Origin: Chitinophaga sp. SYP-B3965
GTDB taxonomy: Bacteria > Bacteroidota > Bacteroidia > Chitinophagales > Chitinophagaceae
Reading direction: 5' to 3'
Assembly (NCBI RefSeq): GCF_009647655.1
Contig: NZ_WJFD01000001.1
Location: forward strand, 124,001 to 188,000
DNA: 64,000 bases
The position numbers and the translations under genes are program-made. Shown in pieces: positions 1 to 64,000 of the stretch. The notes beneath the pieces were generated by a model. The model ran no database searches, had not been told where the DNA came from, and was given only the letters and a program-made list of their open reading frames with translations. The stretch's first letter is position 1. Each line of letters begins with the position of its first letter.

Positions 1-783
1 GGCCACTGGTTGAACTTCTTCCCTAAACCCGTGTACTGGATCATGTCCCGCAAGGGGGATGCGCCTTTTGTGGAAACGGATCCGCAATACGGAAAGGTAT
101 ACCGGATAGGCAATAAAGAAGAGATGCTGAAGCTCCTGGAAGTGGAGAACGGCTTAGCCTGGACGGCTCATCCCAGGACAAAGGGTTCCACCGGTTTCCC
201 GGATAAATACAGGCAGGAACCCTTCTTCACATCAGACCGCTTTTTTGGTGCGGCCTGGAAAGCAATGCCAGCCGACCTTTCTATAGACCGGTTAGGTATT
301 CGTGTACTCGATCTGCTGGATGATATGGCCAACTGGGGAGGGAAAAAGCATGTGCTGGCGGAAGCGGACCTCTTTACCATTAAGCCGGAGAACGAAATGT
401 ATGCCCACCTGAACGTGAATTATCTCCAGTTAGATAAACTACCTGAATATGAAGACAGCTGGCAGCCCATCCTGGATGCCATGCAGCAGGGGAAATTCTT
501 TGTAACAACCGGGGAGGTGCTGATCCCCTCCTGTAAACTGTCTCCTGATCATACTAAAATAACGATGAACATTAACTGGACGTTCCCCCTGAACCATGTA
601 ACTATCATTTCCGGAGATGGGGTCAAAGTATACAAGGAGCGGATCAGCCTGGATCAGACAAAAGCCTTTGGGCAGAAGGAATTTACCTTTAAACCCGACC
701 TGAAGAACAGGAAATGGGTGAGGGTGGAGGTATGGGATGTGGCAGTAAACGGAGCATTTACCCAACCTATCTGGCTGGATTGA
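1..783 (+). CDS. PHP/CehA-McbA-like metallohydrolase, 3' part only
   Basis: The reading frame is open from base 1, so the gene begins outside the window and only the last 260 codons are seen. The visible part contains a short AWTAHPR segment that resembles the histidine-containing strands of PHP-type metal-dependent hydrolases. It ends in a beta-rich tail (VRVEVWDVAVNGAFTQPIWL) like the C-terminus of CehA/McbA-type proteins of Bacteroidota. A TTG at base 10 could be mistaken for a start, but codons 1-9 continue the frame and the protein lacks an N-terminal domain. A strong terminator follows 30 bases after the stop, so this is the last gene of its transcript. The family call rests on the C-terminal motifs; substrate unknown. 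Confidence 0.6.
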   Translation, partial: GHWLNFFPKPVYWIMSRKGDAPFVETDPQYGKVYRIGNKEEMLKLLEVENGLAWTAHPRTKGSTGFPDKYRQEPFFTSDRFFGAAWKAMPADLSIDRLGIRVLDLLDDMANWGGKKHVLAEADLFTIKPENEMYAHLNVNYLQLDKLPEYEDSWQPILDAMQQGKFFVTTGEVLIPSCKLSPDHTKITMNINWTFPLNHVTIISGDGVKVYKERISLDQTKAFGQKEFTFKPDLKNRKWVRVEVWDVAVNGAFTQPIWLD

Positions 784-814
784 CAAAAATAGCTTTAACA
801 AATATTTCACTTTT

Positions 815-840
815 AAGAGGCCTTCGGGCCTCTTTTTTTA
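815..840 (+). terminator. Rho-independent terminator after the PHP-like gene
   Basis: An 8-bp stem (AAGAGGCC / GGCCTCTT) with a TTCG tetraloop runs straight into a T-run. It sits about 30 bases after the stop codon at 783. Confidence 0.9.
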
Positions 841-961
841 TGTGCTGAAGGCCCGGTTACAGCTGTTTGACCCCTTATTAACTTGTCTAGTAGTTTGTTA
901 AAGACATGATAGGATTATAAAAAATAGATTGGACTTCTTATTTTTTTTCAAAAGTATTTCC

Positions 962-969
962 TACTTTCG
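962..969 (+). promoter_or_regulatory. Candidate -7 box for the susC/susD operon
   Basis: TACTTTCG matches 7 of 8 positions of the Bacteroidota -7 consensus TAnnTTTG. It lies downstream of a T-rich run where the -33 element would be expected, but no clear TTG is present there. Confidence 0.4.
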
Positions 970-1110
970 TAATCAATACCATGAAGTAGATCGGGATTTA
1001 ACACAATTCTAACGTTTAATGATACTTGCCTTCCTCAACCAGAGGCAATGATTCCAGGACAAATTATCTGAGAAGTTTTTATTTATAGTCAAACCAAAAT
1101 TCTAATTGCA

Positions 1111-4100
1111 ATGCGAACATCTCATGCATTTCTAATGCTGACGTTGCTGCTATTCAGCGCCACGTCCTCCCTGCTAGCGCAACAAAAACAAACTATCACC
1201 GGTACTGTCACGGACAGTAAGGGTGGGATAGTTATTGGCGTTACGGTGCTGGAAAAGGGAACCAGGAACGCCACATTTTCGGACGCTAACGGGTTCTACC
1301 GTTTGTCTGTGGCACCTTCTGCCACACTTGTTTTTACCTACGTTGGGTTTGCAAAGAAAGAAGTTGCTGTAGGTGCAAACACATCTATTGATGTAACGAT
1401 GCAGGAAGATTCCAGGAGTTTAAATGAAGTAGTGGTTACAGGGTTTGGTGAAAGCCGGGCTAAAAGGAACTTAGGGTACGCTGTTACACAGGTTTCCGGT
1501 GATGATATCCGGAAGACCGCAGCGGTGAACCCTATTGCTGCTTTACAAGGTATGGTAGCAGGTTTGCAGGTTTCTCCAAACGTGGGTGGTCCGCAGGCTT
1601 CTGTAAGATTTCAGATCAGGGGTAGTGCCAGCCTGGACCCGTATAAAAACACACCGCTGATAGTAGTGGATGATATTGTGATGGACGATAATGTGGTATT
1701 GCCTAACCGCGGTGGTGAACAGGATTTTGGTAACATTTTGAAAGACATCAACCCGGATGATATTGAGTCCATCTCTGTACTGAAAGGTGGTGCCGTTACT
1801 GCGTTATATGGTAGCAAAGCTTCCAATGGCGTGATCCTGATCAGAACAAAAAAAGGTTTTTCTCAGAAAGGATTGGGTGTTTCTTTCTCCCATTCTATGA
1901 TGTTTGAGCGCGCTTATAAAACAGTAGACCTGCAAAATCGTTTTGGAGGAGGTATCCATGGCAATGACTGGAATAAAGGCCTGAACGATACTTTGGAGGT
2001 TGATCCCACCTATTATTATTACGGTTTTGGTCCTGAAATGAAAGGCCAGATGTTTAAAGATTTCTCTGGTAAATACCGTGCTAATACAACAGGTTACAAC
2101 GATGTGCTGGACCTGTATGAAACCGGTATTAACCGTAATACGAATATTGGAATTTCCGGCGGTAATGATAAAACTACTTTCCGTTTTTCTTACTCTAATC
2201 TCGGCGCAAAGTCTGCCACGCCTAACAATGGTCTGGACAGAAATAGCTTCAGCTTCAGGGGTACACACCGTCCTGGTAAAGGCGTGTTGCTGGATGTGAA
2301 TACTTCCTATACAACGAGTGTAACCAAAAACCCTGCTTTTCAGGGTGGCAATTCACTTTTGTATGCCACCAGCTACGGCGTACCAAGGAACTATGATATA
2401 AATTATTGGAGAAGTAATTATGTGGATACCACTGTAGGTGGTTATACAAACAGGGATATCTCAGATGCTTCCAACGCTTTCTGGGCCCTTGAGCAGAATG
2501 CATATGAGCAAAGGGAAAATAGTCTGAGAGCAGGTTTGAACCTGAGAGCTGACCTTACTCCATGGCTTCGTTTTGAAGGAAGTACATCCCTCAGCACATT
2601 TGGAACAGATTATACTGCTAAAGTAAGAGGTAAAGATGCAGGTTTTAATGGTGGTGATTATACAACCAGTAATATATCCGTTAAACAATACCGCCACAGG
2701 GGCAGTTTGAATTTTATAAAGAAATTAGGTGTTATTGACCTGTTGGTACAAGGTGGTGGTGAATTCAATCAGTCTAAACAAAGTGGTCTTTGGTCCAGCG
2801 CGAATGGTTTGGTTACGCCTGATCTTTTCCGTCTTATCAACTCAAGGGACAGACCGGAAACCAGGGAAGAAAAAGAGAAGGAATTACAAACAGGTTCTTT
2901 GTTCTTTCAAAGCAGCATCGGATTCAGGGATTACCTGACATTGAACCTTTATGGCCGTAATGACTGGAACAGTTCGCTTGTATACCCTGATGGGCATGGC
3001 GATTATTCCTACTTCTATCCTGGTGCGGACCTGGCTTTTGTGTTCACCGATCTGTTCAAGTTACCCAAAGCCGTTGATTTTGGTAAACTGCGTCTTTCTT
3101 ATGTAGAAGCGGGTGGTGGTACAGATGCATACAATACCAGTACAGGTTCCTATACATCTGCCGGCGTTTATACAGATGCCAGTGGCGCGAGTATCCTCAG
3201 GTATGGTTTCACATCAGGTACATTGGGAAATCCAAACCTTGTACCTGTACGTAACGCAAAGATGGAGGCCGGTTTAGAATTTAAGATGTTCTCCAACAGG
3301 CTTGGTGGTGATGTTACCGTATACAGGCAGGATTCAAAGAATCAGATCCAGGCATTTTTAACCCCTCCGGAATCAGGTGCTTCAAAAGCACTGGTGAATG
3401 GTGGAAAGGTGCGGAACCAGGGTATAGAGATCTCACTGTTCGGAACACCTGTTAAAACAACGAATTTCTCATGGGACGTTCTCTTTAACTATACACGCAA
3501 CAGAAATACGATCGTTAGTTTAGCATTAGGTGCCAAGTTTGCAATGCTGGATGAAGGAGATAACATCTATTCAGTAGGTCAGCCGGGCGGAGAGTATGGT
3601 GCTATCCGTGCTCCTTATGCTTATGCTTCTTATCAGGCAAAAGATGGTAGCGGCAACAATACAAGCAGCCCATTGAACGGTTTGCCGGTAGTAGGTTTCG
3701 ATGCAGCAGGTGGCAGATTGGGTGATCCGGTAGTTTATTACCTGAGAGCCGGTAGCTATAATGGTTTAATGGGTGGTACTACTGATCCTGTGATCGGTTC
3801 CACGCTTCCTAAATTCCTGGGTAGCCTCCGTAATACTTTTAACTATAAAAGACTTGCCCTTAGTGTATTCCTGGATAGTAAGATCGGTGGGGATGTTTAT
3901 TCTACTACACTGGCATTTGGCTCACAGTATGGTATGATAAACAGAACATTACCCGGGCGTACTACAGATCTGGGCGGTTTGAAATATACCAGCAAATCCA
4001 ACTACAATGGTCAGGCTCCTGGAGATCGCTTCGACGGTATTGTGCCACAAGGTGTATTTGCAGCAGGCACAGTGATACCTGCTAATGTGAGCGGAGATGG

Positions 4101-4482
4101 TGTGCAACATGATGTTGGTGGTATGACGGTAGCGGAGGCATTAGAGAAAAAATTCATCAAGCCTAACCCTGCTCCTGATTATTATGACCGTACTTATGGA
4201 TGGCAGTTCGGTATCAGACAAGCCAGTATGTTTGAATCTTCATGGGTATCTGTACGTGAAATATCACTGACTTATGACCTGCCTCAGGGTATTGCTAATA
4301 AATTGAAACTGAATAATCTCAGGGCCTCCGTGATAGGTCGTAACCTCTTCTTCCTGTATAACAGCGCTCCTGACGGTGTGAACCCGGATAACCTGAGTTC
4401 TACCAGCAGCGGTGCATTTATTGAGAATGGTGGTACGCCTTATTTCAGACAATTTGGATTTTCTCTGAATACAAACTTCTAA
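1111..4482 (+). CDS. SusC/RagA-family TonB-linked outer membrane transporter (no STN domain)
   Basis: This 1123-residue protein is a TonB-dependent outer membrane channel of the SusC class, which imports oligosaccharides or peptides with a SusD lipoprotein. It has a signal peptide (about 1-24, ending LLAQ) and a carboxypeptidase-regulatory-like beta-sandwich (about 27-100, starting ITGTVTDSKGG). The motif LNEVVVTGFGESR follows, then a plug domain (about 115-250) with the usual SISVLKGGAVTALYGSKASN segment, and a long beta-barrel ending in aromatic residues. There is no STN domain before the sandwich, so no FecR-type signalling is expected. The SusD partner starts 54 bases downstream. Substrate is not deducible. 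Confidence 0.95.
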   Translation: MRTSHAFLMLTLLLFSATSSLLAQQKQTITGTVTDSKGGIVIGVTVLEKGTRNATFSDANGFYRLSVAPSATLVFTYVGFAKKEVAVGANTSIDVTMQEDSRSLNEVVVTGFGESRAKRNLGYAVTQVSGDDIRKTAAVNPIAALQGMVAGLQVSPNVGGPQASVRFQIRGSASLDPYKNTPLIVVDDIVMDDNVVLPNRGGEQDFGNILKDINPDDIESISVLKGGAVTALYGSKASNGVILIRTKKGFSQKGLGVSFSHSMMFERAYKTVDLQNRFGGGIHGNDWNKGLNDTLEVDPTYYYYGFGPEMKGQMFKDFSGKYRANTTGYNDVLDLYETGINRNTNIGISGGNDKTTFRFSYSNLGAKSATPNNGLDRNSFSFRGTHRPGKGVLLDVNTSYTTSVTKNPAFQGGNSLLYATSYGVPRNYDINYWRSNYVDTTVGGYTNRDISDASNAFWALEQNAYEQRENSLRAGLNLRADLTPWLRFEGSTSLSTFGTDYTAKVRGKDAGFNGGDYTTSNISVKQYRHRGSLNFIKKLGVIDLLVQGGGEFNQSKQSGLWSSANGLVTPDLFRLINSRDRPETREEKEKELQTGSLFFQSSIGFRDYLTLNLYGRNDWNSSLVYPDGHGDYSYFYPGADLAFVFTDLFKLPKAVDFGKLRLSYVEAGGGTDAYNTSTGSYTSAGVYTDASGASILRYGFTSGTLGNPNLVPVRNAKMEAGLEFKMFSNRLGGDVTVYRQDSKNQIQAFLTPPESGASKALVNGGKVRNQGIEISLFGTPVKTTNFSWDVLFNYTRNRNTIVSLALGAKFAMLDEGDNIYSVGQPGGEYGAIRAPYAYASYQAKDGSGNNTSSPLNGLPVVGFDAAGGRLGDPVVYYLRAGSYNGLMGGTTDPVIGSTLPKFLGSLRNTFNYKRLALSVFLDSKIGGDVYSTTLAFGSQYGMINRTLPGRTTDLGGLKYTSKSNYNGQAPGDRFDGIVPQGVFAAGTVIPANVSGDGVQHDVGGMTVAEALEKKFIKPNPAPDYYDRTYGWQFGIRQASMFESSWVSVREISLTYDLPQGIANKLKLNNLRASVIGRNLFFLYNSAPDGVNPDNLSSTSSGAFIENGGTPYFRQFGFSLNTNF

Positions 4483-4536
4483 GAAGGTATTTCAGCGTAT
4501 AGAAATTATAACAATCAGAATATTTAAAATATTTTT

Positions 4537-6225
4537 ATGAGGAAGACATTATTACAAGCCGGTTGCCTGCTGGCGCTTTTGGCAACTTCCTGTAGCCGTG
4601 ATAAGTTTGCGGAAGTGAACTCTGATCCGGACGTAGTGCAGGTAGACAGGGTAGATCCCAAAGCGGTTTTCCCTACTGCACCCATTGCCATACATGCAAA
4701 TGACTTTGAAGCGTATTATGATATTCACCGTAACATGGAATACTGGATCGGTGCCTGGGTGCCAATTGGCGGCAATGGGGTTATTATCACGCGCTTCAGA
4801 ACACCTGTTTCTGCTTCCACCTTCCCTTACAGGTATGAAAACCTGTATACAAGGGAATCAATAGGTGCTGGTGGTTCCATGCGGGAGATGAGGAATATCA
4901 TTGATAAAATGCCTCCGGCAGAAGGCGCAAAGTATCAGCATATGCGGGCTATCACCTACATCCCTGCCGCACTTGCCGCCTTTAATGTAACAGATATCAT
5001 GGGGAGCATCGCTTACTCTGAAGCTTTTCAGGCAAGATATGCTGAGCCGCCGATATTCAAGCCAAAGTATGATACCCAGGAAGCACTGTATGATACTTTG
5101 AATAACCAATTGAAAGCAAGTGTAGCCGAATTGAAGAAGACGGGTGTTGAGCAGGAAGTTTTAGGTGCAAGTGACCTGTGGTTCCGTGGTGTTGGTACAG
5201 AAGCCACTAATTGGATAATGGCAGCAAATTCTTTTAGAATGCGCATTGCTATGCGTATGCTGAAGAGAAAACCGGCAGCAGCAAAAGCCATTATTGATGA
5301 AGTATTGGCAGATAATGTGGGCCCTATTAACGCCAGGGAATTCAACTGGAATTTCAAAGGTGGCCCTAACGTAGCCAACGGTGGTAACTATAACCTGGCA
5401 GCAGGTATTTCCGGTCAGAAAGCAGCGGTGGATTTTATGTATAAAACTACAGATCCCCGCATGAGGAACATATATGCCAAGGTAGCTTTAACCCAGGCAG
5501 ACTTTAATACTTACAAGGCTAACGGTACTATCGCAGCTACTGAAGTATACCAGGAATATCGCGGCCGGCCTACCAGCCCTGATGCCGTAGGAGAAGCAGA
5601 CAAGCGATTCTATTTCAATTACATTTTTGGTACTACCGCTTATGTGTCTTACATCAATCAGGGTATGTTCAATGCTTCTGTATCCGTTGGTCTGGTGAAT
5701 TTCCCTGTGATCACTTATGCAGATGTTTGCTTCATGAGAGCAGAACTGGCAGCAAGAGGTGTTACTGGAGAAGCAGCTGCTGATTGGTATTACAAAGGTA
5801 TCGAAGCATCTATAGCTGATTATGATGAATGGGGCAAAGATGCAAAGGTACCAGGTTACACCGCTTTCACACCAGCAGAAGTTACTGCTTATAAAAACCA
5901 GGCGGATATCGTGTACAATCCTGCAAAAGGCATTGAACAGATCTGTATCCAACAGTACTTCAACTTCTGGAGAAACCCTAATGAGATGTGGGCTGTGATC
6001 AAGAGAACAGGTTTCCCCAGCCAGACCGGTGTGGTTTTCCAGGCTGAAAAGATCAGATCTGGTGGCATAGAAGCGATCATGCCAAGAAGATGGAGCTTAT
6101 TCGTTCCACCTATCTCTGATCTCAACTACGATAACAGAAAAGCATCTGTCTTAGCCATGCAGGCAGATCCTGAACTGGGTGATCTTTCTGATATCACAGG
6201 AAGAGTTTGGTGGGATAAAAAATAG
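4537..6225 (+). CDS. SusD/RagB-family substrate-binding lipoprotein (SusD-like_2 type)
   Basis: A 562-residue lipoprotein and the partner of the SusC protein just upstream. The N-terminus has a lipoprotein signal with lipobox LATSC, placing the lipid anchor near residue 19. The opening EVNSDPDVV and the later helical repeats match the variant SusD group often called nutrient-binding outer membrane lipoprotein (SusD-like_2) rather than classical SusD. Such proteins cap the SusC channel from outside and bind the substrate. A perfect 18-bp inverted repeat follows the stop codon. Confidence 0.9.
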   Translation: MRKTLLQAGCLLALLATSCSRDKFAEVNSDPDVVQVDRVDPKAVFPTAPIAIHANDFEAYYDIHRNMEYWIGAWVPIGGNGVIITRFRTPVSASTFPYRYENLYTRESIGAGGSMREMRNIIDKMPPAEGAKYQHMRAITYIPAALAAFNVTDIMGSIAYSEAFQARYAEPPIFKPKYDTQEALYDTLNNQLKASVAELKKTGVEQEVLGASDLWFRGVGTEATNWIMAANSFRMRIAMRMLKRKPAAAKAIIDEVLADNVGPINAREFNWNFKGGPNVANGGNYNLAAGISGQKAAVDFMYKTTDPRMRNIYAKVALTQADFNTYKANGTIAATEVYQEYRGRPTSPDAVGEADKRFYFNYIFGTTAYVSYINQGMFNASVSVGLVNFPVITYADVCFMRAELAARGVTGEAAADWYYKGIEASIADYDEWGKDAKVPGYTAFTPAEVTAYKNQADIVYNPAKGIEQICIQQYFNFWRNPNEMWAVIKRTGFPSQTGVVFQAEKIRSGGIEAIMPRRWSLFVPPISDLNYDNRKASVLAMQADPELGDLSDITGRVWWDKK

Positions 6226-6236
6226 TTGATTATCTT

Positions 6237-6278
6237 ATACAGTGAATTCAGATCAATTGGGATCTGAATTCACTGTAT
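6237..6278. repeat. Perfect 18-bp inverted repeat after the SusD gene
   Basis: The left arm (6237-6254) and right arm (6261-6278) are exact reverse complements, separated by six bases. The arms contain GAATTC. No T-run follows on either strand, so it is not a canonical terminator. It may act as a 3' stabilising or processing hairpin that sets the susCD message apart from the genes after it. Confidence 0.85.
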
Positions 6279-6311
6279 CTAAAATAAGAAAGCCATAATA
6301 AATTGTTGTCC

Positions 6312-6866
6312 ATGAAGCCTCTTTTGGTTATTTGCGGCTGCCTGTTCTTTCTAACATTAAATGCACAACAGCCAGTTAAAATAAAGGCGATTGAAGGAGC
6401 ATCCCTTCCCTTATCTGGTATCAATAAAAAATTGACCGCCATTGTATTCCTTTCACCGGATTGCCCCCTGAGCCAGAATTATACCCTGGTTTTAAATGAT
6501 ATTCAAAAAAGCAAAAAAGATCTCCTGCAGATCGTAGGCGTTCTCCCGAACGCAGGTTATTACAGTGAACATGAAATAGTTTCTTTTAAGAAAAAATATG
6601 CCATCGACTTTGCGCTGCTGCGCGATAAAAATGAGGCACTTGTAAGTTATACCCATGCCACCATCACACCTGAAGTTTTTTTATATGACAGTAAAGGTGT
6701 TCTTTTGTACAAAGGGGCCATTGACGACTGGGCCATCAGCTTAGGCAAAAAGAAACGGCAGGCAGAGCAGCATTACCTCCGTAATGCGATTGATAATTAT
6801 TTACAGCATAAAGAAGTTAACCCTTCTCAAACAAAAGCAGTAGGATGCTTTATCAGTAATAAATGA
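6312..6866 (+). CDS. Secreted redoxin/thioredoxin-fold protein with a CPLS motif
   Basis: A 184-residue secreted protein of the redoxin/AhpC-TSA fold. The ATG at 6312 is preferred over the TTG at 6303 because it gives a clean signal peptide (MKPLLVICGCLFFLTLNAQQ). After a strand ending in FLSPDC comes cysteine 51 in a CPLS context, so a second CXXC cysteine is missing. The conserved tail TKAVGCFI carries another cysteine. Such domains occur beside, or fused to, cytochrome c and copper monooxygenase-like domains in Bacteroidota and Planctomycetes. The next gene, four bases away, encodes exactly those domains. A periplasmic or surface redox role is inferred; the reaction is unknown. Confidence 0.75.
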   Translation: MKPLLVICGCLFFLTLNAQQPVKIKAIEGASLPLSGINKKLTAIVFLSPDCPLSQNYTLVLNDIQKSKKDLLQIVGVLPNAGYYSEHEIVSFKKKYAIDFALLRDKNEALVSYTHATITPEVFLYDSKGVLLYKGAIDDWAISLGKKKRQAEQHYLRNAIDNYLQHKEVNPSQTKAVGCFISNK

Positions 6867-6870
6867 CCCT

Positions 6871-8157
6871 ATGCGCAGATCATTATTCATCATATTATTC
6901 ACCTGTGCATCGGTAAGCCTTAGAGGGCAAACTTTCCATGATATAGAGCCGATACTGCTAACGAAGTGTTCCGGTTGCCATAAGCCGGGAGAAGCAGGCC
7001 CTTTCCCGCTTTTGAAATATGAGGATTTTACCAAACGGCTTAATTTCATCAAAGAAGTAGTGTCTACAGGTTATATGCCCCCATGGCGGGCAGATACGCT
7101 GTATTCCTGTTTTGCCAATCAACGCGGGCTTACTGCAGAAGAGAAAACGAAGATCCTGGCATGGATAGATAATAAAGCGCCGAAAGGGAAAGCATCCAAA
7201 GATAAGCCGGTAACGAATACTGCCGCTAATAAACGGGCACCGGACCTGGTATTGAAATATCCGGCATCCTTTCTCGTAAAAGGAAATAACAAGGAGCGGT
7301 TCATAGAGTTCAAGGTACCTTTTGAATTACCGGCAGAAAAAAGTATAGAGGCGGTGGAGTTTGTGACCAACAACAGGAAAATAATACATCATATCAATTA
7401 CGGGTTCTACAACGTACCTGATAATGCTATTGATGTGCATGCAGGGACCAATATCATAAATACAGATGAAGAGATCGAAAAAAGGGGAGCCTTTGACCAC
7501 TATAAACAACAAATGGTTTACTATACCGGATGGATCCCCGGCTCTTCAACTGAATATTATCCCAACGAGTTTGGCTGGACGCTTCCACGCAGGGGGGTAG
7601 TGATATTCACCACGCATTATGCGGCCATCGCAGCAGATGAAGAATCTGTAATAGGCGTGAACCTGTATTTCAAAGACGCACCCATAAAAAGACCGGTACG
7701 CATCATCAGCCTTGGTTCCGGCGGAGTAGGAGAGCGGGACATTGATCCCATTTTCATGATCCCACCAAACGAAGAAAGGACCTTCACTTTAAAAATGAAA
7801 ACACCCGAAGAGCAATCTCTTCTATACGTTTGGCCACACATGCACTTTTTAGGCAAATCTTTTGAAGCATATGTAGTGACGCCCGCCGGCGATACCATCC
7901 GTTTGATCAATATACCACAATGGGACTTCCGCTGGCAGGAACTGTACCGGTTCAAAAAGCCGGTCAGGATCCCCCGGGGCTCCATCATTTATATGAAAGG
8001 AACTTACGACAATACGAAGAACAATCCGCTGAATCCGAATAACCCGCCGAAATTCGTTTTCTCGAGGGGAAGCATGAAATCGGAGGATGAGATGTTCACC
8101 CTGCTGCTGATCTACGCACAGTATCAGGCAGGAGATGAACTGATGGAACTAGAATAG
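6871..8157 (+). CDS. Cytochrome c / copper type II monooxygenase-like (PHM-like) secreted protein
   Basis: A 428-residue secreted protein with two parts. After a signal peptide comes a small c-type cytochrome module: CSGCH at residues 33-37 for heme attachment and a GYMPPW segment whose Met69 is the likely second heme ligand. The rest resembles the copper type II, ascorbate-dependent monooxygenase fold (peptidylglycine hydroxylase-like). It has candidate copper ligands in HHINYG, TTHYA and HMHFLGK, and the family-typical tail WDFRWQELYRFKKP followed by GTYDNTKNNPLNP. It starts four bases after the redoxin-like gene, so the two are probably co-translated and may form a small electron-transfer or oxidation unit. 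The substrate is unknown. Confidence 0.8.
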   Translation: MRRSLFIILFTCASVSLRGQTFHDIEPILLTKCSGCHKPGEAGPFPLLKYEDFTKRLNFIKEVVSTGYMPPWRADTLYSCFANQRGLTAEEKTKILAWIDNKAPKGKASKDKPVTNTAANKRAPDLVLKYPASFLVKGNNKERFIEFKVPFELPAEKSIEAVEFVTNNRKIIHHINYGFYNVPDNAIDVHAGTNIINTDEEIEKRGAFDHYKQQMVYYTGWIPGSSTEYYPNEFGWTLPRRGVVIFTTHYAAIAADEESVIGVNLYFKDAPIKRPVRIISLGSGGVGERDIDPIFMIPPNEERTFTLKMKTPEEQSLLYVWPHMHFLGKSFEAYVVTPAGDTIRLINIPQWDFRWQELYRFKKPVRIPRGSIIYMKGTYDNTKNNPLNPNNPPKFVFSRGSMKSEDEMFTLLLIYAQYQAGDELMELE

Positions 8158-8275
8158 ATGAGTGAAAATTTAATAGTGTTAAAATTTTGATCGTGTTTGC
8201 ATTTGGAGATATTTAATTGTTTTTTTGCCAGAACATAATGTGTTTTTTATAAACAATGTATAGCGATTCGTGCAT

Positions 8276-9496
8276 ATGGTAAATAAAAATTATTATAAGA
8301 CACTGGCCTTAAGAGAATTTTATTTTTCAGGTAAACTTTCATCTACTGATCTGAGTGAACGAATGGGAAAGAGCATCCCCCATGTGATGAAGGTGATCGA
8401 TGACCTGATAGTAGATGGCTCCATTGCGGAGTCCGGCTATGCTCCTTCCAGTGGTGGGAGGCGCCCGGTTATCTATGCCCTGCGCCCCGATGCCATTTAT
8501 ATATTATCTGTGTCCATGGACCAGATGTTTACCCGCATCACCTTAATGGATATTGAAAATAAGGCCGTTACACCTGTGAAGGAATTTGAACTCCCGCTCA
8601 ACAACAATCCGGAGGCCGTTGTAAGGCTGGCGGAAAAAATGGCGGAAGTGATCAAAGAATCTGGTGTGGACAAGAAAAAGATCGTGGGTGCCGGCATCGG
8701 TATGCCGGGTTTTGTAGATTTTAAAAACGGGATCAATTACTCTTTCCTGCATGCCGGGAACAAGACCCTTACGGAATACCTGACGGATGAACTGAATATG
8801 CCTGTATACATTGATAATGACTCCAGTCTCATAGCCCTGGCGGAATTCCATTTCGGAGCTGCCCGGCAGAAGAAGAATGCGGTGGTGGTGAACATAGGAT
8901 GGGGGATAGGATTGGGTATGATATTGAATGGCGAATTGTTCAGAGGGCATGATGGATTTGCAGGAGAGTTCAGCCATATCCCCATTTTCGATAACAATAA
9001 ATTGTGCAGTTGCGGTAAAAGCGGATGCCTTGAAACAGAGGCTTCCCTGCTGGTGGTGATTGAAAAAGCAGCACAGGGTTTGCAATCCGGCAGCATTTCA
9101 GCGCTGGGAAGCAAATTCCCGAGCGGCCATCCGGAAACGGATTGGGAAGCAATTGTACGGGCCATTCACAAGGGAGACCGTTTTGTGATAGAACTGTTAT
9201 CACACACCGGTTATGATATCGGGAAAGCGGTGGCCATCCTTATTCACCTGATGAACCCGGAATGTGTGGTGTTAAGCGGCCGTGGTACTTTAGCGGGCAA
9301 GGTATGGGAAGCACCTGTGCAGCAGGCCCTGAATGAACATACTATCCCACGGCTGGCGGCTAATACCAAACTCGCCATTTCAACATTAGGTTATCACGCC
9401 GAGTTGATCGGCGCGGTGGCACTGGTGATGGAAAATAAAGTAAAAGAATACAAGACTAATCGTAAAAAAATAAAGGTGAAAGAATTTTCTGAGTAG
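8276..9496 (+). CDS. ROK-family transcriptional regulator or sugar kinase
   Basis: A 406-residue ROK protein. The first 70 residues form a MarR-like winged helix (GKLSSTDLSERMGKSIPHVM, ending in GGRRPVIYAL), which marks it as a ROK repressor of the NagC/XylR type. The C-terminal part is the actin-like ROK fold, with DNDSSLIALAE, a glycine-rich nucleotide loop and the zinc motif CSCGKSGCLE. The ATG at 8276 is preferred over the GTG at 8270. It lies between a SusC/SusD group and a secreted hydrolase, so sugar-responsive control of these neighbours is plausible. The preceding 118 bases contain an A/T-rich inverted repeat near 8167-8190 that could be its operator. Confidence 0.9.
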   Translation: MVNKNYYKTLALREFYFSGKLSSTDLSERMGKSIPHVMKVIDDLIVDGSIAESGYAPSSGGRRPVIYALRPDAIYILSVSMDQMFTRITLMDIENKAVTPVKEFELPLNNNPEAVVRLAEKMAEVIKESGVDKKKIVGAGIGMPGFVDFKNGINYSFLHAGNKTLTEYLTDELNMPVYIDNDSSLIALAEFHFGAARQKKNAVVVNIGWGIGLGMILNGELFRGHDGFAGEFSHIPIFDNNKLCSCGKSGCLETEASLLVVIEKAAQGLQSGSISALGSKFPSGHPETDWEAIVRAIHKGDRFVIELLSHTGYDIGKAVAILIHLMNPECVVLSGRGTLAGKVWEAPVQQALNEHTIPRLAANTKLAISTLGYHAELIGAVALVMENKVKEYKTNRKKIKVKEFSE

Positions 9497-9521
9497 ATCA
9501 CCTGATTAATTTATTTGTTGC

Positions 9522-11978
9522 ATGAATAAGATCCAATACGCCCTGCTGCTCATTTTAATGTGCATGCAAGCGCCTGCTTTCTCCCAGGATACCTATCAAT
9601 TCAAAAATGCTCTGATGGTTACCAGCCCTCAACGTTACGGAAGAGAAGCGCTCTACACAGATCATCTCGCTTATCAACTCTATACCGGTCAGCTGAAAAC
9701 GCCGGCAGAAGGAGCCTCCTTTGGAAATGGCGATAACGGACAGCCACTGGTATGGCAGGCCGTTACGGCAGACAGCGCCAACCGCCTGTTCCGTCGTGGT
9801 GGTGGCAGAGGTGCTTTCGGCAGAGGCGCTTATATGTATCTTACTTATCAATCAGATAAGGCAGGAACTGCTTTGCTGAACATTAAAGGGAACAGTGGCT
9901 TATATTTTAACGGAGAACCGCATACCGGTGATCCCTATAGTTCCGGTTGGCTGTATATCCCTGTACAACTGAAAAAGGGCCTGAACGAGATCTATGTGCG
10001 TGGCGCCATGATCACTGCCAGCCTCAGCTTTCCTGCCAAATCGCTTTCCCTTATTACAGAAGATCCTACCATGCCGGCTATTGTGATCGGTGGGAAGAAT
10101 GATGCGTTGCAGGGAGCCGTTGTGGTGATGAACAGTTCTTCCAAAGAATGGAAGGGCCTGGAGTTCCGTGTTACCGTACAAGGGAAGCAGGTTACTACAA
10201 CCATCCCTTCCATACCATCCATGAGTTCCCGGAAAGTACCGTTCTCTTTTGATGGCAGTGCTGTAAATGCCGCCGGAAAACCGGAATGCAGTATAACCTT
10301 GCTGGATAAGGGTAAGATAGTGGATGAAACAAAAATAACGGTGGATGCGGTAACGCCTGCCGATAAATACAGCAGCACTTTTATCAGCCAGATAGACGGT
10401 AGCCTGCAATATTTTGCCGTAACGCCGCAACTGAACGGGCCTAAAAAAGGATCGGCACTGTTCCTTTCTGTACATGGTGCAGGAGTGGAAGCTATCGGGC
10501 AGGCCAAGGCTTACCAGTCCAAGGACTGGGGAACGCTGGTGGCAGCTACGAACCGCCGGCCCAGGGGATTCAACTGGGAAGACTGGGGCAGGCTGGATGC
10601 ATTGGAAGTCCTGAATATCGCAAAGCAGGAGTTTCAACCTGATCCGCAACATATTTATCTCACCGGTCACTCTATGGGTGGCCACGGTACCTGGTTCCTC
10701 GGCGCCACTTACCCTGATAAATGGGCGGCTATTGCTCCAAGCGCCGGTTACCCTACATTGAAAGGTTACGGCTCTGCGGACGGGTTGGTACCGGATAGCA
10801 GCAATTCCCCCATGGAACAGATGTTGCTGCGCTCAGGCAATCAGAGCGATGTGATCAAACTCGTGCAGAATTATAAACCGCTTGGCGTATATGTGTTTCA
10901 TGGTGATGCGGACCGTACAGTTTCGGTGAACTATGCACGGCAAATGCGCAAGCTGCTGGGTGAATTCCATCCAGACTTCAGCTATTATGAATACCCCGGA
11001 GGAGAGCACTGGTTCGGCGATATCAGCGTTGACTGGAAACCCATCTTCGATTTTTTCAAATGGCATAACCGCCCATTAGACACGGCTGTACATACAATTG
11101 ATTTTATAACTTCCAACCCGGGCATCTCTGCTTCCTTCAGGTGGGCTTCTATACAGCAGCAGCAACATCCGCTGCAATACAGCCGTATTAAACTTGACAG
11201 GAACAGAACCGGCAAAACGATCAGTGGCAGTACCGAAAACGTTCGTGTACTCCGGCTGGACCTCTCCGATTTTGCTTCAGGATCTGATGTGAAGCTTTCC
11301 ATTGATGGAACGGAGATCACGCATAATACAACGAATGGCCCGCTTTATCTTTTAAATACAAATGGCAAATGGGCTGTACATAGCCAGCCTTCACTTGCTG
11401 AAAAAGGTCCTCACCGTTACGGAACATTGAAAGATGCTTTTAATAACCGGATGATCTTTGTGTATAGCACCGGAGGCTCTAAAGAAGAGAATGAGTGGAG
11501 TTTCAATAAAGCGCGGTACGATGCTGAAACCTGGTATTATCGCGGTAATGGCGCGGTAGATATCATTGCTGATAAAGACTATGCACTGGATAAATATAAG
11601 GACAGGGGTGTGATCATTTACGGCAACAAAAGCATTAATAAGGCATGGAATATCCTGCTCAGTAATTGCCCGATACAAATAGAACGTAATAAAGTATCAG
11701 CAGGCGGCAAACAATGGACGGGTGAAGACCTGAGTGCAGGTTTCGTATGGCCGCTCACGGGTTCTGATATTGCATCTGTTGGGGTAGTAGGGGGAAGTGG
11801 CTTAACAGGGATGAAAGCGGCCTATGCCAACCAGTATTTTGCAGGCGCCAGTGGTTTCCCGGATTTCATGATCTATAAAGCTAAAATGCTCATGACCGGT
11901 GTGGATGAAGTGAAGATGGCAGGCTTTTATGATAACCAGTGGAAGCTGAACGATGCCGAAATGATCCAGGGGAATTGA
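9522..11978 (+). CDS. Secreted alpha/beta-hydrolase (prolyl oligopeptidase/esterase-like)
   Basis: An 818-residue secreted protein. A signal peptide (ending AFSQ) is followed by a beta-rich N-terminal region and then an alpha/beta hydrolase core. Catalytic residues can be read: nucleophile Ser384 in GHSMGGH, an aspartate near 462-464 in HGDADRT and His496 in GGEHWFG. This resembles the peptidase S9 and feruloyl-esterase/PHB-depolymerase-like hydrolases of Bacteroidota. A further C-terminal half of about 300 residues, with mixed beta structure, has no motif I can name. The gene starts 26 bases after the ROK regulator and may be cotranscribed. Esterase or peptidase activity cannot be decided from the sequence. 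Confidence 0.8.
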   Translation: MNKIQYALLLILMCMQAPAFSQDTYQFKNALMVTSPQRYGREALYTDHLAYQLYTGQLKTPAEGASFGNGDNGQPLVWQAVTADSANRLFRRGGGRGAFGRGAYMYLTYQSDKAGTALLNIKGNSGLYFNGEPHTGDPYSSGWLYIPVQLKKGLNEIYVRGAMITASLSFPAKSLSLITEDPTMPAIVIGGKNDALQGAVVVMNSSSKEWKGLEFRVTVQGKQVTTTIPSIPSMSSRKVPFSFDGSAVNAAGKPECSITLLDKGKIVDETKITVDAVTPADKYSSTFISQIDGSLQYFAVTPQLNGPKKGSALFLSVHGAGVEAIGQAKAYQSKDWGTLVAATNRRPRGFNWEDWGRLDALEVLNIAKQEFQPDPQHIYLTGHSMGGHGTWFLGATYPDKWAAIAPSAGYPTLKGYGSADGLVPDSSNSPMEQMLLRSGNQSDVIKLVQNYKPLGVYVFHGDADRTVSVNYARQMRKLLGEFHPDFSYYEYPGGEHWFGDISVDWKPIFDFFKWHNRPLDTAVHTIDFITSNPGISASFRWASIQQQQHPLQYSRIKLDRNRTGKTISGSTENVRVLRLDLSDFASGSDVKLSIDGTEITHNTTNGPLYLLNTNGKWAVHSQPSLAEKGPHRYGTLKDAFNNRMIFVYSTGGSKEENEWSFNKARYDAETWYYRGNGAVDIIADKDYALDKYKDRGVIIYGNKSINKAWNILLSNCPIQIERNKVSAGGKQWTGEDLSAGFVWPLTGSDIASVGVVGGSGLTGMKAAYANQYFAGASGFPDFMIYKAKMLMTGVDEVKMAGFYDNQWKLNDAEMIQGN

Positions 11979-11997
11979 TAGTTGATCATCATACATG

Positions 11998-12041
11998 AAA
12001 GGGTTGCAGGTTTAAAAATCTGCGACCCTTTTATTTATTAT
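11998..12041 (+). terminator. Rho-independent terminator after the secreted hydrolase
   Basis: A 12-bp stem with one G-T wobble (AAAGGGTTGCAG / CTGCGACCCTTT) and a ten-base loop is followed by TTATTTATT. Confidence 0.8.
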
Positions 12042-12077
12042 ATAGTAGTTTAGTGCTAAAATATACAGGAATACACC

Positions 12078-12680
12078 TTGTCAATCAACCAGGCATATGA
12101 GGAAACGGCGCTGATCTCTTCTTTTCAGCAGGGCAATAGCAAAGCACTGCATCAGATCTATGAGCTATACCTGCGGCCGCTTTGCTTTTTTACGGAACAG
12201 CTTATTGCCGATACCATGGCAGCAGAGGATATTGTTTCCGAATGTTTTATCCATGCCTTTCAAAAGAAAGAAAACTTCCCCACCCTGGGCCAGTTGAAGG
12301 CCTTTCTTTTCACCGCAGCAAAAAATGCGGCACTCAATTATCTCAAAGCGCAAAAAAGGCATGAGGATATCCATCATTCCATTGAAAGAGGCGCAGACCG
12401 GTTTGCCATAGATGCAGAAAAAGCTTATATCAAAACAGAGGTGATGCAGGTTATTTTCGGAGAGATTGAAAAATTACCACCCCAATGCCGGCAGGTAGTG
12501 CGCCTGTCTGTTATTGAGGGGAAAAAGGCGCAGGAAATAGCTGCGGAACTGAATATGGCTTATCAGACGGTTTTGAATCAAAAAGCAAAAGGAATGGGAT
12601 TATTGCGCACGGCCCTCCTGAAAAATGAGCTCCTTTCCCTGTCAGGGCTCGCTTTCGCACTATTATTACAGCATCGTTAA
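12078..12680 (+). CDS. ECF RNA polymerase sigma factor, FecI-like
   Basis: A 200-residue ECF sigma factor. Region 2 is visible from about residue 25 (ALHQIYELYLRPLCFF, then AAEDIVSECFIHAF) and region 4 near 130-180 (LPPQCRQVVRLSVIEGKKAQEIAAELN). The start is TTG at 12078; no in-frame ATG lies close by. It is followed after 58 bases by a FecR-type anti-sigma gene and then an STN-containing SusC, the classic arrangement in which an outer membrane receptor signals through FecR to release the sigma factor. A possible -7 box (TAGTTTAG, one mismatch) lies at 12046-12053. Confidence 0.92.
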   Translation: MSINQAYEETALISSFQQGNSKALHQIYELYLRPLCFFTEQLIADTMAAEDIVSECFIHAFQKKENFPTLGQLKAFLFTAAKNAALNYLKAQKRHEDIHHSIERGADRFAIDAEKAYIKTEVMQVIFGEIEKLPPQCRQVVRLSVIEGKKAQEIAAELNMAYQTVLNQKAKGMGLLRTALLKNELLSLSGLAFALLLQHR

Positions 12681-12738
12681 ATTTTTTTTTGAACAGGGCG
12701 GTATAAAAAGAAGAGTTAGTTGTTTTAGTAGTATTAGC

Positions 12739-13953
12739 ATGACTGAAAACATAGATCACATAGCCGGCCTCATCGGCAAACACCTGGAAAATAGCTTGAA
12801 TGCTGAAGAGAAGAATGCATTGGAAGAGTGGCTCCACTCATCCGACAGTAATCGTTTACTCTTTGATGAGATCAATGATCAGCAGCAACTGACAGCCAAT
12901 TTACAGCGATTCTATGCCTATGATTCAGACAGGATCTCCAGGAAGATCAGTGAGCAGGTAAAGGAATTTAAAACACCTGTAACTGCGCCTGTACCAACCG
13001 TTCACCGTATTCATTTCTTACGCAGATGGAGATGGACGGCTGCCGCCGCCGTGTTGCTCCTGGCAGGAGGCACTTACTTCCTTGTTAATAAGAAAGAGCC
13101 CGCACAAGTGATTGTGGCGGCTGATCATACTATTGCGCCTGGTAAACAGGGCGCCATCCTCACACTGGCCGATGGCCGGGAAGTAGTGCTGGATAGTATG
13201 GGTAATGGTGTGGTCGCTCATCAGAGCGGGGCTTCAGTAGTACTGAAGAACGGGCAACTGGTATATGATCCCGCTAATGAAAACGCTTCAGGCATTCAGT
13301 ATAATCAAATGACCACGCCAAAAGGACGGCAGTTCCGGGTTACTTTACCTGATGGCACCAAAGTGTGGTTAAATGCAGCCAGTTCCATCCGTTATCCTAC
13401 CGCCTTTGCTGAAAATGAGCGAAAGGTGGAAGTGTTCGGGGAAGCCTGTTTTGAAGTGGCAAAAGATGCCAGCAAACCTTTCCTTGTAAACGTCAATAAT
13501 AAAGCAGAAATAAGAGTACTGGGCACGTTGTTTAACGTAAATGCCTACGAGAATGAAGAAGCCATCAATACCACGTTGCTGAACGGGAGTATAAAAATAG
13601 CGCCTGCCCAGGGGGATAATGACGGTGTGATCCTGAAACCCGGCCAGCAGGCAAGGCTTGGTATCAATAAAAAGGACGTAGAGATACAGGGCGTAAATGA
13701 TGAAGACGTGGAAAAGATCATGGCCTGGAAGAATGGCCTGTTCAACTTTGAAGGCGCCCACTTAGAAGAAGTCATGAGACAGCTTGAACGCTGGTATAAT
13801 ATAGATGTCGTATACGAGAATGGAATACCGGATATCCGGTTCCTCGGAGAAATGAGCCGGCAGATCGCATTGGCGGACTTGCTGGAAATATTAAGAAGAA
13901 CAGAAGTCGATTTTAGAGTGGAGGGGCGTAAACTGATCGTACTAAATAAGTAG
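12739..13953 (+). CDS. FecR-family anti-sigma factor
   Basis: A 404-residue inner membrane protein. The ATG at 12739 is chosen; upstream in-frame codons overlap the end of the sigma gene and read as an implausible N-terminus. The cytoplasmic part (about 1-95) would hold the sigma factor. One transmembrane helix follows (WTAAAAVLLLAGGTYFLV), then the periplasmic FecR domain with TPKGRQFRVTLPDGTKVWLN and GEACFEVAKD. The end carries the DUF4974-like module (FNFEGAHLEEVMRQLERWYN) that contacts the receptor's STN domain. It partners with the sigma factor before it and the SusC after it. Confidence 0.95.
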   Translation: MTENIDHIAGLIGKHLENSLNAEEKNALEEWLHSSDSNRLLFDEINDQQQLTANLQRFYAYDSDRISRKISEQVKEFKTPVTAPVPTVHRIHFLRRWRWTAAAAVLLLAGGTYFLVNKKEPAQVIVAADHTIAPGKQGAILTLADGREVVLDSMGNGVVAHQSGASVVLKNGQLVYDPANENASGIQYNQMTTPKGRQFRVTLPDGTKVWLNAASSIRYPTAFAENERKVEVFGEACFEVAKDASKPFLVNVNNKAEIRVLGTLFNVNAYENEEAINTTLLNGSIKIAPAQGDNDGVILKPGQQARLGINKKDVEIQGVNDEDVEKIMAWKNGLFNFEGAHLEEVMRQLERWYNIDVVYENGIPDIRFLGEMSRQIALADLLEILRRTEVDFRVEGRKLIVLNK

Positions 13954-13983
13954 CTAAAGAATTACAGAAGGGGCTGTATTTGA

Positions 13984-14006
13984 CTATCCTAACCATGCCA
14001 GGATAG
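13984..14006 (+). repeat. First of two leader hairpins upstream of the STN-SusC gene
   Basis: CTATCCT (13984-13990) and AGGATAG (14000-14006) can pair around a nine-base loop in the gap between FecR and SusC. Confidence 0.5.
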
Positions 14007-14030
14007 ACAGGGCAGACTATGTCAAAAAAA

Positions 14031-14057
14031 ACCGTCACGGATTGCGGCCGCGACGGT
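14031..14057. repeat. Second leader hairpin; terminator-like on the minus strand
   Basis: ACCGTCACGG (14031-14040) pairs with CCGCGACGGT (14048-14057) with one mismatch and a seven-base loop. A run of A precedes it, so read on the minus strand it looks like a hairpin with a U-tract, although no minus-strand gene ends here. On the plus strand it has no T-run. Confidence 0.5.
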
Positions 14058-14129
14058 GTATAAGACTTAGTTGACCTCTAAACGGTTTTTGCAATTCACA
14101 TTTATTAACAACCAAATCTCTTGCAATTT

Positions 14130-17100
14130 ATGCAAAAAAAATGCTATTGCCCACCCGATCGACCGGGGGAACACAGGGCCTTTACCAAAATCTTATTGGC
14201 TATGCGACTTACTGTCATTTTATTAACAGCCTTTCTGTTGCAGGCAAACGCCTCTACTCTTGCGCAAACCGTTACGCTGTCCGGTAGAACTATACCTTTA
14301 AAAAAAGTATTTACTGCTATTAAGCAGCAAACAGGTTACGTTGTTTTCAGTAACACCAACACCATCAACGATGCCCAGAACGTATCACTGTCTGTTCGTG
14401 ATATGCCACTGAAGGACCTGCTGGATGTTGTATTAAAAGATTTCCCGGTTAGCTACCTGATCAGGGATAAAACGATCGTATTGTCCCGCAAGGCAGTTCC
14501 TGCCGTTAACTTCCTGGAGATCCCGGCACCGCCAGCCGGCGTCTCGGGTGTTATCCGCTCCGCTACCGGCGAGCCACTGCAAGGTGCTTCCATACGCGTA
14601 AAAAATAACAGCAGTGGAACAGGTTCAGGACCAGATGGTACTTTTTCCCTGATGAGGGTACCGGAAGATGGTGTGCTCATCATTTCCATGCTGGGTTATG
14701 AATCCATGGAGATAGGCATCCGCAAAACAGCAAATGGTTATACCGCTTTTGCCGTTAATAAATCGCAATCCGGCGCTTTAAAAGTTTCCGAAGGGAACAG
14801 CGTGAACATCAGTGTTACGCTGAGCAAAAAAGAGCTGGAAATGCAGGATGTGGTGGTAACGGGATATATGAACGTTAACAAGGGAATGTATGTTGGCGCT
14901 GTTTATTCAGTTAAAGCAGACGATATAAAGATTGCCGGGGAAACCAGTATAGACCAGATGTTACAGGGTGTAGTGCCCGGTATGTCTGTAATGGTGCAAT
15001 CCGGCCAGGTGGGTTCTACCCCTAAGATCAGGATCCGTGGTACTTCTACGATCCTGGGCAACCAGGAACCGCTTTGGGTAGTAGATGGTGTGATCCAGCG
15101 TGATCCGCTGCCACTTCCCAGCGGAAGTGGAGCATTGGCAGGAGATATGAGCGAAATGCGCCTCTTAGCCTCTAATGCTATTTCCTGGCTGAACCCTAAC
15201 GATATTGATGGTATCACCGTACTGAAAGATGCTTCTGCTACTGCCATCTATGGCTCACAGGCAGCAAATGGGGTGATCGTACTCACTACCAAAAAAGCTC
15301 GTCCGGGTACGTTGGCGGTTTCCTATAGCAATAACTTAACTGTGGGCCAAAGGCCCACGTATGGCATGTTTGACCTGATGAACTCGCAGGAGCTGATGCA
15401 GTTTTCCAAAGAAGTGTACCAGGGCCGCGACAGTTATACTTACAATATCCTGCCTATCGGTTACGGTGGGTTGATCCAGCAGTTACAGGATAAGGCAATT
15501 GACCAGGCTACTTTTAATGAAAGGTACCGGAAGATGGAAAGTGAGAACACAGACTGGTTTGGCCTTTTATTCCGTAATGCTTTTAGTCAGAACCATAACG
15601 TCAGCATTTCCGGCGGTACGGAAAAGATCGTGAACAGAACTTCCTTTAGTATGCAGCAGCAGAAAGGTGAAGCCAAAGGAAATGATCTGAAAACTTTCTC
15701 CGCATCTTCCAATACAACACTCCGCTTTGGCAGCCGCCTTACTGTTAACCTGATGCTGAATGGAAGCATCCGGGAAACAGATGGTTTTGCATACGGTGTA
15801 GACCCGTTTCAATATGCCTATAATACCTCCAGGACCATTCCGATGTATAATGAGGATGGAACACTCTTCTATCATGAGAAAAGAGGAGAGGGCAGCACCG
15901 CGATCCCCAACAAACTCAGTTACCAGTATAACATACAGAACGAACTGGATAATACGGGGAACAAGAATACCACTACTACGCTGGCTTCCACTGTTGACGT
16001 AAGGCTGCAGGTATTGAAAGGGCTGGAGTACCAGGGATTGTTATCCTATACTACCGCTGCCTCTAATGTAAAATCATATGCCACGGAATTATCCCACTAT
16101 ATCACACAGGTAAGAGGGTATGAGTTTGGAAGTGTACTCTCCAACTCCACGGAAGAACTGGCAAGCCGTTTGCCTTTTGGCGGGCTGGCACAATTGGAAA
16201 ATTCCAGCAATAAAGGATACACATTCAGGAACAGCCTTGTATATAACAAACTGTTTGGTTCCCGCCATAATATGATCCTGCAGGGTGGGGTAGAAGCGAG
16301 ATCTACCCTTACGGAAGGAAATGTGGGTACACGTTATGGCTACCTGCGCTATCGCGGTGAAAGTTATGCGCCGGTTCCATTGGCTCCAACGGCGATCGGC
16401 GGCACTTCAGGCAACCTGCATGAGAATATGCGGCTGAATTCCAGGATCGTTAACCAGGAAAGCAATTTCCTGAGTGAATACTTTTCCGCTGTGTATGGTT
16501 TTGATCAGCGTTACGTGTTCAACTTTAATGCAAGACTGGATGCCTCTAACCGTTTTGGCCAGGATAAGAACAAAAGGTTTCAGCCTACCTGGTCTGTGGG
16601 TGGCAGATGGCGCCTTGGCAATGAGAAATTCCTGGAACGTGCCAAATGGCTGAATGCATTAGACCTGTCTGCCACGTATGGTTACCAGGGAAATGCAGTA
16701 GAAGCCATCTCTCCTTACCTGATAGCTACAGATGGAGGGCTTAGCAGCATCTTCAAACAATATACACTCAATATAAAATCGCTGCCTTATCCTGATCTGG
16801 GTTGGGAGAAAACAAAAACCTGGAACCTGGGTGCTGATATCTCCCTGTGGAACGGCCGTTTTTCTGCCACTGTTAACTGGTTTAAGAAAAGCAGCAATAT
16901 CCTGGCATCCCGGCAAATACCTGTTGAGAACGGTATGAACTCAGCTATTGTATTCGGTTCCCTGATGGAAAATACCGGGTATGATCTGATGATCAGCGTA
17001 ACACCTGTACGCACAAAAGATTTCACCTGGCAGTTTTCAGTGAATACCGGTCTTGCCAGGAATGTGCTGAAAGAAAATGAAAGGGTGAACACAAGAGAGG

Positions 17101-17795
17101 ATTATCTGAATGGAACGGCCATCGTGAACGGAGAGTCTTATTCTACCTTCTATTCCTATGCATATGCCGGTCTGAATAAGACCAATGGTGTGCCTCTTTT
17201 CAGGAACATGGATATTAAACCAACAGAAAATGACCTGGATTACCTGGTGAGGTCCGGTAAACTGGAACCTGATTTTACGGGTGGTTTTAATACGTTGTTC
17301 AGGTATAGGAATATTTCATTGTCTGCTCAGTTTGCTATGGCATTCGGTGCACAGAAACGCGTGCCTGTTTTCTATAACAATACTGGTGCTCCCACACCGG
17401 AGCAAAATGTTCCGAGGGAATTGCAGAACCGTTGGAAGAAACCCGGAGATGAGTTGTATACGAATATTCCTGCCGTGCCTCCCGGAAGGCCCTCTGTTAC
17501 AGAGATCACGCTGCCAACGCTGAACCCTGCAAGGGCTTCTGCATATAATTTATATAATCAATCTGATTACATGGTGGCAAATGCTGATTTTATCCGTTGC
17601 CGTTCCATTGCAGTGAACTATGAGTTTCAACAAGCGCTGCTGAAAACTTTGCGTATAAAACGTTTGAGCACATCACTCAGTATGACGAATCCGTTCCTGA
17701 CTGTATTTGATGAGAAATGGAGAGGATATGATCCTGAAACAGCCGGATGGCCTGCACGCAAATCAGCGTCCTTATCTTTTAATATGACTTTCTAA
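14130..17795 (+). CDS. SusC/RagA-family TonB-linked receptor with STN signalling domain
   Basis: A 1221-residue outer membrane receptor. The ATG at 14130 is preferred to the TTG at 14121. A long N-terminus leads into a signal sequence (MRLTVILLTAFLLQANAS). The STN domain follows (about 50-115: LKKVFTAIKQQTGYVVFSN through DLLDVVLKDFPVSYLIRDK), then the carboxypeptidase-like sandwich (about 130-220), the plug (MQDVVVTGYMNVNKGMYVG through GITVLKDASATAIYGSQA) and the barrel. The STN domain is the part that touches FecR, so this receptor both transports and senses its ligand. It pairs with the SusD gene 11 bases downstream. Substrate unknown. Confidence 0.95.
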   Translation: MQKKCYCPPDRPGEHRAFTKILLAMRLTVILLTAFLLQANASTLAQTVTLSGRTIPLKKVFTAIKQQTGYVVFSNTNTINDAQNVSLSVRDMPLKDLLDVVLKDFPVSYLIRDKTIVLSRKAVPAVNFLEIPAPPAGVSGVIRSATGEPLQGASIRVKNNSSGTGSGPDGTFSLMRVPEDGVLIISMLGYESMEIGIRKTANGYTAFAVNKSQSGALKVSEGNSVNISVTLSKKELEMQDVVVTGYMNVNKGMYVGAVYSVKADDIKIAGETSIDQMLQGVVPGMSVMVQSGQVGSTPKIRIRGTSTILGNQEPLWVVDGVIQRDPLPLPSGSGALAGDMSEMRLLASNAISWLNPNDIDGITVLKDASATAIYGSQAANGVIVLTTKKARPGTLAVSYSNNLTVGQRPTYGMFDLMNSQELMQFSKEVYQGRDSYTYNILPIGYGGLIQQLQDKAIDQATFNERYRKMESENTDWFGLLFRNAFSQNHNVSISGGTEKIVNRTSFSMQQQKGEAKGNDLKTFSASSNTTLRFGSRLTVNLMLNGSIRETDGFAYGVDPFQYAYNTSRTIPMYNEDGTLFYHEKRGEGSTAIPNKLSYQYNIQNELDNTGNKNTTTTLASTVDVRLQVLKGLEYQGLLSYTTAASNVKSYATELSHYITQVRGYEFGSVLSNSTEELASRLPFGGLAQLENSSNKGYTFRNSLVYNKLFGSRHNMILQGGVEARSTLTEGNVGTRYGYLRYRGESYAPVPLAPTAIGGTSGNLHENMRLNSRIVNQESNFLSEYFSAVYGFDQRYVFNFNARLDASNRFGQDKNKRFQPTWSVGGRWRLGNEKFLERAKWLNALDLSATYGYQGNAVEAISPYLIATDGGLSSIFKQYTLNIKSLPYPDLGWEKTKTWNLGADISLWNGRFSATVNWFKKSSNILASRQIPVENGMNSAIVFGSLMENTGYDLMISVTPVRTKDFTWQFSVNTGLARNVLKENERVNTREDYLNGTAIVNGESYSTFYSYAYAGLNKTNGVPLFRNMDIKPTENDLDYLVRSGKLEPDFTGGFNTLFRYRNISLSAQFAMAFGAQKRVPVFYNNTGAPTPEQNVPRELQNRWKKPGDELYTNIPAVPPGRPSVTEITLPTLNPARASAYNLYNQSDYMVANADFIRCRSIAVNYEFQQALLKTLRIKRLSTSLSMTNPFLTVFDEKWRGYDPETAGWPARKSASLSFNMTF

Positions 17796-17806
17796 TCTTG
17801 CAACGC

Positions 17807-19231
17807 ATGAAATATAAATTATTCTATTTTTTCATCATCGCCGGCCTGCTTGCTTTCAGCAGCTGCTCCAAACTCCTGGAAGAAAAATCCCAGAGTGAGG
17901 TAATTCCTAAAACTACGATAGACTTCAGGGAATTGTTGATGGGATCTGGTTATATGCCATATGAGGAACCTTTGAATTTCCTCTATTACATGGATGATGA
18001 TGTGGATTTTTTCATTGAATATGGTAATGGCAATGGCTCTCCGGTAGGAACGCCCGGCGCTAAACTAAATTATCTCTATTATACCTGGCAGCCCAGACTG
18101 GGAGATCAGAATGGCCTGGGGGACAATATCAGTGAAGATCCGGCATCTACGGCCTATTACAAACACTATCTATGGATAAAAGGATGTAATGCCGTACTGG
18201 ATTATATTGACAATGCCATCGGCAGCCAGCAGGAAAAAGACAGGGTACGTGCAGAAGCGCTGGCAGTACGGGCTTTTTATTATTTCCGCCTCGTAAACGT
18301 TTACGGAGAACCGTATAACAGTAACCCGGCAGGGCTGAGCGTACCATTGAAGTTAACCTCGGGCGTTACGTCTGAATATATGGGAAGAGCTACGGTTGCC
18401 CAGGTGTATGAAACAATTGTGAACGACCTGAAAGAAGCCTCCCGGCTGATGGATCCGCTGCCTATTGCACGCAGGGATTATCATATCAACCAACCGGCTA
18501 TTCATATTCTTTTATCAAGGGTATACCTCCATATGGAAAAATGGGCCGAAAGTAAAGCAGAAGCCGACAAAGTTTTTGAACAAGGAGGCATGTTATCAGA
18601 CCTCACCGGCAGAACTACTCCTTACTGGCTCTCTTATTTAAATCCGGAAGTGGAATGGGTATTTGGTGGTGATCCGCATGCAGACCGTTCCACCTATATT
18701 CCTTCTGCTGCATTCCGCGCAACGTTTGATACGACGGATATACGCTGGAAATATGGTTTCCTTGTCCAGGATCGCACCTTTATTCCGCTCCCCGGAAAAT
18801 ACCTGCAGGACGGCTTTACGCTTGTGCAAACCATCCGTACGGCGGAAGCAGTTTTAAACAGGGCAGAAGCCAATGTGCAGCTGGATAAACTGCCGGAAGC
18901 CCTGAAGGACCTGAACGACCTGCGCCGTAACCGTATTGTAGGTTACAGGGATACCAGCATCGTAAACAAAACAGATCTCCTGCAGGCTGTAAGAGATGAA
19001 CGCCGTAAGGAATTCTGTAATGAAGGTTACCGCTGGTTTGATCTGCGCCGTTATGGTATGCCTGCCATCTCTCACCGTTATCAGAGCGAGTTGGGAGAAC
19101 CTATCCAGCAATATACCCTTGCAGAAAAGGACCCAATGTATGTATTGCCTTTCCCCAACAGCCTGGTGCTGAGAAATCCTGCGCTGAAGCAGAATCCATC
19201 CGCTACCATGCCAGACAGAACGGGACATTAA
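17807..19231 (+). CDS. SusD/RagB-family substrate-binding lipoprotein
   Basis: A 474-residue SusD protein. The ATG at 17807 gives a lipoprotein signal with lipobox FSSC; a TTG at 17798 is also in frame. The SusD helical repeats are visible near 105-160 (WIKGCNAVLDYIDNA and RAEALAVRAFYYFRLVNVYG). The C-terminal part carries the conserved VRDERRKEFCNEGYRWFDLR. It caps the STN-SusC receptor encoded just upstream and ends in a one-base overlap with the first possible start codon of the next gene. Confidence 0.95.
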   Translation: MKYKLFYFFIIAGLLAFSSCSKLLEEKSQSEVIPKTTIDFRELLMGSGYMPYEEPLNFLYYMDDDVDFFIEYGNGNGSPVGTPGAKLNYLYYTWQPRLGDQNGLGDNISEDPASTAYYKHYLWIKGCNAVLDYIDNAIGSQQEKDRVRAEALAVRAFYYFRLVNVYGEPYNSNPAGLSVPLKLTSGVTSEYMGRATVAQVYETIVNDLKEASRLMDPLPIARRDYHINQPAIHILLSRVYLHMEKWAESKAEADKVFEQGGMLSDLTGRTTPYWLSYLNPEVEWVFGGDPHADRSTYIPSAAFRATFDTTDIRWKYGFLVQDRTFIPLPGKYLQDGFTLVQTIRTAEAVLNRAEANVQLDKLPEALKDLNDLRRNRIVGYRDTSIVNKTDLLQAVRDERRKEFCNEGYRWFDLRRYGMPAISHRYQSELGEPIQQYTLAEKDPMYVLPFPNSLVLRNPALKQNPSATMPDRTGH

Positions 19232-19257
19232 TGTTTAATAACTTATACAACAATAAC

Positions 19258-20184
19258 ATGAAGAATATATTGATCATCTGCTGCATGTTCTTATTCTCCT
19301 GTACAAAGGATGTAGAGATCGGTGCGCCGATACCTGTTGAAGTGGATTATGTATTGCCGCAGGGGAATGCTTCCGCGGAAGCGAACGCTAAGATCCAGCA
19401 GCTGTACGATAATTATGGATCGTATTTCCTGTATGTGTTTACGCAAAAGGATTTTGACTGGACGCAGTCAACCAGTACCGGAACTACAAAGGCTGATACT
19501 GTTGTGCTGGGTGCTCCTGCTTACGCAGGCGATATGGTGAATTTGCTGGAGGATATATGGTTGAAGTTCCTGCCGGAAGCATTCAAAAAATCGCAGGGCA
19601 TTCCATACAGGGTGATGATGGCGGATACGATCAAGCAGCGCAGAGCCGGTACGGGATGGCCTGCCGGAATGGAATACCTGTACTTTGATTATAAAGTAGT
19701 AGGCAAGTCCATCACCTTTGCGGGCATGAACGCATCCTTACGCACCATGACGCCTGCACAAAAACTGGCGAAAAAGAACCTTTTGATCGGTGTTATATGG
19801 AATTACTATATCAGTGCGAATATCCTGGATGTTCCTGCAGCATTCTATAACGTCAGCAATTACGCAGCAACAGCACCCACATCACCTGTTAATGCGGCTA
19901 ATCCTGCAAACCTTGATGCTTTCAGGGCCAGGGGGTTTTTACCCGCCTCGTATAATGCAGTGAGCGGCGCCCCGGCTGAATGGTATTTCGCTTCTTATTC
20001 ATGGCCCGCTGCAAAAACAAGTGACATCAGTTCCTTTATGACAGCCATTACACAAAGAACGGATGCACAGTTGCAACCTTACCTGGCGTACCCGCTGATA
20101 AAGCAGAAGTTTGATATCCTGGTTAATCATTACAAAACAAAATACAATATAGACGTACGTGCTATAGGCAATGCCACCTATTGA
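19258..20184 (+). CDS. Lipoprotein resembling SusCD-associated zinc metallohydrolases, apparently without HExxH
   Basis: A 308-residue lipoprotein. The ATG at 19258 is preferred because it opens a compact lipoprotein signal (lipobox FSC in MKNILIICCMFLFSC); an earlier ATG at 19231 overlaps the SusD stop. The layout, with N-terminal QQLYDNYGSYFLYVF and C-terminal EWYFASYSWPAAKTSDISSF followed by a helix, resembles the lipoproteins found with SusC/SusD and described as substrate import-associated zinc metallohydrolases. Where those carry HExxH, this protein reads IGVIWNYYISANI, and the later ED-type position reads SD. If the family call is right it is a pseudoenzyme, perhaps binding substrate only. 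The assignment comes from memory of the family pattern and needs a profile search. Confidence 0.6.
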   Translation: MKNILIICCMFLFSCTKDVEIGAPIPVEVDYVLPQGNASAEANAKIQQLYDNYGSYFLYVFTQKDFDWTQSTSTGTTKADTVVLGAPAYAGDMVNLLEDIWLKFLPEAFKKSQGIPYRVMMADTIKQRRAGTGWPAGMEYLYFDYKVVGKSITFAGMNASLRTMTPAQKLAKKNLLIGVIWNYYISANILDVPAAFYNVSNYAATAPTSPVNAANPANLDAFRARGFLPASYNAVSGAPAEWYFASYSWPAAKTSDISSFMTAITQRTDAQLQPYLAYPLIKQKFDILVNHYKTKYNIDVRAIGNATY

Positions 20185-20192
20185 TCCCTGAC

Positions 20193-20221
20193 ATAACTGC
20201 CCCTTCGGGGGCAGTTATTTT
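20193..20221 (+). terminator. Rho-independent terminator ending the sigma/FecR/SusCD operon
   Basis: An 11-bp stem (ATAACTGCCCC / GGGGCAGTTAT) with a TTCG loop is followed by TTT, nine bases after the stop codon. Confidence 0.9.
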
Positions 20222-20300
20222 CCACCGCAACATCATGCTTAATTATAGTGTAAGCGAAAGCTTATACCGGTATTTTATTTTATTAAACAATCCGTAATGA

Positions 20301-21230
20301 ATGGAAAACGCCATTGTAAAAGTTGAAAACTTATCTCACCGCTACACATCACAGTGGGCAGTAAGAGATATAAATTTTGAGATCCGCAGCCAGGGAGTTG
20401 TTGGACTGCTCGGTTCCAACGGTGCCGGAAAATCCACTACCATGAATATCATCTGTGGTGTATTAAAGCAATCGAAGGGAGAGGTGTTCATTAACGGGAT
20501 CAATCTGAAAGATAACCCGGTAGAAGCCAAAAAGAATATTGGTTTTATGCCGCAGAAACTGCCGCTTTACCAGGATTTTACGGTGGAAGAATACATCACC
20601 TACTGTGCTGACCTGAGAATGGTAGAGAAAACACAGGTGAAAAAGTCTGTGAAAGAAGCCATGGAAAGATGCGGTGTGCTGCATTTCAGAGAACGCCTGC
20701 TTCGTAACCTCTCCGGTGGTTATCAGCAACGGGTGGGTATTGCCCAGGCAATTGTACATAATCCCCGCTTTGTAGTATTGGATGAGCCCACCAATGGTCT
20801 TGATCCAAACCAGATCGTAGAAGTGCGGAACCTGATCAAAGAAATTGCACTGGACCGTTCCGTATTACTGTCTACCCACATCCTTACGGAAGTACAGGCC
20901 ACCTGCCAGGAGATCAAGATGATAGAAGAAGGTCAGATGGTGTTCTCCGGAACATTGGACATGTTTGACAATTACATTGAACCGAATACGCTGGTGGTAT
21001 CGCTGGATACACCTCCGGCCCAGGACGAACTGCTGAAGCTGGAAGGGGTAAAGTCTATAGAACAATTGGCTCCTTCCCGTTTCAGACTGGGATATGACGG
21101 GGATAAGAAAACAGCGCAACGTATAGCGGAATCAAGCGTTAACAAGGGTTGGGGACTGATGGAACTGATCATTGAAAAGAGCTCTTTAGATGCCGTATTT
21201 GCCAGACTGTCCAGGAAAAACACCAAATAA
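20301..21230 (+). CDS. ABC transporter ATP-binding protein, GldA-like
   Basis: A 309-residue ABC ATPase with Walker A GSNGAGKST (38-46), Q-loop around GFMPQKLPLYQDFT, signature LSGGYQQR, Walker B VVLDEP and the H-loop in LLSTHILTEV. It matches the CcmA/GldA type that energises ABC-2 membrane proteins. The partner membrane protein starts 22 bases downstream. In gliding Bacteroidota the GldA-GldF-GldG set was linked to motility, but many paralogues exist, so motility is not claimed here. A GAAA-capped hairpin lies at 20248-20267 in the upstream gap. Confidence 0.92.
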   Translation: MENAIVKVENLSHRYTSQWAVRDINFEIRSQGVVGLLGSNGAGKSTTMNIICGVLKQSKGEVFINGINLKDNPVEAKKNIGFMPQKLPLYQDFTVEEYITYCADLRMVEKTQVKKSVKEAMERCGVLHFRERLLRNLSGGYQQRVGIAQAIVHNPRFVVLDEPTNGLDPNQIVEVRNLIKEIALDRSVLLSTHILTEVQATCQEIKMIEEGQMVFSGTLDMFDNYIEPNTLVVSLDTPPAQDELLKLEGVKSIEQLAPSRFRLGYDGDKKTAQRIAESSVNKGWGLMELIIEKSSLDAVFARLSRKNTK

Positions 21231-21251
21231 AAACCTGATAAAAGATATTAA

Positions 21252-23555
21252 ATGAGACGAATTTATAAGATCGCCAAGGCGGAATTATTCACCTTGTTCT
21301 ATTCACCGATAGCCTGGATGATCCTTGTTGTATTCACCTTTCAGACAGGGATGGCTTTTGTTGAACATCTGCAGGAAGTAGTACGGGCCCAGGACACGGG
21401 TTGGGGCAATGCGTTTATTACATCCAATATATTTTCAGGGGAGCGCGGGTTGTTTGCAACGATACAAAAGTACCTCTATCTGTACATGCCCCTCTTAACC
21501 ATGGGGCTGATGAGCCGCGAGTTAAGCAGCGGTTCCATAAAACTGCTGTATTCTTCTCCCGTAACATCATCCCAGATCATCCGCGGAAAGTTCCTTGCCA
21601 TGATGACCTACAGCTTTATGCTGATAGGGGTCATATTGGTATATGTTATTATAGGCTTATGCACGGTAGATAATTTTGATCTGCCATCTGTATGGTCCGG
21701 CCTGTTATCCATTTACCTGCTGATGCTGGCTTATTCCGCCATCGGCCTGTTCATGTCCAGCCTCACCTCTTACCAGGTAGTAGCGGCATTGGGAACACTG
21801 GTATTGCTGGGTGCGCTGAGCTATATGAACAAGATCTGGCAGGATATCAATTTTGTACGGGATATCACCTACTGGCTTTCTATCTCCGGCCGTTGTAATG
21901 AGATGATCAGTGGTCTGATCTGCAGTGAGGATGTATTGTATTTTGCGATCGTTGTCTGCATGTTCCTTTCATTGAGCATCATGAAATTGCAGTCCAACCG
22001 TACGCATGCTTCCTTCTCTGCCGTATGGAGCAAATATGCCCTGGTTGTTGCCGGTGCTATGATGCTGGGTTATGCTACTTCAAGGCCCATGCTGATGGCG
22101 TATTATGATGCCACTGAAACAAAGCGTAATACCCTTACGCCTAACAGCCAGGAGATCATGAGTCATCTTGAAGGTGGAATGACAATCACCACCTATGTAA
22201 ACCTGCTGGACAGGGAATACTATAATGGCATTCCATCCCAGGTAAATGAGGATAAGGAACGGCTTAAGCAATACATCCGCTTTAAACCGGAAACAAAACT
22301 GAAATACGTTTACTACTACGATAAGCCAAGTAATAATCCCCGCCTCAATTTTGTTTATCCTAAAAAGAGCCTGGCTGAAATGGCCAAAGGCGAGGCAAAC
22401 ATACGGGATCTTGATCTGGACCTTTTCATGACACCAGCGGAAATAAAGAAAAAGGTGAATCTCACGGACGAAGGCAACACATTTGTGCGCCTTGTAGAAA
22501 GAGAAAATGGTCAGAAAGCATGGCTGAGGATCTATGAGGACATGATGAAATTCCCCAGTGAAGCAGAAGTGACCGCCGTTTTCAAACGGATGATCATGAA
22601 GCTGCCAAGGATCGCATTCCTGGAAGGGCATGGCGAACGGAAAATTGAAGGAGAGAGGATCAAGGATTACACCATGTTCTCTTCTGTTAAAACATTCCGT
22701 TATGCACTCACTAACCAGGGTTGTGATGTGGAAACACTGGACCTTTCCGGTGATAAACAGATCCCTAAGGAAGTAGATATCATAGTGATTGCCGATATGA
22801 AGCAGGCGATGGATTCTGTGGAAAGAAAGAAGCTGGATGCCTACATCGCTAATGGTGGTAACCTGGTGATCACCCTCAAGCCCGGATCTGAAATCATGGA
22901 ATCATTCATTGGAGAGTTTGGAGTGAAAACAGTACCAGGTCAATTGGTGCAGCCTAAGCAGGATGTAGCAGCCAACGTAGTGATGTGTGTGCCTACAGAA
23001 GAAGCTAAAGCACTGGCGCCGATCTATGAGAACATGCTGGAACGCAGGCAATGGGTGGGCATGGTAATAGCTGCAGGACTCGTACAATCAGAAGATAAAG
23101 GCTTTAAGGTAACACCTGTGCTGCAGACTGTTGATACCATGAAATCATGGAATGAACTGCAAACAATAGATTTTGTGAACGACTCTGCTACGGTAGATGT
23201 TGCGTCCGGAGAAAAGATGGGTGTTTATCATCCTGCCCTGGCACTGACCAGGAAAGTAGGCAAAAAAGAACAACGCATCATGATCCTGGGAGATGCTGAT
23301 TGTATCAGCAACGGCGGGATGACGCCACCTTACAGACGTTATGGTTCAGCCAACTTTTCCATGATCCCCGGTATGTTCCATTGGCTGTCCTACGGCACTG
23401 TGCCGGTTGATGTAAGCCGCCCGCGCCCGACGGATAACGAGATCTCTCTTACCAAAGACAGTGTGAAGATGGTGAGATACGGATTGATGGGACTGATCCC
23501 CGGCATATTATTGATCGGCAGTGCTATTTTACTCATCAGGAGAAAAAGAAAGTAA
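21252..23555 (+). CDS. Fused GldF/GldG-type ABC-2 membrane protein
   Basis: A 767-residue membrane protein that joins two units encoded separately in the classical gld system. Residues 1-240 hold the ABC-2 permease part with about six membrane helices (IAWMILVVFTFQTGMAF onward). A further helix (ALVVAGAMMLGYA) opens a large soluble region (about 290-730) of the ABC-associated auxiliary type (GldG-like: ETKRNTLTPNSQEIMSHL), and a last helix ends in RRKRK. The ATPase gene lies directly upstream and the stop overlaps the next ATG by one base, so the MutS-like proteins that follow are translationally coupled to it. The transported substrate is unknown. Confidence 0.88.
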   Translation: MRRIYKIAKAELFTLFYSPIAWMILVVFTFQTGMAFVEHLQEVVRAQDTGWGNAFITSNIFSGERGLFATIQKYLYLYMPLLTMGLMSRELSSGSIKLLYSSPVTSSQIIRGKFLAMMTYSFMLIGVILVYVIIGLCTVDNFDLPSVWSGLLSIYLLMLAYSAIGLFMSSLTSYQVVAALGTLVLLGALSYMNKIWQDINFVRDITYWLSISGRCNEMISGLICSEDVLYFAIVVCMFLSLSIMKLQSNRTHASFSAVWSKYALVVAGAMMLGYATSRPMLMAYYDATETKRNTLTPNSQEIMSHLEGGMTITTYVNLLDREYYNGIPSQVNEDKERLKQYIRFKPETKLKYVYYYDKPSNNPRLNFVYPKKSLAEMAKGEANIRDLDLDLFMTPAEIKKKVNLTDEGNTFVRLVERENGQKAWLRIYEDMMKFPSEAEVTAVFKRMIMKLPRIAFLEGHGERKIEGERIKDYTMFSSVKTFRYALTNQGCDVETLDLSGDKQIPKEVDIIVIADMKQAMDSVERKKLDAYIANGGNLVITLKPGSEIMESFIGEFGVKTVPGQLVQPKQDVAANVVMCVPTEEAKALAPIYENMLERRQWVGMVIAAGLVQSEDKGFKVTPVLQTVDTMKSWNELQTIDFVNDSATVDVASGEKMGVYHPALALTRKVGKKEQRIMILGDADCISNGGMTPPYRRYGSANFSMIPGMFHWLSYGTVPVDVSRPRPTDNEISLTKDSVKMVRYGLMGLIPGILLIGSAILLIRRKRK

Positions 23556-24874
23556 TGAGCTTAATGACTGATAAGCAAACGTTAAATGATCTGAATATTT
23601 TCGGGAAGGGAGGGGGCGATACGGTGTATGCCATATTCAACCGCACCTTTACCCGTGGCGGATCCGAGTTGCTGGAAGAAATGTTCCGTTCCCCGCTTTC
23701 ATCGGAGGATGTTATCAATGCACGCAGTGCTATGATCCGTTCTTTTGCTGAACAGGAGATCAGTTTTCCTTATGAAAGTGAATGGTTTGATGCAGCAGAG
23801 CAGTACCTGCAAAATACAGATGAGCGGACAAAGCTGAATGAGCAGGATGATACATTGAGCAGAAAGTTCAATCACCTGATCGCAGCGGATACGGAATATA
23901 AAGCCATTGAAAAAAGTGTGGTGAGCCTCATCAGCATTTTGCAATCTACCCGTGTGTTTGCAGATACAATACGGCCTTTTTACGATGCATTCACTGCTAT
24001 TGATGAGCTGTTAAGCATTGTGGAATTACAACCATTATTACAAGAAAATACCAAACAGAAATTTTCCTTTGCCAGGATGGCGGAGTACGATAAAGTACTC
24101 CGTTTCCGGCAACGGGAGAACATTAAAAAACTGTTAGGTCATATATACCTGGCGGATGTATACCTCTCCGTAGCCCGCACTGCCAGGGAAAGGAAATTCT
24201 CCTTCCCTGTTGCATTGAACAAAACGGCGCAAACGGTGATACTGGAAGATTTCTATCATCCTGCTTTAACAAAAGCAGTGGTGAACTCTCTGTCCATCAC
24301 CCCGTCGAGCAATATCATCTTCCTGACGGGGGCTAACATGGCCGGAAAATCCACTTTTATGAAGGCGCTGGGCATTACCATGTACCTCGCGCATATGGGA
24401 TTTCCTGTACCTGCCACTAAAATGGAATTCTCCGTAAGGGATGGCATCTTTACCACCATCAATCTGCCGGATAACCTGAGCCAGGGAGCCAGTCACTTTT
24501 ATGCAGAAGTATTGCGCATTAAAACAATAGCGCGGGAATTGAGCCGCGATAAATACCTGTTTGTGATCTTTGATGAACTGTTCCGCGGTACCAATGTAAA
24601 AGATGCATACGAGGCTACTATTGCCATTACTTCCGCTATAGCGCGCAGGCAGAATTGCATGTTCGTTGTATCCACGCACATTATCGAAGCCGGTGAGGTG
24701 TTAAAGGAAAAATGCAGCAATATTAACTTCGTGTACCTGCCCACGTTAATGGAGGGCAGTAAGCCGGTGTATACCCATAAACTGGCCTCGGGGATCACTT
24801 CAGACAGGCATGGTATGGTCATTATTAAGAATGAAGGCATCCTGGATATATTAACCAGAAAAAGAACTGTATGA
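23555..24874 (+). CDS. MutS-like ATPase without mismatch-recognition domain (copy 1)
   Basis: A 439-residue protein with the lever/clamp region and ATPase domain of the MutS family. The Walker A GANMAGKST lies near 260-268, the Walker B VIFDELFRGTN near 338 and STHIIEAGE near 370. The N-terminal mismatch-binding domain with its Phe-X-Glu motif is missing, and there is no Smr nuclease domain as in MutS2. Canonical mismatch repair is therefore unlikely. The start overlaps the stop of the ABC gene by one base and the end overlaps the next gene by four, so all four genes form one tight operon. Confidence 0.85.
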   Translation: MSLMTDKQTLNDLNIFGKGGGDTVYAIFNRTFTRGGSELLEEMFRSPLSSEDVINARSAMIRSFAEQEISFPYESEWFDAAEQYLQNTDERTKLNEQDDTLSRKFNHLIAADTEYKAIEKSVVSLISILQSTRVFADTIRPFYDAFTAIDELLSIVELQPLLQENTKQKFSFARMAEYDKVLRFRQRENIKKLLGHIYLADVYLSVARTARERKFSFPVALNKTAQTVILEDFYHPALTKAVVNSLSITPSSNIIFLTGANMAGKSTFMKALGITMYLAHMGFPVPATKMEFSVRDGIFTTINLPDNLSQGASHFYAEVLRIKTIARELSRDKYLFVIFDELFRGTNVKDAYEATIAITSAIARRQNCMFVVSTHIIEAGEVLKEKCSNINFVYLPTLMEGSKPVYTHKLASGITSDRHGMVIIKNEGILDILTRKRTV

Positions 24875-26196
24875 GCTTTATTGCAGACAAACAAACACTG
24901 GATGACCTGGGGCTGTTAGGAAAATATAATACCAGTTCCATATTCAGCCTCTTCAACCAGGTGCATACCAGGGGAGGCGAAAAGCTGCTGGACGCGATGT
25001 TTCAGCATCCTTTCACGGATGCTGATAAGATCAACAGCAGAAGCGCGGCTTTTGGTTATTTCCGGGATCATCCTGCTGTTTTCCCATTTGACGAGCAGCT
25101 GCTAAGCCGCCTGGAAGCTTATCTCGAGGAAGGAAGCGGCGGAAGTTTACCGCTTGTGTTCTGGCAGGTAAGCAGGAAAAAACTGATGGAAGTGGCGGTG
25201 AAGGAAGATACTTATCGCCTGCAGCTGGAAGGGATCAATACCTGCATCCATGTATTGAAAGGTTGTGCAGGACTGCTCAGTCAGCTGGAAAGGGAAGGGC
25301 AGGATAAAGGTACACCCTGGGAAAACTGGGCAAAGGCTGTACAGGGTATTATAAAGGATAAGCGCCTCACAGAAGTACTGGCTGAACAGGGTGTGGTAAA
25401 AAGATCCCTTCTTCAGGTAGCCAGGCTGCATTACCTCTTTGTACATGTATTTCATAATGTGTTGAAGAACGTATTGGAACTAACGTATGAAATAGATGTG
25501 TACCTCACCGTATCCGGTATAGCAAGAGAGAAAAACTTTTCTTATGCTACTGCTTTGCCTCAACTTAAAAATACCCTGGTGGCAAAAGGGTTAAGGCATC
25601 CCAGGGTGGAGAAAGCAGTGCCGAATGCTATTGCTTTTAATGGAGCCAGTAATGTGTTGTTCCTTACAGGGGCAAATATGGCGGGTAAGTCTACGTTGAT
25701 GAAGGCAACAGGGATCATGTTGTACCTGGCGCATATGGGCTTCCCTGTGGCAGCCGATGAGCTGCAGTTCTCTGTTCTTGATGGGATATACTCTTCTGTG
25801 AATGTGCCCGATGATCTGAACAGGGGATACAGTCATTTTTATGCAGAAGTGTTAAGGGTAAAAAAGGTGGCGGAAGAAGTGGATGCGGAGAAACACCTGT
25901 TTGTGATCTTCGATGAGCTTTTTAAAGGTACGAATGTAAAAGATGCTTATGATGCAACGCTTGCGGTAACCGGTGCCTTCACTGCTTTCAGTGATTGTTT
26001 CTTTATAATTTCCACGCATATTTTTGAGGTAGGGGAAGAATTGAAGGCACAGGGAGATCGTATTCAGTTTGAGTTCCTGCCTACGGTGATGGAGGGTGCT
26101 GTGCCAAGGTATACGTATACCTTGCAGAAAGGTATTACGGAGGACAGGCAGGGGATGATCATTATTGAAAATGAAGGAATATTGGATATGCTTTAA
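24871..26196 (+). CDS. MutS-like ATPase without mismatch-recognition domain (copy 2)
   Basis: A 441-residue paralogue of the preceding protein, overlapping it by ATGA. Both begin with nearly the same segment (M-F/L-x-DKQTL-x-DL). They share GANMAGKST (about 266-274), FDELFKGTNVKDAYDAT and the C-terminal GMIIIENEGILD. The middle is more diverged (GSGGSLPLVFWQVSRKKL), as expected for an old tandem duplication whose products could form a heterodimer, like other MutS-type ATPases. No mismatch-binding or nuclease domain is present. A strong terminator follows. Confidence 0.85.
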   Translation: MSFIADKQTLDDLGLLGKYNTSSIFSLFNQVHTRGGEKLLDAMFQHPFTDADKINSRSAAFGYFRDHPAVFPFDEQLLSRLEAYLEEGSGGSLPLVFWQVSRKKLMEVAVKEDTYRLQLEGINTCIHVLKGCAGLLSQLEREGQDKGTPWENWAKAVQGIIKDKRLTEVLAEQGVVKRSLLQVARLHYLFVHVFHNVLKNVLELTYEIDVYLTVSGIAREKNFSYATALPQLKNTLVAKGLRHPRVEKAVPNAIAFNGASNVLFLTGANMAGKSTLMKATGIMLYLAHMGFPVAADELQFSVLDGIYSSVNVPDDLNRGYSHFYAEVLRVKKVAEEVDAEKHLFVIFDELFKGTNVKDAYDATLAVTGAFTAFSDCFFIISTHIFEVGEELKAQGDRIQFEFLPTVMEGAVPRYTYTLQKGITEDRQGMIIIENEGILDML

Positions 26197-26215
26197 ACCG
26201 CCATTAGATATAAAA

Positions 26216-26253
26216 TAAAAAGGTTGCCGTCTTTGGATGGCAACCTTTTTTTT
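26216..26253 (+). terminator. Rho-independent terminator ending the ABC/MutS-like operon
   Basis: The stem AAAAAGGTTGCCGTC / GATGGCAACCTTTTT (one G-T wobble) has a TTTG loop and continues into a run of eight T. Confidence 0.92.
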
Positions 26254-26327
26254 ATGCTTCATCACATAATATACCGGTTTGGTAACATTCCCGGCAGGTA
26301 GCAGCAGGTGGTCTATAATATTGCAGC

Positions 26328-27830
26328 ATGAGATCTTTTGTTACTGCCCTTTTATTATTGCTATATACGTCCTTGCCGGCGCAGGACAGAATGGCTGCCA
26401 TAAAAAGCTATTTTTCCACACTTTCTGAGAACAGGCTTTATGACGGCAATATCGCGCTGTCAGAAAACGGCCGGGAAGTGTATGTGTTTTCCGCCGGGTA
26501 TGCATCGTATTCACAGTCTAAGGCCAATCATCCATTGTCCCGCTTTAACCTGGCATCCATTTCAAAGATATTTACTTCTACCGCTGTGCTTCAGCTGAGG
26601 GATAAGAAGAAGCTGCAGCTGGACGATCCGCTCATTAAATATCTTCCGGAGTTTCCTTTTCAGGATATCACCATCCGGCATTTGCTTACACATACCTCCG
26701 GGTTACCTAACCTGGAACTTTATGAAGCTGTTATAAAACAATATCCTGATTCCGTTATCACAAATGCTTCGGTAATGCCTTTGTTGCAAAAATGGAACAA
26801 AGGGCTTTACTTCAAACCTGGTGATCAGTTTCGTTACTGCAACACGAATTATACCTTGCTGGCCATATTGGTAGAAAAGCTTTCCGGTATGTCTTTTCCT
26901 GTTTACCTGGATACTTACATCTTCAAACCTGCGGGGATGAGAAACACTAACTTTAATGATACCGGCCGGGTGATACACCAGGTAATGCCCACTTATTATG
27001 ATTCGGTGCCTGTTCCTGTGAGTACTGTAAAACGGTATCGTTATAGTGAGTATAATAACCAGGCCAGCATTGGCCCCTCTAATGTGATCACTACTGTGGG
27101 TGATATGCTGAAATTTGATGCGGCCTTTTTCGGTGGTAAACTGCTAAAGCTATCCACTGTGGAAGAAGCGATAACACCTTTGAAATTGAATAATGGTAAG
27201 GAGCATTCGGAACAAATGGACACTATGCTGGGCGAAGGTACCGGCCAATATGGATTAGGCTGGGAAATATTTAACCAGCCTGGTTTCGGGAAAGGTGTGG
27301 GGCATGGAGGCTTCAAATTCGGCATGGCCACTTTTTATTATCGCAACCTCAGCCGGAAACAGACGATAGTGGCTTATACAAATGGCACGAGCAGGTTTGG
27401 AGAAAATGTTACTTCCTGCTTTTATATGCTGAACAACAAACCTGCCATGTCAATAGATCTGAAGAAGTCTGCAGTGCGTACCTATGCTAAAGCACTGATT
27501 GAACAGGGTGCTGATCATGCGGCGGCTTTGCTTCATCTGTTTATGGCTGATACGACGCATTATTATTTCAGTACAAAAGAAATGAATTTCCTGGGATATG
27601 ATTTCCTGTATCAGGCTTCGTTTAAAGGTCATCAGCAAATGTCCCTGGAGACTTTTAAGCTGAATACTTTTCTAGATTCCGGCAACTTCAATTCTTATGA
27701 TAGCTATGGAGAAGCGCTGATGGAAACAGGCGCGCGTGAAGATGCGGTGATGATGTATAAGAGATCACTGGAACTGAATCCGAAGAATGAAGGAGGGATT
27801 ATGGCCTTGAAGAAATTACTGAATAAATAA
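26328..27830 (+). CDS. Secreted serine hydrolase of the class C beta-lactamase/PBP-like family
   Basis: A 500-residue secreted protein with a signal peptide ending in LPAQ. The catalytic Ser77 and Lys80 lie in SISK, the second-box tyrosine is in YCNTNY, and the third box reads GHGGFKFG in place of KTG. This is the layout of class C beta-lactamase-related peptidases and esterases. The C-terminal 130 residues include a TPR-like helix pair (EDAVMMYKRSLELNPKNEGG). It stands alone, with a terminator before it and a bidirectional one after it. Whether it acts on peptides, esters or lactams cannot be told. Confidence 0.88.
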   Translation: MRSFVTALLLLLYTSLPAQDRMAAIKSYFSTLSENRLYDGNIALSENGREVYVFSAGYASYSQSKANHPLSRFNLASISKIFTSTAVLQLRDKKKLQLDDPLIKYLPEFPFQDITIRHLLTHTSGLPNLELYEAVIKQYPDSVITNASVMPLLQKWNKGLYFKPGDQFRYCNTNYTLLAILVEKLSGMSFPVYLDTYIFKPAGMRNTNFNDTGRVIHQVMPTYYDSVPVPVSTVKRYRYSEYNNQASIGPSNVITTVGDMLKFDAAFFGGKLLKLSTVEEAITPLKLNNGKEHSEQMDTMLGEGTGQYGLGWEIFNQPGFGKGVGHGGFKFGMATFYYRNLSRKQTIVAYTNGTSRFGENVTSCFYMLNNKPAMSIDLKKSAVRTYAKALIEQGADHAAALLHLFMADTTHYYFSTKEMNFLGYDFLYQASFKGHQQMSLETFKLNTFLDSGNFNSYDSYGEALMETGAREDAVMMYKRSLELNPKNEGGIMALKKLLNK

Positions 27831-27835
27831 TTAAA

Positions 27836-27876
27836 AAGAACAGCCCTGTAAATCATTTGACCTACAGGGCTGTTTC
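27836..27876. terminator. Bidirectional terminator between convergent genes
   Basis: A perfect 12-bp stem (AACAGCCCTGTA / TACAGGGCTGTT) is flanked by A-rich sequence on the left and T on the right, so it can serve both the serine hydrolase and the minus-strand glycan operon. Confidence 0.85.
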
Positions 27877-27883
27877 GTGTAAA

Positions 27884-28843
27884 CTAATCCGGGATCTGCA
27901 CCTGCTGTTCTTCTTCGGGGATCTGAATATTCTTCACCTTTTCCAATACCATAGATCCTGCAAACCGGTATTTTAAGGGGAATGCCGGATTTGTAATATC
28001 ATCATAGTGATATTCCAGGTATACGGTTGTGTATGTTTTCTCAAGATATGGTTGTACTTCATCCATCCTTTTACTCACCGTGTAAGTGCCTTTTTGTTGC
28101 ACAAAATGAATGGCAGGATTACCGGAGGTTAACGTAACGGTGCTGTCCGCATTAAATGTAGCACTGATCTTATAGCCAGCCCTGTCTACAGCTTCTTCTT
28201 CTGTTACACCTGCGTAAAAGAAAACAGCTTTTTCATTCACCACCCATGTATTCCTGTAAGGGGTGGTCAGCGCCGTCTGGCCATTCTCATTTTTTGTTCT
28301 GTCCCAAACAGCACCGGCAACAGAATACCTTCCGGAAAAATCATTAAATGGTATGATGGTGATCAGCGACTTTTTATAGTGCTTCAATATAGAAGGCGTA
28401 TAGGCGGAAGATGAAACGATCTCTAATGGCAAGATATATTTATTAACCAGATCAATCCCATCCAGTTTCAGATCAACTGTAACATAGCCCGTGTTTGAAC
28501 CTTTGGGGATGGTGGCAGTAAGCGTTTTAAAACTATAGTATTCAGCGGGGAGTTCTTTGAAATAAAGATCCTCCCGAAGCCGGAACCTGTCGAAGTTTAA
28601 ATTGGTCAGCGTATCCTTATCCAGGGCAATCGAGATACTTATATCGGTATTATTGGTGGTGGAACCACTTAATACAACAGGGATCTTCAAGGGGATGTTA
28701 CCTCCCTGCTCCTTGTATTTCACGTATACCTGCACTACACCATTTTTGCCAAATGCAACATACTTTGTAAAGAGTTCTTCTTCCCATTCCTTGTTACATG
28801 CGCTGATCACGATCAACAAGCAGAGATAATATAAATACTTCAT
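27884..28843 (-). CDS. DUF1735/DUF4361-type surface lipoprotein of a glycan locus
   Basis: A 319-residue lipoprotein. The ATG at 28843 gives the signal MKYLYYLCLLIVISAC with lipobox ISAC. Residues 25-150 look like the DUF1735 (BT_3987-like N-terminal) sandwich, including PVVLSGSTTNNTDISISIAL and LPLEIVS. The rest matches the DUF4361 pattern (FSGRYSVAG). Such proteins are accessory glycan-binding or structural surface proteins encoded after susD. It is the last gene of the minus-strand operon, 11 bases after the SusD stop. The DUF names come from motif memory. Confidence 0.75.
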   Translation of the reverse strand: MKYLYYLCLLIVISACNKEWEEELFTKYVAFGKNGVVQVYVKYKEQGGNIPLKIPVVLSGSTTNNTDISISIALDKDTLTNLNFDRFRLREDLYFKELPAEYYSFKTLTATIPKGSNTGYVTVDLKLDGIDLVNKYILPLEIVSSSAYTPSILKHYKKSLITIIPFNDFSGRYSVAGAVWDRTKNENGQTALTTPYRNTWVVNEKAVFFYAGVTEEEAVDRAGYKISATFNADSTVTLTSGNPAIHFVQQKGTYTVSKRMDEVQPYLEKTYTTVYLEYHYDDITNPAFPLKYRFAGSMVLEKVKNIQIPEEEQQVQIPD

Positions 28844-28854
28844 GGTGTTAGATT

Positions 28855-30843
28855 TTAATTGAATATTGTCCATCCGGGGTTTTGAGTCAGTTTTCTATTC
28901 GTTCTTAACTCACCGTGTGAGATGGGCCAGAGATACATCTTCTTTACAAAGATGGTGGGCATGGAAGGGATGGCAACCGGCACATAGAACAGGTCCCTTT
29001 GATCTTCCGTCATGTTCATATTACAACCCATTACTGGTGTGGATTCTTCAATAGGTGCGTCTTTCCAGCGTCTCAGGTCATAATAGCGATGTCCTTCTGC
29101 AAATAATTCAATCTGCCTTTCTCTTTTCAGGGCTTTTCTCATGTTTTCTTTGGAAGCATAAATGCTTTGGTCAAAATCGGGAACACCGCCTCTTATGCGT
29201 ATCTGGCTGAGGTATTTGCTGATCTCTTCCGCATTCCTTCCTACAGAAATATTTCCGGTGCCCAGGTAATTGGGGATGCTGTGGTTGCCACTTAATTCGT
29301 TCAGTGCTTCCGCATAGATCAGTAACACTTCTGCATACCTGATAGCCGGTTCAATTTTAGGTACTACAAATCCGCCTTCCATAAAAGAGTCGAAGGGGTT
29401 GTAATATTTTTTGATGCCTACGCCTGTTCTGATGTGGAATGCGGGGGAGGAGGGCTGCTTGCCATCGGAGTACCCCCTGTAATAGAAAACCTGCTTATAC
29501 CTGTCTTCTACCTTTCTGGCGCTGGTGCCTTCCCACATGCTGCCGTTGTAAGCAACGGAGGCATAAAAGCGGGGCTCTCTGGCGGCGTATTGTAAAGATA
29601 CCTTTGCCGGCAGGGGCTTATAGTCCGTATTATTTACGGTGAAACCTGTTACGCGCGGGGTTGTTGGTACATTGGCCCCATTGTTCATGTAATAGATGTC
29701 CACCTGTTTCTGGGTGATGCCGTGTGTGTTCCAGCCTTTCAAAGAATAAGGTATCTGGTGCAGCACCATCTGGCTTATTCCCTCGGAACTTTGTTCCGTA
29801 ACGCGGGAGAAAATGATCTCAGGATTGGCGGTAAAAGCTAAAGCGCCGTTAAAGAGCTGGCTGTAGGATTGAAAGGGATCAATATCCTTCCATCCCAGGG
29901 GGAAAGCCTTGTCTGAATAACGTGCATCATAGGGTGGAATAATTGTTTTCGGCTGTGTGGCGCTTTGGTCCTGGGAATTAAAGGGCGCGGTGAATAGTTT
30001 GTAAACATTCAGGTCTATCACATCTTTAGCAGCGGCAGCAGCTTTCGCCCATTTTACTTCATCGTATGTTTGGGTGATGAGTTTGCGACCGGCGTTATCC
30101 ACGAGATCAAACATTTCCGTATTTCCGTTGAAAAGGGGACTTGCTCCGAACAGGTATACCTTTGCGCGAGCAGCCAGTGCGGCGCCTTTTGTCGGGCGGG
30201 CAGCTTCCCGATTGGTATGTTGCAGCGGAAGGTCTTTTGCGGCTATCGCGAATTCTTTTGTAATGAAATCCACACACTCATCATAAGAGTTCCTTGGCTG
30301 AGATAAATTCTGATACTCTGTGGTGTAATCAATTCCTTCATCGGGAACAAGTGGAATAGGGCCGTATTTCCTTAACAGGAGCCAGTAATAATAGGCCCTG
30401 AGAAAACGTGCTTCTCCTTTCTTTTCCAATATTTCTTCTTGCGTCATTTCCCGGTTCTTGTCGATATTATGGATGAAGATAGATGCCTTGCGGATACCCT
30501 GGTAACAGGATGACCAGGATGACTGGTCCCAGGTTTCATCGTACTCTCCGTTTTTGTACTTGCGGTATTTATCGTCCCTGTCTCCAAAGAACATATCGTC
30601 GGAAATGAAATTGAACGGTGTGAGGCCTTTACTGGCAACATCGGCATTTTCACTGCGCAGGTGGCTGTAGGTGCTGGCCAGCCATTGTTCAGAATAATCC
30701 CTGTTGGTGAAAAGCGAATCTGTGTTCATCCGGTCTTTGAAAAAGTGGTCCATATCCAGGTACTTTTTACAGGAGGGGAGGAACAGGATACCTGCGCATA
30801 AAGCGAGGGACAGGCATCCTTTATAATATTTGTTCATGATCAT
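28855..30843 (-). CDS. SusD/RagB-family substrate-binding lipoprotein
   Basis: A 662-residue SusD protein, at the long end for the family. The signal peptide ends at lipobox LPSC and is followed by KKYLDMDHFF. The SusD-like N-terminal domain appears as YREWL-type helices with ARFLRAYYYWLLLRKYGPIPLV, and the C-terminal part as ALKRERQIELFAEGHRYYDLRRW. The ATG at 30837, two codons in, is an equally good start. It pairs with the SusC gene whose stop is three bases upstream. High-mannose or mannan glycans are a reasonable guess from the nearby GH92 gene. Confidence 0.93.
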   Translation of the reverse strand: MIMNKYYKGCLSLALCAGILFLPSCKKYLDMDHFFKDRMNTDSLFTNRDYSEQWLASTYSHLRSENADVASKGLTPFNFISDDMFFGDRDDKYRKYKNGEYDETWDQSSWSSCYQGIRKASIFIHNIDKNREMTQEEILEKKGEARFLRAYYYWLLLRKYGPIPLVPDEGIDYTTEYQNLSQPRNSYDECVDFITKEFAIAAKDLPLQHTNREAARPTKGAALAARAKVYLFGASPLFNGNTEMFDLVDNAGRKLITQTYDEVKWAKAAAAAKDVIDLNVYKLFTAPFNSQDQSATQPKTIIPPYDARYSDKAFPLGWKDIDPFQSYSQLFNGALAFTANPEIIFSRVTEQSSEGISQMVLHQIPYSLKGWNTHGITQKQVDIYYMNNGANVPTTPRVTGFTVNNTDYKPLPAKVSLQYAAREPRFYASVAYNGSMWEGTSARKVEDRYKQVFYYRGYSDGKQPSSPAFHIRTGVGIKKYYNPFDSFMEGGFVVPKIEPAIRYAEVLLIYAEALNELSGNHSIPNYLGTGNISVGRNAEEISKYLSQIRIRGGVPDFDQSIYASKENMRKALKRERQIELFAEGHRYYDLRRWKDAPIEESTPVMGCNMNMTEDQRDLFYVPVAIPSMPTIFVKKMYLWPISHGELRTNRKLTQNPGWTIFN

Positions 30844-30846
30844 TGA

Positions 30847-33800
30847 TTAAAAGTTGATAGTAAGGCCACCGGTGATCGTTTTAGCTAAAGGGTAACTCAT
30901 ACCATTGCCACTGGCGAGTTCCGGGTCCCAGAGTTTCAGATAATCCCATACCAGGAGGTTTTGTCCCATGAGATAGAACCTGGCGCTATTGATATGCGCC
31001 CACCTGGTGATGCTTTGTGGCAGGGTGTAACCGAGCTCAACATTCTTTAAACGCAGATACGCGCCATTGCGTAACCAGTAAGAAGAGGCGCGGTAGTTAT
31101 TGGCATTGCCACCATAACTGAGCCTGGGATATTTGGCATTGGGGTTTTCCGTTGCAGGATCGCCCGAGATCTCTTTTTCGATCCATCTGTTACCAGGTGC
31201 GGCTACATCTGTGAGGATATTACCCCATCCGCCATCTGCAAATGGATATACACTGGGGCCGTCGATGAAGTAGGAAGATTTTCCCGCGCCCTGGAAGTGA
31301 AAATTGAAGTCTATGCCATGCCATCTTACTGATGCGCCTACGCCGTAGATCAGGCTGGGCACGCGGGATGCGCCGATAGGAACAATGTCATCATCGTTGA
31401 TGAGACCGTCTCCATTCACATCTTTGTATTTAACGTCTCCGGGCTGGTAGGCGCCATACATTTGTTTAGGGCTGTTCTTGATGTCTTCATAATCCCTGAA
31501 TAAACCCAGTGCAATGAGGCCTCTTGCCTGATTGAGCCTGAATCCCTGCGTCATCCTGTAAGGCAGGTTATTGGCTTCTTCATCAAAGGCGATCACCCTG
31601 TTTTTGAAATAAGTGATATTGCCTCTCATGGTGATGTCTACGGCGCCGATCTTTCTGTTTATGTTGAACTGTGCATCGAAGCCCTGGTTTTCCATGATGC
31701 CCACATTGGCCCATGGTTGACTGACGATACCCACCATAGCTGGCAGATGTGATCTTTGTTTATAGATCTTTTCTCTTTTTTCTTTAAACAGATCAATGGT
31801 GATGGAGAATGAATTCTTCCAGAGGTTCATTTCAATACCCAGGTCCTGTTTGCGGGCTACTTCCCAGGTAAGCTGCTCGGAGGCTACCTGCTGGTAATAC
31901 AAACCAGTATAAGCATTAGGACTAATGCTTTCGCCAAAATTGTAGCCATCTCCCGGACCTATGGTACTCAGGTAAGCAAAGCGGTTTCCGCCAAAATTAT
32001 CGTTACCGACTTCTCCATAGGAGTAGCGCACCTTGAGGAACTCCAGCCAGTCGTAATTATCTTTAATGAATTTCTCTTCGGAGATATTCCAGGCTGCAGA
32101 AATAGCGGGAAAGAAGCCAAACTGATGGCCGGGTTTAAAGTTCTCAGAGCCGGTGTAACCGAAGTTGAATTCAAGGAGGTAACGGTTATCATATCCATAC
32201 ATCAAACGGCCGGACAAGGATTGGTTCCTGCGGGGAATGCCATTGATGATATCTGCGCCGAGGTTCACTGTTTGCCTTTGCTCGCGCTGGAAGTATTTGG
32301 CCAGTCCTTCGATCCTGTGTTTTTGGATAGCGCGGCTATATCTTAATTCCAGTTCGTATACGGAAACACGTTCGCCTGCGGCACTGGTTTCCTGGAACAT
32401 GGGGGATTCACCAGAGATGCGGTGCATGATGAGGTTGCCGTTCCGGTCCCTTCTTTTTTCTACATTATATTGCTCCGGCCATTTTTTCCTGTTGATATTA
32501 TTCTCATTGTTGGCATCAAATGCCATGCGGCCTGTGGCCCTCAATCCCTTCGTGATAAAATCCAGGTTCTGATCCAATACGAAATTGGTTTCTGCCTTGT
32601 TCCGCCAGTATTCCCTGTAGCCTGTTTGTGTTGCCAGTACCCAGGGATTTGTTCTGTTGCCGGTACCATAAGCAGGAACGAGTCCATTGGAATATGCTTT
32701 TGGAATGGATACGGGAGACTGACCGATCAGGGAATACCAGATATCATCTTTCAGCCCGGGATAGTTTTTCTTTTCCAGGAAACCAGCTACGCCTATCCGG
32801 AATAAAGTGGTTTTGGTAACATCGAGGTCCAGGTTGATCCTGTAATTCCAGCGGGAGAGGTTGGCATTGGTCTTATACTCTCTCAGCGAAGCATCTGATT
32901 TGTACAAACCACCTTCATCTACATAACTACCGGAAACAAAGAACCGGGCAATGGTGGCGCCGCCATTGATATTCAATGCGGCCCTGTTGATGTTTGCACC
33001 ACTCTTCAGCATTTCATCCTGCCAGTTCACATTCGGATAGAGATCAGGATCCAGGCCAAGGCGAAGGATCTCGAGTTCATTGGCGGTGTATGTGGGTTCC
33101 TGGTTCCTTGTTATTTTGGCTTCATTCACTAAAGCTGCGTATACATTTCCATCTACAAACTTAGGCGTGCGGGTACGTGTGCTATAAGTGTGTTCTGCTT
33201 TTCCGTCTATGTTTATTTTACCGGTCTTTCCTTTTTTGGTGGTGATCAGTATTACGCCGTTGGCGCCCCGGCTACCATATATGGCGGTGGCAGAAGCGTC
33301 TTTTAATACAGAGAAGGATTCTATATCCTCAATATTTATTTCGTTGAAAGGGCGTTCAAAACCGTCTACCATTACCATAGCCGCGCTATTGGCCCCGAAC
33401 GTGGAAATACCCCTGATCCAGAATTCAGACTGGTTACTACCGGGTTCGCCGGATCGTTGCATGGCAATTACACCAGCCACATTTCCTGCCAGCGCATTGG
33501 TGATATTGGCGCCGGCCGTTCGGAGGTCTTTAGGGTTCACCGTTGTAATAGCCCCGGTAACGGTTACTTTTTTCTGTGGTCCGGTGGCAGTGATCACCAC
33601 CTGCTCCAGGGCATTGGTGTTGGAAGCCTGCATTACTACATTCACAATGCGGTTATCGCGTACAACTACCTCTTTGGTGGTAAAACCTATGAAGGAGAAC
33701 ATCAGTGTGTGATAAGGCTCTACGGTGATCTTATACCGGCCATTCTGGTCGGTCATGGTGCCGAGCCCTACTCTGTCCTTCACAACGATATTAGCGCCCG

Positions 33801-33912
33801 GTAATGGCAGATTAGTCGAGTCTGTAACGATACCGGTAACTTCTATTGTTTGTTGTGAGAATGCGGTGGTTGAAAAAGCGATGAAGATCAGTGATAAGTA
33901 AAAAATTCTCAT
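30847..33912 (-). CDS. SusC/RagA-family TonB-linked outer membrane transporter (no STN domain)
   Basis: A 1021-residue SusC protein. The ATG at 33912 opens a clean signal peptide (MRIFYLSLIFIAFSTTAFSQ); a TTG at 33936 would overlap the upstream gene by eight bases. It has a carboxypeptidase-like sandwich (ITGIVTDSTNLPLPGANIVV-like), a plug with ALEQVVITATGPQKKVTVTG and FSVLKDASATAIYGSRGANG, and a full barrel. There is no STN domain, matching control by a two-component system rather than FecR. It is translated between the IPT/NHL lipoprotein and SusD genes. Confidence 0.95.
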   Translation of the reverse strand: MRIFYLSLIFIAFSTTAFSQQTIEVTGIVTDSTNLPLPGANIVVKDRVGLGTMTDQNGRYKITVEPYHTLMFSFIGFTTKEVVVRDNRIVNVVMQASNTNALEQVVITATGPQKKVTVTGAITTVNPKDLRTAGANITNALAGNVAGVIAMQRSGEPGSNQSEFWIRGISTFGANSAAMVMVDGFERPFNEINIEDIESFSVLKDASATAIYGSRGANGVILITTKKGKTGKINIDGKAEHTYSTRTRTPKFVDGNVYAALVNEAKITRNQEPTYTANELEILRLGLDPDLYPNVNWQDEMLKSGANINRAALNINGGATIARFFVSGSYVDEGGLYKSDASLREYKTNANLSRWNYRINLDLDVTKTTLFRIGVAGFLEKKNYPGLKDDIWYSLIGQSPVSIPKAYSNGLVPAYGTGNRTNPWVLATQTGYREYWRNKAETNFVLDQNLDFITKGLRATGRMAFDANNENNINRKKWPEQYNVEKRRDRNGNLIMHRISGESPMFQETSAAGERVSVYELELRYSRAIQKHRIEGLAKYFQREQRQTVNLGADIINGIPRRNQSLSGRLMYGYDNRYLLEFNFGYTGSENFKPGHQFGFFPAISAAWNISEEKFIKDNYDWLEFLKVRYSYGEVGNDNFGGNRFAYLSTIGPGDGYNFGESISPNAYTGLYYQQVASEQLTWEVARKQDLGIEMNLWKNSFSITIDLFKEKREKIYKQRSHLPAMVGIVSQPWANVGIMENQGFDAQFNINRKIGAVDITMRGNITYFKNRVIAFDEEANNLPYRMTQGFRLNQARGLIALGLFRDYEDIKNSPKQMYGAYQPGDVKYKDVNGDGLINDDDIVPIGASRVPSLIYGVGASVRWHGIDFNFHFQGAGKSSYFIDGPSVYPFADGGWGNILTDVAAPGNRWIEKEISGDPATENPNAKYPRLSYGGNANNYRASSYWLRNGAYLRLKNVELGYTLPQSITRWAHINSARFYLMGQNLLVWDYLKLWDPELASGNGMSYPLAKTITGGLTINF

Positions 33913-33928
33913 TATAAAGACAATTAAT

Positions 33929-35248
33929 TTATTCAACGGAGATTGTTCTGATCCTGCGGTTCTTTTGGTCGGCTACATAAAAAGTACCCGTGGCTTCATC
34001 CAGCACGATGCCCTGTGGCCTGTCGAACTGCGCCCTTCTGAGGGGACCGTCCGCATAACCGTATTCACGGGGCCTGCCGGCAAAAGTGCTCACCACACCT
34101 TCCGGTGTTATTTTCCGGATGCAATGATTGAAGACATCTGTGAGGTAGAAATTATTATTCTTGTCAAAGGTGCCCTGCTGCGGATGATCAAACCGGGCAT
34201 CTGCGCCCACCCCATCACGGTGAGCATGCTGGCCTCTTCCTCCCACAAAATGCACCGGTGCATCCAGCATGCCGGTTTCCCGGTTGTACTTGGTCCTCAG
34301 TACATAACTTTGGTTCACTACTACGATGTAAGCAAAATCGCCACTGGGTGCAAACTGGATATTGAACTCCCAGTTCACATCATCTACCCGGTACATTAAC
34401 CTGGAAGATTTTGTAACACGGTCCCATTTAAACATTTCTCCTTTTGCATAAGAGTTAAAAAAGAAGTCTCCTGTTTTAGGATTGGCGTCACCTCCGTTGG
34501 TTGTTTGGGAAAGGATCAGTGCATTCCATCTTGTAAAGCCGGATTCTGGCGTGAGGATGGCAGTGCTCAGCCCACGTTCATCCCACTGGTCGTTCGTGAC
34601 ATAGAGGGTGTCAAAAGTGGGGTTAAATGCCAGGGTCCTGGGCCTGTCCAGGCCGTTGCCCGTTCTGAACAGGGTTTTTACAGTGGTGCGTGCGGAATCG
34701 ATGAACCTTAATCCTCTGAATTCTTCCAGCACATAAAGATTCTTATGCTGATCAAAAGCAAGCCAGTAAGGTTCTTCAAACTGTGCTTTATTAATATCGC
34801 CATCCACGATAGCGGTTCTTCCGTCCCTGTCTGTAAAGCCGGCCAGCGTGCCTACTACCGGGTTGAAAAGATAATTGAAGTCAGTTGCTGAGATCACTTC
34901 CTTCACACTGCTTTCGGCGCCAACTTTTACCTTTACCGGTCCCTGGCCTGCCTGAGAAGGGATCAGTACAAAAATGGAGTTGTTCTTTACACCTACAACA
35001 GGCGCTGGTACATTGTTGATAAATACTTTTACGATAGCCGGATCACTTCCGAAGTTCTCACCATAAATGATCATCTGTGTTCCTACTCCGCCACTGTCAG
35101 GTGTGAACCTTTGCAGCGTCACTGGTTTGGAAGGATCAAATTTAACAACGGTGTCAGACTGTTTGTTTTTGGAACAGGCAGCCAATAAAAGACTGCCGGT
35201 AACGGCAAGGGGAATGCTTCTTCGAAGCATTGTCAGGATTTTTTTCAT
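33929..35248 (-). CDS. IPT/TIG and NHL-repeat surface lipoprotein (glycan-binding type)
   Basis: A 439-residue lipoprotein with lipobox LLAAC. Residues 40-115 form an IPT/TIG immunoglobulin-like domain (FTPDSGGVGTQMIIYGENFG). The rest is a six-bladed NHL-type propeller with repeats such as FDHPQQGTFDKNNNFYLTDV and FDRPQGIVLDEATGTFYVAD. Proteins of this kind accompany SusC/SusD in glycan loci and are thought to act as surface glycan-binding proteins. It is the first gene of the minus-strand operon and is divergent from the sensor kinase gene, with 235 bases between them. A possible -7 box (TACTTTTA, one mismatch) lies at 35307-35314 on the minus strand. Confidence 0.88.
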   Translation of the reverse strand: MKKILTMLRRSIPLAVTGSLLLAACSKNKQSDTVVKFDPSKPVTLQRFTPDSGGVGTQMIIYGENFGSDPAIVKVFINNVPAPVVGVKNNSIFVLIPSQAGQGPVKVKVGAESSVKEVISATDFNYLFNPVVGTLAGFTDRDGRTAIVDGDINKAQFEEPYWLAFDQHKNLYVLEEFRGLRFIDSARTTVKTLFRTGNGLDRPRTLAFNPTFDTLYVTNDQWDERGLSTAILTPESGFTRWNALILSQTTNGGDANPKTGDFFFNSYAKGEMFKWDRVTKSSRLMYRVDDVNWEFNIQFAPSGDFAYIVVVNQSYVLRTKYNRETGMLDAPVHFVGGRGQHAHRDGVGADARFDHPQQGTFDKNNNFYLTDVFNHCIRKITPEGVVSTFAGRPREYGYADGPLRRAQFDRPQGIVLDEATGTFYVADQKNRRIRTISVE

Positions 35249-35327
35249 AACGAGCTGTGATGTTAATTACGCGGAAAACTCTGCACAGGTATTCTAGTCA
35301 GGTATTTAAAAGTAAATGTACAGGTTG

Positions 35328-35353
35328 TCGAAATTTGCATACGGTCATTTCGA
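35328..35353. promoter_or_regulatory. Candidate operator between the glycan operon and its sensor kinase
   Basis: TCGAAAT (35328-35334) and ATTTCGA (35347-35353) form a 7-bp inverted repeat with a 12-base spacer in the divergent intergenic region. It is a plausible binding site for the AraC-type regulator of this locus, but inverted repeats of this size also occur by chance. Confidence 0.3.
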
Positions 35354-35483
35354 ATCAAAAAAGATTTATATTGTATCATTCTTGCGTTATCGCTTCCCCG
35401 CAGTTTCAAAATCCGGCAAACCTGTCTTATTTTAAATTATTGATAATCAACTAAGAGATAGATGACATATAAGCCTCCACGCT

Positions 35484-38400
35484 ATGCCAAAACGTTTCAT
35501 TTGTACGGTGATACTATTTTTACTGCTGCATGAATGCAGTGCGCAACCCATCTATTTCAGGCATTATGAGGTAGAGAACGGCCTGTCCAACAATTCTGTG
35601 ATCACCTCTTTGCAGGACAAGGATGGCTTTATGTGGTTTGGTACGGGGGATGGATTAAACAGGTTCAACGGATACAATTTCAAGACCTTCAGAATAGGAG
35701 AGGCCAACAACCTTAATAACAACCCGATCTTTCACTTACACGAGGATGTGAAAGGAACCTTATGGGTAGCAACTCTTAAGGGGTTGTTTTATTTTGATAC
35801 AGCAACCGGGGCATTCACGAAACTGCCTGCTACAAAAGGACAGCTGGTAAGGGTGATCCATGGGGATGCGGATAATAATATCTGGTTTGTTGAAGGAACA
35901 GTATTATACAAGTATAATATCGGTACAAAACGCATTGATGTTTACCGGGCACCGGCGTTACAAAATATCACGACGTTGTATAGATCTGCAGATGGTACGC
36001 TGTGGCTGGGTTGTGCCAATGGTGTATTGGCAAAGTATGATATGCCGCGTAATGATTTTGTTTATTACACTTCTGATAAAGTTGTGCGCACAGCCAATAC
36101 CATTGAAACTATTTGTGAAGACAACGAGCATGAAAGCCTGCTGATCGGTACCTCACAAACGGGATTGCTCAGATTCAGCATGCGTGATCAGCAATGGACT
36201 TCCATTGCGTTATCCCCGGCCAAAAGCGCCAGCCTGTTTGTAAGAAGCCTGTTGAAAGTAAATGACACGGACTATTGGATCGGCACGGAATCCGGGCTGT
36301 ATATTTTAAACAGCCGCACTAATATTATACAGCACATTAGTAAAGTGCCGCATGATCAGTATTCCCTGACAGATAATGCTATTTATTCGATCTGTAAAGA
36401 CAAAGAAGGGGGTATCTGGGTAGGTACCTTTTTCGGTGGTATCAACTATTACGCACATCATCCCATCGCCTTTGAAAAGTTCTTTCCAACATCTGCCTCC
36501 AACGCTATTGAGGGGAATGTAGTGCGCGAAATGGTACAGGATCAATATGGTAAGATATGGGTAGGTTCTGAGGATAAGGGGATTGCTGTATTTGATCCTG
36601 AGAAGAGATCTTTTGTTAACTATAATAATGGACCCGGTAACATACATGGACTCCTGGCTGATGGCGATAACTTATATATCGGCACTTTTAAAGACGGGCT
36701 GTATGTTTTTGATCTGAAGAAGAACAAGATCATACAGCATTACGCAGCATACACTAACAACGGGTTAAACAGCAACTATATCAATATCCTGTATAAAACT
36801 ACCACCGGTGCCATCATCGTAGGTACCTCTAATGGTGTGTACAATTTTGATAAAGCAACAGGGACGTTTCATTATTTGGAGGGCCTTGTACGGGATGAAT
36901 TTTATTCCGCCATTACGGAAGATAGCAAAGGACGTATCTGGCTGGGTACACACAGTAATGGTATTTATTACATTGATACGGGTCAGAAGGCCCGAAAATT
37001 GTCTGTGCAGGTAAATGGGAATTATCCATTTGATAACAACAAGATCTTAAACTTACTGGAAGATACAGACCATCATCTCTGGATCTGTACAGAATCCGGC
37101 CTTTTCAGGATGAACCCCGCCAATCATGCCGTGAAGGTGTATAATACGGAATCCGGTATGCCCAGTAATATTGTTTATAGTACGGTGGAAGATGATCGTA
37201 ACAGGATCTGGGCGGCTACCTCCATGGGGCTGGCTTATATTGATCAGAAAGCCGGGCAGATAAAAACTTTCAAACAAAGCGATGGATTGTTAAGTGATCA
37301 ATTCAACCATCGTTCTTCCTTTAAGGATAAGGAAGGGAATATTTATTTTGGCTGCCTGAAAGGTCTTATAAGATTTAATCCGCGAAACCTTACTACTGTT
37401 GATCATGTGCCTCCTATTTATCTCACGCAGCTGGAGGTGTTCAATAAAGATGCCGCCATCAACTCCAGGCACCTGTTCTACGATTACCTCTTCCTGCATA
37501 AACGGGATATTCAGCTGCCTTATAATAATTCCACTTTCAGTCTTGATTTTGTAGCACTCAGTTTCACTGCGCCGGATAATATCAGGTATGCTTATATGCT
37601 TGAAGGAATTGATGAAAACTGGAACTTTACGGATAAGAACAAGATCGTTCACTTTAATAATCTTTCACCGGGCAACTATACTATTAAGATAAAGTCCACC
37701 AATAGCAGCGGCATATGGGCATCCAATGAAACATCCTTTAAGATAAATATAACGCCGCCCTTCTGGAAAACGGGGCTTGCCTATTTTGTTTACACGTTGA
37801 TCACTATTGCTATTATCTATTTTTCGACAAAATATTATAGCAAACGTTATAAAGAACAGCAACTCCGCCTGATGGAGATCTTTACCCTGAATAAGGAAAA
37901 GGAACTGTATCAGGCAAAGATTGACTTTTTTACGAAGGTAGCGCACGAGATAAAAACACCGCTTACTTTAATAAAAATGCCGATGAGTAAGATCCTTAAA
38001 AATGTGTCTGCTATTCCGGGAATGGAGCATGAGGTAATGGTGATGAATAAGAATACAGACAGGTTATTGACTTTAACCAATCAATTGCTGGATTTCAGGA
38101 TGGTAGAATCGGGAAATTATGTTTTACATCTGAGCGCCAGGAATATCGTTCCTATTATAGAAGAAATATATGGTAGTTTTCAACCCGCCATCAACAAGAA
38201 GAAAAACACCTGTGAGCTTATGATCAAAGATCCGGTGCTCATTTGCAATATCGATGAAGATGGGATGATCAAAATTGTGAGTAACCTGATAGACAATGCT
38301 ATTAAATATTGCAGCTCCGAAATTACATTGACCCTTCAATCAAACCCATCAGGCGAAAATGCTATCCTTTGTGTAATGAATGATGGTGATATTATCCCGG

Positions 38401-38588
38401 AAGAAGAAAGAGAAAGTATTTTTGAGCCTTTTTACAGATCCGGTAATACCATGACTGCGGGAACCGGCATAGGGCTATCGCTGGCTAAATCTATAACATT
38501 GCTGCATAAGGGTAGTTTGGAATATAGTGTGGAAGAGCGATGTAATGTTTTTACACTGATCCTTCCCTTAATTGATAAGAACGTGTGA
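35484..38588 (+). CDS. Propeller sensor histidine kinase (HTCS-like, without receiver or AraC domain)
   Basis: A 1034-residue membrane sensor. The signal peptide ends in ECSA. Residues 25-670 hold many regulator-propeller repeats (GFMWFGTGDGLNRFNG, GTLWVATLKGLFYF, GGIWVGTFFGGINYY). A Y_Y_Y domain follows near 690-755 and a membrane helix near 770. The kinase core has phosphoacceptor His821 in HEIKTPL, the N box NLIDNAIKY near 934 and G boxes ending GTGIGLSLAK. Hybrid two-component systems of Bacteroides normally continue into a receiver and an AraC domain. This one stops after the ATPase, and those domains are on the convergent neighbour, whose coding region overlaps by 38 bases. It likely senses a glycan released by this locus. 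Confidence 0.92.
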   Translation: MPKRFICTVILFLLLHECSAQPIYFRHYEVENGLSNNSVITSLQDKDGFMWFGTGDGLNRFNGYNFKTFRIGEANNLNNNPIFHLHEDVKGTLWVATLKGLFYFDTATGAFTKLPATKGQLVRVIHGDADNNIWFVEGTVLYKYNIGTKRIDVYRAPALQNITTLYRSADGTLWLGCANGVLAKYDMPRNDFVYYTSDKVVRTANTIETICEDNEHESLLIGTSQTGLLRFSMRDQQWTSIALSPAKSASLFVRSLLKVNDTDYWIGTESGLYILNSRTNIIQHISKVPHDQYSLTDNAIYSICKDKEGGIWVGTFFGGINYYAHHPIAFEKFFPTSASNAIEGNVVREMVQDQYGKIWVGSEDKGIAVFDPEKRSFVNYNNGPGNIHGLLADGDNLYIGTFKDGLYVFDLKKNKIIQHYAAYTNNGLNSNYINILYKTTTGAIIVGTSNGVYNFDKATGTFHYLEGLVRDEFYSAITEDSKGRIWLGTHSNGIYYIDTGQKARKLSVQVNGNYPFDNNKILNLLEDTDHHLWICTESGLFRMNPANHAVKVYNTESGMPSNIVYSTVEDDRNRIWAATSMGLAYIDQKAGQIKTFKQSDGLLSDQFNHRSSFKDKEGNIYFGCLKGLIRFNPRNLTTVDHVPPIYLTQLEVFNKDAAINSRHLFYDYLFLHKRDIQLPYNNSTFSLDFVALSFTAPDNIRYAYMLEGIDENWNFTDKNKIVHFNNLSPGNYTIKIKSTNSSGIWASNETSFKINITPPFWKTGLAYFVYTLITIAIIYFSTKYYSKRYKEQQLRLMEIFTLNKEKELYQAKIDFFTKVAHEIKTPLTLIKMPMSKILKNVSAIPGMEHEVMVMNKNTDRLLTLTNQLLDFRMVESGNYVLHLSARNIVPIIEEIYGSFQPAINKKKNTCELMIKDPVLICNIDEDGMIKIVSNLIDNAIKYCSSEITLTLQSNPSGENAILCVMNDGDIIPEEERESIFEPFYRSGNTMTAGTGIGLSLAKSITLLHKGSLEYSVEERCNVFTLILPLIDKNV

Positions 38589-39372
38589 TGGCTTTATCAA
38601 TGTACTCGGAGGGGGACATTTTGAAATACTTATAGAAATTCCTTCTGAACTGGCCCGGGGAATTATAACCTGCTTCTTCCGCCAGTTCATTTACCCGGTG
38701 GTTACCGGAGTTGATCAGATCAGCGGCTTTTTTTAAGCGGGTGAGGTTAATGATATCATGGGGAGACAGATCAGAGATGGATTTTATTTTTCGATAGAGT
38801 GTAGGTTTGCTCATGTTCATCAGCAGACTCAGGCGCTCCACATCCAGTTGTGTTTCATCCAGGTGTGCAAGGATGGTGCTGACCAGCTTCTCCACAAATG
38901 CTTCATCCATTTGGGTGTGCGCAATACTGTTTATATGCACCAGGGGTGACTGGGCATAACATTGCTTTAGCTTCGATCTGCTGGCCAGTAGGTTTTCTAT
39001 CTGCGCATATAAATGATCTAATGAAAAAGGCTTTTCTATATAAGCATCGGCTCCTGCTTTCAATCCCTGTATCCTGGCCTGTAAGGTATTCTTCGCGGTT
39101 AATAATATAACCGGTATGTGACTGAGCTCTAAAGTAAGTTTGATCTTTTCACATAGTTCGAATCCATCCAGCCTGGGCATCATCACATCGCTCACCACTA
39201 ACTGTATAGGTTCATGTTGTAAAAGGGAAAAGGCTTTCTCGCCATCTTTTGCGGTATAGACGGCATAGGACGTTCCCATGTCATGCGACAGATAGTCGAG
39301 GATATCATCGTTATCATCAACGATGAGGATACCTGGTTTGGTGTGTTTTAGAATTTGGTTGACCCCTTCCAT
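38551..39372 (-). CDS. Response regulator with receiver and AraC-type DNA-binding domains
   Basis: A 273-residue response regulator. The ATG at 39372 is preferred to a TTG at 39408. The receiver (about 14-130) has DDNDD for the acid pocket, phosphoacceptor Asp62 in VVSDVMMPRLDG and a lysine in YIEKPF. The C-terminal 110 residues are an AraC-type double helix-turn-helix (LSLLMNMSKPTLYRKIKSIS and VNELAEEAGYNSPGQFRRNF). Together with the convergent kinase it has the full domain set of a Bacteroides hybrid two-component system. It lies 48 bases downstream of the GH92 gene start side and probably controls the adjacent glycan operons. Confidence 0.92.
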   Translation of the reverse strand: MEGVNQILKHTKPGILIVDDNDDILDYLSHDMGTSYAVYTAKDGEKAFSLLQHEPIQLVVSDVMMPRLDGFELCEKIKLTLELSHIPVILLTAKNTLQARIQGLKAGADAYIEKPFSLDHLYAQIENLLASRSKLKQCYAQSPLVHINSIAHTQMDEAFVEKLVSTILAHLDETQLDVERLSLLMNMSKPTLYRKIKSISDLSPHDIINLTRLKKAADLINSGNHRVNELAEEAGYNSPGQFRRNFYKYFKMSPSEYIDKAITRSYQLREGSV

Positions 39373-39420
39373 GGTATACAATTTAAAGAATAAAACACAT
39401 TTACCCAACCATCTGTGCTA

Positions 39421-41688
39421 TCACTTTGATACTGAATAGGGAAGGTCTTCCGGCTGCAGCTTTATTTGTTTGTCCGCTGTGTTCTTCATGTCAAAGGAAA
39501 GGGTTCCTCCTGCGACTATATCCTGGTAGGTAATATATGTTTTGGAATAAGGTTTGCCATTCAGCAGGGCATGATGCATGTATACATTTTCGTCTGAATT
39601 ACCGTTGGCTGTTATGATGAATTTTTTCCCGTTTTCGAGCCTGATGGTTGTTTTCTTAAACACGGGACTTCCCAGTACATATTCGTTTGTTCCGGGGCAT
39701 ACACTGTAAAATCCGAGTGCGCTTAATACATACCAGGAGGATGTTTGTCCCTGGTCTTCATCACCGGGGTATCCATCCTCAGATGCATTGTATAGTTTTT
39801 TCATCACCTCCCGTACATGCAACTGTGTTTTCCATGGCTGGCCTCCGTAGTTATAAAGGTATACCATATGCTGAATGGGCTGATTGCCATGGGCGTATTG
39901 CCCCATGTTGGCTATCACCATTTCCGTCATTTCATGGATCATACCGCCGTAAGTGCCCACCTTTACTTTATTGGGTTCTGTAAATACGGCATCCAGTTTG
40001 GCGCAGAAAGCCTCATCTCCGCCGAGCATCTTTTTAAGGCCGTTAATATCATGGAATACAGACCATAACCAATGCCAGGCATTCCCTTCTGTATAGGGGC
40101 CACCCCATTCTACGGGATCAAAATCACTCAGCCATTTCCCATTTTCATCCCTGCCACGCATAAAACCGGTAGTGCTATCATAAACGTGCCGGTAGTTAAA
40201 CATCTTTTCCTTAAATCCCTGCAGGTATTTTTCCTGTTTTGTATCTGTAGCGAGTGCGTAAGCACAAAAATCGTCGTACGCATATTCCAGTGTTTTGGCA
40301 GTGGCTTCCCTGTATTTGGGATAGGGCACATAACCTAACTGATTGTATGCTGCGTAACCATCTCTTCCGTTTGCAGGGCCCCAGGGGCCTTTGTTGTTGG
40401 CTTCATGATAGTAGGCTTCCAGTGCGGCGGCGGGATCAAAGGTGCGTATTCCTTTTGCCCAGGCATCGGCAAGTAATGATATGGCATGATTGCCGATCAT
40501 GCTGCCCTGTTCATTGGGGAAGGACCAGGAAGGCAACCATCCGCATTGTTTTTGAGCATCCAGCAGGGCCTGCATATACCGCCCGTGCATTTGGGGATGT
40601 AGTAATGCATTCAGTGGGAACTGTGCCCTGAATGTATCCCAGAAGCCGGTATCGGTGAACATATAGCCCTCGTGTACTGTACCATCATATGGGCTGAAGT
40701 AATAAGGTTTGCCGTTTTTATCCAGCTCATAGAATTTCCTCGAAAATAAACTGGCCCTGAAAAAGCAGGAATAAAAAGTGGCTTTATCTGCTTCCGTACC
40801 GCCCTCTACCAGGACCTGTGACAGATGTTCATTCCAGATCTTTTTTGCAGTTGCCTTAGTTTGCTCTAACGTTTTGTGATCACCCAATTCCCTGGATAAG
40901 TTAAGTTTTGCCTGCTCTTCGCTGATATAGGAAGAAGCTGTTTTAACCTGTACAGTAGTGCCCTCTTTGAACTGAAGGTACAAGCCTGTGCCTTTTCCTT
41001 CGCCCTGGAGGTTTCCCGGTTGCACAGCCCCTGTTGTATTTTCCCAGGTACCATAACCGGTAAAGGGTGTATCAAACACCAGGGCAAAAAAACTTTTCCA
41101 TCCCTTCTTAAATCCTCTGCCATTATTGACGAACCCGGTCACCATTTTTTCTTTCGGGTATATCTTAACACCACTTAAGCCGGTATAGCCATCCAGCACA
41201 ATATTTCCTTTGTGCCCTTTGGGAAATGAAAATCTCAGATGCGCGCCGCGTTCTGTGGGCGCCATTTCGGTGCGGACCTTATTATTAAGTATTACGCTGT
41301 AATAGTAGGGTTTGGCTATTTCATTTTCATGCTCAAAACTAGTGGCCCTTTGATCCTGATTTACCGTGAGGCTGTCAATACCCGGCATCAGTGAAAAAAC
41401 AGCATAGTCATTTGACCAGGAGCTGCATTGATGTGCCTGTTGAAAGCCCCTGATACTTTTCTTGTGATACTGGTATTTCCATCCATCTCCGTTATTGCCT
41501 GTCTGTGGTGTCCAGGTATGCATCCCAAAGGGAAGGGCCGTGGTTGGATAGGTATTCCCCCTGGTTAATTCATGACGGGAATTGGTGCCCTGGAGTGTAT
41601 TTACATAATCTGCAAGCGCCGTTTGCTGAGATTGGGCGCTTGCAGAAATTGTAAGTGGAATAATTAAAGCTATTAGGAGTTTTTGCAT
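39421..41688 (-). CDS. GH92 alpha-mannosidase, secreted
   Basis: A 755-residue glycoside hydrolase of family GH92, calcium-dependent exo-acting alpha-mannosidases. After a signal peptide (ending ASAQ) come the N-terminal beta-sandwich (TRGNTYPTTALPFGMHTWTP) and the (alpha/alpha)6 barrel. Conserved features are visible: GPYTEGNAWHW, whose glutamate is the usual acid, and GYPGDEDQGQTSSWYVLSAL with the aspartates that supply the base. It lies between the AraC-type regulator and a glutaminase-like gene on the same strand. Its presence suggests that the locus degrades N-glycans or yeast-type mannan. Confidence 0.93.
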   Translation of the reverse strand: MQKLLIALIIPLTISASAQSQQTALADYVNTLQGTNSRHELTRGNTYPTTALPFGMHTWTPQTGNNGDGWKYQYHKKSIRGFQQAHQCSSWSNDYAVFSLMPGIDSLTVNQDQRATSFEHENEIAKPYYYSVILNNKVRTEMAPTERGAHLRFSFPKGHKGNIVLDGYTGLSGVKIYPKEKMVTGFVNNGRGFKKGWKSFFALVFDTPFTGYGTWENTTGAVQPGNLQGEGKGTGLYLQFKEGTTVQVKTASSYISEEQAKLNLSRELGDHKTLEQTKATAKKIWNEHLSQVLVEGGTEADKATFYSCFFRASLFSRKFYELDKNGKPYYFSPYDGTVHEGYMFTDTGFWDTFRAQFPLNALLHPQMHGRYMQALLDAQKQCGWLPSWSFPNEQGSMIGNHAISLLADAWAKGIRTFDPAAALEAYYHEANNKGPWGPANGRDGYAAYNQLGYVPYPKYREATAKTLEYAYDDFCAYALATDTKQEKYLQGFKEKMFNYRHVYDSTTGFMRGRDENGKWLSDFDPVEWGGPYTEGNAWHWLWSVFHDINGLKKMLGGDEAFCAKLDAVFTEPNKVKVGTYGGMIHEMTEMVIANMGQYAHGNQPIQHMVYLYNYGGQPWKTQLHVREVMKKLYNASEDGYPGDEDQGQTSSWYVLSALGFYSVCPGTNEYVLGSPVFKKTTIRLENGKKFIITANGNSDENVYMHHALLNGKPYSKTYITYQDIVAGGTLSFDMKNTADKQIKLQPEDLPYSVSK

Positions 41689-41707
41689 GACAGACTAATA
41701 TAAGCTG

Positions 41708-44191
41708 TTATTTATTCAGTTTATCATTTAAGACCTTCATAAAATAACCTCCTACCACACTTCTTGCCTGGAACCCTACCTGTTTCCCATTGGTTGTTTC
41801 GTGCCAGTCACCCAAAGGCACTCTGCTGGTTGTTTCCAAAGCATATTTCTGAAGTGGTAAGATGAATTTTTCGAACTCCGTGTTATTCTTAGTCAATACA
41901 GCCGTCCAAATGATCCAGTCGGATTTGGTATAGGTTTTCCGGGAATCCAGCGGGAGGCCGTATGTTTTTTGTTTGGTCAGGTAAAAGCTTATTTCTTTTT
42001 CAAATACACTTTTTGGGAAGAGATTAAAATCCAACACTTTATCCCATACCAGGTTATATTTCTGGCTCCAGGAATCTTTCTTTTCAAAAGCTAAGCTGAA
42101 ATGATCTCCATCGTCTGCCAGTTTTATCCAGTTCTCCATCATGGAGCGGCTGCGATCCAGGTAGTACTTTGCATCTGCTGTATGGCCCAGCATACCGGCA
42201 AGGAAAGAATAACTGCGCAATGCCATGATGGCTTTGGCGGAGAGGTTCACGTTCCTGGCGAGGTGGCCGGCAAAGTCATCCGTGCAAAGCTGGTTGGCCG
42301 GATCAAAACCTTCCTTGTCCAGGTATTTGGCCCATGTTGTCAATGTGGCCCAGTGTTGCTTTGCATAACCTGCATTACCTTCTGCTTTGGCTATGGCAGC
42401 TGCCAGGATCACCATATTACCGGCTTCTTCCACCGGCATATCTTCACCATATACCTGTCCGTTTGCGAGCGGATAAGTGCCAAGGTCATGAGCCGCAAAA
42501 GGTTTGGTCCATTTACCGCTTTCGCTGTAATAGAAGATCCCGTTCATCATGCCTTTTTCTAACTCTGGATTGTAGGCGAGGTATAAAGGGGCAGAAGGGT
42601 AGGTGAGGTCCACGGTGGCAATGCAACCATTGCTGAAATTCTCTTTGGATAAGAACAACAGTTCTTTCTGAGGACTTTCCACTAATCCATGCGCGGCAAT
42701 ACTTTGACGGTAAGCCAGTTCGCACAGTTGGGCATAAGCGGCTCCTCCGGTTTTAAGGGCATCTGTATAAATAGTGTCCTGGAATAACTTCGCCTTTTTG
42801 ATCACGGTGTTGTAATTAACAGCCGCTGTATTCATTAAGGTGGAAAAGTTGCGATCACCATTTTTATTCCACCAGGGGCGAAGGTTTGTACCAAAATATT
42901 GGACAGCGTAAACTTCATCATACCCCAGCATCATGAATTTTTCTATGGGTGTAGCACCCACCTGGCCAAAGGATACCACTGTATTAAGACTTAAACGTTT
43001 TCCGGTTGTTTCAGTCTGACCCTTGTACTGGCCTTTTAAAAACTGGCTGATGCCGGTTTTCTCATTGGCGGCAATATATTGTTGGGAATAATCTTTAGAG
43101 GCACCTACATAAAAATATCCCCAGTCTATACGGATATCATCTCCTTTTTTCATCAATACAGGTTGTTCCACAGTGCCTGTTTGCAACAGTTTTATACCAC
43201 CTGTAGCCGTTGCTTTTGCCGTCATTTGCTGTGTAGGCTGGTTGGCGGCGATGTCCGTGCTTGCGCTTAGGAGAACAGATACCTGGTGTTTATTACCGTC
43301 ATTGGACTTTACCTGGTAGCTGATATAAGAGACAGGAGTGGATAACAGTGCGAGGTCCTTCAACAGCAAGGGAGAAGTAAAGGTTAATTCGAGGTCCACT
43401 TTTCCGCAGCTGAAACTATATTTTGTTTCCATGGCTTTAACTTCCACGTTCTTTTGTGCTGCTTCCCTGATCAGTTTGCTGTCTGTTGTTTCTATCTTTC
43501 TTGCAATACCTGCATCGAGGAAACGACCACCGGCAGTATTACGTACATGAAAAGCAAGTACGTTCTTACCTGTTTTCAGGTTGGTTTTTAATTGTTCCTG
43601 CAGGTCCAGGAAGGTGTAATTATTTACCCAACCCTCTTTATGATAAATAGGTTTGCCATTCAGGTAGATATCAATATTATCGTCGTGATTAATTTTCAGG
43701 AACAGGTTATCAAAGTTTACATCATTACCAAGGGTAAAGGTTCTTCTTACCCAGAGGTCATCTGTATTCCAGCGAGTTTTTGCTTTCCGCCTGTCGTCTG
43801 AAAATGGCGCTCCGCCTGTTTTCCATTCCTTATCATTAAATCCTGTTTCGAACCAGCCGGATCCGGGATTGCTGAGTGTATAAGCTACCTCATACGCCGT
43901 CTCGTCTGCAGCGGGCAATACGGTGATAAACTCATTGGTTTCCTTTCCGAGGAAACGATAATAAGTATCATCTACTTTAATAATGCCGACCAGGGAATGA
44001 TCTGCTCCCGTCCAATGTTTTGTAACAGATCCGTTCAGTTTGTCCGAACTGCTCCAGATACTGAAGTAGGGGGTATGGGTGATAAGCGGATAACTGGGTG
44101 CTTTTTGTTCCTGCGCAAGGCAGGCCATAGATAGAAGGGAACTACATACAAGAATAACAGCCAATCTGAAATGCTGAGCCAACACTGTCAT
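41708..44191 (-). CDS. Glutaminase A-like / DUF4965 secreted protein
   Basis: An 827-residue secreted protein. The ATG at 44191 gives a signal peptide ending in ACLAQ; an earlier in-frame start at 44257 would add 22 residues in front of it. Order of parts: N-terminal DUF4964-like stretch (YPLITHTPYFSIWS), an inserted galactose-binding-like sandwich (WVRRTFTLGNDVNFDNLFL), the DUF5127-like region and a C-terminal (alpha/alpha)6 barrel with GEDMPVEEAGNM and CTDDFAGHLARN. The family is named after fungal glutaminase A, but in Bacteroidota it sits in glycan loci and its activity is not established. It starts 19 bases before the GH92 gene and is probably cotranscribed with it. Confidence 0.8.
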   Translation of the reverse strand: MTVLAQHFRLAVILVCSSLLSMACLAQEQKAPSYPLITHTPYFSIWSSSDKLNGSVTKHWTGADHSLVGIIKVDDTYYRFLGKETNEFITVLPAADETAYEVAYTLSNPGSGWFETGFNDKEWKTGGAPFSDDRRKAKTRWNTDDLWVRRTFTLGNDVNFDNLFLKINHDDNIDIYLNGKPIYHKEGWVNNYTFLDLQEQLKTNLKTGKNVLAFHVRNTAGGRFLDAGIARKIETTDSKLIREAAQKNVEVKAMETKYSFSCGKVDLELTFTSPLLLKDLALLSTPVSYISYQVKSNDGNKHQVSVLLSASTDIAANQPTQQMTAKATATGGIKLLQTGTVEQPVLMKKGDDIRIDWGYFYVGASKDYSQQYIAANEKTGISQFLKGQYKGQTETTGKRLSLNTVVSFGQVGATPIEKFMMLGYDEVYAVQYFGTNLRPWWNKNGDRNFSTLMNTAAVNYNTVIKKAKLFQDTIYTDALKTGGAAYAQLCELAYRQSIAAHGLVESPQKELLFLSKENFSNGCIATVDLTYPSAPLYLAYNPELEKGMMNGIFYYSESGKWTKPFAAHDLGTYPLANGQVYGEDMPVEEAGNMVILAAAIAKAEGNAGYAKQHWATLTTWAKYLDKEGFDPANQLCTDDFAGHLARNVNLSAKAIMALRSYSFLAGMLGHTADAKYYLDRSRSMMENWIKLADDGDHFSLAFEKKDSWSQKYNLVWDKVLDFNLFPKSVFEKEISFYLTKQKTYGLPLDSRKTYTKSDWIIWTAVLTKNNTEFEKFILPLQKYALETTSRVPLGDWHETTNGKQVGFQARSVVGGYFMKVLNDKLNK

Positions 44192-44278
44192 AATAAATTT
44201 GTTCAGTTTTAAATAATTATGGTATCCGTCTTTTGTGAGACGAGGGCGAATTTGCAACTAAAATAAGCAAGGCAGTTA

Positions 44279-44305
44279 GTCAAAACGTTTCAATATATGG
44301 TCAAA
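44279..44305. promoter_or_regulatory. Possible regulator site: two GTCAAA repeats 21 bases apart
   Basis: GTCAAA occurs at 44279-44284 and 44300-44305, about two helix turns apart and roughly 90-115 bases upstream of the DUF4965 gene. The first copy is part of AAAACGTTT, which also looks palindromic. AraC-type regulators often bind such direct repeats; this is only a suggestion. Confidence 0.25.
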
Positions 44306-44474
44306 TTGGATCATTTTTTGAATTTCTACGTATTATATGTAAAATATTTAAAGCAGATATGATGGTGCCGGGTTTCTTTTTTGTTACATCCCAATTTCTT
44401 AAGGTAAAATTAACCTTACCATTTTAAGTATATAATATGCAAGTCGTTGCTTTGTGCTCCGCATTGGAACATAA

Positions 44475-44996
44475 ATGGCACACTTCGAAGATATTTATAA
44501 CAAATACTGGTCTAAACTGTACCTCTCTGCATATAGCATTCTGCAGGACCAACAGGCGAGTGAAGACATTGTACAGGATGTAATGGTAGAGCTATGGCAG
44601 AAACGGGATATAGATTCCATTCAATCTGTCCCTGCATATCTGCACGCAGCTGTACGTTACCAGGTGTTCAAAGTTATCAAGGCAGGCAAAGTAACTATCC
44701 AGCTTCCGGAAGAAATAGAGCTGGCCACCTCACGTATAGAGCTGGAAGATCAGCTTACTTCAAAAGATCTGCATGCGTTGCTGGATCACTATATCGAAGA
44801 GCTTCCCGAGAAATGCAGGGAAGTGTTCATCCTCAGCAGAAAGCATTACCTCTCTATTAAAGAAATATCCGCACATCTCCAGATCTCCACCAAAACTGTC
44901 GAGAACCATCTTACCAATGCCCTGAAGAGGCTCAGGCTGCATACCGGTGATTTTTTATTCTGGGTGCTGATGACACTACCCGCCCTATGGCAATAA
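44475..44996 (+). CDS. ECF RNA polymerase sigma factor, FecI-like
   Basis: A 173-residue sigma factor with region 2 (FEDIYNKYWSKLYLSAYS, ASEDIVQDVMVELWQKR) and region 4 (LPEKCREVFILSRKHYLSIKEISAHLQ). The FecR gene starts 76 bases later and an STN-SusC follows, so it is the output of an envelope-sensing cascade for the GH20-containing locus. The 283 bases upstream contain a TAAGGT/ACCTTA hairpin at 44400-44418 and a weak -7-like TTGCTTTG at 44447-44454. The C-terminus is unusually hydrophobic (FLFWVLMTLPALW), as is common in this sigma group. Confidence 0.92.
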   Translation: MAHFEDIYNKYWSKLYLSAYSILQDQQASEDIVQDVMVELWQKRDIDSIQSVPAYLHAAVRYQVFKVIKAGKVTIQLPEEIELATSRIELEDQLTSKDLHALLDHYIEELPEKCREVFILSRKHYLSIKEISAHLQISTKTVENHLTNALKRLRLHTGDFLFWVLMTLPALWQ

Positions 44997-45072
44997 ACCT
45001 GCTGTGTTAAGAAAATATGAAGTCCGGTTACCGCTTAGGTGTATCGTTCTCTCATAAGCACATATAGGTGTC

Positions 45073-46014
45073 ATGAATAAATCTGAATTTTTAGCACTGT
45101 CAGATAAATATCTGAAAGGTACGCTTACGCCTGAAGAAGAACTGCGTTTCCTCGATGCATGCGCTTCCCTTGAAGGCCGTGTACCCCAATGGGATGAACA
45201 ACTGCTGGGTTCACAGCAAGTAGTGAAAGATCGTTTGTATGAGAACATTGTTCGTACCGCCACCCGGAAACGTTTTAACTATACCTGGCTGCGTGTGGCA
45301 GCAGTGGTGATGGGCATCTCCATCGTGCTGGGCATTTACCGGGCAGAGATCCGTCATCAGCTATTTCCCGTGAAAATGCTGATGGTGGAAACAGGTAAAG
45401 CCGATATGAAGCGCATCTTATTGCCGGACGGTTCTACCGTATTATTAAATAAACAAGGGAGCATCAGCTATCCGGAAGAATTTCGCGATAGCATAAGGCT
45501 GATCCGGCTTTCGGGCGAAGCCTATTTTGAAGTGACGCATACGGGACAACCTTTTATTATTCAGACGGATAAATTGAGTACGCGGGTGTTAGGGACCAGT
45601 TTCGTGGTAAAGTCATACCCCGGCGATCATCAATCCAAAGTAACGCTGATCAGCGGTAAAGTGGCTGTGCAGCAAATGGAAAGCAAGGACGGGGTGGTGT
45701 TATTGCCCGGTCAGGAAGTTACCTCTTTCAACGGCCATCTGGCAGTGAAAAACCATGTAGATACTGCATGGATGAACAACAAACTTTCCTTCCGCCAGAG
45801 TCCGCTGGCAGAGGTGATAGACGACCTGGAACGGAAATTCGATATCAGGATACAAACAGATGATCACCTGCTCCAATGCCTGATCTATGTGGATGTGGCA
45901 CCGGGTGACACACCGATGTCCATTCTCGGTCAACTGGCCATTTCACTGGATGGGAAAGTGTTACAAAGCAGCCCGGGTGTTTATAAGCTTACCGGAAAGG
46001 GCTGTGACGATTAA
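45073..46014 (+). CDS. FecR-family anti-sigma factor
   Basis: A 313-residue inner membrane protein with a short cytoplasmic part (1-72), a membrane helix (WLRVAAVVMGISIVLGIY) and a periplasmic FecR domain (MKRILLPDGSTVLLNKQGSI, then LSGEAYFEVTHTGQPFIIQT). The end is DUF4974-like (SFRQSPLAEVIDDLERKFDI). It is about 90 residues shorter than the other FecR in this window. Partner sigma factor upstream, STN-containing SusC downstream. Confidence 0.94.
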   Translation: MNKSEFLALSDKYLKGTLTPEEELRFLDACASLEGRVPQWDEQLLGSQQVVKDRLYENIVRTATRKRFNYTWLRVAAVVMGISIVLGIYRAEIRHQLFPVKMLMVETGKADMKRILLPDGSTVLLNKQGSISYPEEFRDSIRLIRLSGEAYFEVTHTGQPFIIQTDKLSTRVLGTSFVVKSYPGDHQSKVTLISGKVAVQQMESKDGVVLLPGQEVTSFNGHLAVKNHVDTAWMNNKLSFRQSPLAEVIDDLERKFDIRIQTDDHLLQCLIYVDVAPGDTPMSILGQLAISLDGKVLQSSPGVYKLTGKGCDD

Positions 46015-46069
46015 TAATATGCATAACCTAAAAATCTATTACCGTATGGGGTGATCAACAAACAAAAAA

Positions 46070-46105
46070 CCCTTCACTGTTGAAGCAGCAAAGGGCTATT
46101 TTTTT
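46070..46105 (+). terminator. Terminator-like hairpin between fecR and the SusC gene
   Basis: CCCTTCACTG (46070-46079) pairs with CAGCAAAGGG (46086-46095) around a six-base loop, with a two-base internal mismatch, followed by CTATTTTTTT. It would separate the sigma/FecR message from the susCD message, so that susCD needs its own promoter in the 80 bases that remain. Confidence 0.7.
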
Positions 46106-46187
46106 AAAACTACTGCTACTGCGTGCTGCCTGAGCCTTGGAAACTTTCGTCAGCCTCGCAATTGATTCATTTTAATTAGTCAAAAGT

Positions 46188-49100
46188 ATGAAAAAAACGC
46201 TTCCTCGAAGAAATCTACATCTTTTTATCAGGGCATTTATGAAATATACTACCATCATACTGCTCATTATCGCCCAGTGCAGCAGCATGGCACTGGCTTC
46301 TACCTCTTACAGCCAGGTACTGGATAAACCGGTGACGCTGCAGGTAGAACAGATATCCCTGCCGGAGGTGCTGGACAGGATATCCAATGTTACGCAGGTA
46401 CGTTTTGTGCTGGCCAGCAAAAAAACACCGGAGCAACGCATCAGCTTCAATGTTCGTAATGCGAAGCTTAGTACGGTGCTGGATAACATTATGAATACAT
46501 TTGACCTTACTTACACGGCCAATGGTTCTACCATTATCCTCAAATCTGCTCCTTTGCGGAAATTCCTGCCGCCTGCTCCCGAAAAAGTTGAGACGGTGGC
46601 AGCTTCGCTATTCCTTAAAGTAACAGGTAAAGTGGTGGATAAAAACCGCCAGCCGCTCATCGGTGCTTCTGTGATGGTGAAAGGCCGGAACAAGGCTGTA
46701 TCGTCCAACGAAACGGGCGAATTCACCATCGATGTGAATAAAGGGGAAGTGCTCGTAATCTCCTTTCTTGGTTTTTTGAAAAAGGAAGTGATCATTGGCG
46801 ATGAAACGTCCATCACTATTCAACTGCAGGATGATGTGGCAGGATTGAACGAAGCGGTGGTGGTGGGTTATGGTGTACAGAAAAAGATCAACATCACCGG
46901 AGCGGTGAGCACTGTTAATAGCAGGGATTTTGAAAGCCGCCCTATCCGTAATGTGAGTACCGCTTTACAAGGCATGATGCCCGGTGTAACGGTTGTGAAC
47001 AATGGCGCATTACCTGGCCAGAACGGCAGCACCATCCGCATCCGTGGTATTGGTACTTTGGGGGATGCAAGCCCGCTGGTGGTGATCGATGGTATCCCCG
47101 GCGGTAACCTGGATGTACTGAATCCCTCCGATGTGGAAAGTATCTCTGTGCTAAAAGATGCGGCTTCTTCTGCTATCTACGGTGTACGCGGCGCGAACGG
47201 CGTTATTGTGATCACTACCAAAAAAGGAAAGAACGAAAGCAAACCTGTGATCGGTTATGATGGATATCTTGGTGCGCAAACACCTACCAAATTACCTGAA
47301 TTCGTGAACTCGGTAGAATATATGCAGCTGCTCAACGAAGCGAATATAAACGTTGGCCGCAACGCTACCTACACGGATGCAGACATCCAGAAAGCAAAAG
47401 ACGGCACTGATCCGAATTATTTTGCGAATACAGATTGGGTAGATGAACTGTATAAAAGCAGCGCACAACAGCAAAGCCATAATCTGAACATCACTGGTGG
47501 TGCAAAGAACCTCAATTATTATATATCGTATGGTTACCTGAAAGAAGGCAGCATGGTGGTAGGCGATGAGTATAATGCACAACGTCACAACGTGCGCTTC
47601 AGAATGAACACCACGCTGCTGGATAAATTACATCTTGATATCAATGCTGGTTATGTGGACAGAAACAACTCTACACCAGTTGCCGGTATCTGGGAAGGCC
47701 CGCTGTACGCAGCACACCAGATATTGCCGCTAACGCCGGTACGTTTTACCACTGGTGGCTGGGGTTACCTCGGCGGGCAGGACAATCCGGTTGCATACCT
47801 GATGGAAGGTGGTACGGACCGGACCTTCGCGCATGAATTTACGGGCAATATCAACGCATCACTGAAACTGTTGGAGGGGCTTACACTGCGGGGCCAGTAT
47901 GGCTTGATCAGGGGTAACTCTTTCCGCTCCATGTTCAGCAAAACAGTAGATTATTACAGCCCTATCGATAACGCGCTCATTTATCAAACGAACCCTCAGA
48001 ACAAGGTGGAGAACAGGGAAAATACATCCCTCTATCAAACGATGCTCGGCTTCCTCGAATATGAGAAAACATTCGGTAAACATGGCGTGAAGGGCATGCT
48101 GGCACTGTCTCAGGAAGAAACAGTCACCAATTCGTTCAATGCTTCCCGTACGGATCTTGCTTCGCAGGATGTAGAATCCATCAACCTCGGTACGGCTAAT
48201 CAGCTGAATGCAGGCGGTGGTTCACAGAATGCACTGCAATCTTTCTTCGGCCGGTTTAACTATGACTACAATGGCAAATACCTGGCGGAAGTGAATTTCC
48301 GCTATGACGGTTCCTCCCGCTTTGCACCTGATGTACGCTGGAACTGGTTCACATCTGCTTCCGCAGGATGGGTTTTTTCGAAAGAGCATTTCTTCGATAA
48401 GCTGCGTAATGTGATCGAATCCGGTAAAATACGCGTGTCCTACGGTACACAGGGTAACGATAAAGTGGGAAGTGATTATGCGTATCTGTCAACATTATCT
48501 CCCATGAACAATACGTTCCCCATGGGCAATGCACTCACCATTGGCTATCGCCAGTCAGGCATTCCGAATAAAGCCCTCACGTGGGAATCCGTGGAAAAAC
48601 AAAACATCGGCATCGACCTCGTAACATTGCGCGGCCGCCTTTCCACTTCATTCGATTATTTCATCCAGAATACAAATAATATTTTGCTGAGCGTGCCTTT
48701 GCCGGATGTATTGGGTGTACCTTCTTATCCTCCGCAGAACGCCGGAAAAGTGCAGAATAAAGGCTGGGAATGGCAGGTGAACTGGCGCGACCAGGCCGGC
48801 GATTTCCGCTACGAAGCCTCTTTCAACCTGTCTGATGTTAGAAATAAGGTAACGAGCCTGGGTGGTGTACCGCCAACCATCGGCAACCAGATACGTATCG
48901 TAGGTCAGCCGATAGATGCGTATTATGGACTGGTGGCAGACAGGATCGCACAAGTGTCTGACTTTAATTATGATGCTGCCACTAATAAGTATACACCCAA
49001 ATTCCCCATCATCTCCGGTGATCCTGTACAGCCCGGTGATATTATGTACAAGGACATCAGTGGCGATGGTAAACTGACGCTCGATGCTGACCGTAAAGTG

Positions 49101-49592
49101 ATCGGCAACCCTATTCCCCGCTTTACCTATGGTCTGAGAGGCGAAGTGGGCTGGAAGAACATCGATCTGGGTTTCTTCATCCAGGGTGTGGGTAAAGCTG
49201 ATGGATTTATTTCGGGTCCCGGCCGCCATGCATTCAGCAACGAGCGTTTTGTGCCGCAAACGGTGCACCTGGATCGCTGGACGCCTCAGCACACAGACGC
49301 CAGTTATCCGCGCCTCACTTTCCAGCAAACGTACAATCAGCGCCTGTCTACTTTCTGGTTGGAAAACGCTTCCTACCTGCGTTTGAAGAACGTTCAGCTG
49401 GGTTACACACTTCCTGCAGGTGTTGCGGAAAAACTGCGCATCAGCCGCCTGCGTGTGTATGCATCGGCAGACAACCTGTTCACCAAAACGAATTTCTTCT
49501 ATGCCTATGATCCGGAGTCTCCGCTCGTGAGCGGCAACTTCTATCCGCAGGTAAAAACTTTCGTTGCTGGCCTTAGCATCAACTTCAAATAA
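46188..49592 (+). CDS. SusC/RagA-family TonB-linked receptor with STN signalling domain
   Basis: A 1134-residue receptor. The N-terminus MKKTLPRRNLH precedes the signal sequence (MKYTTIILLIIAQCSSMALA). The STN domain covers about 48-125 (VTLQVEQISLPEVLDRISNV through LTYTANGSTIILK). Next come the carboxypeptidase-like sandwich (VTGKVVDKNRQPLIGASVMV), the plug (LNEAVVVGYGVQKKINITG, SISVLKDAASSAIYGVRGA) and the barrel. The STN domain ties it to the FecR protein upstream. SusD begins nine bases downstream, followed by GH20 and an EEP-family gene, so GlcNAc-containing glycans are a likely ligand. Confidence 0.95.
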   Translation: MKKTLPRRNLHLFIRAFMKYTTIILLIIAQCSSMALASTSYSQVLDKPVTLQVEQISLPEVLDRISNVTQVRFVLASKKTPEQRISFNVRNAKLSTVLDNIMNTFDLTYTANGSTIILKSAPLRKFLPPAPEKVETVAASLFLKVTGKVVDKNRQPLIGASVMVKGRNKAVSSNETGEFTIDVNKGEVLVISFLGFLKKEVIIGDETSITIQLQDDVAGLNEAVVVGYGVQKKINITGAVSTVNSRDFESRPIRNVSTALQGMMPGVTVVNNGALPGQNGSTIRIRGIGTLGDASPLVVIDGIPGGNLDVLNPSDVESISVLKDAASSAIYGVRGANGVIVITTKKGKNESKPVIGYDGYLGAQTPTKLPEFVNSVEYMQLLNEANINVGRNATYTDADIQKAKDGTDPNYFANTDWVDELYKSSAQQQSHNLNITGGAKNLNYYISYGYLKEGSMVVGDEYNAQRHNVRFRMNTTLLDKLHLDINAGYVDRNNSTPVAGIWEGPLYAAHQILPLTPVRFTTGGWGYLGGQDNPVAYLMEGGTDRTFAHEFTGNINASLKLLEGLTLRGQYGLIRGNSFRSMFSKTVDYYSPIDNALIYQTNPQNKVENRENTSLYQTMLGFLEYEKTFGKHGVKGMLALSQEETVTNSFNASRTDLASQDVESINLGTANQLNAGGGSQNALQSFFGRFNYDYNGKYLAEVNFRYDGSSRFAPDVRWNWFTSASAGWVFSKEHFFDKLRNVIESGKIRVSYGTQGNDKVGSDYAYLSTLSPMNNTFPMGNALTIGYRQSGIPNKALTWESVEKQNIGIDLVTLRGRLSTSFDYFIQNTNNILLSVPLPDVLGVPSYPPQNAGKVQNKGWEWQVNWRDQAGDFRYEASFNLSDVRNKVTSLGGVPPTIGNQIRIVGQPIDAYYGLVADRIAQVSDFNYDAATNKYTPKFPIISGDPVQPGDIMYKDISGDGKLTLDADRKVIGNPIPRFTYGLRGEVGWKNIDLGFFIQGVGKADGFISGPGRHAFSNERFVPQTVHLDRWTPQHTDASYPRLTFQQTYNQRLSTFWLENASYLRLKNVQLGYTLPAGVAEKLRISRLRVYASADNLFTKTNFFYAYDPESPLVSGNFYPQVKTFVAGLSINFK

Positions 49593-49600
49593 TTGAAACC

Positions 49601-51256
49601 ATGACAAAAAAGATCTTATATACATTCTTCATCTCCGCTGCACTGGCAACGGGTTGTAACAAATCATACCTCGATCGCCTGCCGCTGGACCAGATCTCTG
49701 ATGAAACATTCTGGAAAACGGAAAAACAACTGATCCTTGCTGTGAACGGTTGTTATGGTACGCTGAAAGGCCGCAACCAGATCGATCTGGAATATATGGG
49801 CGATAATATCCTCCATGCTTCTTCCACGGATTTTCAAACAATCGGCAGCGGTAATTTTACGGCAGACCTTGGTACCATTAACAGCGAATGGAGAAGTGGG
49901 TACGCTGGTATCCGCCAGTGTAACACTTTCCTGGAAAATTATAGTAAAGCCAGTGTGTCCGATGCGAAAAAGAAAGAGGTTCTCGCTGCAGAAGTGCGTG
50001 TGATCAGAGCTTATCTCTATAGCTACCTGGTCATGTGCTGGGGCGATGTACCTTTGGTAACCAAATCGCTGGATATAGAGGAAGCATATGGCCCCCGTGA
50101 TCCGGAGCAACAAGTAGTGGATTTTATTTTCGCTGAACTGGATGCCGCTGCTGCCATACTCCCGAAGGAGATCCCCACGGCTGCTGATCTCGGCAGGATC
50201 CGTAAAGGTGCTGCTCTTGGCCTTAAAGCCCGTGTTGCACTGTATTACGGCAAGCTTGACGTTGCAGAGAAAGCTGCAAAAGACGTGATGGACCTGAACG
50301 TATATGCTCTCTACGAACAGGGCGGCAATAAAACTACTGCGTACAACAGCCTGTTCACCTATGCAGGTAAATTGTCCAGGGGCGCTAACCGCGAAACCAT
50401 GATGGCACGACTTTACCTGGATGACCTGAACACGCACAACCTGAGCCGCGAAACACAATTGCCGGATGGTGTGGTGCGTTTCAATGCTACCAAATCTTTT
50501 GTAGATGATTATCTGTGCAGCGATGGTTTACCTATCACAAAATCCCCGCTGTATAAAGAGAACAACTACCAGGATGTATTCACCAACAGGGACCCGCGTA
50601 TGACGCAGACCGTTCTTGCACCGAATGCCAGGTGGGGCGGCCGTTTCGACGGAAATCCCGCAAACACCAATCCGGATATCTACACTGCACCAAAATTCAG
50701 ATCAGACAGAAGAGGCGCTGTAACTACCACCGGTTACTACTTTACCAAATACGTAGAGCTCACCACAGTGCCGTTAGTAGGCAGAGATGCAAACGATATT
50801 CACATCCTGCGTTACGCAGAAATGCTGCTCACCTACGCAGAAGCAAGGCAGGAACAGGGCAAGCTGACCCAGGCGGACATTGATCAGACCATCAACCTGC
50901 TGCGCAACCGTGTAGGCATGCATCCGATGGTACTCACAGAACTGGCTGCCAATGGCATGAACGTTCGTGATGAGATCCGCCGTGAACGCCGGATCGAGCT
51001 GGTGATGGAGGGCATGCGTTACTTCGATATCAAACGCTGGAAGATCGGGCCGGTACTGGCTAACGATGTAAAAGGCATGAAGAAGGAATGGGCAGTGGTT
51101 CCCGGCGATCTGTCTTCCGTACGTACAGATGCGCAGGGTTACATAGTGGCCATGACGGGCCGCACATTTGCAGACAGGAACTATCTGTGGCCTGTGCCGC
51201 AGGTGCAGTACGACAGAAACACAACATTAGGCCAGAACACCGGCTGGACGAAATAA
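49601..51256 (+). CDS. SusD/RagB-family substrate-binding lipoprotein
   Basis: A 551-residue SusD protein with lipobox ATGC followed by NKSYLDRLPLDQISDETFW, the classical SusD opening. The N-terminal domain includes LAAEVRVIRAYLYSYLVMCW and GDVPLVTKSL; the C-terminal part has DEIRRERRIELVMEGMRYFD. It partners with the STN-SusC receptor directly upstream. An 80-base gap leads to the GH20 gene; it holds a GTGCACGCGATCATTGTGTGCAC-like imperfect palindrome around 51283-51305, without a clear T-run. Confidence 0.95.
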   Translation: MTKKILYTFFISAALATGCNKSYLDRLPLDQISDETFWKTEKQLILAVNGCYGTLKGRNQIDLEYMGDNILHASSTDFQTIGSGNFTADLGTINSEWRSGYAGIRQCNTFLENYSKASVSDAKKKEVLAAEVRVIRAYLYSYLVMCWGDVPLVTKSLDIEEAYGPRDPEQQVVDFIFAELDAAAAILPKEIPTAADLGRIRKGAALGLKARVALYYGKLDVAEKAAKDVMDLNVYALYEQGGNKTTAYNSLFTYAGKLSRGANRETMMARLYLDDLNTHNLSRETQLPDGVVRFNATKSFVDDYLCSDGLPITKSPLYKENNYQDVFTNRDPRMTQTVLAPNARWGGRFDGNPANTNPDIYTAPKFRSDRRGAVTTTGYYFTKYVELTTVPLVGRDANDIHILRYAEMLLTYAEARQEQGKLTQADIDQTINLLRNRVGMHPMVLTELAANGMNVRDEIRRERRIELVMEGMRYFDIKRWKIGPVLANDVKGMKKEWAVVPGDLSSVRTDAQGYIVAMTGRTFADRNYLWPVPQVQYDRNTTLGQNTGWTK

Positions 51257-51336
51257 TTACCTGTACACCCGTTGAAATTACAGTGCACGCGATCATTGTG
51301 TGCACTGTAATCATTTACAATACAACGTAACCAAAC

Positions 51337-53136
51337 ATGAAATTCATTCTTACAACATATATCGGCTGCCTGCTTGCTTTTGGCGCGATGGCACAGATCA
51401 TTCCCGCTCCGGGTTCCATACAGCAGGGCCATGGTTTTTTTAAACTGGACGGGAATACAAAACTCGTGGCAGGAGATGAAGCTTCGCGGCGTAACCTGGG
51501 ACTGTTCAGCCAGTTGATCCTGGAACGATTTAAAGTGAAATTGTCAATTATTCCAAAGGCTACGGGCAGATATCTGGAGATCACGCAAACGGAAGTAAAC
51601 GGGCCGGAAGGTTACTCGCTGGAGGTAAATGAAAACCGGATCAGTATAAAAGGAAGCAGTAAAGGTGCTTTTTATGCGCTGCAATCTTTGTTGCAGATGA
51701 TAGACGGTAATAACGGGCAGATTGCTTCCTGCACGATTACAGATAAACCAGGGTTCGGGTATCGTGGTGTGATGATCGATGCGGCGCGTCATTTTATAAC
51801 ATTGCCTGAAATGAAGAAGATCATCAACCTGATGGCGAACTATAAACTCAACAGGTTACAATGGCACCTCACAGATGATCAGGGCTGGCGCGTGGAGATT
51901 AAAAAATATCCTAAGCTTACGCAGATCGGGGCTTTCAGAGACTCTGCTATCATTGGCCACTACGGCGATTTTAAACCGCTGATATATGATGGACAAAGAT
52001 CAGGTGGTTTTTATACACAGGCAGACATCAAAGAAATAGTGGCGTATGCAGCGGACCGTAAGATAACTATCATTCCGGAAATAGAATTACCAGGGCACAG
52101 CACGGCGGCATTGGCGGCTTATCCTGAATTGGGTTGTAAGGATACCATTTACAACGTGCCTGGCTATTGGGGCGTGCATCCTAACATTTATTGCCCCAAA
52201 GAAGAAACATTCCGTTTCCTGGAAGATGTGTTGACGGAAGTGATGGCCCTGTTTCCCGGGGAGTTCATTCACATTGGGGGAGACGAAGTGCCGAAGGACC
52301 ACTGGAAAGTTTCCCCGGTTGCACAAGCGCTCATTAAACAACATCATCTGAAAGATGAGCATGAATTGCAGGGTTACTTCGTAACGCGCATTGAAAAATT
52401 CCTGAACAAACATGGCCGCCGCCTGATAGGTTGGGATGAAATACTGGAAGGAGGTGTAGCGCCCAGTGCCACTATCATGAGCTGGCATGGAGACCGCGGC
52501 GGTATTAACGGTGCTAAAGCTGGTCACGATGTGATCATGACGCCGAATAATTATTTCTATGCAGATCGTTACCAGGCGAAGGACAAGAACACGGAGCCAA
52601 CAGCCCTTGGCGGTTTCATCTCCCTCGAAAAAGTTTATGGATACAATCCCCGTCCGGATGCTTTGACAGCACAGGAGCAACAACATATACTGGGTGTTCA
52701 AACCAACATGTGGACGGAATATGTGACCAGCAACAACAAGCTGGAATACATGTTGTTCCCGCGTATGCTGGCGGTGGCGGAAATTGCATGGTCCAATAAG
52801 GAACAAAAGGATTATGATGATTTCTCTGCCAAACGTCTTCCTGTACATTTGCAGGAGCTGGAAAGGAGGGGCGTGTTCTTCCGCATCCCGGAGGCAAAGA
52901 TTACTTTCGGCACCAATCCTGCTAATGGCAGAAGGACGGCAGCGATCATTCCATTTGTAGCCAATAGCACTGTATATTATACCATCGATAATCACAAAGC
53001 AGACCAGACGGGTAATGTGTACAACGGAGCAATAGATCTGCCCTGGGCCGGAAATGCGCCACTGCAGCTCAATTACATCATTGTAACACCGGGAGGCCGC
53101 GCCAGCAATATGTTCACCGTTGATCTACCTAAATAA
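51337..53136 (+). CDS. GH20 beta-N-acetylhexosaminidase, secreted
   Basis: A 599-residue family GH20 hexosaminidase that removes terminal GlcNAc or GalNAc by substrate-assisted catalysis. A signal peptide (ending AMAQ) precedes the GH20b alpha/beta domain (about 22-140) and the TIM barrel (about 145-490). Catalytic Asp316-Glu317 lie in HIGGDEVPKDHW, with the further motifs GVMIDAARHFI, LQWHLTDDQGWRVEI, EIELPGHSTAA and GWDEILEGG. The C-terminal 100 residues are beta-rich (TVYYTIDNHKADQTG). It is the main enzyme of the locus and points to chitobiose, N-glycan or peptidoglycan-type GlcNAc substrates. Confidence 0.95.
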   Translation: MKFILTTYIGCLLAFGAMAQIIPAPGSIQQGHGFFKLDGNTKLVAGDEASRRNLGLFSQLILERFKVKLSIIPKATGRYLEITQTEVNGPEGYSLEVNENRISIKGSSKGAFYALQSLLQMIDGNNGQIASCTITDKPGFGYRGVMIDAARHFITLPEMKKIINLMANYKLNRLQWHLTDDQGWRVEIKKYPKLTQIGAFRDSAIIGHYGDFKPLIYDGQRSGGFYTQADIKEIVAYAADRKITIIPEIELPGHSTAALAAYPELGCKDTIYNVPGYWGVHPNIYCPKEETFRFLEDVLTEVMALFPGEFIHIGGDEVPKDHWKVSPVAQALIKQHHLKDEHELQGYFVTRIEKFLNKHGRRLIGWDEILEGGVAPSATIMSWHGDRGGINGAKAGHDVIMTPNNYFYADRYQAKDKNTEPTALGGFISLEKVYGYNPRPDALTAQEQQHILGVQTNMWTEYVTSNNKLEYMLFPRMLAVAEIAWSNKEQKDYDDFSAKRLPVHLQELERRGVFFRIPEAKITFGTNPANGRRTAAIIPFVANSTVYYTIDNHKADQTGNVYNGAIDLPWAGNAPLQLNYIIVTPGGRASNMFTVDLPK

Positions 53137-53145
53137 ATTAAAATC

Positions 53146-53994
53146 ATGAAACAGTTAGTATTGATCGCCTGCATGACCTGCGCATTATTCAGCGGCGCAG
53201 CACATGCACAACAACTGAATGTAGCTACCTACAATATCCGCTACGACAATCGCGGTGATTCCCTGGACCCATGGAGCATCCGTAAAGACCTCGTGACCAA
53301 TATGATCAGGTTTTACGACTTCGATGTTTTCGGTGTGCAGGAAGCGCTGGCTAACCAGATGGACGATCTGCAAAACAATTTGCAGGAATATGCGTATGTG
53401 GGCAATGGCAGGGACGATGGGAAACGCGAAGGGGAATACTCCGCCATCTTCTATAAAAAAGACCGCTTTAAACTGTTGCAACATGGAATGTTCTGGCTGT
53501 CACCCACCGATACAGAACACCCGAACAAAGGCTGGGATGCTGCGCTGCCGCGTATCTGCACCTGGGCGAGCTTTGAAGATAAAAAGACCCGCTTCAAATT
53601 CTATCATTTCAATACCCACTTCGATCACAGAGGGGTAGAAGCCCGCAAAGAAAGTGCAAAGCTCATCCTTGCGAAGATCAAATCCATAGCGGGTAATGCA
53701 CCGGTAATTTTGTCCGGCGACCTGAACGTGGACCAGGATAATGAAAGCTACAAAGAGATCGCTACTTCCGGCAGTATGAAAGATGCGTATGAAACAGCGA
53801 AGATCAAACTGGGGGATAACCAGACCTTTAATGGTTTCAGGCCTATGCTGGGTAAAAGGAATGCCCGTATCGATCACATCTTTTTAACGCCGGCGTTTGA
53901 TGTACAGCGATATGGGATACTCACTAACAGTTCTCTTGGCCATTATCCATCAGATCACTTTCCAGTGGTGGTTACGGTGGAGGTGAAGAAGTGA
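53146..53994 (+). CDS. Secreted endonuclease/exonuclease/phosphatase (EEP)-family protein
   Basis: A 282-residue secreted EEP-fold metalloenzyme. The signal peptide ends in AHAQ. Conserved metal and catalytic motifs are present: TYNIRYDN, GVQEAL, NTHFDHRG, SGDLNVDQD, RIDHIFL and SDHFPV. The fold serves nucleases, sphingomyelinases and sugar- or lipid-phosphatases. Secreted copies in glycan loci of Bacteroidota are thought to act on phosphorylated or lipid-linked substrates rather than DNA, but activity here is unproven. It starts ten bases after the GH20 gene and ends the operon at a strong terminator. Confidence 0.88.
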   Translation: MKQLVLIACMTCALFSGAAHAQQLNVATYNIRYDNRGDSLDPWSIRKDLVTNMIRFYDFDVFGVQEALANQMDDLQNNLQEYAYVGNGRDDGKREGEYSAIFYKKDRFKLLQHGMFWLSPTDTEHPNKGWDAALPRICTWASFEDKKTRFKFYHFNTHFDHRGVEARKESAKLILAKIKSIAGNAPVILSGDLNVDQDNESYKEIATSGSMKDAYETAKIKLGDNQTFNGFRPMLGKRNARIDHIFLTPAFDVQRYGILTNSSLGHYPSDHFPVVVTVEVKK

Positions 53995-54012
53995 TTGGAT
54001 CTTGCAAAAAAC

Positions 54013-54053
54013 AAAGAACCGTATAAATCGCAAGATTTATACGGTTCTTTTTA
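54013..54053. terminator. Bidirectional terminator between convergent genes
   Basis: A perfect 17-bp stem (54013-54029 with 54034-54050) and a GCAA loop are flanked by A-rich sequence on the left and T on the right. Confidence 0.93.
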
Positions 54054-54096
54054 TAAGCAAAAAGCCACAGATATTCTCTAGCTTAAGGGTTTGTGT

Positions 54097-54780
54097 TCAA
54101 CAGATCAGCAACAACCTGTTCTGTCCGGATCTTTCCTTTGGTGCACGGTGAATACAGGGAGGAACCTGGCTTTCAGGATGATCAACCGCCAATCTCCATA
54201 AGTGACCAGTGCCTAAGCTTATTGGATGTGCATCAGGTGTAGCCTGATAATGCAGATCAAAGAAATGTTCACTTAAGAATGATTCAAAACCTTCATCTGC
54301 TCCATCATATAGTTTTTTTAGTTCATCACGTATTGCCGGAATAAGCACTTTCTTTTGGCCCTGTGAATTTGGCAATATGTCACTCGGCTCGCCATAGTAA
54401 GTGCATAAAAAGGTATCGGTTGGTACAGGAGAGCGATCTACATGAAAGGAATAAACATCGGTTGGAAGAAAAGGGAAGGCATCATCCCGGTCATAGTAGT
54501 TGATCACATTAAGGGTTGGCGATGCGCCATGCGCTTTCAATGCCTTCAGATCATTTAAAAGAACTTCACGGGCAAGTTGCCCTTGTTCACTTAACTGCAG
54601 TTCATGGAGTTCTTCTTCTTCAATTGCCGTTATATTTCCGCTTAGTGTTACCTTTTTAACAATCTCAGAAAAATCACCTGTTAGTTGACGCGTCCAGCAA
54701 ATCGCATTCATTTCTCCACTAAATGGTGTAGAAACAAGGTCTTGAAAACTCGTGACACAGTGAATTTGATGATCTATCAT
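54097..54780 (-). CDS. DUF1826-type protein of unknown function
   Basis: A 227-residue protein. The start is set at the ATG at 54780; the frame stays open further up only because it reads through the tRNA-Leu gene, where the MAKLVDAL segment is a translated tRNA. Motifs of the DUF1826 family can be seen: YSFHVDRSPVPTDTFLCTY, GEPSDILPN and, at the end, IHRAPKERSGQNRLLLIC. Members of this family have histidines and cysteines that could bind metal, but function is unknown. The start lies only 11 bases after the tRNA terminator, so transcription needs read-through or a promoter inside that hairpin region. Confidence 0.6.
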   Translation of the reverse strand: MIDHQIHCVTSFQDLVSTPFSGEMNAICWTRQLTGDFSEIVKKVTLSGNITAIEEEELHELQLSEQGQLAREVLLNDLKALKAHGASPTLNVINYYDRDDAFPFLPTDVYSFHVDRSPVPTDTFLCTYYGEPSDILPNSQGQKKVLIPAIRDELKKLYDGADEGFESFLSEHFFDLHYQATPDAHPISLGTGHLWRLAVDHPESQVPPCIHRAPKERSGQNRLLLIC

Positions 54781-54791
54781 GATAGTTAATA

Positions 54792-54830
54792 TAAATAAAA
54801 GATCCGCTACAAGAGCGGATCTTTTATTTA
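54792..54830 (-). terminator. Terminator directly after tRNA-Leu
   Basis: A perfect 17-bp stem (54792-54808 with 54814-54830) and a five-base loop begin one base after the encoded CCA. Read on the minus strand the stem ends in GATCTTTTATTTA, a T-rich tail. Confidence 0.85.
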
Positions 54831-54831
54831 T

Positions 54832-54918
54832 TGGTGCCCAGAACTGGATTCGAACCAGCACATCCTTGCGGACGCTGCGACCTGAACACAGTGCGTCTAC
54901 CAATTTCGCCATCTGGGC
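54832..54918 (-). tRNA. tRNA-Leu (anticodon CAG)
   Basis: Read on the minus strand the 87 bases fold as a class II tRNA. The acceptor stem GCCCAGA/TCTGGGC is perfect, and the D arm carries TTGGTAGACGC. The anticodon stem CTGTG/CGCAG holds TT-CAG-GT (anticodon at 54884-54882). A long variable arm (GTCCGCAAGGAT) and the T arm GCTGG-TTCGAAT-CCAGT follow. CCA is encoded. The long variable arm and CAG anticodon identify leucine. It lies between dapD and the DUF1826 gene on the same strand. Confidence 0.97.
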
Positions 54919-54933
54919 ATCTTCAGGGAGTGC

Positions 54934-54972
54934 AAAAGTAAGGAGTTTCAGGATAATTCCAAAACTCCTTAC
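54934..54972 (-). terminator. Terminator-like hairpin after dapD
   Basis: GTAAGGAGTTT and AAACTCCTTAC (54938-54948 and 54962-54972) pair perfectly around a 13-base loop, and on the minus strand TTTTGC follows. It ends only 16 bases before the tRNA-Leu 5' end, leaving little room for a separate tRNA promoter; leaky read-through from dapD is possible. Confidence 0.65.
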
Positions 54973-54987
54973 AAATAAAATTAAATG

Positions 54988-55800
54988 CTATACAGCAATA
55001 TTGAATTCACGCAGCGTGTCGTTCAGGCTGGTCTTCAGGTCTGTACTGGCTTTCCGCTGGCCAATGATCAATGCGCAGGACACCTGGTATTCACCGGCAG
55101 GGAATTTCTTGGTGTAGGTGCCGGGGATCACCACGCTTCTGGCTGGTACGCGGCCTTTGTATTCAATCGGCTCAGGGCCGCTTACATCAATGATCTTGGT
55201 GGATTGCGTTAAAACAACGTTAGCACCCAATACGGCTTCTTTCTCTACATGCACACCTTCTACTACGATGCAACGGGAACCTACGAAAACGCCGTCCTCG
55301 ATGATCACCGGAGAAGCCTGCAATGGTTCCAGTACACCACCGATGCCCACACCACCACTCAGGTGAACGTGTTTACCGATCTGTGCGCAGGAGCCTACTG
55401 TAGCCCATGTGTCTACCATGGTGCCTTCATCAACGTATGCGCCTATGTTAACATATGAAGGCATCAGGATAGCGCCTTTGGCAATGTATGCGCCATAACG
55501 GGCAATAGCATGTGGTACTACGCGAACACCCAGCTCTTTATAATTAGTTTTGAGTTTCATTTTATCGTGGAACTCAAAGGGAGGTAAGCTCATCGTTTCC
55601 ATTGGTTGAATGGAAAAATACATCAGGATAGCTTGTTTCACCCATTCGTTTACTTTCCAGCCATTTTCTGTAGGTTCTGCTACACGTAATTTTCCTTTAT
55701 CTACCGCTTCTATTACTGCTTTCACCGCATCGGAATATTGTCTTTCTTGTAACAGGCCACGATCGTTCCAGGCAGTCTGTATTAGTTGCTGTGTATCCAT
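54988..55800 (-). CDS. dapD: 2,3,4,5-tetrahydropyridine-2,6-dicarboxylate N-succinyltransferase
   Basis: A 270-residue DapD, which succinylates tetrahydrodipicolinate with succinyl-CoA in the lysine and diaminopimelate pathway. The N-terminal helical part (LIQTAWNDRGLLQERQYSD) is followed by the left-handed beta-helix with hexapeptide repeats (GAILMPSYVNIGAYVDEGTM, DTWATVGSCAQIGKHVHLSG). The C-terminal part includes GRVPARSVVIPGTYTKKF. Length is normal for the family. A perfect -7 box lies 19 bases upstream, so it is probably transcribed separately from the ATP-grasp genes that precede it on the same strand. Confidence 0.96.
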   Translation of the reverse strand: MDTQQLIQTAWNDRGLLQERQYSDAVKAVIEAVDKGKLRVAEPTENGWKVNEWVKQAILMYFSIQPMETMSLPPFEFHDKMKLKTNYKELGVRVVPHAIARYGAYIAKGAILMPSYVNIGAYVDEGTMVDTWATVGSCAQIGKHVHLSGGVGIGGVLEPLQASPVIIEDGVFVGSRCIVVEGVHVEKEAVLGANVVLTQSTKIIDVSGPEPIEYKGRVPARSVVIPGTYTKKFPAGEYQVSCALIIGQRKASTDLKTSLNDTLREFNIAV

Positions 55801-55818
55801 TGTCTAATAATATTTCCG

Positions 55819-55826
55819 CAAAAATA
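55819..55826 (-). promoter_or_regulatory. -7 box for dapD
   Basis: Read on the minus strand, TATTTTTG matches the Bacteroidota consensus TAnnTTTG exactly. It lies in the 30-base gap between the second ATP-grasp gene and dapD; no clear -33 TTG is visible. Confidence 0.55.
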
Positions 55827-55830
55827 GTAA

Positions 55831-56814
55831 TCATTCTCTTCTTTCCGCCTGGTTTAATAATACGGCGGCCAGATGGCGGGAAATAGCGTTGTTGCATTGC
55901 TTGTCCAGCCAGAAATATTCGCCGGCTGCGTTCACTTCCAGGAAATAGCATTTTCCTTCCGGTGTGAGGATCAGGTCTATGGCTCCGTAGTTCAGGCCGT
56001 AGGTGTCCATGAAGGTTAAGAGGGCAAGGCTGATATTTGAAGGCAATGTATACGCCTGCCATGCATCTGCCAGGGCGGCCCCTTCCTTTCGCCAGTCCAC
56101 CAGCTGTTTGGAATCTATGGAAAAACAGAAGATCTCACGGCCAACGATGGTTACCCGGAGTTCGAGGGCTTTTTCCAGTTTTTCCTGGAACACCATCGGG
56201 CAATACCGCAGTTCGTTCAGCTGATCCAGGTGGGCGGTGGTTACTTCGTTCGTAAATACCACATGTTCCTGCCCATCCCGGTAAATGGCAAAGGCGCTCT
56301 GCATTTTAGCGATCACGGGTTTGCCGGTATTTTCGAGGAAAGCTTTCAGTTGTGCGGGGGAATTGGTGATGCAGGTGGCGGGTACTTCCAGGCCGCAATC
56401 TTTTGCGATGCGCAATTGTTCTTCTTTACTATCCAGGCGGCGGTATACACTGTATTTTTCTATCTGGAAACATTTCAGACCTTCCAGCATTCCGAACAGC
56501 GTGCGCCGCAGTTCACCGAGGGTGGAAGAGAGGTATTCCTTTTCCAGCAGGGTTTCCAGCCCTTTGCCGATGTGGTAACTGCGGCGGTACCATACAGCGG
56601 TGATATCATCTAGACTGGATGTGGTTTGGGGTGTTTCCAGTAGTCCCTGCCATTGTCCGTTGATGAAAGAGGAACTAAGCCTGCTCTCTACAGGGTAGCG
56701 GTCTACGTCAAAACGCACACAGCTTCCGCCAAGGTGTTCGATCTGCTGTATGACGGTATCTACTACGTTATTGTCTTCGGAATGGGTGATAATGAGGACT
56801 TTACCTTTATTCAT
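55831..56814 (-). CDS. Graspetide maturase, MvdD/MdnC-like ATP-grasp ligase
   Basis: A 327-residue ATP-grasp enzyme of the microviridin/graspetide type. The N-terminal domain starts VLIITHSEDNNVVDTVIQQI and carries AVWYRR. The ATP-grasp core includes KPVIAKMQSAFAIY, CPMVFQEKLEKALELRVTIV and the metal-binding LNYGAIDLILTPEGKCYFLE followed by VNAAGEYFWLD. Such ligases form ester or amide links between Thr/Ser/Lys and Asp/Glu side chains of a ribosomal peptide. It overlaps the first ligase by eight bases and lies in one operon with the small precursor gene at 57840-58010. Which ring it closes is not certain; MvdD-like enzymes make the esters. Confidence 0.88.
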   Translation of the reverse strand: MNKGKVLIITHSEDNNVVDTVIQQIEHLGGSCVRFDVDRYPVESRLSSSFINGQWQGLLETPQTTSSLDDITAVWYRRSYHIGKGLETLLEKEYLSSTLGELRRTLFGMLEGLKCFQIEKYSVYRRLDSKEEQLRIAKDCGLEVPATCITNSPAQLKAFLENTGKPVIAKMQSAFAIYRDGQEHVVFTNEVTTAHLDQLNELRYCPMVFQEKLEKALELRVTIVGREIFCFSIDSKQLVDWRKEGAALADAWQAYTLPSNISLALLTFMDTYGLNYGAIDLILTPEGKCYFLEVNAAGEYFWLDKQCNNAISRHLAAVLLNQAERRE

Positions 56815-57769
56815 TGGTGATCCGGTTAACTAATTTCTCGGCAATGGTTTCGGCGATGGGGAAGCCGAGGTATTTTTCGAGCATGCCCCATTCTCCCTGG
56901 GGATTCACTTCCAGGAAAACGTATTTGCCATCCGGCTGCACGATCATGTCTATCGCGCCAAAAGGCAGGTTCAGCAGGCGCATCATGGCATCTATCTTTT
57001 CTGCTGTATCTGCGGGTAACTGGTAAGGTTCCCATTGAATGATGGTGGTGCTATTGGTGCGCCAGTCCGTGGATTCGGGAGCTTTCAGGCTGCCGGTAAA
57101 GATCTCTCCGTCTATATAGGCGATGCGCAGTTCCCGGTCCTTGGGAATATATTCCTGCAGGATCATGGGGCAGGCGGCCAGGGATTCCAGCATGGGCACG
57201 TCTTCTTTGCGCAGGCGGGTGGTGGGGAAGAAGTCGCCGGCGCCATCCATGGTTTTGGAGAGTGCGCCATGCAGTTTCACCACTACGTCGCCATTGTTGG
57301 CGTCATAAAATTTGATGGCATCTTCCGCATGATTGCTGATAATGGTTTGCGGAACATACAGGCCGGCAGCCTGTGCGGCAGCCAGCTGTATGAGTTTATT
57401 ATTGCCAATGCCATGGTCTATGTGCATGGGATTGATCCAGGGCACATCCAGTGCATCGAGGAAGATATGCAGGGAGGTATTGTATTCTTTGATGAAGGCA
57501 GGAACATAAGCCGGGTCCAGGGACGGCGGCACCTGTAGTTTCCAGAGCTTTCTGTACCATACGGCACTCACATCACTGGCGTTCAGCGTTTGCTTCCCGT
57601 GTTGCAGCTGGTATTGCGGACCGTTCTCTGTGAGCCGGTACCGGAGCCGGTAACGCGTGCCGAATTCATCAGAGTTGAAACGGAAACTCGGGTATCCAAG
57701 CTGTTGCAGGCGTTGTTGTACTAACTCTATTGTGTAGGTGTCCTGTGAATGAGTGATGCAAAGAATCAT
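56807..57769 (-). CDS. Graspetide maturase, MvdC/MdnB-like ATP-grasp ligase
   Basis: A 320-residue ATP-grasp ligase, paralogue of the next gene. The ATG at 57769 (MILCITHSQDTYTIELVQQR) is chosen; codons further up cover the hairpin and the precursor gene in another frame and give no sensible protein. Features are AVWYRKLWKL, INPMHIDHGIGNNKLIQLAA, VVVKLHGALSKTM, CPMILQEYIPKDRELRIAYI and LPFGAIDMIVQPDGKYVFLE with VNPQGEWGMLE. In microviridin pathways one ligase makes the two esters and the other the amide. Order and similarity suggest this is the MvdC-like one, but that is tentative. The precursor gene ends 70 bases upstream. Confidence 0.88.
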   Translation of the reverse strand: MILCITHSQDTYTIELVQQRLQQLGYPSFRFNSDEFGTRYRLRYRLTENGPQYQLQHGKQTLNASDVSAVWYRKLWKLQVPPSLDPAYVPAFIKEYNTSLHIFLDALDVPWINPMHIDHGIGNNKLIQLAAAQAAGLYVPQTIISNHAEDAIKFYDANNGDVVVKLHGALSKTMDGAGDFFPTTRLRKEDVPMLESLAACPMILQEYIPKDRELRIAYIDGEIFTGSLKAPESTDWRTNSTTIIQWEPYQLPADTAEKIDAMMRLLNLPFGAIDMIVQPDGKYVFLEVNPQGEWGMLEKYLGFPIAETIAEKLVNRITNE

Positions 57770-57782
57770 GAAGCATGGAAAT

Positions 57783-57814
57783 AAAAAACAAGCAATAGCG
57801 TGTGCCATTGCTTG
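57783..57814 (-). terminator. Hairpin with U-tract between graspetide precursor and ligases
   Basis: CAAGCAATAGC (57789-57799) pairs with GCCATTGCTTG (57804-57814) with one mismatch and a GTGT loop. On the minus strand the stem is followed by TTTTTTAT (57788-57781). It looks like a partial terminator that would give more precursor than ligase message. Confidence 0.75.
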
Positions 57815-57839
57815 CAATGATCGTAGAATGTTTGATGAA

Positions 57840-58010
57840 CTATAACAGCCACCATTCCTCATCCCCATCTGAAGGGTATTTGAGGGTCTGGTCGGGAGCA
57901 TCTGATAATTTGCTCGTCCAGCTGCTTTGTTTTCCCTGGTTCTTTTCAGTTTGCTGTGCTTCCAGGAATTGTGCAAAGAATGGCTTCATTACTTGTTCAT
58001 TGGGCTTCAT
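57840..58010 (-). CDS. Microviridin-type graspetide precursor peptide
   Basis: A 56-residue peptide. The leader has KPFFAQFLEAQ at residues 9-19, which matches the PFFARFLE recognition helix of microviridin leaders. The C-terminal core starts near KLSDAPDQ and contains TLKYPSDGDEEWWLL (42-56). The TxKYPSD block is the microviridin signature; Thr42, Lys44 and Ser47 are the expected donors and Asp48, Asp50, Glu51 and Glu52 the possible acceptors. Compared with microviridin B, the Trp after PSD is Gly and one extra acidic residue is present. The two ATP-grasp ligases follow on the same strand. No double-glycine leader motif is seen, and no dedicated protease, acetyltransferase or transporter lies nearby. 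Microviridins typically inhibit serine proteases, which is an inference here. Confidence 0.93.
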   Translation of the reverse strand: MKPNEQVMKPFFAQFLEAQQTEKNQGKQSSWTSKLSDAPDQTLKYPSDGDEEWWLL

Positions 58011-58395
58011 ACTTGATTGTTTTTTGTTGATGATACAAGATGATACGATAACTAATGGATATGTTTAATGGGAGTAAATGTCTTGATTAAGCTGATTTTC
58101 CAATCTGATATGCTTCATAAAAAGCGGACAATCAAATTAATCTTTTTTGAGGAATTAAACAAATCTAATTACCTGATCTGGTGGCGGTTAATAGAGTATC
58201 ATGGGAAGCTATATACTGACACTATATTACCCATTCTGCCTGACCCAACGTCAACCCTTGGTGAACCCTTAGAGAACCGAACAAGAACCCTTAGAGAGAA
58301 ATGTTTAAATACAGTCATTACTGCATTAAACTGATAGCTTTTTAACTGATCACATTAATTTACTATTTTGCCCCCTGAATTAAATGTAACGCAAC
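58011..58395. other. Divergent intergenic region between graspetide cluster and glycosyltransferase
   Basis: The 385 bases contain the promoter zone of the precursor (minus) and of the glycosyltransferase (plus), and the 11-bp-spaced repeat array at 58242-58297. An 88-codon frame (58068-58334) crosses it but has no recognisable motif and reads through the repeats out of register, so I do not call it a gene. Near 58362-58371 there is TACTATTTTG, a loose -7 box for the glycosyltransferase. Confidence 0.6.
58242..58297 (+). repeat. Tandem 11-bp-spaced AACCCTT-like iterons
   Basis: Units begin at 58242 (GACCCAA), 58253 (AACCCTT), 58264 (AACCCTT), 58275 (AACCGAA) and 58286 (AACCCTT), each exactly 11 bases from the next. 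The longer copy GAACCCTTAGAGA occurs twice (58263-58275 and 58285-58297), 22 bases apart. The spacing equals one helical turn, so all units face the same side of the DNA, as expected of binding sites for an oligomerising regulator. Confidence 0.8.
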
Positions 58396-59517
58396 TTGAA
58401 TATTGGTTTCGATGCTAAGCGGGCTTTTCAAAACCGTACGGGACTGGGCAATTACAGCCGGACGCTGATACGGTCCCTTGGGGAGTACTATCCGCAAAAT
58501 AACTATTTTCTTTTTGCCCCCAAAGAAAAACCGCTGTTCCAGCTGCCAGCCGGTATGCAAACCATCCTGCCGCAAAAGGCGCATCACAGGTGGTTAAAGT
58601 CCGTATGGAGAAGCCGCTGGGTGATCAATGACCTGGTTAGTAATGAGATTGACCTGTATCATGGCCTGAGCGCAGAACTGCCATTTGGGATCACCAACAG
58701 CGGTGTGCAGAGTGTAGTGACCATACATGACCTGATCTTTGAACGTTACCCTGAACAATACAATCCCATTGATGTGTACACCTATCGCAAAAAGGCCCAA
58801 TACGCCTGTAAACATGCGGATAAGGTGATTGCCATCAGCGAACAGACCAAACGGGACCTCATTGAATATTATCATACACCGGAGAACCGCATCAAGGTGT
58901 GTTATCAGAGCTGCGATCCCTCTTTCGAAAAACAATGTACAAAAGAGGAGATTAACAGCATGCTGGCTGCGTATCAGCTTCCATCGTCTTACTTCCTCTA
59001 TGTAGGTTCTGTGATAGAACGGAAAAACCTGTTAGGTATCGCAAAAGCCATGCGCCTGCTGAAAGGGAAGCTGGACATACCCCTGGTGGTATTGGGCGAT
59101 GGGGATAAATATAAGGATGAGGTAAAGGCCTTCCTGCAAAAAGAAGGAATGGCCGCACAACTCATCTGGCTAAACGAAGTAGCGAAATTCTCCTTTAAAG
59201 ACCTTCCTGCCTTATACCAGGGTGCCCTAGCGCTGGTATACCCCTCTATTTTTGAGGGTTTTGGCATTCCCATCCTGGAAGCACTCTGGAGCCGCACACC
59301 GGTGATCACTTCCGATGTATCCTGTTTCCAGGAAACAGCAGGAGATGCGGCCCTATATATTAATCCTTATCTGCCGGCCACAATAGCAGAGGCCATGGAA
59401 AGGCTGGCGATTGATCGTACCTTTGCAGCTGGTATGCAGGAAAAGGGCCTGCAGCACGCACAACAATTCACCCTGGATAAATGTGCCGCCGCTGTTATGC
59501 AGGTGTACCAGTCTTAA
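58396..59517 (+). CDS. Glycosyltransferase of the GT4 (group 1) type
   Basis: A 373-residue GT-B glycosyltransferase. The start is TTG at 58396 (an upstream ATG is followed at once by a stop). The N-terminus MNIGFDAKRAFQNRTGLGNY is typical of family-1 transferases, the acceptor domain includes LYHGLSAELPFG, and the donor domain has YVGSVIERKNLLGIAKAMRL and the EX7E-type segment YPSIFEGFGIPILEALWSRT. Its acceptor is unknown. The Sua5-like gene starts 16 bases downstream, so the two are likely cotranscribed. Confidence 0.9.
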   Translation: MNIGFDAKRAFQNRTGLGNYSRTLIRSLGEYYPQNNYFLFAPKEKPLFQLPAGMQTILPQKAHHRWLKSVWRSRWVINDLVSNEIDLYHGLSAELPFGITNSGVQSVVTIHDLIFERYPEQYNPIDVYTYRKKAQYACKHADKVIAISEQTKRDLIEYYHTPENRIKVCYQSCDPSFEKQCTKEEINSMLAAYQLPSSYFLYVGSVIERKNLLGIAKAMRLLKGKLDIPLVVLGDGDKYKDEVKAFLQKEGMAAQLIWLNEVAKFSFKDLPALYQGALALVYPSIFEGFGIPILEALWSRTPVITSDVSCFQETAGDAALYINPYLPATIAEAMERLAIDRTFAAGMQEKGLQHAQQFTLDKCAAAVMQVYQS

Positions 59518-59533
59518 ACTTACAACGTACATT

Positions 59534-60106
59534 ATGTCTGAATTCGAAGAAGATCTCGTTCAAAGTCTGGCCACACTCCGTTCCGGTGGCATCATCCTTT
59601 ATCCTACAGATACTATCTGGGGGATCGGTTGTGATGCTACAGACGAAGCGGCTGTAAAACGCATTTTTGATCTCAAGCAGCGGAGTGAATCCAAAAGCCT
59701 GGTGATCCTGGTGGCGGACGTACGGGAGCTGGTTAAATATTTATCAACGCCTCCGCCGGATATTGCAGATACCATTGCGGCATTTGACCGGCCTACCACA
59801 GTGATCTATGAAGGCGCACTTCACCTCGCCCCGAATGTGATCGCGGAGGATGGTACGGTAGCTATCCGGGTGGTGAAAGAGCCTTTTTGCCGTCACCTGA
59901 TCAAAAGGTTCAGAAAACCGATCGTTTCCACCTCGGCCAATATCAGCGGGGCGCCTGCTCCCGCCACCTTCCTGGATATCACAGATGAAATAAGGCAGGG
60001 AGTAGATTCCACGGTAGCTTACCGGCAGCATGAGATTGCCATCCGGCAACCCTCGCGGATCGTGCGTATCCTGCCAGACGGAAAGCTGGAAATAGTGAGA
60101 AATTGA
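59534..60106 (+). CDS. L-threonylcarbamoyladenylate synthase (Sua5/YwlC/YrdC)
   Basis: A 190-residue YrdC-domain protein that makes threonylcarbamoyl-AMP for the t6A modification at position 37 of ANN-decoding tRNAs. The ATG at 59534 is chosen; an earlier in-frame start would lie inside the glycosyltransferase gene. Visible motifs are ILYPTDTIWGIGCDA, KRIFDLKQRSESKSLVILV, VAIRVVKEPFCRHLI and STSANISGAPAP. It has no C-terminal Sua5 extension, so it is of the short YrdC/YwlC form. It is followed by two more tRNA-maturation genes. Confidence 0.93.
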   Translation: MSEFEEDLVQSLATLRSGGIILYPTDTIWGIGCDATDEAAVKRIFDLKQRSESKSLVILVADVRELVKYLSTPPPDIADTIAAFDRPTTVIYEGALHLAPNVIAEDGTVAIRVVKEPFCRHLIKRFRKPIVSTSANISGAPAPATFLDITDEIRQGVDSTVAYRQHEIAIRQPSRIVRILPDGKLEIVRN

Positions 60107-60138
60107 CCTTTGGGCGGGAGGAATAAATCTGAATTGAG

Positions 60139-60146
60139 TACTTTTG
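60139..60146 (+). promoter_or_regulatory. -7 box for the CCA-adding enzyme gene
   Basis: TACTTTTG matches TAnnTTTG exactly and is followed by CGCC, 24 bases before the ATG. A TTTG at 60109-60112 could be the -33 element, though the spacing of 26 bases is longer than usual. Confidence 0.55.
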
Positions 60147-60169
60147 CGCCTTAAACCAGTAGATAGTAT

Positions 60170-61588
60170 ATGCAGATTCCCTGTACAACACGGGAAAAGG
60201 AGTTATTCGATAACGTGGCATTAGCAGCACGCCAGCTTGGCGTTCCCTGTTACCTCATCGGTGGTTTTGTCCGGGACAAACTGCTGAACAGGAACACCAA
60301 AGATATGGATATCGTTTGCGTGGGAGATGGTATTGCTCTCGCGCACCGGGTGGCAGCCTTGCTGGACCCCTCACTTAAAGTGAACTTTTTCAAGACTTAT
60401 GGTACCGCCCAGATCCGTCATAAGGACCTGGAGATAGAATTTGTAGGCGCCCGTAAGGAAAGCTACCGCCAGCATTCCCGCAACCCTGAAGTGGAGCCGG
60501 GGAGCCTGGAGGATGATCAGCTGCGCCGGGATTTTACCATTAACGCACTGGCTATCAGCCTGAATGAAGCCGATTTTGGCACCCTGCTGGACCCCTTCAA
60601 CGGAAGAGAGGATATGGCTAACAAGCTGATCCGCACGCCTTTAGATCCGGCTCAGACCTTCAGTGACGATCCATTACGCATGATGCGGGCTATCCGCTTC
60701 GCCTCCCAGCTGCATTTCACCATTGTGCCTGAAACATTGCAGGCCATCCGGGAGAATGCGGACAGGATCAAGATCATCACCCAGGAGCGGATCACGGATG
60801 AATTAAATAAGATCATGTTATCTTCTAAACCCTCTGTAGGTTTAGACCTTTTATATCAAACCGGCCTGTTGAAGATCATTTTCCCCCAGATGGTAGACCT
60901 GGTGGGGGTAGAAATGCAGGAAGGAAAGGGGCATAAAGATAATTTCTACCATACGCTCCAGGTAATTGACAATATTTCCCGGCATACAAAGGACCTCTGG
61001 TTACGTTGGGCAGCATTATTGCATGATATTGGCAAACCGGCTACCAAGAGATTTGAAGAAGGACATGGCTGGACGTTCCATGGGCATGATGCGGTAGGCG
61101 GCAAAATGGTGCCCCGCATTTTTGCAAGGCTCAAATTACCGCAGCACGATAAAATGCGGCTGGTAAGGAAGCTGGTGGAATTGCACCTGAGGCCCATCAG
61201 CCTTACCAAGGAAAACATAACAGATTCGGCTATACGGCGCCTGCTGTTTGATGCAGGGGATGATCTGGAAGCACTGATGATGTTGTGTGATGCGGATATC
61301 ACTTCCAAGAATAAAGCGAAAGTTAAACGCTATCTTGAGAATTTTGAAATGGTGCGGGAGCGTTTGAAAGAAGTGGAAGAAAGCGACCGTATCCGTAACT
61401 GGCAGCCTCCCATTACGGGTGAAATGATCATGGAGATCTTTGATCTCAAACCCGGAAGAATGGTGGGCGATCTGAAAAGTGCGATCCGGGAAGCCATCCT
61501 GGATGGGGAGATCCCAAACAGTTATGAGGCGGCTTATCAATATATGTTGCAGAAGGCCAAAGAACTAGACTTGACGCCTGTTAAATAA
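60170..61588 (+). CDS. CCA-adding tRNA nucleotidyltransferase with HD domain
   Basis: A 472-residue class II nucleotidyltransferase that builds or repairs the 3' CCA of tRNAs. The head domain has [12 protein letters not shown] and the two catalytic aspartates in [39 protein letters not shown] and [12 protein letters not shown] follow, the last being the base-recognition region. A C-terminal HD domain ([24 protein letters not shown]) suggests an additional phosphohydrolase activity, as in E. coli Cca. A poly(A) polymerase function cannot be excluded by sequence. Confidence 0.94.
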
Positions 61589-61622
61589 TTTGGTAATTTT
61601 ACAGCACGTTTAATTTAATCAT

Positions 61623-62201
61623 ATGCCGGTATTGAAGTTCAGAGTTTACTGGGAGGAAGATGAGAGTGTCTATAGGGACATTGTGGTAAAGCCTACCCAG
61701 AATTTTTTACAGTTCCATCAGGCCATTTTAGTGGCATATGAGTTTGACTCCAAACATAAAGCTACTTTTTTCCGTAGTAACGACAACTGGCAGCGTGGCC
61801 GCGAGATCATCCTGGAAGAGGATGGGCAGCAACGCAAAGTAGCGCCGTTACTGATGCCGGAAACCGCCATTGGTGCAATGGTGAGGGATCCCAATCAAAA
61901 ATTCATCTACCTCTATGACTATGCCAAGAACTGGACGTTCCTGGTAGAGCTCATTGCTGTAGCCAAAGAAGAAAGCACCAAACTCAGCTACCCCGCCTGC
62001 GTGCGGAAAGAAGGGCTCGCTCCGAGCCAATACGGTACCAAAGGCCTCATCGGCGATAAGCTGGTTGAAATGGAAGAGAAATATGACCTCAACCGGGAAG
62101 GTATGCCGGTAGACGGTTATAGTGAAGAAGGAGAAGAAACCGGCGAACGTGAGGAAGATGGTGCAGAAGAAAACGGCGCTGAGGAAGAAAACCTGTTCTA
62201 A
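61623..62201 (+). CDS. pRiA4b ORF-3-like protein of unknown function
   Basis: A 192-residue protein of the plasmid pRiA4b ORF-3-like family (KFRVYWEEDESVYRDIVVKP, FLQFHQAILVAYEFDSKHKA, FIYLYDYAKNWTFLVELIAV). A C-terminal tail very rich in Glu and Gly begins near residue 165 (EEGEETGEREEDGAEENG). The family is also found as passenger or stand-alone genes, and its function is unknown. Here it lies between the CCA-transferase and miaA genes, 34 bases after the first and 10 before the second, in a cluster otherwise devoted to tRNA maturation. No sign of a mobile element is seen. Confidence 0.8.
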   Translation: MPVLKFRVYWEEDESVYRDIVVKPTQNFLQFHQAILVAYEFDSKHKATFFRSNDNWQRGREIILEEDGQQRKVAPLLMPETAIGAMVRDPNQKFIYLYDYAKNWTFLVELIAVAKEESTKLSYPACVRKEGLAPSQYGTKGLIGDKLVEMEEKYDLNREGMPVDGYSEEGEETGEREEDGAEENGAEEENLF

Positions 62202-62211
62202 AATCCAATGA

Positions 62212-63111
62212 TTGAAAAATACGGTTGTTGTACTGGCCGGCCCTACGGCTGCAGGTAAAACTGCGTTGGCTATACGAATAGCACAGCAGTTGGGTACGGA
62301 GATCATTTCCGCCGATTCCCGCCAGTGCTACCGGGAATTGAGCATTGGCACCGCCAAACCAACAGCAGCTGAACTATCTGCTGTTCCACATTACTTTATT
62401 GATTCTCATTCCATCCGGGAAGAAGTGAATGCCGCTATGTATGAGCAATTAGCTTTGCAATACACGGCGGAGATCTTTTCCAAACACCCGGTTGCCATTG
62501 TTGCCGGTGGCACGGGCCTGTATATCAGGGCTTTCCTGGAAGGCATGGATCAGATACCTCCTGTTCCTGATGCCATCAGGGCTTCCGTTCGGGAAAACTA
62601 TGCTGCTAATGGCTTAGCCTGGTTGCAGGAAACCCTTCAGCAAAGAGATCCTTCTTTTTATGCTACAGCGGAAACACAGAACCCGCAACGCCTGATGCGC
62701 GCATTGGAAGTATTGGAAGCTACGGGGCAATCTATCAGCACATTCAGGACCGCTACACCACGCAACCGTGATTTCAGGGTCATTAAGATAGGGGTACAAT
62801 TGCCGAAAGAATTATTGCATGAGAACATTGTAAAACGGGTAGATGCGATGATGGCAGCCGGGTTGGTGGATGAAGCTGCCTCTGTAAAGGAATACCGTCA
62901 CCACAATGCTTTGCAGACGGTGGGGTACACAGAGATCTTCGATTATTTTGATGGAAAACTGCGGATAGCAGAAGCGGCGGAAGCGATCAAGATACACACG
63001 AGGCAATATGCCAAACGCCAGCTCACATGGTTCAGGAGGGATAGGGAAATGCAGTGGTTTGATGCAAGGGAAGGAGATGAGGTGATGAAGTGGCTGGAGC
63101 AACAGTTATAA
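62212..63111 (+). CDS. miaA: tRNA dimethylallyltransferase
   Basis: A 299-residue MiaA, which transfers the dimethylallyl group to N6 of A37 in tRNAs that read UNN codons. The start is TTG at 62212, giving MKNTVVVLAGPTAAGKTALA; an ATG at 62208 is out of frame. Motifs: P-loop GPTAAGKT, SADSRQCYRELSIGTAKPT, GGTGLYIRAFLEGMD and, near the end, RQYAKRQLTWFRRD. It closes the tRNA-maturation group that begins with the Sua5-like gene. Confidence 0.96.
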   Translation: MKNTVVVLAGPTAAGKTALAIRIAQQLGTEIISADSRQCYRELSIGTAKPTAAELSAVPHYFIDSHSIREEVNAAMYEQLALQYTAEIFSKHPVAIVAGGTGLYIRAFLEGMDQIPPVPDAIRASVRENYAANGLAWLQETLQQRDPSFYATAETQNPQRLMRALEVLEATGQSISTFRTATPRNRDFRVIKIGVQLPKELLHENIVKRVDAMMAAGLVDEAASVKEYRHHNALQTVGYTEIFDYFDGKLRIAEAAEAIKIHTRQYAKRQLTWFRRDREMQWFDAREGDEVMKWLEQQL

Positions 63112-63267
63112 AGAAGAAAGGAAAGCAACAGGCATAACAAAGAACAGGCAAAAAGAACGGGCACATAAAAACAATCATAAAAAACGCAACAAAGAACGCT
63201 GCATAAAAAATACCCTTTCAAAAAGAAAAATACTCCGCCCTTTGCTGCGCGGCAAACCCTCTGCATA

Positions 63268-63303
63268 AAAAAAGGAAGGAGCCTTACGCTCCTTCCTTTT
63301 TTG
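63268..63303. terminator. Bidirectional terminator between miaA and the porin gene
   Basis: AAAAAAGGAAGGAGC and GCTCCTTCCTTTTTT form a perfect stem with a CTTAC loop, with A-runs on the left and T-runs on the right. The 150 bases before it (63112-63260) are A-rich and hold no gene that I can support. Confidence 0.93.
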
Positions 63304-63323
63304 TATCGTTGGAATTTATATAA

Positions 63324-64000
63324 TTAAAACTTGAAACCTACGGTCATCACAACAGAGCCGGTAGTACCGTTCACTGTTGCAGGTGCAATCTTAGAGCCTG
63401 CCAGTGAATAAGGAAGATATTCATCTTTCGCCATGGTATGTACGTAGGTAAGGTCTGCAAAGAAACCTTTGTTACGATATCCCAGGCCACCACTGATCTT
63501 TGTAGTGCTGGCATCCACATCTGAATTCTGATAAGGACTGCCATAATAAGCAAACCCTGCACGAACAGCCAGTACATTGAATTTCAATTCACCACCAACC
63601 CTGATGTTCACGGCACCTTTGTAAAGGTTATCAATGGAGTTGTTCAGTTGCTTTGCAAATTCTTTATCTCCTTCTGTGCCTTTATTAAAGCGGTATTTGG
63701 AAGAAGCATAATCCACATATTCCACATCTGCGGTAATGAATCCATGTTGCTGTTTTACATCCGGATCGGTACCAAAGATGTAAGAGAAGCTACCCATGGC
63801 ACGCCATGGTGTTTGCAGGCTGTATTCATATTCTACAGGTAAACCATCGGTTAGTTCTTCTGTATCCTGGTAACGCTCACTTTGTCCGTCCGGCTGATAG
63901 CCTTCCGTATCCACCTGTACCCTGGCAGTGGATGCATCGGACATGCCGTACCAGGTAGGCGTATGGAATGCAGCACCTAAACGCACATTGGGGATGGGGC
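63324..64000 (-). CDS. OmpP1/FadL-family outer membrane transporter, 3' part only
   Basis: The frame is open to the window edge, so the gene starts beyond base 64000; only the last 225 codons are visible. The fragment reads PIPNVRLGAAFHTPTWYGM at its start and then alternates short beta strands (FITADVEYVDYASSKYRF, LAVRAGFAYYGSPY, FFADLTYVHTM), ending in VMTVGFKF with a terminal Phe typical of outer membrane beta-barrels. This is the C-terminal half of a FadL/TodX-like hydrophobic compound channel. An internal GTG at 63986 is not the true start. Confidence 0.82.
   Translation of the reverse strand, partial: PIPNVRLGAAFHTPTWYGMSDASTARVQVDTEGYQPDGQSERYQDTEELTDGLPVEYEYSLQTPWRAMGSFSYIFGTDPDVKQQHGFITADVEYVDYASSKYRFNKGTEGDKEFAKQLNNSIDNLYKGAVNIRVGGELKFNVLAVRAGFAYYGSPYQNSDVDASTTKISGGLGYRNKGFFADLTYVHTMAKDEYLPYSLAGSKIAPATVNGTTGSVVMTVGFKF

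What the first reader, a model, noticed from the sequence alone, without database searches (positions are those of the whole stretch)
55831..58010. Compact microviridin-type graspetide cluster in a Chitinophaga-like genome
A 56-codon gene (57840-58010, minus) carries a PFFAQFLE leader and a TLKYPSD core, and two overlapping ATP-grasp ligases follow it. This is seen directly. It makes a minimal precursor-ligase-ligase cluster without a dedicated acetyltransferase, protease or transporter. A tricyclic serine-protease inhibitor is the expected product by analogy with microviridins. Such short genes are easily missed by annotation.
Basis: partly seen in the sequence, partly recalled or inferred. 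Interest (0 to 1): 0.88.

Follow-up and report, generated by a model that had tools for sequence, protein, structure and literature searches.

The report
Two-core graspetide cluster in Chitinophaga
A soil bacterium carries a compact three-gene recipe for a ring-locked peptide, probably a protease blocker with four rings rather than three; it belongs to a family that is already known, but one group of related species has kept it almost unchanged.

Summary
In detail: a 56-codon precursor (57840-58010, minus) is followed by two ATP-grasp ligases overlapping by 8 bp. Profiles place it in the microviridin/marinostatin family; the ligases are MvdC-like (amide) and MvdD-like (ester). No dedicated acetyltransferase, peptidase or exporter gene was found beside it.

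Two corrections. First, it is nearer the Bacteroidota chryseoviridin type than cyanobacterial microviridin: the ester ligase is closest to CdnC, and a conserved mini-core, T32-SKLS-D37, precedes TLKYPSDGDE. Four cross-links are predicted (three esters, one amide; minus 72 Da), not three. Second, it is not a lone cluster: 17 of 79 genomes of the genus, this one included, carry this type beside the same glycosyltransferase gene; in a tree of 16 carriers and 16 non-carriers the carriers form one group, and 15 of those 16 non-carriers show the empty site.

In 16 carriers the 15-residue core is invariant except the P1 residue (Leu/His/Gln), despite near-saturated silent change. A maintained serine-protease inhibitor fits best.

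Leader removal, export and target are unknown; there is no double-glycine site. Closest characterised: chryseoviridin, microviridin B, and chitinoviridins of Chitinophaga japonensis (paper not readable here). New member of a known kind.

The parts
57840..58010 (-). precursor peptide gene, 56 aa
   Evidence: NF033738 53.3 bits over cut-off 26, PF12559 over cut-off
57954..57983 (-). leader recognition motif PFFAQFLEAQ (residues 10-19)
   Evidence: P10, F11, F12, A13, L16, E17 invariant among 24 aligned precursors; PFFARFL is described as the ligase-activating motif in PMC8939145
57900..57917 (-). mini-core T32-S-K-L-S-D37, predicted single ester ring T32-D37
   Evidence: TxxxxD 0-6 residues before the last core in 41 of 50 distinct Chitinophagaceae precursors, 2.9 expected by shuffling; published chryseoviridin motif TxxxxDxxxTxKxPSDxD[DE]
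57843..57887 (-). main core T42-LKYPSDGDEEWWLL, predicted esters T42-D48 and S47-D50, amide K44-E51; Leu43 = P1
   Evidence: linkage scheme by homology to microviridin
56807..57769 (-). MvdC/MdnB/CdnB-like ATP-grasp ligase (predicted amide former), 320 aa
   Evidence: TIGR04185 355.8 bits, PF21068; best PDB match AMdnB 7m4s
55831..56814 (-). MvdD/MdnC/CdnC-like ATP-grasp ligase (predicted ester former), 327 aa
   Evidence: TIGR04184 401.8 bits, PF21068; best PDB match CdnC 7mgv 356 bits
54988..55800 (-). tetrahydrodipicolinate N-succinyltransferase (DapD) gene, 30 nt downstream; flanking marker, not part of the pathway
   Evidence: Pfam THDPS_N_2 and hexapeptide repeats over cut-off
58396..59517 (+). 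divergent glycosyltransferase gene; upstream flanking marker
   Evidence: Pfam Glycos_transf_1 over cut-off
58011..58178 (-). upstream stretch conserved in the two nearest congeners, with TAGATTTG (like the Bacteroidetes -7 box, recalled) at about -157; possible promoter and long 5' UTR
   Evidence: three-sequence alignment; no Rfam match here

Best explanation
The three genes make a two-core, chryseoviridin-type graspetide. The leader helix (PFFAQFLE) docks on the ligases. The CdnC/MvdD-like ligase forms three side-chain esters: T32-D37 in the mini-core, and T42-D48 and S47-D50 in the main core. The MvdC/CdnB-like ligase then forms the amide K44-E51. The main core is a rigid substrate-like loop that blocks a serine protease, with Leu43 as P1 (elastase-, subtilisin- or chymotrypsin-like target). 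The leader is cut, if at all, by a peptidase encoded elsewhere, probably in the variable spacer before W31. The gene set entered one site, beside a glycosyltransferase gene, in the ancestor of one Chitinophaga group and has been kept since. Shown: genes, homology, motif conservation, synteny, selection pattern. Inferred: rings, order of steps, inhibition, cleavage site. Unknown: export and natural target.
For: Profile hits for all three genes. Ester ligase nearest to CdnC among PDB sequences, 356 bits against 250 for 5ig9; the title of the CdnC paper calls it a dual-function ligase for single and bicyclic esters (reference entry only). Mini-core: among 50 distinct Chitinophagaceae precursors held, TxxxxD lies 0-6 residues before the last core in 41 (2.9 expected from shuffled spacers) and [TS]x4[DE] in 45 (8.2 expected). 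Niastella-type rows keep the hydroxyl/carboxyl chemistry while changing letters (SIPIFD, SLPIMD, SLPIIE). The strict form is in 58 of 58 Chryseobacterium but 0 of 6 cyanobacterial and 0 of 11 myxobacterial/deltaproteobacterial precursors. K34, D40 and E52 are not kept outside this type, so no fifth ring is needed. In 16 carriers the core has pN/pS 0.034 with pS 0.75; its only amino-acid change is at P1, Leu/His/Gln. P1 role and Leu-elastase link: PMC7823629 passages. Carriers on one side of one branch, 100/96; empty site in 15 of 16 non-carriers fetched.
Against: No mass or activity data. Both ligases score below NCBI's equivalog cut-offs. Relatives are not independent, so the counts show distribution, not probability. 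The ester-ligase fork joining the Chitinophaga and Chryseobacterium sides is weak (91/54), and CdnC itself is not in that tree. In two of 17 carriers, G038 and G064, the ester ligase frame is short (263 and 266 aligned residues), and G064's precursor start is broken; other genes in those stretches are broken too, so this may be sequence error or decay.
Confidence: 0.72

Rival explanations
1. Plain tricyclic microviridin: only the TLKYPSDGDE core is cyclised; the TSKLSD block is conserved for another reason, such as ligase docking or leader cleavage.
For: The core matches microviridin; modified microviridin B precursor with three rings inhibits elastase. A few relatives lack the mini-core yet keep the core.
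Against: The block matches the published chryseoviridin motif, whose marked residues correspond to experimentally determined linkages according to the figure legend, and its Thr/Ser-Asp/Glu pair is kept while the residues between vary.
Confidence: 0.2
2. The peptide is never exported or cut: the cyclised precursor acts inside the cell, leader attached, on one of the producer's own serine proteases.
For: No peptidase or dedicated exporter among the neighbouring genes checked (10 in the window, 20 from 11 carrier loci); no double-glycine site; modified microviridin B precursor inhibits elastase with its leader on (PMC11672978 passages); strong purifying selection on the product.
Against: Other graspetide clusters also lack a local peptidase and use one encoded elsewhere (NosP). 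The genome has C39 and M1 peptidase matches elsewhere. One carrier, G026, has a MacB-like permease gene beyond dapD, and some others have TonB/SusD genes downstream. The variable spacer next to a conserved block looks like a cleavage zone.
Confidence: 0.15
3. Decayed or silent remnant cluster.
For: G064 (65% complete) has a broken precursor frame and G038 and G064 have shortened ester ligase frames.
Against: The precursor is intact in the other 16 carriers with pN/pS 0.03-0.10; in those two genomes other genes nearby are broken too.
Confidence: 0.02

Closest known systems
Chryseoviridin (CdnA/CdnB/CdnC, Chryseobacterium)
   Same: TxxxxD mini-core before TxKxPSDxD[DE]; two ligases; CdnC is the nearest PDB sequence to the ester ligase
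   Different: Here one precursor with one mini-core and no double-glycine motif; the Chryseobacterium precursors examined are longer, carry GG, often have several mini-cores, and often sit as several genes per locus
Microviridin B/J (MdnA/MdnB/MdnC, cyanobacteria)
   Same: PFF leader motif and TxKYPSD core (microviridin core letters recalled); amide plus ester ligases
   Different: Extra mini-core; Asp rather than Glu as second acidic partner (microviridin side recalled); no acetyltransferase gene for the product found nearby; ester ligase apart from the cyanobacterial rows
Chitinoviridins A1/A2A, Chitinophaga japonensis DSM 13484 (Wang et al. 2022, not held; cited in PMC13039773)
   Same: Same genus, same three kinds of gene (L070)
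   Different: Different chromosomal site; cores TLKFPSDWDD and TQKFPSDGDEEWDI. That paper may already describe an extra ring.

Membership tests
Microviridin/marinostatin-type graspetide precursor | Match to curated precursor profile | tested here: met
   NF033738 53.3 bits, cut-off 26; PF12559 28.3, cut-off 21
Microviridin/marinostatin-type graspetide precursor | PFFxxFL leader and TxKxPSD core with two following acidic residues | tested here: met
   PFFAQFLE and TLKYPSDGDE; D50 and E51
MvdC and MvdD equivalogs (TIGR04185, TIGR04184) | Score over NCBI's equivalog cut-off | tested here: not met
   355.8 against 425; 401.8 against 475. Each prefers its own model over the other by more than 120 bits. 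They are relatives, not formal equivalogs.
ATP-grasp graspetide ligase | MvdD pre-ATP-grasp domain plus ATP-grasp fold | tested here: met
   PF21068 in both over cut-off; near full-length matches to solved ligases 7mgv, 5ig9, 5ig8, 7m4s. Pfam RimK ATP-grasp over cut-off only for ligase 1; no structure was predicted
Chryseoviridin | TxxxxDxxxTxKxPSDxD[DE] motif | tested here: met
   T32-SKLS-D37-APDQ-T42-LKYPSD-G-D50-E51; the spacer is four residues, not three
Chryseoviridin | GG motif between leader and core | tested here: not met
   None in the window precursor; so it is filed as chryseoviridin-like, not as a chryseoviridin
Chryseoviridin | Esters in mini-core and bicyclic main core | not testable with these tools
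   needs mass spectrometry
Serine protease inhibitor | Inhibition assay | not testable with these tools
   inferred from P1 pattern

The most novel reading that the evidence does not exclude
A graspetide kept by a whole bacterial clade that needs neither leader peptidase nor exporter: a four-ring precursor that works inside the producer, leader attached, as a house-keeping inhibitor of its own serine protease, with the P1 residue tracking that protease between species.
Probability: 0.12. Interest if true: 0.62.

Novelty: new member of a known kind. Interest (0 to 1): 0.33.

Why it matters
It gives a compact natural system (one short precursor, two ligases) in which the number of rings can be settled by one mass measurement, and a natural series of orthologues whose cores differ only at the residue that sets protease specificity. 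It also marks a clade where leader removal, if it happens, must work without the usual double-glycine signal.

Tried and rejected
Fifth cross-link using K34 or E52: rejected, because neither is kept in related precursors. C39 exporter in the neighbourhood: 8 of 89 sources scanned had one, none of them Chitinophaga; a single C39 query was used, so distant ones could be missed. Other neighbours: Pfam on 10 window ORFs and on 20 ORFs from 11 carrier loci found no leader peptidase, GNAT acetyltransferase or C39 exporter; it found a MacB-like permease beyond dapD in G026. Neighbours of the other carriers were judged only by similarity to window ORFs. NosP-like leader cleavage: the genome has eight M1-family matches, too many to single one out; the LEEQ/LAEQ motif described in PMC13039773 is not present, and the nearest string, LEAQ, lies inside the leader motif, so I did not use it. 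Second cluster in the same genome: none found. RNA element upstream: no Rfam match. My GG test also flags GG or AG inside the spacer or mini-core (C. japonensis, C. alhagiae, one G034 precursor, one Niastella precursor); those flags were judged by eye and not taken as leader sites. One search counted 38 precursors and left out the multi-core genus g2 and Taibaiella of the same family; one search recounts with all 50 held, and its figures are used. In one search one carrier was dropped (G064, broken frame) and G036 is represented by C. pinensis isolate 3 (same protein). In one search only 16 of the 62 genomes without this cluster type were fetched. No structure prediction was run. Literature: searches showed no held paper on this cluster in their listings; the held library omits most subscription journals, so this is not proof that it is unpublished.

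Full report
What is there. On the minus strand, a 56-aa precursor (57840-58010) is followed after 70 nt by a 320-aa ATP-grasp ligase (56807-57769) and, overlapping it by 8 bp, a 327-aa ATP-grasp ligase (55831-56814). The precursor passes the curated NCBIfam and Pfam cut-offs for microviridin/marinostatin inhibitors. The first ligase prefers the MvdC model, the second the MvdD model; both fall short of NCBI's equivalog cut-offs but match end to end. By sequence the nearest solved structures are AMdnB (7m4s, 239 bits) for the first and CdnC (7mgv, 356 bits) for the second; the next for the second is 5ig9 at 250 bits. The own genome (7.14 Mb, 15 contigs) gave no other such ligase or precursor.

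Host and spread. In the window's genus, 21 of 79 genomes have a precursor match over cut-off. Contigs that agree in length and position with named records show that the genus is Chitinophaga. Reading the precursors, 17 of the 21, the window's genome included, have the type WTSKL[AS]D[AV]PDQTxKYPSDGDEEWWLL, and four have other types. In a family-level draw 10 of 294 genomes match at E 0.01, nine of them over the cut-off; the 10 include the window's genome and one congener. A scan of genome contigs with the precursor alignment found 168 relatives, of which the 80 best were kept, mostly Bacteroidota with some proteobacteria, myxobacteria, planctomycetes, acidobacteria and cyanobacteria.

Mini-core. 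Aligning 24 Chitinophaga precursors shows T32 and D37 nearly invariant, in addition to the known core residues. The block TSKLSD is the TxxxxD unit that PMC8939145 gives as part of the chryseoviridin motif TxxxxDxxxTxKxPSDxD[DE]; its legend says the marked residues correspond to experimentally determined linkages (passages read). Among all 50 distinct Chitinophagaceae precursors held, the strict unit lies 0-6 residues before the last core in 41, against 2.9 expected from shuffled spacers, and a Ser/Glu-tolerant form in 45, against 8.2. An earlier count on 38 of them, without the multi-core genus g2 and Taibaiella and measured 0-5 residues before the first core, gave 31 and 35, against 1.4 and 5.5. 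The five that fail the tolerant form are one each from Chitinophaga sp. GbtcB8, C. japonensis and G300, and two from genus g2 (L054, L055). By group, among precursors of the loci and the window, the strict unit is in 58 of 58 from Chryseobacterium, 26 of 29 Chitinophaga, 8 of 8 Taibaiella, 7 of 7 Flavobacterium, 4 of 4 Colwellia, 3 of 3 betaproteobacterial, 2 of 2 Terrimonas, 1 of 2 Niastella, 1 of 6 planctomycete, and in 0 of 11 myxobacterial/deltaproteobacterial, 0 of 6 cyanobacterial, 0 of 5 acidobacterial, and 0 of 2 each from Olivibacter, Microscilla, Bacteroidales, Crocinitomix and a Bacteroidetes MAG. Related sequences are not independent, so these counts describe distribution rather than give probabilities. 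In an 84-row tree of ester ligases the window lies in a 15-row clade of this type (100/100), next to other Chitinophaga and Niastella (92/79), then the side that holds Flavobacterium, Chryseobacterium, Taibaiella and Terrimonas (91/54, weak), and apart from the cyanobacterial rows; several long branches make deep forks unsure.

Predicted chemistry. Esters T32-D37, T42-D48 and S47-D50 by the CdnC-like ligase, amide K44-E51 by the MvdC-like ligase: loss of four waters, 6559.14 to 6487.10 Da. Ring assignment is by homology and has not been shown.

Selection. For 16 carriers (G064 dropped, G036 represented by C. pinensis isolate 3), pN/pS is 0.097 for the leader, 0.044 for the 26-codon block and 0.034 for the core, with pS between 0.72 and 0.75. 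Only three of 26 positions change amino acid: A/S, A/V, and the residue after T42, which is Leu, His or Gln. That residue is position 5 of microviridins, which lies in the S1 pocket of trypsin in the microviridin J complex and governs specificity; Leu and Val variants inhibit subtilisin and elastase (PMC7823629 passages). On the ligase tree the three residues need at least three changes (read by eye).

Site and history. The divergent glycosyltransferase gene lies next to the precursor in all 17 carriers, though in G064 only a 143-residue match remains; the amide ligase is full length in all 17, the ester ligase in 15 (short in G038 and G064, where other genes nearby are broken too) (and the window). 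DapD follows the ester ligase in 8 of the 17, the window included, and was not found within the fetched flank of the other 9. There the neighbours include sulfatases (C. cymbidii, G056) and SusD/TonB-type genes (Pfam on C. rhizosphaerae and C. deserti; the others by similarity to window ORFs). Of 16 genomes without this cluster type that were fetched, out of 62, 15 have the glycosyltransferase and DapD as direct divergent neighbours; in G044 other genes lie between (for C. japonensis a masked gene was placed). In a tree of the glycosyltransferase with 16 carriers and 16 non-carriers, carriers are one side of one branch (100/96). The simplest history is one insertion beside the glycosyltransferase gene followed by retention. 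The clusters of C. japonensis, C. rupis, GbtcB8 and G034 lie elsewhere.

Leader removal and export. The window precursor has no double-glycine site, and no C39 transporter gene was found in the flanks of the Chitinophaga loci scanned. Pfam on 10 window neighbours and 20 neighbours from 11 carrier loci shows housekeeping and variable genes (DapD, Sua5, tRNA nucleotidyltransferase, sulfatases, integrases, a type I restriction system, SusD/TonB) and, in G026, a MacB-like permease beyond dapD. The genome has three C39 and eight M1-family matches elsewhere. PMC13039773 (parts 1, 2 and 4 of 5 and passages read) reports that an M1 peptidase encoded in trans cuts a class I microviridin leader, and describes class III precursors, mostly of Bacteroidetes, as having GG sites; the present type fits neither class neatly. 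PMC11672978 (passages) shows that modified microviridin B precursor inhibits elastase with its leader attached, which keeps an uncut, intracellular role possible.

Known or new. Microviridin-like clusters in Bacteroidota, and in Chitinophaga japonensis in particular, are already in print. I could not read Wang et al. 2022 or Zhao et al. 2021. I therefore file this as a new member of a known kind, with a compact single-precursor, GG-less architecture and a P1-only pattern of core variation that I did not find described in the listings of the held library or in the passages read.

Noticed in passing
window 58243-58297: Three degenerate 22-nt direct repeats between the glycosyltransferase gene and the precursor; not examined in relatives.
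   Followed up: partly
window 58011-58178 (minus): About 170 nt upstream of the precursor are strongly conserved in the two nearest congeners, with TAGATTTG near -157; suggests a promoter and a long 5' UTR. The TAGATTTG string was absent from the ten more distant carriers searched.
   Followed up: partly
window 54832-54918 (minus): tRNA-Leu (CAG) overlaps the start of the ORF listed at 54097-54912 (DUF1826), so that ORF's true start is further in.
   Followed up: yes
L141, L142, L143, L062 downstream of dapD: What follows dapD varies between close species: phage-type integrases in G028 and G025, a type I restriction system in C. alhagiae, a MacB-like permease in G026; in the window a tRNA-Leu lies there, so this may be an integration hot spot.
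   Followed up: partly
window 55801-55830: Only 30 nt separate the second ligase from dapD; the insertion may have placed a lysine-pathway gene under the cluster's transcription.
   Followed up: no
L148 (G034): One congener has five distinct precursors before its two ligases, with differing cores and P1 residues (Q, M, D, H, L).
   Followed up: partly
L062, L063, L143: C. alhagiae, C. barathri and G025 carry a second precursor just upstream, ending ...T[LT]KYPSDGDEV with its own mini-core TLKI[WF]D.
   Followed up: partly
L145 (G038): Several genes in this stretch, including the ester ligase, read as shortened or split frames in a genome rated 99% complete; sequence error or decay not resolved.
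   Followed up: no
L149, L151 (G000 contig C9, about 15-21 kb): Two of the genome's three C39 peptidase matches lie within 6 kb of each other, suggesting another, unrelated peptide-export locus.
   Followed up: no
L074-L076, L086, L114: Betaproteobacterial and Colwellia precursors also carry the TxxxxD mini-core before the last core.
   Followed up: partly
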